DNA from: Opitutaceae bacterium
GTDB lineage: Bacteria; Verrucomicrobiota; Verrucomicrobiia; Opitutales; Opitutaceae
Reading direction: 5' to 3'
NCBI GenBank assembly: GCA_027485815.1
Contig: JAIXQE010000215.1
Coordinates: 1 to 36,680, forward strand
DNA: 36,680 bases
Shown: in pieces, positions 1 through 36,680 of the stretch
Layout: the number at the start of each line of letters is the position of its first letter
Position numbering within the stretch: position 1 is the stretch's first letter
Program-made: the position numbers and the translations under genes
The notes under the pieces: model-generated
The model's database searches: none
What the model saw: only the letters and a program-made list of their open reading frames with translations
What the model was told of the DNA's origin: nothing

Positions 1-1425
1 CTGCAGGGCCTCGGCGCCCTTGACGCCGAGACGCTGGCGGTGGCGGCGGATGACCGTGACCCGCACGTGCGCGAGCGCGCGATCGTGCTGGCGGAGCCGT
101 TGCTGGAGGCCGGGCAGGCGTCTCCGGCCCTCCTCGCCGCCCTCGACCGCCGCGCGGGGGACGTCAGCGCCCGCGTGCGGATGCAGCTGGCGTTCACCGC
201 CGCCTATTCCCCGGCCCTCGCCCCCGCGCTGGCCCGGATTGCCGCCCGGGACCACGCCGACCAGTGGATCTCCGTCGCGCTCCTGACGAGCCCGCCCCCG
301 GTCATCGCGGCCACGCTGCTGCCGGCGATGACGCGCGACCCGGCGCTGGCGCGGAAGGCGGCGCCGTTTGTCGCCCGCCTGATCGAGACGCGCGCCGCGA
401 CCGCGGCCGCCGCCGATCTGGCCCCCTTGATCGACTTCATCGCCCAGCCCGGCACCAGCCCGCTGTGGATCCGCGCCCTTGGGGAGGGCCTGCGCCGCGC
501 GGGCTCCGGCATCGCGCAGGCGGACCGGGAGCGGAAGCTCGACGCGGTCTTCGCGCGGGCCGCCGCCCGCGCCCGGGATGCCGGGGCGCCCGCCGCCGAA
601 CGGCTGGAGGCGATCGAGCTGCTCGCCGTGGGCGGCGCGGCCCAGGCCCGGCCGGCGCTCGCGGCGGCGCGGGCCGCCGGTCAACCCGAGGCCGTGCAGG
701 CCGCCGCCGTCCGCGCCCTCGCCCTGCAGACCGGGCCCGAGGTGGCCGCGGTCCTGCTCGATCACTGGCAGTACGCCCCCAAGGCCCGGGAGGCGGCCCT
801 CGCCGCATTGCTGGCCCGCGAGGACCGCACCCGGGCGCTGCTGGACGCGGTGGCGGCCGGCAAGGTGCCCGCGACGGACTTCTCCGCCTCGCAGATCGAG
901 GCGCTCGCCCGCCACAAGCACGAACCCACGCGGGCCCGGGCCCGGACGGTGCTGGCCGCGGTCATCCCTCCTTCCCGCGAGGAGGTCGCCGCCAAGTTCC
1001 AGCCCGCCGTCGCCCTCTCCGGCGACGCCTCCCGCGGGCGCGGCATCTACGCCGGGCGCTGCAGCGTCTGCCACCGCGCCGGTGGCGAGGGAATGGAGCT
1101 CGGTCCGGACCTGGTCACGGTGAAGTCCCGCGGTCGGGATTCGCTCCTGGCGGCGATCATCAACCCGCACCAGGAGGTGGCACCCCAGTACATCGCCTAC
1201 GAGGTGAACACCAAGGACGGGAATGCGTACCTCGGGATGATCTCGCGTGACGAAGCCTCGAGCCTCTCGCTGCGGATCATGGGTGGGGCCGAGGTGACGC
1301 TGCCCCGGGCGAACATCCGGGGCAGTTCGTCCTCGGGGAAGAGCCTGATGCCCGAGGGCCTCGAAGGCGGATTGTCGGTCCAGGAGATGGCCGACCTCCT
1401 GACCTTCATCGAGGAGCTGAAGTGA
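1..1425 (+). CDS. PVC-type HEAT-repeat protein with C-terminal haem-binding domain (5' end missing)
   Basis: The reading frame is open from base 1, so the start lies outside the window; 474 residues are visible. The first ~330 residues are Ala/Leu/Arg-rich helical repeats typical of HEAT/ARM scaffolds. They are followed by a cytochrome c-type domain with a haem motif C-S-V-C-H at residues 354-358 (bases 1060-1074) in a G-x-C-x-x-C-H-R-x-G-G-E-G context. A Met at residue 450, in S-L-M-P-E-G-L, is a candidate distal ligand. This arrangement matches the C-terminal part of the large exported 'PVC-type haem-binding' proteins of Planctomycetes and Verrucomicrobia, which often carry an N-terminal sugar-dehydrogenase-like propeller (not visible here). 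Inferred role: periplasmic electron transfer coupled to sugar oxidation. Family assignment is firm; substrate is unknown. Confidence 0.88.
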   Translation: MQGLGALDAETLAVAADDRDPHVRERAIVLAEPLLEAGQASPALLAALDRRAGDVSARVRMQLAFTAAYSPALAPALARIAARDHADQWISVALLTSPPPVIAATLLPAMTRDPALARKAAPFVARLIETRAATAAAADLAPLIDFIAQPGTSPLWIRALGEGLRRAGSGIAQADRERKLDAVFARAAARARDAGAPAAERLEAIELLAVGGAAQARPALAAARAAGQPEAVQAAAVRALALQTGPEVAAVLLDHWQYAPKAREAALAALLAREDRTRALLDAVAAGKVPATDFSASQIEALARHKHEPTRARARTVLAAVIPPSREEVAAKFQPAVALSGDASRGRGIYAGRCSVCHRAGGEGMELGPDLVTVKSRGRDSLLAAIINPHQEVAPQYIAYEVNTKDGNAYLGMISRDEASSLSLRIMGGAEVTLPRANIRGSSSSGKSLMPEGLEGGLSVQEMADLLTFIEELK

Positions 1426-1435
1426 GCACGGGCTG

Positions 1436-1460
1436 CCTGGGGGCGTAAGTCGCGCCCCGG
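1436..1460. terminator. Hairpin between convergent genes
   Basis: A 6-bp GC stem (GGGGCG at 1440-1445 with CGCCCC at 1453-1458) with a 7-base loop lies between the stops of the haem protein and the convergent membrane protein. There is no T-run on either strand, so a bidirectional terminator is only a suggestion from position. Confidence 0.3.
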
Positions 1461-1471
1461 GCCGCGCGGGT

Positions 1472-2098
1472 TCACTTCAGGGGCGACGTGATCTCGATCC
1501 GCGCGCGCGACCGGTAGGTGGAGGAGAAGGGCTTCCCCAGCAGGAAAGTGAGCAGCCACGGTGCGACCACCGCGGGCGCGAGGGTGGCGGCGTCAAAGAG
1601 CCCGGTCATTGATTCGAGGAGGTATCCGAGGCCCGCGCCGATGAGGGCGAGGAGCGGAAAAAAGGCGCCGGGCAAGCCGGGCCCGATGGCGAGGACGAGG
1701 GTGAGGGCCAGCGAGAACACCGCGACGGTGGGGTAAAGGGTGCCGAGCGTGAGCCCCGCGATGTACGCGAACGGGGCGTGGATCGTCTTCGACTCGAGGT
1801 GGCCGCGGCATTGCAGCAGCGCGCCCAGCAGCAGGACCCCCGTGCGGAGGAGGAGCGGCGGATGCGCATCGATGCCCGCCTTGATCAGATCCACGGTCGT
1901 GGCGGCGGTGAGCAGGCCGGCCCCGAGGACCGCCCGGACCAGATCAAACCAATGCAGGCCGAAGAGGAACGTGCGCGGCCAGTAGCCGTGCCAGCCGATG
2001 TCGACCACCCGGTGGCGGGCCCGCTTCCCCTGCAGCAGCGCGATCGGCGTCCACAACAGCACCACGGCGGGCAGGAGAAGGAGCCAGTTGACGGTCAT
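1472..2098 (-). CDS. Small integral membrane protein, unknown function
   Basis: The 208-residue product is very hydrophobic. A first membrane segment begins right after the initiator (residues ~4-23), followed by a basic stretch with His and Trp (H-R-V-V-D-I-G-W-H), then about four to five more hydrophobic segments and a short basic tail. I do not recognise a family. The repeated Leu/Ala/Gly segments without charged residues suggest a structural or small-molecule-handling membrane protein rather than a transporter with known motifs. The gene converges on the haem protein and is tandem with the downstream end of the sulfatase gene (61 bp apart), so it could be the distal gene of a sulfatase transcript. 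The start is an ATG without a Shine-Dalgarno sequence. Confidence 0.72.
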   Translation of the reverse strand: MTVNWLLLLPAVVLLWTPIALLQGKRARHRVVDIGWHGYWPRTFLFGLHWFDLVRAVLGAGLLTAATTVDLIKAGIDAHPPLLLRTGVLLLGALLQCRGHLESKTIHAPFAYIAGLTLGTLYPTVAVFSLALTLVLAIGPGLPGAFFPLLALIGAGLGYLLESMTGLFDAATLAPAVVAPWLLTFLLGKPFSSTYRSRARIEITSPLK

Positions 2099-2159
2099 CC
2101 GGGGACGGTGGGGGATTCGCGGGGCGGGGGGGAGGAAAAATTCGGCCCGGTCCGCCGGT

Positions 2160-3536
2160 TCAACGCGCCGGCGAAGCCTGCCAGGGCACGGCGCCGCCGC
2201 GTTGGATCTGCGCGCTGAGGGCGGCCTGCAACTCGCGGACCACGCGTGGCTCCTTGGCGGCGAGGTTGGTGCGTTCCCCTGGATCCTGCGCCAGGTCGTA
2301 GAGCTCCAGCGCGCCGTAGGGCGAGTTGCGCAGCAGCTTCCAGTTCCCGCGGATCAGGGCGTGGTAGTCTTGGCCGCCGTAGGCCGGCCCACCCTCGCGC
2401 CGGACAAAGTAGAGGTCCCGCGGACCCGCGGGCGGCGGTCCGCCGCGGAGGTGTCCCAGGAGGCTGCGTGCGTCCAGGTCCGCCGGGAGGGGGACGCCGG
2501 CGGCCTCGAGGGCCGTGGGGAAGAGATCAAACGTCTGGCCGGCGTAGGCCGAGGTCGTCCCGGCCGCCACCTGCCCGGGCCACCGCACCAAAAACGGCAC
2601 GCGCAGGCCGCCGTCGTAGTGGCTCTGTTTCCCGTCGCGCCAGGGATCGTTGTTCTGCGCGTGCGGCAGCGAGCCGCCATTGTCCGAGGTGAAGATCACG
2701 AGCGTGCGGGCGGCGAGGCCCGTTTCCTCCAGAGTGGTCAGGACCTGCCCGATGGCTTCGTCGAGGTGTTCCACGAAGGCCACGTTCAGCGCTCGCTTGG
2801 GGTCGAGGCCCGGCAGGCGCCGCTGCACCCGCTCGAGGTAGGCCGCCGGGGGTTCGATCGGAAAGTGCGGCGCGTTGTAGGCGAGGTAGAGGAAGAATGG
2901 CCGGTCCGCGCGGGCCCGTTCCCGGAGGTAATCCTGCGTCCACCGGGTGAAGACATCCGTCGCGTGACCCTCGGCGGTGATGACCTCCTCGTTCCGGCGC
3001 AGGTAGTTGTTCCCGTGGCGGAGGTGGCCGGTGAAGCTGTCCATCATGTCCCCGAGGAAACCGTGAAAGTAGTCGAAGCCGCGCTGCGTGGGCAGGTTCG
3101 GCTTTTCCAGGCCCAGGTGCCACTTGCCGACGTGGGCGGTGTGGTAGCCCGCGGACCGCAGTAGGTCGGCGAGGGTCGGGAGGCCGGGGGCGAGGAAGCC
3201 GAAGGAGTTGGCCGCCTGGGTCCGGATCACCCCCGGCACGCCGACGCGGTCCGGGTGCCGGCCGGTGAGCAGCGCCGCGCGCGCCGGGGAACACACGGTG
3301 CAGTTGGAACGCATCGCGGTGAACTTCATCCCGCCGGCGGCGAGGGCGTCGAGGTGCGGCGTGCGCACGTCGACCCCCGGGCGGTAGGCGGAGACATCCC
3401 CGATGCCGTGGTCGTCCGTGACGATCACCAGCACGTTGGGGTGGCGGGCCGGCGCGGCGGCGGGGAGGGTGGCGGTCAGGGCGGAGGCGGCCGCCGCGAG
3501 GGCGAGCAGCGCGCGGGGCAGGGGAGGCAGGCGCAT
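2160..3536 (-). CDS. Secreted sulfatase (arylsulfatase family, Cys-type)
   Basis: The 458-residue protein has an N-terminal signal peptide (basic start, Leu/Ala core, ending near residue 30 at A-A-P-A). The alkaline-phosphatase-fold sulfatase core begins with V-I-V-T-D-D-H-G (metal-binding Asp pair). The activation motif C-S-P-A-R starts at Cys82, the residue that must be converted to formylglycine, followed by A-A-L-L-T-G-R-H. Later conserved features include H-V-G-K-W-H-L-G and F-T-S-D-N-G-G. Length fits the S1 sulfatase family. It should hydrolyse sulfate esters on glycans in the periplasm or outside the cell; the exact sugar cannot be read. It diverges from an acetylesterase gene and sits beside two TonB receptors, which supports a polysaccharide role. 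No formylglycine-generating enzyme is in the window. Confidence 0.93.
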   Translation of the reverse strand: MRLPPLPRALLALAAAASALTATLPAAAPARHPNVLVIVTDDHGIGDVSAYRPGVDVRTPHLDALAAGGMKFTAMRSNCTVCSPARAALLTGRHPDRVGVPGVIRTQAANSFGFLAPGLPTLADLLRSAGYHTAHVGKWHLGLEKPNLPTQRGFDYFHGFLGDMMDSFTGHLRHGNNYLRRNEEVITAEGHATDVFTRWTQDYLRERARADRPFFLYLAYNAPHFPIEPPAAYLERVQRRLPGLDPKRALNVAFVEHLDEAIGQVLTTLEETGLAARTLVIFTSDNGGSLPHAQNNDPWRDGKQSHYDGGLRVPFLVRWPGQVAAGTTSAYAGQTFDLFPTALEAAGVPLPADLDARSLLGHLRGGPPPAGPRDLYFVRREGGPAYGGQDYHALIRGNWKLLRNSPYGALELYDLAQDPGERTNLAAKEPRVVRELQAALSAQIQRGGAVPWQASPAR

Positions 3537-3667
3537 CCCCGCACGGCAACCGCGCGCGCGGCGGAGGCAAGCCGCAATCCGGCCGGTTCCGGCATTGCGC
3601 GCGCGCGCGGCGGCGGCCAGCGTCCGCCGGGTGCCTGATCCCCGGCACGCCGACCCTGACCCCGCCC
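3537..3667. promoter_or_regulatory. Divergent intergenic region with alternating CG tracts and an inverted repeat
   Basis: This 131-bp region must hold the promoters of both the sulfatase (leftward) and the esterase (rightward). It contains two alternating C-G tracts (3551-3560 and 3597-3609) that flank an imperfect inverted repeat: GCAAT at 3574-3578 pairs with ATTGC at 3594-3598, with an inner CCGG/CCGG pair. No convincing -35/-10 pair was found. A shared operator is an inference. Confidence 0.35.
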
Positions 3668-5143
3668 ATGACCCTGCCCGTCCGCCTCGTCCCCGCCCTC
3701 CTTGCCGTGCTCGCCGCCCTGCCCTCCATGGGCCGGGCCGCCGTGCGCCTGCCGGCCATCATCTCGGACCAGATGGTCCTGCAGGCGGCCCAACCCGTGG
3801 CGATCTGGGGCTGGGCCGGCTCCGCGGAGGCCGTGACGGTCACGTTCCTCGGCCAACGCCAGGAGACCCGCGCCGGCGCGGACGGGCGCTGGTCGGTCAC
3901 GTTGGCGCCGCTGCCCGCGGGGGAGGGCGGGACGCTCGTCGTCCGCGGCGAGAACCGGATCGAGGTCAAGGACGTCCTCGTCGGCGAGGTCTGGCTGGGC
4001 TCGGGCCAATCGAACATGGCGATGACCGTGGCGCGGTCGCGCGATTATCCGGCGGAGCAGGCCGCCGCACGGTTGCCCCGGGTGCGGATGTTCAAGGAGG
4101 AGTCGCCGTCCGCGGAGACCCCGCAGGCCGAGCCGCGCGGCCGCTGGGTGGTGTGCGCGCCGGAGACGGTCGGCGCGTTCTCGGCGACGTTGTATTTCTT
4201 CGGTCGCGAGCTGCACCGGGAACTCGGGGTGCCGGTCGGCCTGATCAATTCCTCCGTCGGCGGGACGCCGATCGAGGCGTGGATCGCGGCCGAGTCCCAG
4301 CGGGCCGTGCCGGAACTCCGGGCCGCCCTCGAGACCCGGACCGAACCGCCCGCCGTCCCGGCTCCGGCCGCCAAGGCGACCAAGGCGGCGAAGTCAGCCG
4401 AGGCCGCGAAGACGGCCAAGGCGGACGCGGCGGCGCGGCGCAAGGCGGACGTCGGGGGCCTGTTCAACGGCAAGATCGCCCCGCTGATCCCGTACACGCT
4501 CCGCGGCGCGCTCTGGTACCAGGGCGAGGCCAACACGCTGCCCGGCAAGCCCGCGCTCTATGAGGCGCAGCTGCGGCTGCTGGTGCAGGACTGGCGCCGG
4601 CGCTGGGGCCGCGAGTTTCCGTTCGCCTGGGTGCAGTTGCCCAACTTCGGCGGCCCGGGCCGCGACTGGCCCGCCGTGCGCGAGGCGATGCTCCGGACCC
4701 TGGCGCTGCCCCAAACCGGGATGGCGATCACCATCGACCTCGGGGAGGAGAAGGACATCCATCCGCGGAACAAGCAGGACGTCGGCCGCCGCCTCTCCCT
4801 CTGGGCGTTGGGCTCGGTCTACGGTCGTCCCGTGCCGGCGATTTCCGGTCCGCTCCCGGCGGGCCACGAGATTCTCGGCCGCGAGGTGGCGTTGCGCTTC
4901 CGCCACGCCGAAGGTGGCCTCGTCGCCCGCGGGGGCCCGCTGGCCGGGTTCCAGCTGGCCGGCGAGGATCGCCAGTGGCGTCCCGCCGCGGCCCGGATCG
5001 AGGGCGACCGCGTGGTTGTCGCCAGCCCCGAGGTGGAGCGCCCGGTCGCGGCGCGTTACGCGTTGGAGAACTTCCCCTCCTGCAACCTTTACAACGGCGC
5101 CGGCCTCCCCGCTTCGCCCTTCCGCACCGATGACTGGCGCTGA
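3668..5143 (+). CDS. Sialate O-acetylesterase-type SGNH esterase
   Basis: The 491-residue protein has a signal peptide (residues 1-~24), a beta-rich N-terminal domain, then an SGNH hydrolase core. The nucleophile is Ser115 in G-S-G-Q-S-N-M. S-S-V-G-G-T-P-I-E-A-W and W-Y-Q-G-E-A-N are the family oxyanion blocks. Asp363/His365 in D-I-H-P complete the triad. The family removes O-acetyl groups from sialic acids or, in environmental bacteria, from other acetylated glycans. Unusual is a Lys/Ala-rich insert at residues ~232-262, just before the Gly-Gln-Glu block, with Lys every third to sixth residue. It diverges from the sulfatase and is followed 43 bp later by a TonB receptor, so deacetylation and uptake may be coordinated. 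The real substrate may be a plant or algal acetylated polymer rather than sialic acid. Confidence 0.9.
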   Translation: MTLPVRLVPALLAVLAALPSMGRAAVRLPAIISDQMVLQAAQPVAIWGWAGSAEAVTVTFLGQRQETRAGADGRWSVTLAPLPAGEGGTLVVRGENRIEVKDVLVGEVWLGSGQSNMAMTVARSRDYPAEQAAARLPRVRMFKEESPSAETPQAEPRGRWVVCAPETVGAFSATLYFFGRELHRELGVPVGLINSSVGGTPIEAWIAAESQRAVPELRAALETRTEPPAVPAPAAKATKAAKSAEAAKTAKADAAARRKADVGGLFNGKIAPLIPYTLRGALWYQGEANTLPGKPALYEAQLRLLVQDWRRRWGREFPFAWVQLPNFGGPGRDWPAVREAMLRTLALPQTGMAITIDLGEEKDIHPRNKQDVGRRLSLWALGSVYGRPVPAISGPLPAGHEILGREVALRFRHAEGGLVARGGPLAGFQLAGEDRQWRPAAARIEGDRVVVASPEVERPVAARYALENFPSCNLYNGAGLPASPFRTDDWR

Positions 5144-5186
5144 CCCGGTTTCCTCGACTCCGCCCTCCTTCCCCCGCCTCGGCCCG

Positions 5187-8141
5187 ATGTCCTCCCCCTT
5201 TGCCTCCCGCCTCGGCCTCACCCTGCTGGCGCTCCTGCTGGCGGTCCCCGCCGCCGCGGCCAGCCCCGGTGCCCTCACCGGCACGGTGAGCAATGCCGCC
5301 ACCCGCAACCTCCTGGAGGGCGCCCGGGTCGAGGTGCCCGCCCTCGGCCTCGCCGTCGTCACCGACGCCACCGGCCGCTACACCCTCGAAGGCCTGCCCG
5401 CGGGGTCGCACGAGGTCGCGGTCTCCTACCTCGGGCTCGACCCCCAGCGTGCGCCGGTCGCGGTGCCGGCGGGGGCGCGCCTGACGCGCGACTTCGAGCT
5501 CACGACCGCGATTTACCGCCTCGCGGAATTCCGGGTGGTGGGCGAGCGCGAGGGCGATGCCGCGGCGATCACCGCCCAGCGCCAGGCCGCGAACCTGCGG
5601 CAGATCGCCGCCACCGACTCCTTCGGCAACGTCTCGAACCAGAATGCCGGTGAAGTCGCCAGCCGCCTGCCCGGCATCTCTCCCAGCCTCGGCGCCGGCG
5701 GCGAGATCGGCGGCTTCACCATCCGCGGGATGGGCCCGGGCCTCAACGTCATCACGATGGACGGTGCGATGATCACCAGCCAGGGCGCGATGGGCCGCGG
5801 CACCAACATCAACAACCTCACCAGCACGATGTACGACCAGATCGAGGTCATCAAGGGACACACCCCCGACAAGGGGGCCGATTCCCTCGGCGGCACGATC
5901 AACCTGCGGAGCCGATCCCCCCTCGCGATGCGCGAGCGCCGCCGCCTCGCGTACTCGTTCATCGCCCGCACCGCCCCGCCCTTCACCGAGCAGATCCCCC
6001 TGCGCTCCGCCCACCGCACGCACGCCCTCGGCAACCTCCAGTACCAGGAGGTGTTCGACGTCGCCGGCGGCGACCGCAACCTCGGCGTGGCCGTCAACCT
6101 CTTCAGCAGCGAGATCGCCCTCGGCTGGTTCACCACCACCCGCGACTACCAGAACACGACCGCCCAGCCGGCCTACGTCTGGGACTACCGGACGATGGAC
6201 ACCTACAACCACCGCCGGCAGAAGAGTGTGAACGCGCGGGCCGACTTCCAGCTGACTCCCGCCACCCGCCTCAGCCTGCTCGCCCTTTACGTCGACCACT
6301 CCGAGGTCTTCCGCCGCCAGTACGAGACGCGCGCCTACACCGGCAGCCAGACGCAGAACACCGTCCCCTCCGCCACCACGAGCATCGTCCCCGGCTTCAC
6401 CAGCCGCATCACGACGGTCCGGCCGGCGCCCACCTCGACGATCGATGTGACGATGACCGGGCCGAACAACTTCTTCAACCGCCTCCGCCGCGCCGACCTT
6501 GGCCTTGAGCACACGCGCGGTCCGCTCTTCGTCGAGGCCGCCGCGCGCCACACCCGCACCCGCATCAACATCGGCAACGGGGAGGGAGCGGTCCTCGTCA
6601 ACCGCCTCACCGGCACCGGCTGGATCCTCGACCGCACCCGCTCCGACCTGTACCCGGCTTTCCTTCCCAACGGCGGAGCCGACTTCACGAATCCGGCCAA
6701 CTACCGCCCCGCGGCCAACGGCCTCTCCAATCAGAACGACCAGCAGCTTCACGACGTGACCGACGCGCGGATCGACGCGCGTTACACGCTGCCCTTCGCC
6801 GCCCCCATCTCCGCCAAGGCCGGCCTCCATTGGCGCGAGCAGCGCGTCGGGGTCCGCAGCGCCTCCCGCCGCTGGAATTACACCGGCACCGGCCCGCTCC
6901 CGCACGACCCCGGCCTGCTCATGTTCGACCAGGTCCGCACCGGCCGCTCCATCCCGCAGTGGGAGCCCTCCTGGTTCATGCGCTCCCGCGAGGTCGCGAA
7001 TCCGGCGCTTTGGCGCGAGGACCTCTACTTCCGCGAGACGACCCGCTTCACCGCCTACCGCGACGTCACCGAGACCGTCACCGCCCCCTACGCGATGGCG
7101 CAGGGCCGGCTTGGGCGCGACGGCTGGACCGGCCGCACGGGCTTCCTCGGCGGCGTCCGTTGGGAACGCACCGACAACGAGGCCGACGGCTGGGTCCGCG
7201 CCCGCGTGCTCAGCACCGCCGCCCAGCAGGCGGCCGATCCCGCCGGGAGCGCCCAGCGCGATTACGCCGCGAACCGCCGCCGGATCGACGGCGGCTACAC
7301 CCAGGCCTTCCCGAGCGTGCACGCGTGGCACGACTGGACCGCCAACCTCAAGACGCGGCTCGCGTGGTCGACCAGCTTCGGCCGGCCACCCTTCGGCAAC
7401 CTCGCCCCCGCGGAGACCCCCAACGAGAACGAGCGCACGCTCACCCTCAGCAATCCGGCGCTGCTGCCGCAGGTGGCCCGCAACTGGGACGCCACGCTGG
7501 AGTATGCCTTCGAGCCGGTGGGCCTCGTCTCCGTGGGCTGGTTCCACAAGCGGATCCGCGACTACATCGTCGGTGGCATCGTCGGCGGCACGGTCGGCAC
7601 CGGGGCGGACAACGGCTTCAACGGCGAGTACGCGGGCTTCACCGTGCTGCGCTCGGCCAACGCGGGCACCGCCACGGTGCAGGGCTGGGAGTTCTCGTAC
7701 CAGCAGCAGTTCACCTTCCTCCCCGGCTGGCTGCGCGGCCTCAGCGGCATGGCGAACTATTCGGTGCTCACCACCACTGGGGACTTCGGCGGCGGCGCCG
7801 GCCTTTCGACCCGCCAGGTGGCCGGGTTCATCCCGCGGATGGGCAACGCGAGCCTCTCGTGGCGGCGGGGTGGGTTCAGCACGCGCGTGCTGTTCACCTA
7901 CACGGGCGACTACATCACGAGTTACTCCGCCACGGCCGTCGGGCGGAACATCTACCGCCGCGAGCGCCGCCTGCTCAACTGGGGCTTCGCCTACCAGTTC
8001 CGCCCGTCGTTCGGGGTGACGCTGGACATCGATAACCTGACCAACGCCCCGCAGTCGCTCTACCGCGGCATCCCCGACCAGATCCAGCTCCACAGCCTCC
8101 ACGGCACGACCGTCTCCGCGGGGATCAACGGGCGGTTCTAG
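5187..8141 (+). CDS. TonB-dependent outer-membrane receptor with N-terminal carboxypeptidase-regulatory-like domain
   Basis: The ATG at 5187 is chosen because a clear signal peptide follows at once (M-S-S-P-F then a Leu-rich core ending A-A-A-A-S); the frame stays open upstream, but that stretch overlaps the esterase gene. The 984-residue product has a carboxypeptidase-D-regulatory-like beta sandwich (~residues 30-108, with the D-A-T-G-R-Y-T-L-E-G-L-P-A-G signature), then I-Y-R-L-A-E-F-R-V as a candidate TonB box. The plug follows (V-A-S-R-L-P-G-I ... I-R-G-M-G ... D-Q-I-E-V-I-K-G ... L-G-G-T-I-N-L), then a long barrel ending in Phe as expected for Omp85-dependent insertion. It probably imports an oligosaccharide. 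There is no SusD partner, which is normal in Verrucomicrobia. A second receptor lies 132 bp downstream. Confidence 0.93.
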   Translation: MSSPFASRLGLTLLALLLAVPAAAASPGALTGTVSNAATRNLLEGARVEVPALGLAVVTDATGRYTLEGLPAGSHEVAVSYLGLDPQRAPVAVPAGARLTRDFELTTAIYRLAEFRVVGEREGDAAAITAQRQAANLRQIAATDSFGNVSNQNAGEVASRLPGISPSLGAGGEIGGFTIRGMGPGLNVITMDGAMITSQGAMGRGTNINNLTSTMYDQIEVIKGHTPDKGADSLGGTINLRSRSPLAMRERRRLAYSFIARTAPPFTEQIPLRSAHRTHALGNLQYQEVFDVAGGDRNLGVAVNLFSSEIALGWFTTTRDYQNTTAQPAYVWDYRTMDTYNHRRQKSVNARADFQLTPATRLSLLALYVDHSEVFRRQYETRAYTGSQTQNTVPSATTSIVPGFTSRITTVRPAPTSTIDVTMTGPNNFFNRLRRADLGLEHTRGPLFVEAAARHTRTRINIGNGEGAVLVNRLTGTGWILDRTRSDLYPAFLPNGGADFTNPANYRPAANGLSNQNDQQLHDVTDARIDARYTLPFAAPISAKAGLHWREQRVGVRSASRRWNYTGTGPLPHDPGLLMFDQVRTGRSIPQWEPSWFMRSREVANPALWREDLYFRETTRFTAYRDVTETVTAPYAMAQGRLGRDGWTGRTGFLGGVRWERTDNEADGWVRARVLSTAAQQAADPAGSAQRDYAANRRRIDGGYTQAFPSVHAWHDWTANLKTRLAWSTSFGRPPFGNLAPAETPNENERTLTLSNPALLPQVARNWDATLEYAFEPVGLVSVGWFHKRIRDYIVGGIVGGTVGTGADNGFNGEYAGFTVLRSANAGTATVQGWEFSYQQQFTFLPGWLRGLSGMANYSVLTTTGDFGGGAGLSTRQVAGFIPRMGNASLSWRRGGFSTRVLFTYTGDYITSYSATAVGRNIYRRERRLLNWGFAYQFRPSFGVTLDIDNLTNAPQSLYRGIPDQIQLHSLHGTTVSAGINGRF

Positions 8142-8273
8142 GGCCGCGGGGCGGGGGTCCCTCCGCGCCTTGGTCCGACTGTCCGAGCGAGGGGCCCTTC
8201 TGCCGGGAGCGGGGCACGGCTTGACTGCGTGACGACTCCCGTTCGCTTGCTGTCCCTCCGCCCTGCACCCGCC

Positions 8274-11200
8274 ATGAACCCCCGCCTGTCCCCGTCCTGC
8301 GCCCTCCTCCTCGCCCTCGCCGCGCCCCTCGCCGGCCAGTCGGTGCCCGCCCCCGCGCCCACGCCGGCCCCGGAGGTGATCGAGCTCTCCCCGTTCCAGG
8401 TCTCCGCCGCCGCCGACAAGGGCTACCTCGCCGCCAACACGCTCTCCGGCACCCGCCTCAACTCGAAACTCGAGGACCTCGGCGCCTCCATCACCGTCGT
8501 CACCAAGCAGCAGCTGCTCGACACCGCCGCCGTCGACCTGAACGACGTCTTCCTCTACGAGGCCAACACCGAGGGTACGGGGAACTTCACCGCCTTCACC
8601 GTCGACCGCAACGGCGGCGTCAACGACAGCGTCCAGGGCAGCCCCCAGACCGCCAACCGCATCCGCGGCATCGACTCTGCCAACGTCGCCCTCGGCAACT
8701 TCGCCGCCAACAGCAGCATCCCGCTCGACACCTACAACGTCGACGCGGTCGAGATCAGCCGCGGCCCCAACTCCAACATCTTCGGCCTCGGGAACACCTC
8801 CGGCACGGTCAACATCCTCCGCTCGCAGGCCAACCTGACCCGCGCCTTCAACTCCTTCACCCTCCGCGGTGACAGCTACGGCGGCTACCGCACGAGCTTC
8901 GACCTCAACCGCCCGCTGCTCCGCCAGCGGCTGGCCCTGCGCCTCTCCGGGGTCTACGAGTCCAAGGCGTTCCAGCGGAAGCCCTCCGACGAGATCAGCC
9001 GCCGCGGCCAGGCGGCCGTGACCTACCGCCCCTTCACGAGCACCACGGTCCGCGCCAGCTACGAGTCGTACCACAACTACGCCCGCCGCCCCAACGCGGT
9101 CACGCCCCGCGACGCCGTGACCTACTGGAAGTCCGCCGGCAGTCCCACTTGGGACCCGACCACGCAGCTCGTCACCCTCGCCAACGGCACCCGCAGCGGC
9201 CCGTTCACGCAGGCGCAGGACGGCAATCTCCCGCTCGGCCTCTTCGCGCAAGGCACGGGCTTCTACAACCGCCCGAGCATCTACGTCGACCAGGGCGCGG
9301 TGCAGTTCTGGAGCGTCAACCGCACGGGCACCGTCCCGACGACCGGAGTGTTCGCGGGCATCCCCACGCCCGACAATCCCAACACGAACCTCCGTTACCT
9401 GGAGAGCGGCACCGACCTCCAGCGCCTCCGCGGCTCGCTGTTCCCCCTCTACGTCACGCCCTCCATCACCGACCGCTCACTGTACGATTGGACGTCCGTC
9501 AACTTCGTCGCTCCCAACTACAACAAGGACAAGGCGGACATCTACACGGTCGAGGTGGAGCAGATCGCGCTGCAGACCCGGACGCACCTGCTGGCCTTCC
9601 GCGCCGGCTGGATGCGGGAGGATTACGACAACTACAGCCGCAATTTCATCGGGGGCACCAATGCGGTGCTCTACGTGGACGTGAACGAGAAGCTCCTCGA
9701 CGGCCGCGCCAACCCCTATTTCCGGCGTCCCTATATCGCCGCCTCCGAGCCCACGCTGTTCAACCGTCCCTCGGTGAATGACATCCAGAGCGGGGACATC
9801 GCCTACCAGTGGACGCCCTCCGGCCTGCCCCGCCTCCTTTCGTGGGTCGGCACCCAGAAGTTCGCCGGCCACGCCGAGGTGCGCCGTCTCGACACCGCCA
9901 CCTACCGCTACCGCGATGCCGTCCTTTCCGATCACCGCTGGATCAACCTGCAGAACCGCACCGGCGTCACCGCCGCCCGCGCCTACTACAAGTACTACGT
10001 GGGCGACGCCCAGGGCTCGAACATCGACTACGCCCCGGCTGACGTCTACGGCCTCGCCGGGACCTACAACCTGACCTGGTTCAACGCCGCCACCAACCAG
10101 TGGGTCAACGAGCCCGCCACCATCGGCGAGGCCGGCGTCACGCCCTCCAATCGCACCCGCCGCGAGATCCGCACCCAATCGGCCACCACCCAGAACTTCT
10201 TCTTCGGCGACCGGCTCGTGACCACCTTCGGCCTCCGCGAGGACAAGAACCGCAGCCGCGATTCCAACGGTGCGGGGATCGACGCCACCACCGGCCTCGT
10301 CGACTACGCCCCGCTGCGGATCTGGGGCCCGTGGCTGGAGAAGGCCGGCCGCACCAAGACCGCGGGCGCGGTGGTCCGCCCCTTCCGTGACGTCGCGTTC
10401 GTCGAGCGCCCGGCCAAGGATGGGGCCGGCGTCACGCGTTTCCTCGCCCAGGCGGCGCGCTCCGTTTCGGCCCATTACAACCAGTCCGACAGCTTCCAAC
10501 CGGCGATCACCCAGTACAACCTGCTGGGCGAGGCGCTGCCGAACCCGACCGGCCGCGGCAAGGACTACGGCGTGTCGGTGAGCCTGCTCGACAACCGGCT
10601 CTTCCTGCGGATCAACCGGTATGAGACCTTCCAGGAGAACGCGCGCAACGGCGATGCCGGCATCGTGGCGACGCGCGCGATCCGGATGGACACCGGGCGC
10701 AGTGGCAACGGGAACGACTCGTTCAACCTGGAGACCTGGGCGACCCTGCTGGCCAATGCCCGTTTCACGGCGCAGGGGATCGTGCCCACGGCCGCGCAGA
10801 CGTCGTCCGCGGTGGCCAAGCTGATGGGCCTGCCCGAGGGCTTCCTCGACACGCTGGTGGGCAAGAGCATCACCGAGACCTCCGACATTGAGGCGCGCGG
10901 CCTCGAACTGGAGTTGAACTACAACCCGAGCCGCAACTGGCGCTTCAAGCTCACGGGCGCCCAGCAGAAGTCGATCGACACCAACATCTCGCCCCGCGTG
11001 CAGGAGTATCTGGACCGCCGCCTGCCCATCTGGACGGCCCTCAAGGACGATGCCGGCGTGGACTGGTGGACCTCGCGGATCGGCAGCGGCGGCGTGCCGC
11101 GGGACTTCTACATCGGCAACGTCTCGGCGCCGCTGAAGCTGGCGATCGCGAACCAGGGCAAGCCGCGCTCGCAGGTGCGCGAGTGGCGGTTCAACTCGCT

Positions 11201-11561
11201 CGTGAACTACACCTTCACCGAGGGCCGGCTGAAGGACCTCAGCCTGGGCGGGGCGCTGCGCTGGGAGGACCAGGCCGCGATCGGCTTCCGCGGGGCGGCC
11301 CCGGACGCGGATGGCGTGGTGCGGACCCTGGATCGCAACCGGCCGGTCTTCGACCAAGCCCGGACCTACGTGGATTTGAGTGCGGGTTATGCGCTGCGGC
11401 TCTTCGCGGGCAAGGTGCGGACGCGGCTGCAGCTCAACGTGCGCAACGCCTTCGAGGATGGTCGGCTGCAGCCGGTGGCGGTGAATCCGGACGGGGCGCC
11501 GTTCGCCTACCGGATCATCGACCCGCGCCAGTTCATCCTGACCGCGACCTTCGACCTCTGA
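8274..11561 (+). CDS. TonB-dependent outer-membrane receptor, Opitutaceae type
   Basis: The ATG at 8274 gives a typical signal peptide (M-N-P-R-L-S then a Leu/Ala core to A-G-Q-S); a GTG 45 bp upstream is less likely. The 1095-residue protein lacks the regulatory sandwich of its neighbour. After a short Pro/Ala linker it has E-V-I-E-L-S-P-F-Q-V (bases 8373-8402), then the plug (L-S-G-T-R-L-N ... I-T-V-V-T-K-Q-Q ... N-R-I-R-G-I-D ... V-D-A-V-E-I-S-R-G-P-N ... G-L-G-N-T-S-G-T-V-N-I) and a large barrel. The C-terminus ends in Leu rather than Phe. This architecture resembles the siderophore-receptor-like proteins that are abundant in Opitutaceae. The ligand is unknown: a glycan is suggested by the neighbours, a metal chelate is possible. 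A strong terminator follows. Confidence 0.92.
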   Translation: MNPRLSPSCALLLALAAPLAGQSVPAPAPTPAPEVIELSPFQVSAAADKGYLAANTLSGTRLNSKLEDLGASITVVTKQQLLDTAAVDLNDVFLYEANTEGTGNFTAFTVDRNGGVNDSVQGSPQTANRIRGIDSANVALGNFAANSSIPLDTYNVDAVEISRGPNSNIFGLGNTSGTVNILRSQANLTRAFNSFTLRGDSYGGYRTSFDLNRPLLRQRLALRLSGVYESKAFQRKPSDEISRRGQAAVTYRPFTSTTVRASYESYHNYARRPNAVTPRDAVTYWKSAGSPTWDPTTQLVTLANGTRSGPFTQAQDGNLPLGLFAQGTGFYNRPSIYVDQGAVQFWSVNRTGTVPTTGVFAGIPTPDNPNTNLRYLESGTDLQRLRGSLFPLYVTPSITDRSLYDWTSVNFVAPNYNKDKADIYTVEVEQIALQTRTHLLAFRAGWMREDYDNYSRNFIGGTNAVLYVDVNEKLLDGRANPYFRRPYIAASEPTLFNRPSVNDIQSGDIAYQWTPSGLPRLLSWVGTQKFAGHAEVRRLDTATYRYRDAVLSDHRWINLQNRTGVTAARAYYKYYVGDAQGSNIDYAPADVYGLAGTYNLTWFNAATNQWVNEPATIGEAGVTPSNRTRREIRTQSATTQNFFFGDRLVTTFGLREDKNRSRDSNGAGIDATTGLVDYAPLRIWGPWLEKAGRTKTAGAVVRPFRDVAFVERPAKDGAGVTRFLAQAARSVSAHYNQSDSFQPAITQYNLLGEALPNPTGRGKDYGVSVSLLDNRLFLRINRYETFQENARNGDAGIVATRAIRMDTGRSGNGNDSFNLETWATLLANARFTAQGIVPTAAQTSSAVAKLMGLPEGFLDTLVGKSITETSDIEARGLELELNYNPSRNWRFKLTGAQQKSIDTNISPRVQEYLDRRLPIWTALKDDAGVDWWTSRIGSGGVPRDFYIGNVSAPLKLAIANQGKPRSQVREWRFNSLVNYTFTEGRLKDLSLGGALRWEDQAAIGFRGAAPDADGVVRTLDRNRPVFDQARTYVDLSAGYALRLFAGKVRTRLQLNVRNAFEDGRLQPVAVNPDGAPFAYRIIDPRQFILTATFDL

Positions 11562-11592
11562 GTAGGCCGCGGCTGGCTGGAACCGGAACCGC

Positions 11593-11625
11593 AAGGCCGC
11601 GGCCGAGTTGGCCGCGGCTTTTGTT
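11593..11625 (+). terminator. Rho-independent terminator after the second TonB receptor
   Basis: A 9-bp perfect stem, GCCGCGGCC (11596-11604) with GGCCGCGGC (11610-11618), has a 5-base loop and is followed directly by TTTTGTTT. Flanking A residues extend the pairing. It lies 35 bp after the receptor stop. Confidence 0.85.
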
Positions 11626-11650
11626 TCGATGTCGCCTGATCGCGGCTCGG

Positions 11651-11779
11651 TGTAGCCGGGGCATCTTGCCCCGGACGGCGGGAACGTCGTTCCTGCGGCG
11701 GAGCGGCTGAGAATCGGGCGGGAAGCAGAGGCGGAAGGGGTTTCGTGCCGCACGACCGGGGCACGATGCCCCGGCTACA
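11651..11779. repeat. REP/BIME-like palindromic element
   Basis: The two ends are inverted copies of a 24-base unit (11651-11674 and 11756-11779) that match at 23 of 24 positions. Each unit is itself a hairpin: TGTAG followed by an 8-bp stem CCGGGGCA/TGCCCCGG with a 3-base loop. The interior holds a further small hairpin, GGAAC-GTC-GTTCC (11681-11693). It lies between a terminator and the end of a convergent gene, the usual place for REP-type elements. No open reading frame or target-site duplication was seen. Dispersed copies in the genome would be expected but cannot be checked here. Confidence 0.7.
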
Positions 11780-11796
11780 TCAAACCCCGGCTCCCC

Positions 11797-12798
11797 TCAG
11801 CGCGCCGCCGGCCGCAGGTGCGCGCGTACAAAGTCATTCGCGGTCGCGTGGCGCACGTCCGGGGCACCCGGATACACCAACTCGCACGGGACGCCGTCGG
11901 CGTCGCAACGCTCCTTCAGCTTCACCCCGAAGTTGGCCGAATGCGTCGGATCCTTCTCCGGCTGCCCTAGGTTCGGCGGGGCGCTGTAATAGAGGCCGAC
12001 CGGCGGGTCGCCGCGGCTCACCAGCTCGTACGGCGAATACTCCCGGATCCACGGCAGGAGCCGTTCCCGTGATTCATGGAAGACCTGGAAGGAGGACAGT
12101 TTCCGTCGCGGATCGGCGGCGATCCCGAAGGCGTGCGCCCCGTAGGTGATGTTCGGCGTCCACGCGCGCATCTGGTGCGGGTCGAGACTCGTCTGCGCCC
12201 CGTCGACGGCGACGCAGGTGACGCGGGTGGATTGCCGCGCCACCGGATCGGGGGAGCGCGGGTCGGCCAAGTCATCGCGGAACGCCAGCCACAGGCTGGT
12301 GCAGGCGCCGGCGGAACCGCCCGCGAGGGCCACGCGCGTCGGGTCGAGGTTCCATTCCCGGGCCTTCGTCCGGCAGAACTGCAGGGCCCGCGCGCAGTCC
12401 AGCATCGGCCCCTGCACCGGAGGCACGAGGCCGTCGGCGGTCGCATCGCGGATGGTGCGGTATTCGACGGAGGCCACGGAGATGCCGGCCTGCAGGGCCG
12501 GGAGGAGCATGTTGCGCACCACGGAACGGTCGCCGCCGTTCCAGCCGCCGCCGTGGATGTAGACGAGCAGGGGCGTCGGCCGGTCCGACTGGGCGCGCCA
12601 GAAATAGATCACCTGCATCCGGTGTGGCCCGTAGGCCACGTTCTCATCGGGCGGGACCGGCAGGGAATACTTGAGTTTCTCCGGATCGCTGGCCGCGGGC
12701 GCCTTGGCCGCCGCGGCAGGGGAGGGCGCCGCGGGAGCAGCCGCGCAGAGCGCGCCGGCCGCGAGCACGAACGTCAGGGTCAGGTGGAATCGGGGCAT
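11797..12798 (-). CDS. Secreted alpha/beta-hydrolase esterase (HGGGW family)
   Basis: The ATG at 12798 is preferred over an in-frame start 60 bp upstream because a signal peptide follows directly (M-P-R-F-H-L-T then an Ala/Leu core to A-A-P-A). The 333-residue protein has the oxyanion motif H-G-G-G-W, the nucleophile elbow G-G-S-A-G with Ser162, and a C-terminal His317 in D-V-R-H-A. This is the hormone-sensitive-lipase / BD-FAE esterase fold, whose members include acetylxylan and feruloyl esterases. It probably deacylates a carbohydrate outside the cytoplasm, matching the upstream sulfatase and acetylesterase. It converges on the receptor operon across the REP-like element. Exact substrate is not readable. 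Confidence 0.87.
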   Translation of the reverse strand: MPRFHLTLTFVLAAGALCAAAPAAPSPAAAAKAPAASDPEKLKYSLPVPPDENVAYGPHRMQVIYFWRAQSDRPTPLLVYIHGGGWNGGDRSVVRNMLLPALQAGISVASVEYRTIRDATADGLVPPVQGPMLDCARALQFCRTKAREWNLDPTRVALAGGSAGACTSLWLAFRDDLADPRSPDPVARQSTRVTCVAVDGAQTSLDPHQMRAWTPNITYGAHAFGIAADPRRKLSSFQVFHESRERLLPWIREYSPYELVSRGDPPVGLYYSAPPNLGQPEKDPTHSANFGVKLKERCDADGVPCELVYPGAPDVRHATANDFVRAHLRPAAR

Positions 12799-12863
12799 CG
12801 CGTAGGGTCGTGGCCAGTCAGCTGCGGCCGGAGGTCGAGTCAACGTCCTCCTCCCCACCGGCC

Positions 12864-12898
12864 CTCTACTCGCTACCCGCTACCCTCTACCCGCTACT
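12864..12898. repeat. Five 7-bp tandem repeats
   Basis: Five consecutive units of consensus CKCTACY (CTCTACT, CGCTACC, CGCTACC, CTCTACC, CGCTACT) lie upstream of the esterase gene and just beyond the stop of the UPF0173 gene. They are not in a gene. Their function is unknown. Confidence 0.75.
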
Positions 12899-12910
12899 TC
12901 CCCCCGTCCC

Positions 12911-13591
12911 TCAGACCTCCAGCGTCGCCCCGGGCGCGAGGATCTTCACGGCGTGGCCGCCGGCCGCGGCCAGCGCGGCGAAGCGGGCGGGGTCCTGCGC
13001 GATCACGGGCCAGGTGTTGTAATGCATCGGGACCGCCAGGCGCGGGCGCAGCAGGTCCAGCGCGGCGGCGGCGTCCTCCGGGCCCATCGTGTAGTTGTCC
13101 CCGATCGGCAGCAGCGCCACGTCGATCCCCGCCTTCCCGATCAGCTGCAGGTCGAGGAAGAGCGCCGTGTCCCCCGCGTGGTAAACCGTCTTGCCGTCCG
13201 CCTGGATGAGCAGGCCGCAGGGGGAGCCGAGGTAGATGGGGCGCAGTCCCGCCTCGGCGCTCGAGCTGTGGTGGGCGAGCGTCAGCTTCACCCGGCCGAA
13301 GGGGAAGTTGAACCCGCCGCCCGGGTTCATGCCGTGGACCTTCGCGCCTTGGGCGGCGAAGTACTCCGCGAGTTCAAAGTTGGCGATGATCGGCGCCCCA
13401 AGGCGGCGGGAGAGCGCGAGGGCGTCGCCCGTGTGGTCCTCGTGCCCGTGCGAGAGCAGCAGGTAATCGCAGGTGATGTCCTCGGCGCGGGCGGCGGCCG
13501 CCGGGTTGCCGGTGAGGAACGGATCGAGCAGCAGGCGGGCGCGGCTTGTCTCGAGGAGGAAGCAGGCGTGGCCGAGGAAGGTGAGGCGCAT
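12911..13591 (-). CDS. UPF0173 metal-dependent hydrolase (metallo-beta-lactamase fold)
   Basis: The 226-residue protein is full length for the family. It starts with M-R-L-T-F-L-G-H-A-C-F, the typical UlaG-like first strand in which His8 is conserved. The metal motif is H48-G-H50-E-D52-H53. D-P-F-L-T-G-N-P near residue 23 and A-V-P-M-H-Y-N-T near residue 195 are also family signatures. Members are cytoplasmic hydrolases related to L-ascorbate-6-phosphate lactonase, but most have no proven substrate. There is no signal peptide. It follows rpiB in the same direction at a 69-bp distance, so co-transcription is possible, and a sugar-phosphate-lactone role would fit, but this is only an inference. 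Confidence 0.9.
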   Translation of the reverse strand: MRLTFLGHACFLLETSRARLLLDPFLTGNPAAAARAEDITCDYLLLSHGHEDHTGDALALSRRLGAPIIANFELAEYFAAQGAKVHGMNPGGGFNFPFGRVKLTLAHHSSSAEAGLRPIYLGSPCGLLIQADGKTVYHAGDTALFLDLQLIGKAGIDVALLPIGDNYTMGPEDAAAALDLLRPRLAVPMHYNTWPVIAQDPARFAALAAAGGHAVKILAPGATLEV

Positions 13592-13660
13592 CCGGGGAGT
13601 CTGCGGGCTTCCGGCGCGGAAGCCAGTCCGCGCCCGACGCCGCGCCGCCGCGGCCCCGGC

Positions 13661-14101
13661 TCAGGCGGGGTCGATCTTGCGGATGCGGGGCAGGTGGCGG
13701 CCGCCCTCGAACTCGGTCGCGAGCCAGACCCGGACGATGGCGAGGGCCTCGGCCTCGGTGACGGTGCGCTGGCCGAGCGAGAGGACGTTGCCGTCGTTGT
13801 GCGCGCGGTTCCAGGCGGCGACCTGCTCGTTCCAGCAGAGGCCGCAGCGGACGCCGCGGACGCGGTTCGCGACGATGGCCTCGCCGTTGCCGGAGCCGCC
13901 GAGCACGATCCCGCGCTCGAACTCGCCGCGCGCCACGGCCTCGGCGACGGGCCGGATCCAGTCCGGGTAATCGCAGGCCGCGTCCGAGTGGGTGCCGAAG
14001 TCGCGGACCACGTGGCCGTCGGCGAGGAGCATCGCCTTGATGGCTTCCTTGTAGGCGAAGCCGGCGTGGTCGGAGCCGAGGGCGACGGTGAAGGTTTTCA
14101 T
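13661..14101 (-). CDS. rpiB: Ribose-5-phosphate isomerase B
   Basis: The ATG at 14101 is preceded by GGGAG about 8 bases upstream, the only clear Shine-Dalgarno sequence in the window. The 146-residue product matches RpiB length and starts with the family signature V-A-L-G-S-D-H-A-G-F. The anion-hole loop reads G-G-S-G-N-G-E, giving Glu74 where the E. coli-type enzyme has a catalytic Cys. That is the actinobacterial-type arrangement, in which this Glu is the base. The enzyme interconverts ribose 5-phosphate and ribulose 5-phosphate in the pentose phosphate pathway. It follows the transglutaminase triad by 79 bp and could be read from the same transcript. Confidence 0.93.
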   Translation of the reverse strand: MKTFTVALGSDHAGFAYKEAIKAMLLADGHVVRDFGTHSDAACDYPDWIRPVAEAVARGEFERGIVLGGSGNGEAIVANRVRGVRCGLCWNEQVAAWNRAHNDGNVLSLGQRTVTEAEALAIVRVWLATEFEGGRHLPRIRKIDPA

Positions 14102-14180
14102 CAGCTCCCGAGGTATCGCGACCCCCGCCGGCCGGTTCCAGCCGGAAATCGCGGCGCGCGGCCCGCCGCGACCTTGGCCT

Positions 14181-15050
14181 TCAGGCGGCGGAAGCCGCGG
14201 CGGCGGCGTCCGCGGGGCGGACGCGGACGTCCACGATGAGTTCCCGGGTGGGCGCGCCGCGGTAGGAGCCGCTGAGCGGACGGATGTCGGCGTAATCGCG
14301 GCCCACGGCGACCCGCACGTAACGCTCGTCCGCCGGCCGGTCGTGGGTGGGATCGAAGCCGGCCCAGCCGTGGCCCGGGATCCAGGCCTCGATCCAGGCA
14401 TGGGAGGCCTCGATCTCGTCGGTCCGGCGGGTGGTGTTGAGGAAGTAGCCGCTCACGTAGCGGGCCGGGATGCCGAGGCTGCGGCAGAGGCCGAGGTGCA
14501 CGTGGGCGAAGTCCTGGCAGACGCCCATCCGCTGGCGCAGGGCGTCGGTCGCGCGGGTGTTCACGCCGGTGGTGTTCGGCCGGTAGGCGAAGGTGCGGTG
14601 CAGGTGGGAACCGAGGCGGCGGACGTCCCCCCAGAGGTCGCCGCGGCCGTCGGCGAGCACGTCGAGCGCCTCGCGCCAGAGCTCCACCTCGAGGGGAACG
14701 TAATGCGAGGCGTGGTAGAACTCCGCCAGCATCTCGCGCTCAGGCGCCGCCTCGAGGTGTTCCGCGGGCACTGCGGGCACCGGGGGCCGCGCGGCGGCCG
14801 GGGCGGTGGCAACGAGGGACTCGGCCTCGATGAGCAGCTCCTCGTGGGGGGGCGTGATCTCGAAGTAGTGCACCGTGTTGCCGTAGAAGTCCGCGTAGGC
14901 GCGGGGCTCCGTCGCGGGCGACAGGCGCAGGGCGAAATCGAGGCAGCGCTGGCCCTCTCCCTCGAGCGGGCGGAGGCGGGCTTCGTTGAAGCTCTCGCGC
15001 GCCTGGCCGGCGTAGCGGTAAAGCGTGCGGTGGATGACCCGGAGGTGCAT
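14181..15050 (-). CDS. Transglutaminase-like protein of the ATP-grasp/alpha-E cluster
   Basis: The 289-residue protein begins with the beta domain typical of this family (M-H-L-R-V-I-H-R-T-L-Y-R-Y) and has a papain-like transglutaminase core. Catalytic Cys178 lies in M-G-V-C-Q-D-F-A-H, His217 in E-A-S-H-A-W-I-E-A-W and Asp233 in G-F-D-P-T. There is no signal peptide, so it acts in the cytoplasm, probably as an amidase or peptidase. It is the third gene of a conserved set with the circularly permuted ATP-grasp and alpha-E proteins. Comparative genomics (the amidoligase work of Iyer and colleagues) proposes that the set makes and trims an unknown peptide or protein modification. The gap to the alpha-E stop is 24 bp. 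Confidence 0.92.
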   Translation of the reverse strand: MHLRVIHRTLYRYAGQARESFNEARLRPLEGEGQRCLDFALRLSPATEPRAYADFYGNTVHYFEITPPHEELLIEAESLVATAPAAARPPVPAVPAEHLEAAPEREMLAEFYHASHYVPLEVELWREALDVLADGRGDLWGDVRRLGSHLHRTFAYRPNTTGVNTRATDALRQRMGVCQDFAHVHLGLCRSLGIPARYVSGYFLNTTRRTDEIEASHAWIEAWIPGHGWAGFDPTHDRPADERYVRVAVGRDYADIRPLSGSYRGAPTRELIVDVRVRPADAAAAASAA

Positions 15051-15074
15051 GCGGCGGGCGGACGGCGCGAGGAC

Positions 15075-16112
15075 CTACTGCTGCTGCTGCTGTTCGTCGA
15101 GGGCGGATTCCGCGCGGTAGAACATCGTGGTCGCGGCCACCTCGTCGCTGATCGCGGCCAGGCCGGCCTGCACCTCGGCCAGGAACTCGTGCATCCCGCG
15201 TTGGAGGACATCGGCGATGGTGAGCGACTGGAGTTCCCCCAGCAGGCGGCGGGAGGCGCGGGCGGCGCCGCTGCGGGGCCGGGCCGCGGTCTCGCCGAGG
15301 ATGCGGCGGAGGAACTCGTCCACCTGCCCGGCGCAGAAGTGGAGCGAGCGCGGGAAGGAGTCCGAGAAGATGAGGAACTCCGCCGCCTTCCACGGCAGGA
15401 TCTCGCGGACGTGGTACCGCCGGTAGGCTTCCAGGGCCGAAGCGGAACGCAGCACGGCCTGCCACTGCGCGGTGTCGAGCGCGCCGCCGACGTCCGTCGC
15501 GGCCGGCAGCAGGATGTGGTACTTCATGTCGAGGATGCGGGTGGTCTTGTCCGCCCGCTCGAGGTACTTCCCGAACTGGATGAATTCCCAGCCCTCGCTG
15601 CGGGAGTAGGTGCAGGCGGTGAGGCCCTGGAAGAGGTGGGAGGCCCGGGTAATGCGGGCGAAGAACTCCGCCGGGTTGGCTGCCCAGTCGCTCGAGGCGC
15701 TGCTCGCCTTGAGCAGCAGGTGGAGCTCGTTGATCGTCTCCCACATCTCCAGCGAGAGCTGGTCGCGGATCATCCGGGCGTTCTCGCGCGCGGCGTAGAC
15801 GCAGGACAGGATCGAGTCGGGGTTGCGGAGGTCGAAGGCGAGGAACTCGGTCACCGCCTGGCCGCCGGGGGCGCCGTGAAGCTGGCCGAAGAGCTCGCGC
15901 CCGCCGGTGCTGAGGAGCAGCGCCTCCCAGAGGTTGGGCGACGAGGCGCGCGCGTCGGGCAGGTCGGACACGAACTGGAGGTTCACGTCGAGGAGCCGGG
16001 CGATGTTCTCCGCCCGCTCGATGTAACGGCTCATCCAGTAGAGGGAGTGGGCGACGCGGGAGAGCATCGCCGTGGCCTGGGGCCGGAAAAAGGGCGGTTC
16101 GCTGGCGGTCAT
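15075..16112 (-). CDS. Alpha-E domain protein (DUF403)
   Basis: The 345-residue, almost entirely helical protein carries the family start M-L-S-R-V-A-H-S-L-Y-W-M-S-R-Y-I-E-R-A-E-N at residues ~16-36. No enzymatic motif is known for the family; its fixed neighbours are the circularly permuted ATP-grasp enzyme (9 bp upstream) and a transglutaminase-like protein (24 bp downstream), so it is thought to be a partner of the ligase. The C-terminus is unusual: five Gln from five CAG codons immediately before the TAG stop (bases 15075-15092). A weak TGAGG lies upstream of the ATG. Confidence 0.92.
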   Translation of the reverse strand: MTASEPPFFRPQATAMLSRVAHSLYWMSRYIERAENIARLLDVNLQFVSDLPDARASSPNLWEALLLSTGGRELFGQLHGAPGGQAVTEFLAFDLRNPDSILSCVYAARENARMIRDQLSLEMWETINELHLLLKASSASSDWAANPAEFFARITRASHLFQGLTACTYSRSEGWEFIQFGKYLERADKTTRILDMKYHILLPAATDVGGALDTAQWQAVLRSASALEAYRRYHVREILPWKAAEFLIFSDSFPRSLHFCAGQVDEFLRRILGETAARPRSGAARASRRLLGELQSLTIADVLQRGMHEFLAEVQAGLAAISDEVAATTMFYRAESALDEQQQQQ

Positions 16113-16121
16113 CGGGGCGCC

Positions 16122-17573
16122 TCAGTTTTCCCCCTGCAGGACCCAGGTGTCCTTGGAACCGCCGCCCTGCGAGGAGTTCACCACGAGGGAGCCGCGGCGG
16201 AGGGCGACGCGGGTGAGGCCGCCCGGGGTGACGGTGGTCTTCTCGCCGCAGATGATGTACGGGCGGAGGTCGATGTGGCGGCCCTCCAGGCGGCCGTCGC
16301 ACCAAGTGGGGGAACGGGAGAGCTGGATGGGATCCTGGGCGATGTAGTTGCGGGGTTGGGCGGCGACCTGGGCGCGGAAGCGGGCGCATTCCTCGCGGGT
16401 GGCGGCGGGTCCGATGAGCATCCCGTAGCCGCCGGCCTCGTTGGCGGCCTTGACCACGAGCCGCTCGATGTTCTCGAGGATGAACTTCCGGTCCGTCGGC
16501 TCGGCCGCGAGGTACGTGTTCACGTTGGGCAGGATCGCGTCCTCGCCGAGGTAGTATTTGATCAGGCGGGGCACGTAGGCGTAGATCACCTTGTCGTCGG
16601 CGACTCCCGTGCCGATCGAGTTCGCGAGGGCCACCCGGCCGGCGCGGTAGGCCTGGATCAGGCCGGGCACGCCCAGCAGCGAATCCGGGCGGAAGACGGT
16701 TGGGTCGAGGAAGTCGTCATCGATCCGGCGGTAAATGACGTCCACCGGCATCAGGCCCGCGGTGGTGCGCATATGGACCCGGGCGTCGCGCACGACCAGG
16801 TCGCGGCCCTCGACGATCGGGATGCCCATCTGGCGGGCGAGGAAGCAGTGCTCGAAGTAGGCGCTGTTGTGGACCCCCGGGGTGAGCAGCACGACGGTGG
16901 GTTTCTCGGTGGTGCCGGGCGCGAGGTGGAGGAGGGCCTTCAGGAGGTCGTCGGTGTAGCCCTCCACGGGGCGCACCCCGTAGCGGTCGAAGACCTGGGG
17001 CAGCGCCCGGCGCATCGCCGAACGATTCTCGATCATGTAACTGGCGCCGGAGGGGCAGCGCAGGTTGTCCTCGAGCACCAGGTAGTTGCCCGCGGCGTCC
17101 CGGATGAGGTCGGTGCCGCAGATATGGACGTAGATTCCGCGCGGAACCGTGAAGTGCATGAACTCCCGCCGGAAGTGCTTCGCGCCGAGGATCAGGGAGG
17201 CCGGCACGATGTTGTCCTTCAGGACCTTCTGGTCGTGGTAAAGGTCGTCGAGGAAGAGGTTGAGGGCGGTGACCCGCTGGATGAGGCCGGCCTCGATCCG
17301 GCGCCATTCGGCGGCGGGGATGATCCGGGGGATGAGGTCGAAGGGGAAGATGCGTTCCGTGCCCTGGGCGTCGTTGTAGACGGTGAAGGTGACGCCGCGG
17401 CGCAGGAAGGCGGCGTCCACCGCGGCGCGGCGGCGGTCAAACTCGGCGGGAGCGAGGGCGGCGAGGCCCTCCGCGAGGCGCTGGTAGTGCTGCCGGACCC
17501 GGCCGTCCTCGGGCCGGGTGAACATCTCGTCGAAGAAGCCGCTGAGCTCGTAGTCGGTGGGCAGCAGGGACAT
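16122..17573 (-). CDS. Circularly permuted ATP-grasp ligase (DUF404/DUF407)
   Basis: The ATG at 17573 gives a 483-residue protein starting [18 protein letters not shown], as in the family; an in-frame TTG 30 bp upstream is less likely. Recognisable blocks are [30 protein letters not shown] near residue 180, and [13 protein letters not shown] near residue 390, which is the Lys/Gly nucleotide-binding element displaced by the permutation. The protein is a predicted peptide or amide-bond-forming ligase. With the alpha-E and transglutaminase genes directly downstream it forms a conserved cluster. The product made is not known. Expression probably starts in the 110-bp gap before this gene. Confidence 0.93.
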
Positions 17574-17683
17574 GGCGGGGAGGGTTTGCCCTGCCCTAAG
17601 CAAGTCCCTTGCCAGCCGCTCGGGAAACGTGCGGGAACGCCGCGCCCGTGTCCGCGCCCCCCTACCCGGCCCCGGCGGGAGGA

Positions 17684-20428
17684 TCAGGGCACCTCGTACA
17701 GCTCGACCAGGACGAGGCCGGTCGCGTTGCCGGGGTTCCCCGGCGCCGGGGAGGCCTGCAGGGTGTAGGCCCCCGGGGTGAGGGTGGTGAGCAGGGCGGC
17801 CTCGTTGGCGTTGGTGAGGGGGAAGGCGCCGATCACCGGGAAGACCGCGGCGAGCGTGGCCCCGTTGGTCTGGCCCCAGTTGTTGTTGTTGGCCTGGGCC
17901 TGGACGCCGCTGAAGAGGGTCAGGCGCGGATCCGTAAGCACGGTGGCGGCCGGCCGGCCGAAGGGCACGAGGCCGGGGCCGACGGCCCGCAGCACGACCG
18001 TGCGCGGGGTGTTGCCCGCCACGACCACGCCGGGAATCACCGCCTCATTGCTGGCGTCCACCCGGGAGAGGGCGGAGAGGTTGGTCAGGCGGGAGGCGTT
18101 GCGGCTGACATCGTAGATCTCGGCCATCACCTCGCCCGTGGCGCCGCCGACCCCGGTCACGACCACGGTGTAGGAGCCGGGGTCGAGGGTGAGGAGCAGG
18201 GCCGAGTCGAGGCTGCCGTTGCCGAGGGCGAACGTGCCGACGGCGTTGGTGGCCGCGATGAGTTGGGTGCGGGCGGCCGGGGTGGCCTGGTTCTCCCAGC
18301 CCTCGTTGCTGCCGAGGCTGGTGCCGGCCCGGAAGACTTCCACGCGGGCGGCGGCGAGCGGGTTGTCCACCCGGAAGCGGCCGAGGCCGGGGCCGACGGC
18401 GCGCACGAGGACGCTGGCGCGGGCACCGGCCGAGAGGGTGAAGCCGGCGGTGAGGGCATCGCCGAGGAACGCGATGCCGCCGCGGGTCGAGAGGTTGATC
18501 ATCCGCCCGGGTTCCGGGGCGGGGTTGCCGTTGATTCGGGCCTCGAGGAAGTTGAGCACCCGCCGGTTCGCGCCACTGAAGAACTCGCGGTCGCCGGACG
18601 CGATCGCCAGTTCGGTGGCGACCTCGGCCGCCCGCGCCCGGTACGCCGCGGGCAGGGCGGCGGTGAGCGCGGAGAGGGAGGGTTGGGTCCGGGGATACAG
18701 GTTGGCGTCGACGATCCCCGCGGTGCGCAGGGCGCCGGCGACGGCGGTGGCGTCCTCCCCCGTGAACTCGTCCGGCCGGAGCAGGCCGAGCATCCGCAGG
18801 CGGGCGGGGTAGAGCGGGGTGAGGTCGCTGATCACCACCCCGCCGGGCACGCCGCGGCCGGCGAGCAGTTGCGCGCGGGTGCGGGCCTCCGTCAGGTCCG
18901 TCGGGCCGGTGTCCTCCTCGTTGGCCGAAACCGCGAAGAACTGGGGCACGCGCGACAGCGCCGCGAGGGTCTCGTCGCCGCCCGAGAGGTAGAGCACGGC
19001 GCCGCGCACCGGCCGGCCCGCGGCCAGCAGTTGGTCGGCGTAGCGCACCCCGGCCACGGCCCCGGCGGCCCGGCCGAGGAAGAAGACGGGCGTCGCGGGA
19101 TCGAGCTCGTCCCGGCCGGCGAGGTAATTGAGGGCCGTCACGTGGTTCAGCGCGTCGGGGTTGGCGCCGAGGGCCGTCGTTCCCGACCAGGCGCCGGTGA
19201 CGCGGTTCAGGCTGTTGAGGGCGGCGACGCCATAGCCCGCGGCTACCAGCTCGCGGACGAGAAGGGAGGGGTGCGCGCGCTCGAACCATTCGTTCAGGTC
19301 GCCACCCGTCTGGTGGAGGAGGAACACCAGCCCGCGCGGGCGGAAGGCCGGCAGGTGGTAGGCGAGGGTGCTGGCGACCGCGGGCGCGCTGGCGGCGGCG
19401 CCGGGCAGGGCCTGCGGGTTGAAGTTGCGGGCGAGGACGGGCGTCCACGGCGGGGCGGGCCGGTAGGTCGCCTGCAGGCGCACCGGGGTGGTCGGGACGG
19501 TGAGGCTGACCTCGCTGAGCTGGGGCAGGAGCTGGCCGGCCCCGAGGGCGGCGGTGTCGCCGGTCCAGCGGTCGAAGACCAGCCCCGGCGCCGGTGGGTG
19601 GGCGATGAGCGTGACGGGCGTGCCGGCCGGATAGGTGCCGCCGCCGTCGCCTCCCTCGACCGTGACCGCGACCGGCGCGCCGGTGCCGACGGCGAGGACG
19701 TAGGACTTGAGGTCGACCTGGACGACGTTGCGGAAATTGACCGTGCAGGTGAGGCGCTTCAGGCCGGGGTTGGTGGGCCGGAACGTGATCGTGTTGGTCC
19801 CTTGGCCGGAGACGATCGTGGCGCCGCCGGTGACGGTCCAGCGGAAGGTGCGGTCGTTGCCCTGGGCGGCGGGGACCGAGGCGGTGACCGCGGTGGCATT
19901 GGCGGCGATGCTGGCGGGGCTGGTCACCCGGCCGGCGGTCTCGGCCGCGATGACGGTGACGTTGGCGGTGGGGGAGAAGGAGGTGCCGTCGGCGCCGATG
20001 GTGGCGGCGAGGGTGACGGTGCCCGGGGTGTCGGCCACGAAGCTCACCGTGGCGCTGCGGGGATCGCCGACGATGCGTCCGCCGGAGATGCTCCATTGGT
20101 AGGAGGCGTTGGCGGCGATCGCGGGGTCGATGTTGTTACCCCCGAGACTGATCGTCGCGGAGGCGCTGGTCCCGCTCAGGATGCCCGAGGGCGCGGAGAT
20201 CGTCGGCGAGAGGGTGGAGTTCTGGGCCCCGCCGCCGGGTGGCACGAAGCCCGGGGGCAGCACGATGCCGCCGCCCCCGCCGGCGTTGCCCCCGCCCCCC
20301 GCGTTGCCGCCGCCCCCGGGCAGGGGCGTCGGCCGGACCTGGGCGGGGAGGGGCAGGGCGAGCGCCGCGGCGGCAAGGAGCGCGGCAAGCGGGCGAAACG
20401 GACCGGGGAGGCGCGAAAGGGGCGGCAT
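17684..20428 (-). CDS. Large secreted multidomain protein with degenerate alpha/beta-hydrolase domain
   Basis: The 914-residue protein has, in order: a signal peptide to about residue 30; a Gly/Asn-rich linker (residues 38-54, repeats of G-G-G-G-N-A); two Ig-like/PKD-like beta domains (~70-240); an InlB-B-repeat-like module ([11 protein letters not shown] ... F-D-R-W-T-G-D); an alpha/beta-hydrolase-like domain (~360-600); and two copies of a beta module with R-A-V-G-P-G-L and L-x-P-G-x-Y-T (~615-910). The hydrolase strand and turn F-F-L-G-R-A-A-G place Ala454 where the nucleophile Ser of G-x-S-x-G should be, so this domain is probably non-catalytic. The repeated C-terminal module is common in verrucomicrobial exoproteins. 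Its role is probably binding or adhesion at the cell surface. It lies 37 bp after the helicase stop. Confidence 0.85.
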
Positions 20429-20465
20429 GGCGACGACGGGGAGGGACGCAGGGGCGGGAAACAGG

Positions 20466-23042
20466 TTACGGGACGGGCGAAGGGGGGCGAGGAGAACCTG
20501 CCGGCGCCGGCTCCGGCGGGCGCGCCAGCCAAGCGGCGAGGTCGGCGTCCTTCACGAGGGGCGTACCCCCTTGGTAAGCCGGGGCGAGGAGCGCCGCGTA
20601 GGCCGGTTCCGCGAACCGGCGGCAGTGGAGCAGGATCCGGGCGTGGTGCCCCGGGGCGCGGACGAGGCGTCCGAGGGCCTGGTTCACCTTGGTCATCCCC
20701 GGCCCTTGGTACACCCGGCGGAAGGCGGCGTCGCGGTCGAGTCCCGCCCGTTGCGCCTCCTCCATCCGGGCCTTCTGCACCGGGTTGACCTCGGGCAGCG
20801 CGGGTCCGGCGACGAGGGCGTGGCGCACGCGGCCGCCCAGCGCGTCGATGCCCTCGGCGAAGCTGGAGCCGAGGATCAGGCCGAGGATGTCCCCGCGATC
20901 GAGGGCGGCGGCGATCCAGGCGGCTTGCGCCGCCAGGTCGAGTCCGCGGGGCTGGAGGGCGAGCCGCAAGTCCAGCCCCTGCGCGTCAGCGGCCTCCCGC
21001 ACCGCTTCCGCGTAAGCGTAGGAGGGGAAGAAGGCCGCGACCGGTCCTCCGGCGCTCCCGTGCAGCGCGGCGGCGGTGGCGGCGGTGGTCCCGTGGTGGC
21101 GGCCGCGCTGCTGGTAACTGGTGTCGACGCGGAGGTCGCACGCGACGTCGTAGGCCCCGTCCCGCCACGGGGCGTGGGCCGTGAGGAGCCGGGGGCTGGC
21201 GGCGTCCCGTTGCTCCTCCTCGCGCAGCAGGGCGGCGGCGCTGGTGAGTTGCCGGAAGAGGCGGCGCGTGTCGCGCTTGGTCAGCTGGCCGAGGCGTTCC
21301 GGGGTGGGCGCGGGGCTGGGGGCGGGGGCCGGGGGTTCGGCGAGGCCGCAGGCGGCCGCGAAGCCGTCGAGCGGGCGGAGGGTGGCGCTGGCGAACACGA
21401 CCCCGCCGAAGCCGCGCAGGAGTTGGCCGGTCGGCCGGGCGGCGTCGAGGCAGGTGAGGAGGAGCCGGCCCGGGGCGGGGCTCCACCAGAGGCGGGGCGG
21501 GGCGGCGGGGTCCGCGAGCGCCTCGAGCAGCGCCGGGACGTCCCAGAGGGCGGCGCTGGCGACGGGGCCGAGCGCGGCGAAATCCACCCCGGTGCCGCGG
21601 AGTGCGGCCGCGACCTCCCCGAGCAGGTGGCGGGCATCGTCCTCGTCGTGGGCGGGCAGGGCGTCCCGGGCGGGCAGGCGGTGCAGGAAATGGCACCAGT
21701 GGTCCCAGGCCTGCACGAGGGCGGCGCCGGGGCGGATCCGGTGGAGTTCCTCCCGCACCCCGAAGGCGTCGGCCGCGGCGCAGGCGTGCGACAGGGCGTC
21801 GGCGGCTCGCGCGGGCAGGTTGTGCGCCTCGTCGACCACCAGCAGCGTCCGCGCGGGGTCGTACCCGGGCTGGGCGGCGAAGAGGCCGCGGCTGCGCGGG
21901 GCGAAGACGTAGTTGTAGTCCCCGATCCACACGTCCTGGAACGCCAGGGCGGTGCGGGTGATCTCGTAGGGGCAGACCCCGGCCTCCCGGCCCGCGGCGC
22001 GCAGGGCCTCCAGATCCCGCGCGTGGTGCTCGTCGCGGTGGAAGCGCGCCAAGCCCCCCCGCTCCCAGCGGAGCGCGGGGTCGGCGAGGTGCGGGCAGGC
22101 GTCGCGGACGCAATGGAAGACGGCATTGATGCAATGCTCGCCCTTGTTGCGCACGTGCCAGACGGCGACGGGCGGGCCCGCGCCGGGGCCCGCGTCGGCG
22201 GGGCGCATCGCGGCGAGGGTCTGCACCACCTGCAGCTGCCCGGTGGCCTTGCTGGTGAGGTAGAGGAGGCGCTCGAAGTGGCCGGTGCGCAGCTGGCCGA
22301 GCGCAAACTCCAGCAGCACCCCGGTCTTGCCGAAGCCGGTCGGGGCCTCGAGGCAGACCAGCGGGTGGTGGCGGAAGAGTTCGGTGAGCTCGGCGACGGT
22401 CCGTTCCTGGCCCGGCCGGGGGGTGGCGAAGGGGGGGTGAAAGCGGAGCGCGCGCAGGCGGGTCCGCGCGCGCAGGCGCAGCTCGAGGAAATCCGCCACG
22501 CGGTCCAACTGGGCGCGGAAGGCCGCCTCGTCCGCCGGATCGAGCGGGATCGCCTGGAGCAGGCCGGTGCCGGCCTCGACGCAGACGAGTTCCGCGGCCG
22601 CCGCGGGCGGCAGGGGCGGCTCCTCCGGCCCGGAGGCGGCGAGGCCGAGCCGCAGCAGGGCGGCGTAGGTCGCGAGCTGGATGAAGTACGCGGGGTGCTC
22701 CGCGCGGAGCTCGGCCGGATCGGCGGGCAGGGGCCGGAGCACCGACTTGATCTCGCGGAGGGTGGTGCCCGCGGGCCCGGGCACCAGCTGGTCGAGGCGG
22801 CCCGTCAGCGTGAGGCGCCAGCCACGATGCACGAGGGTGCCGCTGATGCCGACCTCGAAGCGCGCGGCCGCCCCGTGCGCCGCGGCCGCCCGGGCGCGGA
22901 GTTCCTGGTGCCAGCGGGTGCCGAGTTGCGCGCGCCAGAGCCCGCCCCCGCCGTCCCCGCCCGCTCCCGAGGGACCGGTGGTGAAGCCGGCGAACTCGCC
23001 CGCTCCGAGGGCGGCGCAGCGTTGGTCGAGGTCGAAGTTCAC
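20466..23042 (-). CDS. PD-(D/E)XK nuclease fused to an iron-sulfur superfamily 2 helicase (XPD/DinG-like)
   Basis: The GTG at 23042 overlaps the upstream stop by 4 bp (GTGA) and gives 858 residues. The N-terminal domain has the nuclease pattern Asp84 (G-R-L-D-Q-L), Glu97-x-Lys99 (R-E-I-K-S-V) and a following Q-L-A-T-Y-A-A-L-L helix. The helicase core has Walker A A-P-T-G-F-G-K-T (Lys239), four cysteines at 304, 311, 316 and 357 placed like the XPD/DinG iron-sulfur domain, a D-E-A-H box at 404-407, and a C-terminal domain with S-S-F-A-E-G-I-D and Q-A-L-G-R-L-V-R. It should unwind and cut DNA with 5' flaps, forks or loops. The upstream overlapping gene looks RecO-like, which suggests a repair pair. 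The length exceeds DinG because of the nuclease domain. The fusion resembles the Cas4-like/DinG proteins seen in scattered bacteria; the exact biological role is unknown. Confidence 0.88.
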   Translation of the reverse strand: MNFDLDQRCAALGAGEFAGFTTGPSGAGGDGGGGLWRAQLGTRWHQELRARAAAAHGAAARFEVGISGTLVHRGWRLTLTGRLDQLVPGPAGTTLREIKSVLRPLPADPAELRAEHPAYFIQLATYAALLRLGLAASGPEEPPLPPAAAAELVCVEAGTGLLQAIPLDPADEAAFRAQLDRVADFLELRLRARTRLRALRFHPPFATPRPGQERTVAELTELFRHHPLVCLEAPTGFGKTGVLLEFALGQLRTGHFERLLYLTSKATGQLQVVQTLAAMRPADAGPGAGPPVAVWHVRNKGEHCINAVFHCVRDACPHLADPALRWERGGLARFHRDEHHARDLEALRAAGREAGVCPYEITRTALAFQDVWIGDYNYVFAPRSRGLFAAQPGYDPARTLLVVDEAHNLPARAADALSHACAAADAFGVREELHRIRPGAALVQAWDHWCHFLHRLPARDALPAHDEDDARHLLGEVAAALRGTGVDFAALGPVASAALWDVPALLEALADPAAPPRLWWSPAPGRLLLTCLDAARPTGQLLRGFGGVVFASATLRPLDGFAAACGLAEPPAPAPSPAPTPERLGQLTKRDTRRLFRQLTSAAALLREEEQRDAASPRLLTAHAPWRDGAYDVACDLRVDTSYQQRGRHHGTTAATAAALHGSAGGPVAAFFPSYAYAEAVREAADAQGLDLRLALQPRGLDLAAQAAWIAAALDRGDILGLILGSSFAEGIDALGGRVRHALVAGPALPEVNPVQKARMEEAQRAGLDRDAAFRRVYQGPGMTKVNQALGRLVRAPGHHARILLHCRRFAEPAYAALLAPAYQGGTPLVKDADLAAWLARPPEPAPAGSPRPPSPVP

Positions 23043-23665
23043 GGGTCGGCGCGCGGCAGGAGCTCGGTGTGGCCCCGCAGGTAGTGCTCGAGCCGCCCGA
23101 GCAGGCGCTCGACCTCCTCCGGCGCCGCGGTCTGCGCGGCCAGGGGCTGGTTGAGCAGGTGGGCCACGATCGCGCGGTCGGCGGCGGGCAGGGTGGGGAA
23201 CCACTCCTCGCGCACCGGGTGGCCCTCGTCCCGCGCGAACCGGTACAGGGCCTTCAGGTACACGATGTCCGGCCGCGCCCCGGCGTCGAACGCGGCGAAG
23301 GCGGTCGCGAGCAGGGCGCCCACGGCCGGGCGGTCCGCCTCCGCCACCGGGTGCCGGTCGATGAGCGTCGCCAGCGCGGACGCCCAGCGCAGCGTCGCGT
23401 AGCCGCGGCCGATGCCGGTAGGGCGCCGCACGATCACGGCCCCGCGCACGAACCACGTCCGGCCGCCGCGCCCGCCCTCCAGTTCCAGCGCGACCTCGTC
23501 GAACAGGTCGAGCGGCGGCAGCGCGGGGGCGGGGCCCCGCGGGGAGCGCTGCATCAGGTGCAGGGCGCCGTGTTCGGGGGAGAACGCGCCGTGCGCGAGG
23601 TAGCCGTCCTTCGCCGGGCGGCGGGTGAGCACGAACGCCGTGGTCTGGAGGCTCGGCCCGGGCAC
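23039..23665 (-). CDS. RecO-like DNA repair protein (tentative)
   Basis: The 208-residue protein begins T-T-A-F-V-L-T-R-R-P, followed by F-S-P-E-H-G-A-L-H-L-M and a segment ending in a beta strand with V-A-L-E-L-E. This is the layout of the N-terminal OB fold of RecO, where the first strand, a 'TxExG' turn and a basic strand occur in the same order. The C-terminal half is helical with L-K-A-L-Y-R-F-A-R-D-E-G. The zinc-finger cysteines of some RecO proteins are absent. RecO loads RecA by displacing SSB. The start is GTG without a Shine-Dalgarno sequence. The stop overlaps the start of the nuclease-helicase gene by 4 bp, so the two are translationally coupled. An alternative is a lineage-specific partner of the helicase. 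Confidence 0.55.
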   Translation of the reverse strand: MPGPSLQTTAFVLTRRPAKDGYLAHGAFSPEHGALHLMQRSPRGPAPALPPLDLFDEVALELEGGRGGRTWFVRGAVIVRRPTGIGRGYATLRWASALATLIDRHPVAEADRPAVGALLATAFAAFDAGARPDIVYLKALYRFARDEGHPVREEWFPTLPAADRAIVAHLLNQPLAAQTAAPEEVERLLGRLEHYLRGHTELLPRADP

Positions 23666-23672
23666 CGGGGGT

Positions 23673-24320
23673 TCAGCGCGCCGGCTCGGGCGGCGTGACC
23701 GCCCCGCCGGAGAGGATCATCTTCATCCCGTCGCCCACGCTCAGTTCCAGTTCCACGACCTCGGCCCGCGGCAGCATCAGCAGGAACCCGCTGGTCGGGT
23801 TCGGGGTGGTGGGCACGAAGACGGTCCAGAGTTCGCCGGCGCCCGCCCGCCGCTGCGGTTCGGCCTGCGCGCGGTTGGTGAGAAAGCCGATCGTCCAGCA
23901 GTTGGGCCGCGGGTACTGCACGAGGACGACCTGGCTGAACATGCTGCGGTTCTGGGAACCGAAGGTGGCCACGATCTGGCGCACCGCGTTGTACACGGCG
24001 CCGACGCCCGGGATCCGCTGGATGGTCCGCTCGGCGAGGGACCAGAAGAACTTCCCGAGGACGTAATTGGAGAAGAAGCCGAAGAGGGTCACCAGCACCA
24101 CCACCACGGCGGTCGCGAGCAGGTCCCAGAGCAGCGGGGCGCCCTCGAGGGCCCGCGGGATCAGGCCCTCGTAAAGCGGGCGGAAGCTGCCGCCGACGAG
24201 ATCGACCACCTTGCGGAAGGCCCAGACCGTGACCACCAGGGGCGCGAGCAGCAGCACGCCCGAAAGGAAGGCGTTGCGGCAGAGGACCCAGCGGGACGGA
24301 CGGGGCGGTTCGACGTGCAT
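23673..24320 (-). CDS. DUF502 family membrane protein
   Basis: The ATG at 24320 gives 215 residues, the usual DUF502 length. Two membrane segments (~residues 15-36 and ~62-84) flank a short periplasmic loop. The signature R-I-P-G-V-G-A-V-Y-N-A-V-R-Q and a C-terminal beta region (W-T-V-F-V-P-T-T-P-N-P-T-S-G-F) follow. Proteins of this family are conserved in many Gram-negative bacteria and plants, with no settled biochemical function. It lies 55 bp after ybeY and 7 bp before the RecO-like gene, inside the long minus-strand operon. Confidence 0.9.
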   Translation of the reverse strand: MHVEPPRPSRWVLCRNAFLSGVLLLAPLVVTVWAFRKVVDLVGGSFRPLYEGLIPRALEGAPLLWDLLATAVVVVLVTLFGFFSNYVLGKFFWSLAERTIQRIPGVGAVYNAVRQIVATFGSQNRSMFSQVVLVQYPRPNCWTIGFLTNRAQAEPQRRAGAGELWTVFVPTTPNPTSGFLLMLPRAEVVELELSVGDGMKMILSGGAVTPPEPAR

Positions 24321-24375
24321 CGGGGCAGGTCTCGCAGGGCCTTCCGGCGCAGGCAATGCAAAGGCGTGCGCCGCG

Positions 24376-24861
24376 CTAACGCCGCCAGCTGAACCGGGGG
24401 AGCGCCTCCGCCTCCGCCAGCAGCCGCAGGGCGCGCGCCTCCGCCCGCCGCATCGCGCGTTTGCGGCGCGGCTCGAGATCATCGTGCCCGGCAAGGTGCA
24501 GCCAGCCGTGCACGAGGTAGAGGGTGAGTTCCGCCGCCAGGTCTTCCCCCCGCTCCCGCGCGCAGCGGGCCGCGGTGTCCGCGGAGACGCAGATCTCCCC
24601 GCCGGTGCCCAGCGCGGGGTCCGCCGCGAAGGTGATCACGTCGGTCGTGGTCGGGTCGTCGAGGAAGCGGCCGTGCAGGGCGGCGAGGGCGGCGTCGGTG
24701 AGGAACGCCACCGAGAGTTCCCCGGCGGGGGGTGGCGCGCCCGGCTCCGGGGTGAAGCGGGCGTGCGCGGCGTCGAGGGCCGCGACGGCGCGCCGGACGG
24801 AGGCCCGGTCCATCCGCAGGCGCGGATGCCGGTTCGCGATGACGCAGGTCCGCGGGGTCAT
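24376..24861 (-). CDS. ybeY: Endoribonuclease YbeY
   Basis: The 161-residue protein matches YbeY length. It carries D-V-I-T-F-A near residue 74 and the zinc motif H118-G-W-L-H122-L-A-G-H-D-D128. In most family members the last position is a third His (H-G-x-L-H-L-x-G-Y-D-H); here it is Asp128, with His at 126. YbeY is a single-strand endoribonuclease in 16S rRNA maturation and ribosome quality control. The ATG overlaps the stop of the 7TM-HD gene by 4 bp (24858-24861). The order phoH, pgpH, ybeY is conserved across many phyla. Confidence 0.93.
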   Translation of the reverse strand: MTPRTCVIANRHPRLRMDRASVRRAVAALDAAHARFTPEPGAPPPAGELSVAFLTDAALAALHGRFLDDPTTTDVITFAADPALGTGGEICVSADTAARCARERGEDLAAELTLYLVHGWLHLAGHDDLEPRRKRAMRRAEARALRLLAEAEALPRFSWRR

Positions 24862-27188
24862 CCGGCGGAGGTGCCGCGGCCGGCGGGCTCCGCGGCCGGG
24901 GGGTAGGCGACGCGGGCGTGGAGCATGTTCTGGAGGGTGAACTGGAAGCTGCCGCGGATGCGCGCGAGTTCCTCGAAGGTGAGCGGCGCCTGGTCCAGCT
25001 GGCCGTCGGCCACGCGCTCCGCCACCACCCGCTGGATGGTCTGCTGGAGGTCGTCCGGACCGGGCTGGCGGAGCGAGCGCGCGGCGGCCTCGACGCCGTC
25101 GGCCAGCATGATGATGGCCGCCTCGCGGGTCTGCGGCCGCGGGCCGGCGTAGCGGAAGTCCGCCTCCGCGGGCGGCGGCTCGCCGCGGGCGCGCGCGGCC
25201 TCGAGGGCCCGCTGGTGGAAGTAGCGCACGAGGGTCGTCCCGTGGTGCTGGCGGATGACGTCCTCCACCGCCCGCGGCAGCCGGTGCCGCCGGGCCAGCT
25301 CGACGCCGTCGGGGACGTGTTGCCGGATGAGGCGGGCGGACTCGGCGGGGGCGAGTCCCGCGTGGAGGTTGGCGCGGTCCCGCTGGTTCTCGCTGAAGCA
25401 GGCGGGGCGTTCCGCCTTGCCCACGTCGTGGAAGAGCGCCGCCACCCGGGCCACGAGGGGGCTGGCGCCGACGGCGCCCGCGGCGTTCTCCGCCAGCTGC
25501 GCGACGACGAGCGAGTGGTGGTAGGTGCCGGGCGCCTCGAGCTGCATCCGCCGCAGGAGGGGATGGTTGAAGTCGGTCAGCTCGAGCAGGGTGATGTCGG
25601 TCGTCCGCTTGAAGAGGCTCTCGAGCACGGGCAGCAGCCCGACCACGGCCACGCCGGTGAGGAGGCCGGCGCCGAGGCCTGCGATCATCTGGCGGCCGAG
25701 CGTCTCCAGCGGGGTCTGGTCGGCCAGCCCGATGAGCGCGGCCGCCGCCGCCATCGTGAGCCCGCCCATCCCGCCCGCCCGCACCACCGCGCCCCGGCGG
25801 CGCGCCTCGCGGCCCGCGTGGATCGCGACGAGCGAGGCGAGGAAGGTCAGCACCAGCAGGTCGAGGCGGTTGCCGTAGATCACGCCGGTGAAGATCGAGA
25901 CCAGCAGCGCCATGAAGATCCCCGAACCCGCGTCGATCAATATGGCCACGAGCAGGGGGGCCAGGGCGGTCGGCGCCACGTAGGGGAGGGTGGAACCCCA
26001 GGCCTCGTCGCGCAGGAAGAATTCGGCGCCGCCGAGCGAGTAGTTCGCGCGCACGAGGGCCAGGTTCGCGATCACCACCAGCGCCAGCAGGCCGAGGCGG
26101 GCGTTGCTGCGCAGGGTCTCCGCATCCTCGATCCGGATGTAGATCAGCGAGGCGATCACCATCGCCACCACCAGCAGCACCCGGCCCAGCAGCGTCAGCC
26201 CCTCCTGGGTGGCCGCGTCGGCGTGCTCCCGCAGGTAATTGCGGTGCGCGCTCAGCAGCTCGAACACCTCCGGCGTCACCTTGTCCCCCGGCTCCACCAG
26301 GGTCTGGCCCTGGACGACGCGGACGGTGACGGGGCGGAGGGCCTGGCTGACCGCCTCCTCCCGCGCCGCGGTGGCCAGGCGGTCGAAGATGAGGTTGGGG
26401 GTGACGCCGAAGCGGAAGAGGCGGAACACGGCCTGGGTCGCCGCCCGCGGCACCTGCTCCCCGGTGAGGCTGCCCCGGAGGACGGCGAGCGCGTCCTCCA
26501 GGGGCTGCACCGGCTGCGACGAGGCGGTGTCGTCCGCGCGCCGGACCTGGAAGGCGACGAGGCCGTCGGCGCCGGTGCCACCGAGGGACGCGTCGGCGAT
26601 GCCTTGCGCGTAGATGTCGCGCAGGGCCCGCAGGCCCTCGTCGAAGAGGCTGGCCCGCATTTTGGCGTCCCCGGTGCCGAGCACGGCGGCGATGTCCTCC
26701 GGCGTGGCGTGGTAGGGCCCCGCGACGTTGAAGGCGCTGGCGATCCGCGCGAGTTCCGGCTGGAAGCGGAGCAGGGCCGAGGAGGCGTCCCCGGGGTGGG
26801 TGCGCTCGAACTCGGCCAGCTGGCCGAGGAGCAGTTCCGCCGCCGCCTGGAAGCGCCGCAACGGCTCGGCGTCGAGGCGGTAGACGGGCGGCACGCGGTT
26901 CCGGTACTGCTCCCGCGCGGCGCGGGTCTTCTCCGCGCTCTCGTAGCCGAACGAGGCCTGCGCCACCACCCGGGCGGTGGCCGGCTGGTTCAGCCGCAGG
27001 GGGGCGTCCAGCGTCGTGAGCCCCGCGGAGCTCACCAGGACGATGGAGGCGACGGTCACGACGAAGATCAGGGCCGCGACCAGCCGGCTGCGATCGAGGA
27101 ATTCGGTCCAGCCGGCGCGCGCGCCGGTGCCCGGGGCGGGTCCGCCGAGCCCGGCGAGCAGGCGCTGCCAGAGGGGAGGTACGGCCAT
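24858..27188 (-). CDS. pgpH: 7TM-HD family phosphohydrolase (PgpH-like)
   Basis: The 776-residue protein has an N-terminal membrane anchor (~33-55), a large extracytoplasmic region (~60-330), about seven membrane segments (~330-530) and a cytoplasmic HD domain. The latter includes T-Y-H557-H558-S, the metal pair H587-D588 in L-F-H-D-V-G-K, and a later R-Q-H-H-G-T-T. In Firmicutes PgpH hydrolyses c-di-AMP; Verrucomicrobia homologues share the architecture, but their nucleotide has not been assigned here. The start lies 3 bp after the phoH stop and the stop overlaps ybeY by 4 bp, so the three genes are tightly coupled. Confidence 0.92.
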   Translation of the reverse strand: MAVPPLWQRLLAGLGGPAPGTGARAGWTEFLDRSRLVAALIFVVTVASIVLVSSAGLTTLDAPLRLNQPATARVVAQASFGYESAEKTRAAREQYRNRVPPVYRLDAEPLRRFQAAAELLLGQLAEFERTHPGDASSALLRFQPELARIASAFNVAGPYHATPEDIAAVLGTGDAKMRASLFDEGLRALRDIYAQGIADASLGGTGADGLVAFQVRRADDTASSQPVQPLEDALAVLRGSLTGEQVPRAATQAVFRLFRFGVTPNLIFDRLATAAREEAVSQALRPVTVRVVQGQTLVEPGDKVTPEVFELLSAHRNYLREHADAATQEGLTLLGRVLLVVAMVIASLIYIRIEDAETLRSNARLGLLALVVIANLALVRANYSLGGAEFFLRDEAWGSTLPYVAPTALAPLLVAILIDAGSGIFMALLVSIFTGVIYGNRLDLLVLTFLASLVAIHAGREARRRGAVVRAGGMGGLTMAAAAALIGLADQTPLETLGRQMIAGLGAGLLTGVAVVGLLPVLESLFKRTTDITLLELTDFNHPLLRRMQLEAPGTYHHSLVVAQLAENAAGAVGASPLVARVAALFHDVGKAERPACFSENQRDRANLHAGLAPAESARLIRQHVPDGVELARRHRLPRAVEDVIRQHHGTTLVRYFHQRALEAARARGEPPPAEADFRYAGPRPQTREAAIIMLADGVEAAARSLRQPGPDDLQQTIQRVVAERVADGQLDQAPLTFEELARIRGSFQFTLQNMLHARVAYPPAAEPAGRGTSAG

Positions 27189-27191
27189 CGG

Positions 27192-28166
<975 letters not shown>

Positions 28167-28170
28167 CGGC

Positions 28171-28674
28171 TCAGGCGACCGGCGGGAGGGTGGCGGCCGC
28201 GGCCCGCAGCTTCTCCCACGTGGCCTCGAGGGCCTCGGGCAGGACGCGGGTCTGGGCGAGGACGGGCATGAAGTTATGGTCGCCGTTCCAGCGCGGGACG
28301 ATGTGGCCGTGCAGGTGCGCGATGCTGCCGCCCGCGACCCCCGCCCCCAGGTTGAAGCCGAGGTTGAACCCGTCCGGCCGGAGCGCGGCGGTCAGGATCC
28401 GCTGTCCGGCGAGCAGGGTGTCGAAGAGGTCCGCCCGCTCGTCCGCCCGCAGTTCGCCGATTTCCCGGACCTCGCGGAAGGGCACGGCGAGGAGGTGGCC
28501 GGGGTTGTAGGGGAACCGGTTCAGGACGAGGTAACTGAGGGGGGTGCGGTGGACGATCAGCGCGACGCGGTCATCTCCCAGCGCGGGCAGCTCGGTGAAC
28601 GGACGCTCCATCCGCTCCGGATACCGCGGGGCCGCGATGTACTCCATCCGCCAGTAGGCGTGCAGCTGTTGCAT
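28171..28674 (-). CDS. HIT family nucleotide hydrolase/phosphorylase
   Basis: The ATG at 28674 gives 167 residues, beginning M-Q-Q-L-H-A-Y-W-R-M-E-Y-I. This 'W-R-x-x-Y-I' start is typical of the HIT branch that contains actinobacterial Ap4A phosphorylase. The catalytic triad is in H-L-H-G-H-I-V-P-R-W near residue 128, preceded by N-P-G-H-L-L-A-V-P. It probably cleaves dinucleoside polyphosphates or AMP adducts in the cytoplasm. It is the first gene of the phoH-pgpH-ybeY operon and diverges from purD. An upstream in-frame extension exists but starts inside the promoter region and lacks family similarity. Confidence 0.92.
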   Translation of the reverse strand: MQQLHAYWRMEYIAAPRYPERMERPFTELPALGDDRVALIVHRTPLSYLVLNRFPYNPGHLLAVPFREVREIGELRADERADLFDTLLAGQRILTAALRPDGFNLGFNLGAGVAGGSIAHLHGHIVPRWNGDHNFMPVLAQTRVLPEALEATWEKLRAAAATLPPVA

Positions 28675-28816
28675 TGGGTTTCGGGTGGGAAGGCGGACCG
28701 GCCGCGGGAGGGGCAGCAAAGGACGGGGGCGGAGGGATGTCAAAACCCGCTTCCGCCCGCGGGGCGCCGGGATTTTTGCTTTCCGCCCCCCCGGCGCATC
28801 GCCCAAGGTCCGCCGC
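28675..28816. promoter_or_regulatory. Divergent promoter region between HIT operon and purD
   Basis: This 142-bp region separates oppositely oriented genes and must carry promoters for both. It contains AT-rich islands unusual for this window (GTCAAAACC near 28739 and GGATTTTTGCTTTCC near 28770). No purine-riboswitch fold or clear -35/-10 pair was recognised. Confidence 0.35.
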
Positions 28817-30115
28817 GTGGCCTCCGTCCCTCCCGCGCTTCCCCCCTCCGTCCTCGTCGTCGGCGCCGGCGGGCGCGAGCACGCCCTGGTGCGGGCCCTG
28901 CTCGCCTCGCCCGCCGCCCCCCGCGTGGCCGCGGCGCCGGGCAACGCCGGGATCGCCGCCGAGGTCCCCTGTTTCCCGGTGGCGGTCGATGACGTGCCGG
29001 GCCTGGTCGCGCTGGTCCGCCGGGAAGGGTTCGCCTTCGTGGTGGTGGGTCCCGAGGTGCCGCTGGCCCTCGGCCTCGCGGACGCGTTGCGCGCGGCGGG
29101 CATCCCGGTCTACGGACCCGGCGCGGACGGCGCCCGCCTCGAGGCCTCGAAGATCTTCACCAAGGAAATCCTGCTCCGGCACCGCATCCCCACGGCGGCG
29201 GCCGCCTTCTTCGACGCGGTGGAACCCGCCCTCGCGTACCTCCGCGCCCGGCCCCTGCCCATCGTGATCAAGGCCGACGGCCTCGCCGCCGGGAAGGGCG
29301 TGGTGGTCGCGACCACGGCGGACGAGGCCGCCGCGGCGGTGCGCGGGATGCTGGCGGACGGGCGCTTCGGCGCCGCCGGCCAGCGCATTTTGATCGAGGA
29401 CTGCCTGGTGGGCGAGGAAACCTCGATTCTGGTGGTGGTGGCGGGCCGCGATTACCTGATCCTGCCGACGTCCCAGGACCACAAGCGGGTGGGCGACGGC
29501 GACACGGGGCCGAACACGGGCGGGATGGGCACCTATTCGCCCGCGGAGGTCGTGACCCCGGCCCTGCTCGCGCGGATCGACGCGGAGATCGTCGGGCCTT
29601 CCGTCGCGGCGATCGCCGCCGAGGGCATCGATTACCGGGGAACCCTCTTCATCGGGATCATGCTCACCGCGGACGGTCCGCGGGTGATCGAGTACAACGC
29701 CCGCTTCGGCGATCCCGAGACGCAGGTGGTGCTCCCGCGGGTTGGCAATGACGTGCTCGCCCTCCTCTGGGCGGCCAGCCACGGCTCCCTCGCCGGCCAT
29801 CGCCTGATCGAGCGGCCGGGGCACGCGCTCTGCGTGGTCATCGCGGCGCGGGGCTATCCGGACGCCTTCCCGCGCGGCGACGCGATCACCTTGCCGGAAA
29901 CCTTGCCCCCGGGCACCGGCATCCTGCACGCCGGCACGGCGCGGGACGCGGCGGGGCGGCTCGTGACCGCGGGCGGGCGGGTGCTCGGGGTGGTCGCGGT
30001 GGCGGCCGACCTGCGGGCGGCGGCCGACGCCGCGTACGCGACCTGCGCGCGGATCGGGTGCGCCAGCAAGTATTACCGCCGGGACATCGGGGCCCGCCAA
30101 CTGCAGCGCGGATGA
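28817..30115 (+). CDS. purD: Phosphoribosylamine-glycine ligase
   Basis: The GTG at 28817 is chosen because the family start (V-L-V-V-G-A-G-G-R-E-H-A-L) begins 13 residues later; an ATG 132 bp upstream would add a basic tail unlike the family. The 432-residue protein is full length. It has the ATP-grasp signatures I-K-A-D-G-L-A-A-G-K-G-V, Q-D-H-K-R-V-G-D-G-D-x-G-P-N-T-G-G-M-G and E-Y-N-A-R-F-G-D-P-E-T-Q. It joins glycine to 5-phosphoribosylamine in the second step of purine synthesis. It is divergent from the HIT operon and overlaps the next gene by 4 bp. Glycine supply by glyA, three genes on, fits metabolically. Confidence 0.96.
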   Translation: MASVPPALPPSVLVVGAGGREHALVRALLASPAAPRVAAAPGNAGIAAEVPCFPVAVDDVPGLVALVRREGFAFVVVGPEVPLALGLADALRAAGIPVYGPGADGARLEASKIFTKEILLRHRIPTAAAAFFDAVEPALAYLRARPLPIVIKADGLAAGKGVVVATTADEAAAAVRGMLADGRFGAAGQRILIEDCLVGEETSILVVVAGRDYLILPTSQDHKRVGDGDTGPNTGGMGTYSPAEVVTPALLARIDAEIVGPSVAAIAAEGIDYRGTLFIGIMLTADGPRVIEYNARFGDPETQVVLPRVGNDVLALLWAASHGSLAGHRLIERPGHALCVVIAARGYPDAFPRGDAITLPETLPPGTGILHAGTARDAAGRLVTAGGRVLGVVAVAADLRAAADAAYATCARIGCASKYYRRDIGARQLQRG

Positions 30116-30726
30116 GGACGCGAAGCGGGTGGGTCCTGGGAGGCTTGCTGCTTGGGCTGGCGGTGGCCCGCGCGGCCGCCCCCGCCGACCTGGGCGAGGG
30201 CCTCGCCTACGTGCGGCTCAAGTCCCTGCCCGCCGACCTGCCGGCCGCCCCGCGGGCGGGAGCGCTGGTGGCCGACCTCCGCTTCCTCGCCGCCTCGGCG
30301 GAGCAGGCGACGGCCTTCGCGGCCTGGCTCGGCTTTCAGGCACGGCCCGGCGTGCCGCTGCTGCTGGTGGCGAACCCGGAGACCGGGGAGGAACTTCGCC
30401 GCGTCCTGAACGGCCCGCGTCCGCCCGCGGTCGTGCTGATCGGCGTGCCCGGCCCGGGGTTCGCGCCGGACCTGGCGGTGACGGCCTCCGCGGAGGGCGA
30501 CCGGCAGGCTTATGCGGCCGGCGACCGGGGCGTGCCTTGGGCCACGCTGCTCGCGGACCATCCGGGCAAGCTCCGGCAGGACGAACTCAGCCTGCGCACC
30601 GGCGGGGAGTCCGGCCGGACGCCCGCGCCGGAGGCGGGCCCGGCCGGGGCGGAACCTGTCGTCGACGCGGCGTTGCAGCGGGCGGTCCACCTGCATCGCG
30701 CGCAACGGGCCCTCCGGCGGGGCTGA
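30112..30726 (+). CDS. Exported protein of unknown function coupled to purD
   Basis: The ATG overlaps the purD stop (ATGA at 30112-30115), so translation is probably coupled. The 204-residue product has a signal peptide (M-R-T-R-S-G-W then a Gly/Leu core ending A-R-A-A-A). The mature part has alternating strands and helices with Val/Leu-rich strands (A-L-V-A-D-L-R-F-L; V-P-L-L-L-V-A-N; P-A-V-V-L-I-G-V-P-G-P-G) that suggest an alpha/beta fold. I do not recognise the family. The C-terminus is basic with H-L-H-R-A-Q-R-A-L. It precedes the phosphatase gene by 62 bp. Confidence 0.75.
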   Translation: MRTRSGWVLGGLLLGLAVARAAAPADLGEGLAYVRLKSLPADLPAAPRAGALVADLRFLAASAEQATAFAAWLGFQARPGVPLLLVANPETGEELRRVLNGPRPPAVVLIGVPGPGFAPDLAVTASAEGDRQAYAAGDRGVPWATLLADHPGKLRQDELSLRTGGESGRTPAPEAGPAGAEPVVDAALQRAVHLHRAQRALRRG

Positions 30727-30788
30727 GTCCGGCGGCGGCCGCGGATTCCGCGCTTGGCGCCGGCGGGGGTTTCCGTTCCCCTCGCCGG

Positions 30789-31268
30789 GTGCCCGCTCCC
30801 GGTGAGATCATCGTCGTCTGCACCGCCAACGTCTGCCGCAGCCCGATGGCGGCCGCGCTGCTGCAGCACGCGCTCGCCGCCGAGGCGGGCCCGCTCCGGA
30901 ACTGCCGGGTCGTCTCCGCCGGCGTGATGGCGCGCGCGGGGGACGCCGTGACCTCGCATTCCGTCACGGCCCTGCGCAAGGTGGGGCTCGACATCGCGGC
31001 GCACCGGAGCCGGCCGCTGACGCAGGCGATGATGGATGGCGCGCTGGCCGTGCTGTGCATGACCGAGTCCCACCGCGAGCTGATCCGGCTGCGGGCCGAG
31101 CCGGTGCCGCGGCACCTGTACCTGTTCCGCGAGTTCATCGACGCGACCGCGGAGCGGGAGATCGGTGATCCCTTCGGCGGCCCGGCGGCGCTCTACGAGG
31201 CGGTGCGCGACGAGATGGTTGAGGCGATCCCGGGGCTCGTGCGCCGGCTGCGGGAGCTGGCCGGATGA
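30789..31268 (+). CDS. Low-molecular-weight protein phosphatase (YwlE/Wzb type)
   Basis: The GTG at 30789 puts the catalytic motif at the expected position: C11-T-A-N-V-C-R17-S-P-M. The 159-residue length fits the family. The general acid is in G-D-P-F-G-G. Family members dephosphorylate phosphotyrosine or, for YwlE, phosphoarginine. The residue that sets this choice in YwlE (Thr) is Val15 here, closer to the Ile of tyrosine phosphatases. A neighbouring glyA is also found in the Bacillus ywlE-glyA region, so a YwlE-like ancestry is plausible. Confidence 0.9.
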   Translation: MPAPGEIIVVCTANVCRSPMAAALLQHALAAEAGPLRNCRVVSAGVMARAGDAVTSHSVTALRKVGLDIAAHRSRPLTQAMMDGALAVLCMTESHRELIRLRAEPVPRHLYLFREFIDATAEREIGDPFGGPAALYEAVRDEMVEAIPGLVRRLRELAG

Positions 31269-31358
31269 GGTTCGCGGGCGGTTTGTCCGCCGGGGCGCAT
31301 TTTTGGCTGGCGGCGCGCGCTTGGCGGCCCCGCAATCCCGGAGCTGTCCTCCACCGCC

Positions 31359-32624
31359 ATGCCGCTGCCCGCCGATCCCCTCCGCCTCCTCGATCCTGAA
31401 GTCCACGCCGCGATCCGTGCCGAGCGCGCGCGCCAGGAGAGCCACATCGAGCTCATCGCGTCCGAGAACTTCACCCTGCCGGCGGTGATGGAGGCCCAGG
31501 GGGGCGTCCTCACCAACAAGTACGCCGAGGGTTACCCGGGCCGGCGCTGGTACGGCGGCTGCGAGCACGTCGACGTGGTTGAGACCCTCGCGATCGAGCG
31601 CGCGAAGCGCCTCTTCGGGGCCGAGCACGCCAACGTGCAGCCGCACGCGGGTTCGCAGGCCAATTTCGCGGTCTACACCTCCGTGCTCTCCCCCGGCGAC
31701 AAGCTGCTCGGGATGAACCTCAGCCACGGTGGGCACCTGACCCATGGCAACCCGGCGAACTTCTCCGGCAAGCTCTACCAGTTCTGCCAGTACGGGGTGC
31801 GCGAGGACAACGGCCTGATCGATTACGACGAGCTCGCCCGCACGGCCGAGCGCGAGCGGCCGAAGATGATCACGGTGGGCGCCAGCGCGTATTCCCGGGA
31901 GATCGATTTCGCCCGGATGGGCGAGATCGCCCGCGGCGTCGGGGCGCTGCTCTTCGCCGATATCGCGCACATCGCCGGCCTCGTCGCGGCCGGCGTCCAT
32001 CCGTCGCCGGTGCCGCACGCGGACTTCGTCACGACCACCACCCACAAGACGCTGCGGGGGCCTCGCGGCGGCCTGATCCTGTGCCGCGCGGCGCACGCGA
32101 AGGCGATCGATTCGGCGGTGTTCCCCGGCGGCCAGGGCGGCCCGCTGATGCACGTGATCGCCGCGAAGGCGGTCTGCTTCGGGGAGTGCCTCAAGCCCGA
32201 GTTCCGCGCGTACGCCGAGCAGGTGGTCCGCAACGCCCGCGCGCTGGCCGCCGCGATGCTGCGCCGGGGTTACAAGATCGTCTCGGGCGGGACGGACAAC
32301 CACCTGATGCTGGTCGACCTGCGCCCGAAGTTCCCCGAGCTCACGGCGAAGAAGGCCCAGGAGACGCTCGATCTGGCCCACATCACCTGCAACAAGAACA
32401 CGGTGCCGTTCGAGACGCGCAGCCCGTTCCAGGCCTCCGGCATCCGCCTCGGCACGCCCGCCATCACCAGTCGCGGATTCACCGAGGCCGAGATGGACGA
32501 GGTGGCCGACTGCATCGATGCCGTCCTGGCCGCGACCGGGACGCCCGGTGAGGCCGCGGTGCTGGCGCAGGTGCGTCCCCGGGTTGCCGCGCTCACCGGC
32601 CGCCATCCGCTGCCGTACGCCTGA
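31359..32624 (+). CDS. glyA: Serine hydroxymethyltransferase
   Basis: The 421-residue protein is full length. It has E-L-I-A-S-E-N-F, the N-terminal substrate-binding segment, [13 protein letters not shown], and the PLP lysine Lys230 in [11 protein letters not shown]. The C-terminal signature is [12 protein letters not shown]. It converts serine and tetrahydrofolate to glycine and 5,10-methylene-tetrahydrofolate. It lies 90 bp after the phosphatase gene; a short hairpin (31277-31291) without a clean T-run lies in that gap. Downstream, the MFS gene starts after 27 bp. Confidence 0.97.
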
Positions 32625-32651
32625 CGGCCCGCCGGTCCGGCCCGCGCCCCT

Positions 32652-33983
32652 TTGTCGACCCCCGCCCCCCAGTCCGCCGCCGCGCCGGCCCGGCCGCTCT
32701 CCCTCGGCGTCATCTTCCTGACGCTGTACATCGACCTGATCGGGTTCTCGATCAGCTTCCCGCTCGGACCGGACCTGATGGCGCACTACCTGGCGCGGGA
32801 GGGCCAGGCGGGGGTGCTGGGGTGGCTGGTGGGCCAGAGCGATGCGTGGGCCCGCGCGCTGGGCATCGCCAGTTACGCGCCGGTGCTGTTCGGCGGCCTG
32901 CTGGCTTCGGTCTTCTCCCTGCTCCAGTTCGTGTTCGCGCCGTACTGGGGCGCCCTCAGCGACCGGCGGGGTCGCCGGCCGATCTTGCTCTTCACGGTGG
33001 CGGGCACGGCTGCCAGTTACCTGCTCTGGGCGGTGAGCGGTTCCTTCTGGCTGTTCTTCCTGTCGCGGGCCCTGGCGGGCGCCTTCGGGGGCAACCTCTC
33101 CGTCGCCACCGCGGCGGTCGCGGACGTCACCTCGCGCGCGGAGCGTTCCCGGGCGATGGGGCTGGTGGGCGCGGCGTTCGGGCTCGGGCTGCTGACCGGG
33201 CCGATGTTGGGCGCCCTGGCCGTGCAGGTGAACCTGGTGGACCGCTTCCCGGCGCTGGCCGCTTGGGGCGTGAATCCGTTTTCCGTCCCCGCCCTGCTGG
33301 CGCTCGCGCTGTCCCTGCTGAACCTGATCTGGATCGGCTTGCGCTTCCGCGAGACCCTGCCGGTCGGCGGCGGAGCGGCCGCCCCGGAGCCGCGCCTGCG
33401 CAACCCGGTGGCCGCGATCCTCGGCCTCGAGGACCCCGCCCTGCGACGGACTAATCTGGTGGCGTTCGTCTTCGCGGTGGCGTTCGTGGCGATGGAGGTG
33501 ACGGTGACCTTCCTGGCCGCCCAGCGGTTCGGGTACACGGCGCGCGACAACGGCTGGCTGCTCGCCTACCTTGGGGTGTGCGCGATCGTCACGCAGGGGT
33601 ATGTCGTCCGGAAGCTGCTGCGGGTGGTCGAGGAGCGGCGGGTCCTGCGCCTCGGCCTAGTGAGCGCGGCGGTCGGGCTGGTCGGGATCGGCCTGGCCGC
33701 GCAGCCGTGGCACCTCTACGTCGGGGTGGGGGTGCTGGTCTTCGGTTCGAGCCTGGTGAATCCGGCGACGACCGGGCTGATCTCGCTGTATGCCGGAGCG
33801 GGGGACCAGGGGCGGGTGCTGGGCATCTTCCGTTCCCTCGGCGCGTTGGCGCGGGCGTTCACGCCGTTGCTCGCGGGGGTGGCCTTCTGGGTGAGCGGCG
33901 CGTTGACCGTCTATGTCGCCGCGGCGGTGCTCGTGGGGTTGGCGCTGGCGCTGAGCCGCCGGCTCCCTGCGCCGGTGAAATGA
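32652..33983 (+). CDS. Major facilitator superfamily exporter (TCR/Tet type)
   Basis: The start is TTG at 32652; no ATG or GTG fits before the first membrane segment. The 443-residue protein has a short Pro/Ala-rich start, then about twelve membrane segments. The first is L-G-V-I-F-L-T-L-Y-I-D-L-I-G-F. Motif A, G-A-L-S-D-R-R-G-R-R-P-I-L-L, lies in the loop after the second segment. This places it with drug:proton antiporters such as TetA, but the substrate cannot be read. The stop overlaps the next start (ATGA at 33980-33983), coupling it to the lipoprotein protease. Confidence 0.92.
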   Translation: MSTPAPQSAAAPARPLSLGVIFLTLYIDLIGFSISFPLGPDLMAHYLAREGQAGVLGWLVGQSDAWARALGIASYAPVLFGGLLASVFSLLQFVFAPYWGALSDRRGRRPILLFTVAGTAASYLLWAVSGSFWLFFLSRALAGAFGGNLSVATAAVADVTSRAERSRAMGLVGAAFGLGLLTGPMLGALAVQVNLVDRFPALAAWGVNPFSVPALLALALSLLNLIWIGLRFRETLPVGGGAAAPEPRLRNPVAAILGLEDPALRRTNLVAFVFAVAFVAMEVTVTFLAAQRFGYTARDNGWLLAYLGVCAIVTQGYVVRKLLRVVEERRVLRLGLVSAAVGLVGIGLAAQPWHLYVGVGVLVFGSSLVNPATTGLISLYAGAGDQGRVLGIFRSLGALARAFTPLLAGVAFWVSGALTVYVAAAVLVGLALALSRRLPAPVK

Positions 33984-35182
33984 CCCGGGGCGGGCCACGC
34001 CGGGTTTCGCGCGGGTTCCCGCTGGCCCTGCTGCTCCTGCTGGGCGGCTGCGCGCTCCCGCCTTTCCTGCGCGAGCCGGTCCCGCCGGGGCGCGTCACCC
34101 TCACGGGCACCGAGGTGTTCGTCCCCGCCCGCCTTGCCGGCAACCTGCTGTGGGTCGAGGCCTCCTGGGGGGGCGCCGGTCCGTTCCGGTTTCTCGTTGA
34201 TACGGGTTCGTCGGTGACCCTGGTCACGCCCGCGCTGGCCAAACGTTTTCCCGGCCGGGTCCTGCCGGCCGGGCCGCACCCGCGCTTGCGGGTGCGGGGG
34301 GCGGAGGGGGGGGCGATCGACCTCCCGCGGGCCTCGCTCCGCCGCCTGGAACTGGGGGGGGCGACGTTCGAGGAGGTCGAGGTCCTGCTTTACGATTGCG
34401 CCCCCCTTTCCGCCCACCTCGGCCTGCCGGTCGATGGCGTCCTGGGCTTCCCGCTCTTCCGCGACCTGCTCCTGACCCTCGATTATCCGGGCAGCCGCCT
34501 GATCCTTCGTCCCCGCACGCTTTCCGCCGTGATCCCGGGCCAGCCGGTGCCGGCGGACGCCGCCCGGCGCACGCCGCTGATCACCGTGGGGTTGGGGGAG
34601 CGTTCGTTGCTCGTGCTCGTCGATTCCGGGAGCGCCGCGGGTTTCAGCCTGAATCCCGCAGGCCTCAGCCCCCGCTACGTCGTTTCTCCGCGGGAGGGGG
34701 CCTTGCTGGGAACGTTGGCCGGGGAGCGGCCGCAACGGGTGGCGCGGCTGGCGGAGCCGCTCCGGTTGGGCGGGCAGGTCATCCCGGAACCGGTGGTCGA
34801 CCTCACCGACGAGTTGTCGGCGCTGGGCGGGGGCCTGCTGCGGCAGTTTGTCGTCACCTTTGATCCGGGCCGGGACCGGGTCTTCTTCCATCGCCCCGGG
34901 GTGGAGGCGCCCGCCCGGATGGAGGTGCGTAGCAGCGGACTGAGTTTCACCCGTACGCCGGCCTACTGGCGGGTGGCGGCGGTCATCCCGGGTTCCCCGG
35001 CGGCGGCGGCCGGCATCGTGCCCGGGGAACTGGTGGTCCGGATCAACGGGGATCCGGTGCGAAACTGGGACTTGGCCCGCTTCGAACAATTGCTCGAAGG
35101 TGCGGAGGCGTTTACCCTCACGTTCCTGGAGGGGACCACCGAGGTGGAGGCGCGGATCGCGCCGTTCAACCTGCTGCCCTGA
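33980..35182 (+). CDS. Lipoprotein with two retropepsin-like aspartyl protease domains and a PDZ domain
   Basis: The 400-residue protein starts with a lipoprotein signal (L-L-L-L-L-G-G-C), so it is membrane-anchored outside the cytoplasm. Two retropepsin-like domains follow. The first has D74-T-G-S-S and a later D-G-V-L-G-F-P-L-F; the second has D215-S-G-S-A-A-G and later G-G-G-L-L-R-Q. This gives two active-site Asp on one chain, a pseudo-dimer as in pepsin. A C-terminal PDZ domain (V-I-P-G-S-P-A-A-A-A-G-I) completes it. It presumably cleaves envelope or secreted peptides; the substrate is unknown. The start overlaps the MFS stop by 4 bp. It converges with the following gene. Confidence 0.88.
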   Translation: MTRGGPRRVSRGFPLALLLLLGGCALPPFLREPVPPGRVTLTGTEVFVPARLAGNLLWVEASWGGAGPFRFLVDTGSSVTLVTPALAKRFPGRVLPAGPHPRLRVRGAEGGAIDLPRASLRRLELGGATFEEVEVLLYDCAPLSAHLGLPVDGVLGFPLFRDLLLTLDYPGSRLILRPRTLSAVIPGQPVPADAARRTPLITVGLGERSLLVLVDSGSAAGFSLNPAGLSPRYVVSPREGALLGTLAGERPQRVARLAEPLRLGGQVIPEPVVDLTDELSALGGGLLRQFVVTFDPGRDRVFFHRPGVEAPARMEVRSSGLSFTRTPAYWRVAAVIPGSPAAAAGIVPGELVVRINGDPVRNWDLARFEQLLEGAEAFTLTFLEGTTEVEARIAPFNLLP

Positions 35183-35201
35183 ACCGCCGGGGCGGCGCGG
35201 C

Positions 35202-35576
35202 TCAGGCGGTGGCGGCCAGGGGGCTTTCGACGCGCAGCAGGCGCCCGGTGGCGGCCTCGAGGCAAATCGTTTGCCCGCCTAGACTTTGCACAACCAGCGT
35301 CTCGCCGTCCTCGCCGACGATCCGGGCGCAGGGATCCGCGGGGTCCGGCCATTCGGCGAGCCAGAGCAGGCCGAGGTCAGGCCGGAGGCAGTACAGGTTG
35401 GGGATGCCGGGCAGGAGGCCGAAGGGGTGTTCGCGGACGTAGCAGCGGAAGGCGCCCCGGTGGAACTCCACGATCGCCGTGGCCAGCGGGGCCCGTCCGG
35501 CGGCGCGGCGGCCATCGCGGGCGAGGGGAACGAGGGTGCCGTCGAGCACGGCGAGGGCGGGGGCGGGTAAGTTCAC
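35202..35576 (-). CDS. Hypothetical protein, 124 aa
   Basis: The GTG at 35576 is a best guess; the frame continues upstream into the gmd start, where coding is unlikely. The product is beta-rich, with [20 protein letters not shown] and W-L-A-E-W-P-D-P. The end, [10 protein letters not shown], resembles one blade of a PQQ-type beta-propeller. No family is recognised with confidence. It converges on the aspartyl protease gene with a 19-bp gap and diverges from gmd. It has no signal peptide. Confidence 0.6.
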
Positions 35577-35642
35577 GGTCAGGGGTCGGTCAGGAAGGCA
35601 GGCTCCCGGCCGGCCGGCCACTCCAAAGTTTGGCGGTAGTCT

Positions 35643-35664
35643 CCGCCCGTCCGGGCGGGTTTTT
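35643..35664 (+). terminator. Hairpin with T-run upstream of gmd
   Basis: CCGCCCG (35643-35649) can pair with CGGGCGG (35652-35658) with a minimal loop, followed by GTTTTT. It reads as a plus-strand terminator, but no plus-strand gene ends nearby (the last stop is 460 bp upstream), so it may be a leader terminator or attenuator for gmd, about 80 bp before its start. Confidence 0.45.
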
Positions 35665-35742
35665 ACGGCTGGAGCGTGGTTTGTGCGCTTGCGCCCGGGC
35701 CTCAACCTCAAGTTCCTTTCAACAAACGCCTCCTGCCCCCTG

Positions 35743-36680
35743 ATGAAAAAAGCGCTGATCACCGGCATCACCGGCCAAGACGGGTCCTACCTCGCTGAAC
35801 TCCTGCTCGCCAAGGGCTACGAGGTTCACGGGGTGATCCGCCGGTCCTCCACCTTCAACACCAGCCGGATCGAGCACCTGTACCGGGATCCGCATGTCAA
35901 TGGGGTGAGGCTGTTTCTGCACTACGGTGACCTCGCCGACTCGGTGCAGATGGTAAAGCTCCTCTACCAGCTCCAGCCGGATGAAATTTACAACTTGGGC
36001 GCGCAGTCGCACGTGCGCGTCTCGTTCGACATCCCGGAGTACACCGGGGACATCGACGGGCTCGGCGCGCAGCGCATCCTTGAGGCGATCCGGGAGGCCG
36101 ACCTGGTGAAGAAGGTCCGCTATTATCAGGCCTCGTCGTCCGAGATGTTCGGCAAGGTGCAGGAGGTGCCCCAGACCGAGAAGACCCCGTTCTGGCCGCG
36201 CTCCCCCTACGGCTGCGCCAAGGTCTACGCCTATTGGCTGACGGTGAACTACCGGGAGAGCTACCAGTTGCATGCCTCCAACGGCATCCTCTTCAACCAC
36301 GAGAGCCCGCGCCGCGGCGAGACGTTCGTCACGCGCAAGATCACTCGCGCCGCCACCCGCATCAAGCTGGGGCTCCAGGACTCCCTCTACCTCGGCAACC
36401 TCGATGCCCAGCGCGACTGGGGCTACGCCAAGGAGTACGTCGAGATGATGTGGCTGATGCTGCAGCAGGATAATCCGGACGACTACGTCGTGGCGACCAA
36501 TGAGACCCACAGCGTCAAGGAGTTCTGCCAGGAGGCCTTCGGCCAGCTCGGGCTCGATTGGGAAAAGCACGTGAAGTACGACCAGCGCTACGAGCGCCCG
36601 GCGGAGGTCGAGTTGCTGATCGGCGACCCGGCCAAGGCCCGCAAGCAGCTGGGCTGGGAGCCCAAGGTGCGCTTCAAGGA
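35743..36680 (+). CDS. gmd: GDP-mannose 4,6-dehydratase (3' end missing)
   Basis: The ATG at 35743 gives 312 complete residues before the window ends, about 85-90% of the family length. It begins [17 protein letters not shown], the NADP-binding Rossmann signature of Gmd, followed by V-I-R-R-S-S. The short-chain dehydrogenase motif is Y-G-C-A-K in S-P-Y-G-C-A-K, with S-S-S-E-M-F-G before it and [16 protein letters not shown] after it. The enzyme forms GDP-4-keto-6-deoxymannose, precursor of GDP-fucose, GDP-rhamnose or GDP-perosamine for surface glycans. It is divergent from the preceding small gene. A fucose synthase or glycosyltransferases are likely to follow outside the window. Confidence 0.97.

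Follow-up and report, generated by a model that had tools for sequence, protein, structure and literature searches.

A hairpin doublet between two convergent genes

The DNA analyzed here (hereafter, the window) is a stretch of 36,680 nt from a 4.08-Mb Opitutaceae genome assembly, which we denote G000. Within it, a TonB-receptor-like gene (positions 8229-11561, plus strand; Pfam Plug, 1.9e-6) and a convergent alpha/beta-hydrolase gene (11797-12858, minus strand) enclose a palindromic element at 11651-11779, which lies 89 nt from the end of the first gene and 17 nt from the second. The element consists of a left REP at 11651-11674 on the plus strand (TGTAGCCGGGGCATCTTGCCCCGG), a spacer of 81 nt (11675-11755), and an inverted right REP at 11756-11779 on the minus strand (TGTAGCCGGGGCATCGTGCCCCGG). 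A preliminary description, made from the letters of the window, had given these bounds and an inverted match of 23 of 24 bases between the end units, and the sequence agrees with both. The left REP carries the GTAG tag at 11652-11655, a stem formed by CCGGGGCA and TGCCCCGG, and the loop TCT; the right REP has the same stem and the loop TCG. Each unit folds on its own, as had been claimed, into a stem of 8 bp closed by a loop of 3 bases, with TGTAG left unpaired in front of it (-15.4 kcal/mol as an RNA fold). The whole element, taken as 11649-11782, can also form one hairpin as a DNA fold (z -6.9; none of 200 shuffles was equally stable); it is a long imperfect inverted repeat with 46-nt arms that are 78% complementary. 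The sole difference between the two units is the third loop base, as the preliminary description had noted in support of selection on stem pairing; the position is correct, but one mismatch is a weak argument, which is carried instead by the covariation over 90 copies given below.

Outside of the repeat, 3' of the TonB-receptor-like gene, there is a GC-rich inverted repeat of 12 bp at 11593-11621 on the plus strand (fold z -5.08), followed by just TTTTG. Because of this short T-run, and because a terminator scan of 11500-11900, which needs 5 T in 8 bases, called nothing, we regard this stem-loop as terminator-like only. Thus, the earlier placement of the element between a terminator and a convergent gene holds for the gene, and the terminator has to be downgraded.

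The REP population of the genome and the genus

We counted copies of the REP in G000 using two patterns, with the reversed pattern as control. The 13-mer core TGTAGCCGGGGCA, which had been proposed as a search key, occurs 40 times exactly (control, 0). A family pattern that leaves the inner stem and the loop free, TGTAGCCGGGG N7 CCCCGG, has 90 exact copies (control, 0), 151 copies at up to two mismatches (control, 4), and 295 at up to three (control, 83); tag and stem are exact in the 90 copies, with the tetranucleotide GTAG at the foot of the short hairpin. The sequence is therefore neither single in the genome nor missing from relatives, and a single-copy chance palindrome is ruled out by the 40 core occurrences and the 90 pattern copies, against controls of 0.

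Of 223 sampled genomes of the order, 13 contain the exact 13-mer; apart from G000, each of these has it only once. Across 27 genomes of the genus, the copies at up to two mismatches number 202 in G229, 162 in G239, 151 in G000, 141 in G242, 81 in G243, 80 in G235, 52 in G233, 38 in G226, 33 in G246, 31 in G224, and 28 in G225, with fewer than 20 in the rest and controls of 1 to 11; the family is common in the genus, but uneven. Few of these copies are exact in G239 (10 of 162) and G243 (11 of 81), because the REP loop of these genomes has 4 bases and does not fit the 7-N pattern. An exact scan of a public genome collection, from which the records of the window itself are possibly absent, with a stricter 24-mer yielded 23 stretches; four Opitutae/Opitutaceae/Verrucomicrobia MAGs account for 20 of these, namely G242 (CAIOTK01), G225 (SYDD01), G233 (VHCY01), and G234 (VHCI01).

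Three contigs filed under other taxa are also worth recording. L119 (JAIYCN010000344.1, 1-3814), filed as a Rubrivivax MAG, has 99.8% identity over about 3 kb to G000:C33 and contains four family REPs; it looks mis-binned, from a near-identical organism. L132 (VGYR01000366.1, 273-1266), filed as a Planctomycetota MAG, has nine family REPs and 85% identity over 1 kb to G000:C67, and is probably mis-binned Opitutaceae DNA. L123 (OY288147.1, 2404-2432), of a Rhodobacteraceae MAG, is a single near-perfect palindrome with the REP core and tag-like sequence on both sides, and has no match among the compared Opitutaceae loci.

An important property of the search pattern is that it fixed neither of the inner pairs n1-n7 and n2-n6 of the seven inner bases. 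The n1-n7 pair is Watson-Crick in all 90 exact copies (45 A-T, 44 C-G, and 1 T-A), and n2-n6 in 85 of 90 (71 A-T, 9 G-C, and 5 T-A). It should be noted that the copies are related by descent and cannot be counted as 90 separate events; several distinct paired states are nevertheless present, and further inner pairs are found in other species, e.g., TC...GA in G226, G229, and G235.

The REPs of G000 are also paired with each other, another property that the preliminary description had proposed for examination. Neighboring exact REPs less than 250 nt apart are arranged head-to-head in 21 cases, tail-to-tail in 8, and head-to-tail in 2, so that 42 of the 90 exact REPs stand in inverse pairs with GTAG outside, the arrangement of a REPIN or BIME. 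In 12 of the 21 head-to-head pairs, an AA-type REP is combined with a CA-type REP; three pairs are CA/CA, the window doublet among them. Spacers of 24 G000 doublets, a set that includes two L103 doublets with a common right arm, have a mean pairwise score of 0.050, compared to -0.081 for shuffled spacers (sd 0.004, 20 shuffles). Since the spacers are more alike than shuffled ones, the doublet including its spacer is likely to be the unit.

Long imperfectly inverted arms such as those of the window element, together with doublet sizes of mostly 108-159 nt, could also be expected from a MITE of a classical DDE insertion sequence, with the REP ends as terminal inverted repeats. In 23 doublets, however, no direct repeat of at least 5 nt was found at offsets 0, 1, 2, 7, or 8, and the only 5-nt match was at offset 10 (0.1 expected). 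We rejected the DDE MITE on this lack of target duplication; moreover, each end is itself a GTAG-tagged hairpin and the linked transposases (see below) are of the Y1 type, which makes such an origin extremely improbable.

The conserved sequence extends beyond the tag. Seven to one bases 5' of TGTAG, many REPs have a box GGNTYGR, which is fitted by GGCTCGG at 11644-11650 (plus strand) next to the left REP, and by GGTTTGA at 11780-11786 (minus strand; the reverse complement of TCAAACC) next to the right one. In 76 unique REPs of G000, the frequencies are 91% for G at -7, 93% for G at -6, 64% for T at -4, and 96% for G at -2; the same positions reach 94, 96, 81, and 98% in G242 (48 REPs), and 79, 86, 83, and 97% in four other genomes pooled (29 REPs). 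This conservation is lacking in the REPs next to the RAYTs of G229 and G235 (10 REPs; -7 G 30%, -6 C 40%, -2 G 80%). It may be a part of the element or a mark of preferred targets.

The genomic context was studied in 38 G000 loci that were picked by the CA-type core, with crude gene calls. They contain 32 REP clusters, of which 16 lie between convergent genes, 7 between tandem genes, and 3 between divergent genes, while 3 are possibly intragenic and 3 are unclassified at locus edges; i.e., 26 of 32 clusters are intergenic. This agrees with the general placement of REPs, mainly between convergent or same-direction genes, in the available excerpt of PMC3733652. That 16 of the 26 clusters flanked by two called genes are convergent, and that each hairpin is strong as an RNA fold, could be taken to mean that the doublet is an RNA or termination element kept by the host, i.e., a bidirectional terminator or an mRNA 3'-end stabilizer between convergent genes, which is now immobile. 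However, the hairpins have no T-run, a separate terminator-like stem is already present at 11593-11621, and an Rfam search of the whole window returned 0 families; the inverse units, the similar spacers, and the RAYTs beside matching REPs are left unexplained as well. We consider such a function very unlikely to be what maintains the doublet. Convergent-gene placement can reflect tolerated insertion as well as use, and the window element probably has no dedicated role, being harmless between two convergent gene ends, where it may, as a side effect, influence the 3' ends of the two transcripts.

A DNA search with the window locus gave matches in 25 of 27 genomes; no pair of filled and empty sites was found for the window copy among the six best TonB-receptor orthologues (L176-L181), which are followed by other downstream sequence. 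At another site, G224 and G242 have an orthologous doublet in common. G000 and G233 differ in an intergenic stretch with REP sequence in both, and G233 has one extra doublet compared to G234, in tandem arrangement and with the junction at the CTACA end; insertion, deletion, and recombination fit these differences alike. Further observations concern the surroundings. At 11562-12908 of the window, the TonB-receptor gene is followed in G000 by the hydrolase gene, whereas G242 and G224 have other DNA there, with the boundary occupied by a REP doublet; possibly, REPs are markers of places where genes are exchanged. G242 and G224 also have in common a second palindromic repeat, in which CCTTCGGTTAT-like units stand in tandem around CCTAGG; it is located about 350-450 nt downstream of the TonB-receptor stop in L177 and L176. 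A stretch of G000 near 1590-1640 of L003 resembles this repeat.

RAYT genes beside matching REPs in congeners

Relatives of G000 carry short Y1 proteins that we assign to the RAYTs: the model NF047646 (REP_Tyr_transpos; cut-off 80) scores 105.6 and 104.9 bits for RAYTs in relatives, the H-V-H motif of HUH enzymes is invariant, and among solved structures the best match is to E. coli TnpA-REP (4er8, E 6.7e-12). The three best matches to NF047646 (in G239, G243, and G242) have about 150-168 aa and adjoin GTAGCCGGGG REPs. Altogether, five of five RAYTs of this group (G239, G243, G242, G229:C8, and G235:C300) lie 28-197 nt from GTAGCCGGGG REPs, which are found on both sides of the gene in G229:C8 and G235:C300, and on one side only, in the fetched flank, in G239 and G243. 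In a second group, three RAYTs (G235:C118, G229:C51, and G231:C333) lie 19-74 nt from GTAGGCGGGG REPs. Hence, among 51 fetched Y1 loci, all eight RAYTs of the two groups are within 19-197 nt of a REP that matches their group, and either REP is found in the fetched flanks of 2 of the 43 other loci (L073 at 411 nt and L170 at 997 nt). The two REP stems can be told apart by the bases with which they begin after GTAG, CC in one and GC in the other. In a tree from which L152, L146, L149, and the long L073 protein were left out, the two REP-defined groups are split from each other with support of 100/99; 7 of 11 inner branches are not resolved, and the tree supports neither the GTAGCCGGGG group as a clade nor its relation to six ungrouped RAYTs.

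A RAYT flanked by its own REPs is the arrangement of a REPtron, and the congeners are likely, judging from these sequences, to carry the cognate enzyme. Such a pattern would be expected from RAYTs that each act on a REP type of their own, which is what the available portions of PMC3116915 and PMC6006769 report for other genomes. Further short RAYT-like genes (L144, L147, L148, L151, and L153) adjoin other REP types, e.g., GTAGGGCGGCGAG, GTGGAGCCCGATG, GTAGCACGGGCAAC, and GTAGGGCCGCCGC; thus, the genus holds several RAYT-REP pairs. One of the two outlying loci, L073 of G242, encodes a 307-aa Y1 transposase between two REP doublets, with 24-nt inverted ends, GGGGTCAGCCTGTTGCATGTTGCG, that were identified by eye at 322-345 and 1408-1431. 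We rejected this protein (59.1 bits, compared to the RAYT cut-off of 80) as the cognate enzyme, since it has ends of its own, inside the REPs, and proteins of its kind show no link to REPs at the remaining fetched loci; read by eye, it appears to be a TIR-associated Y1 element lodged among REPs.

The preliminary description had suggested looking for a lone TnpA-REP (Y1) gene in the genome. None was found in the G000 assembly by Pfam, NCBIfam, single-protein, or profile search, and the link to the enzyme comes from the congeners. Pfam Y1_Tnp is missing from G000, G224, G225, and G233 and was found in the other 23 of the 27 genomes; its strong matches are mostly of about 320-390 aa, closer to TIR-associated Y1 proteins than to RAYTs. 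NF047646 is above its cut-off in 17 of 27 genomes, G000 not among them. Below the cut-off, it matches G233 (E 0.0015), G225 (0.175), and G000 (best, 3.83), none of them confirmed by RAYT profile A1, which was built from five RAYT proteins that are members of both REP-defined groups. In a single run, A1 gave matches down to E 1e-58 in G239, G243, G242, G235 (two), and G229 (two), and nothing in G000, G225, G233, and G224.

One reading of this negative result is that the G000 population is an orphan whose RAYT is lost and whose copies are now only fossils, as the same lack of a RAYT in G225, G233, and G224 would suggest. The share of exact copies among those at up to two mismatches is 10 of 52 in G233, 2 of 31 in G224, and 10 of 28 in G225, and the populations of G233 and G224 look decayed. 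The G000 population does not look decayed, since its exact share (90 of 151) is the top one among high-copy genomes, compared to 64 of 141 in G242, 91 of 202 in G229, and 40 of 80 in G235, all of which bear RAYTs. Furthermore, RAYTs flanked by REPs are easily lost from assemblies; that of G000 is a draft of 232 contigs with an estimated completeness of 97.18%, and the contig with the RAYT of G242 ends within the gene. Loss and incomplete assembly both fit, and given the undecayed copies, the draft state, and the truncated G242 gene, we favor a RAYT that was missed or lost recently; a fossil population is possible, although unlikely.

The element at 11651-11779 is confirmed as a head-to-head pair of GTAG-type REP hairpins, i.e., a BIME or REPIN. 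The name REP/BIME, under which it had first been proposed, is the right one because of the GTAG tag, the short perfect stem, the high copy number, the head-to-head pairing, and the RAYT beside the same REPs in relatives. Most probably, it is a member of a large GTAG-REP population of the genus that is mobilized by RAYTs. According to this model, each GTAG-tagged hairpin, while single-stranded, would be bound by the RAYT, a small HUH Y1 transposase, which is predicted to cut and rejoin near the hairpin; the doublet would thereby be excised or copied in trans, without target duplication, to new and mostly intergenic sites. The model draws on copy number, pairing, compensatory stem changes, the doublet arrangement, the lack of target duplication, and the group-specific RAYTs beside matching REPs in congeners. 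We infer that the RAYTs of relatives act on REPs, and that an orthologue acted on the copies of G000. A more speculative variant, which we consider rather improbable, is that the G000 REPINs stay uniform, and perhaps go on spreading, with no RAYT encoded in the same genome (e.g., through a RAYT acting in trans, or through recombination or gene conversion between copies), and that what moves in this lineage is larger than a classical REP, taking in the GGNTYGR box as a possible cut or target site.

Comparison with known REP systems

Previous work has described GTAG REPs as such, doublets with spacers, heterodimers, and REPs that are linked to a RAYT. Our literature search for Opitutaceae together with "repetitive extragenic palindromic" found no report; nevertheless, the suggestion that the element would be a verrucomicrobial example is right in that a REPIN is present in Opitutaceae, and is not a first, as Opitutus terrae (Verrucomicrobia) is stated to be highly enriched in GTAG repeats, with the families GTAG-17, -19, and -20, in the available text of Di Nocera et al. 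2013 (PMC3733652). These families have in common with the window element the phylum, the GTAG tag, the short stem and loop, and dimers; the likeness is one of description and not of consensus sequence in the sections of PMC3733652 at hand, where the head-to-head partners of GTAG-17 are 1-2 bp apart, compared to 81 nt here. The same sections mention heterodimers in other GTAG families, which the AA/CA heterodimers of G000 resemble.

For this uncultured and little-studied lineage, the present data add three things of modest use: RAYTs and REPs that can be matched to each other inside a single genus, the box outside the tag, and REPs that do not look decayed in an assembly where no RAYT was detected. 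The two RAYT groups and two stems, with the compensatory inner pairs, are a ready enzyme-substrate set for testing RAYT recognition of REPs. As a caution, the RAYT can be missing from a draft genome even when the REPINs in it look healthy.

The REPINs of Pseudomonas fluorescens SBW25, as outlined in the accessible part of Bertels and Rainey 2011 (PMC3116915), likewise have the inverted REP doublet as the unit, clusters next to a RAYT, and several REP types, each with a RAYT; they belong to another phylum and, in contrast, no RAYT was found in the G000 assembly. The 307-aa Y1 protein of L073 is of the same kind as the TIRYT/TIRtron of Di Nocera 2013 and subclass 2.1 TnpA-Y1 of PMC6006769, insofar as the excerpts at hand describe them; its own inverted ends, inside the REPs, begin with GGGGTCAG and, by eye, fit GGGGWSAS. 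The BIMEs and the REPtron of E. coli, with TnpA-REP (4er8), also combine GTAG with a palindrome, and the Y with Z heterodimers of E. coli are similar to the two-subtype heterodimers of G000. The REP of REPtron Sm of Stenotrophomonas, according to the available portion of PMC8266576, shares the layout of the window REPs, with 16 perfectly palindromic nt around a center of 3 nt. Compared to the REPs of E. coli and Stenotrophomonas, the stem sequence is different, and a GGNTYGR box outside of GTAG is conserved in this species group.
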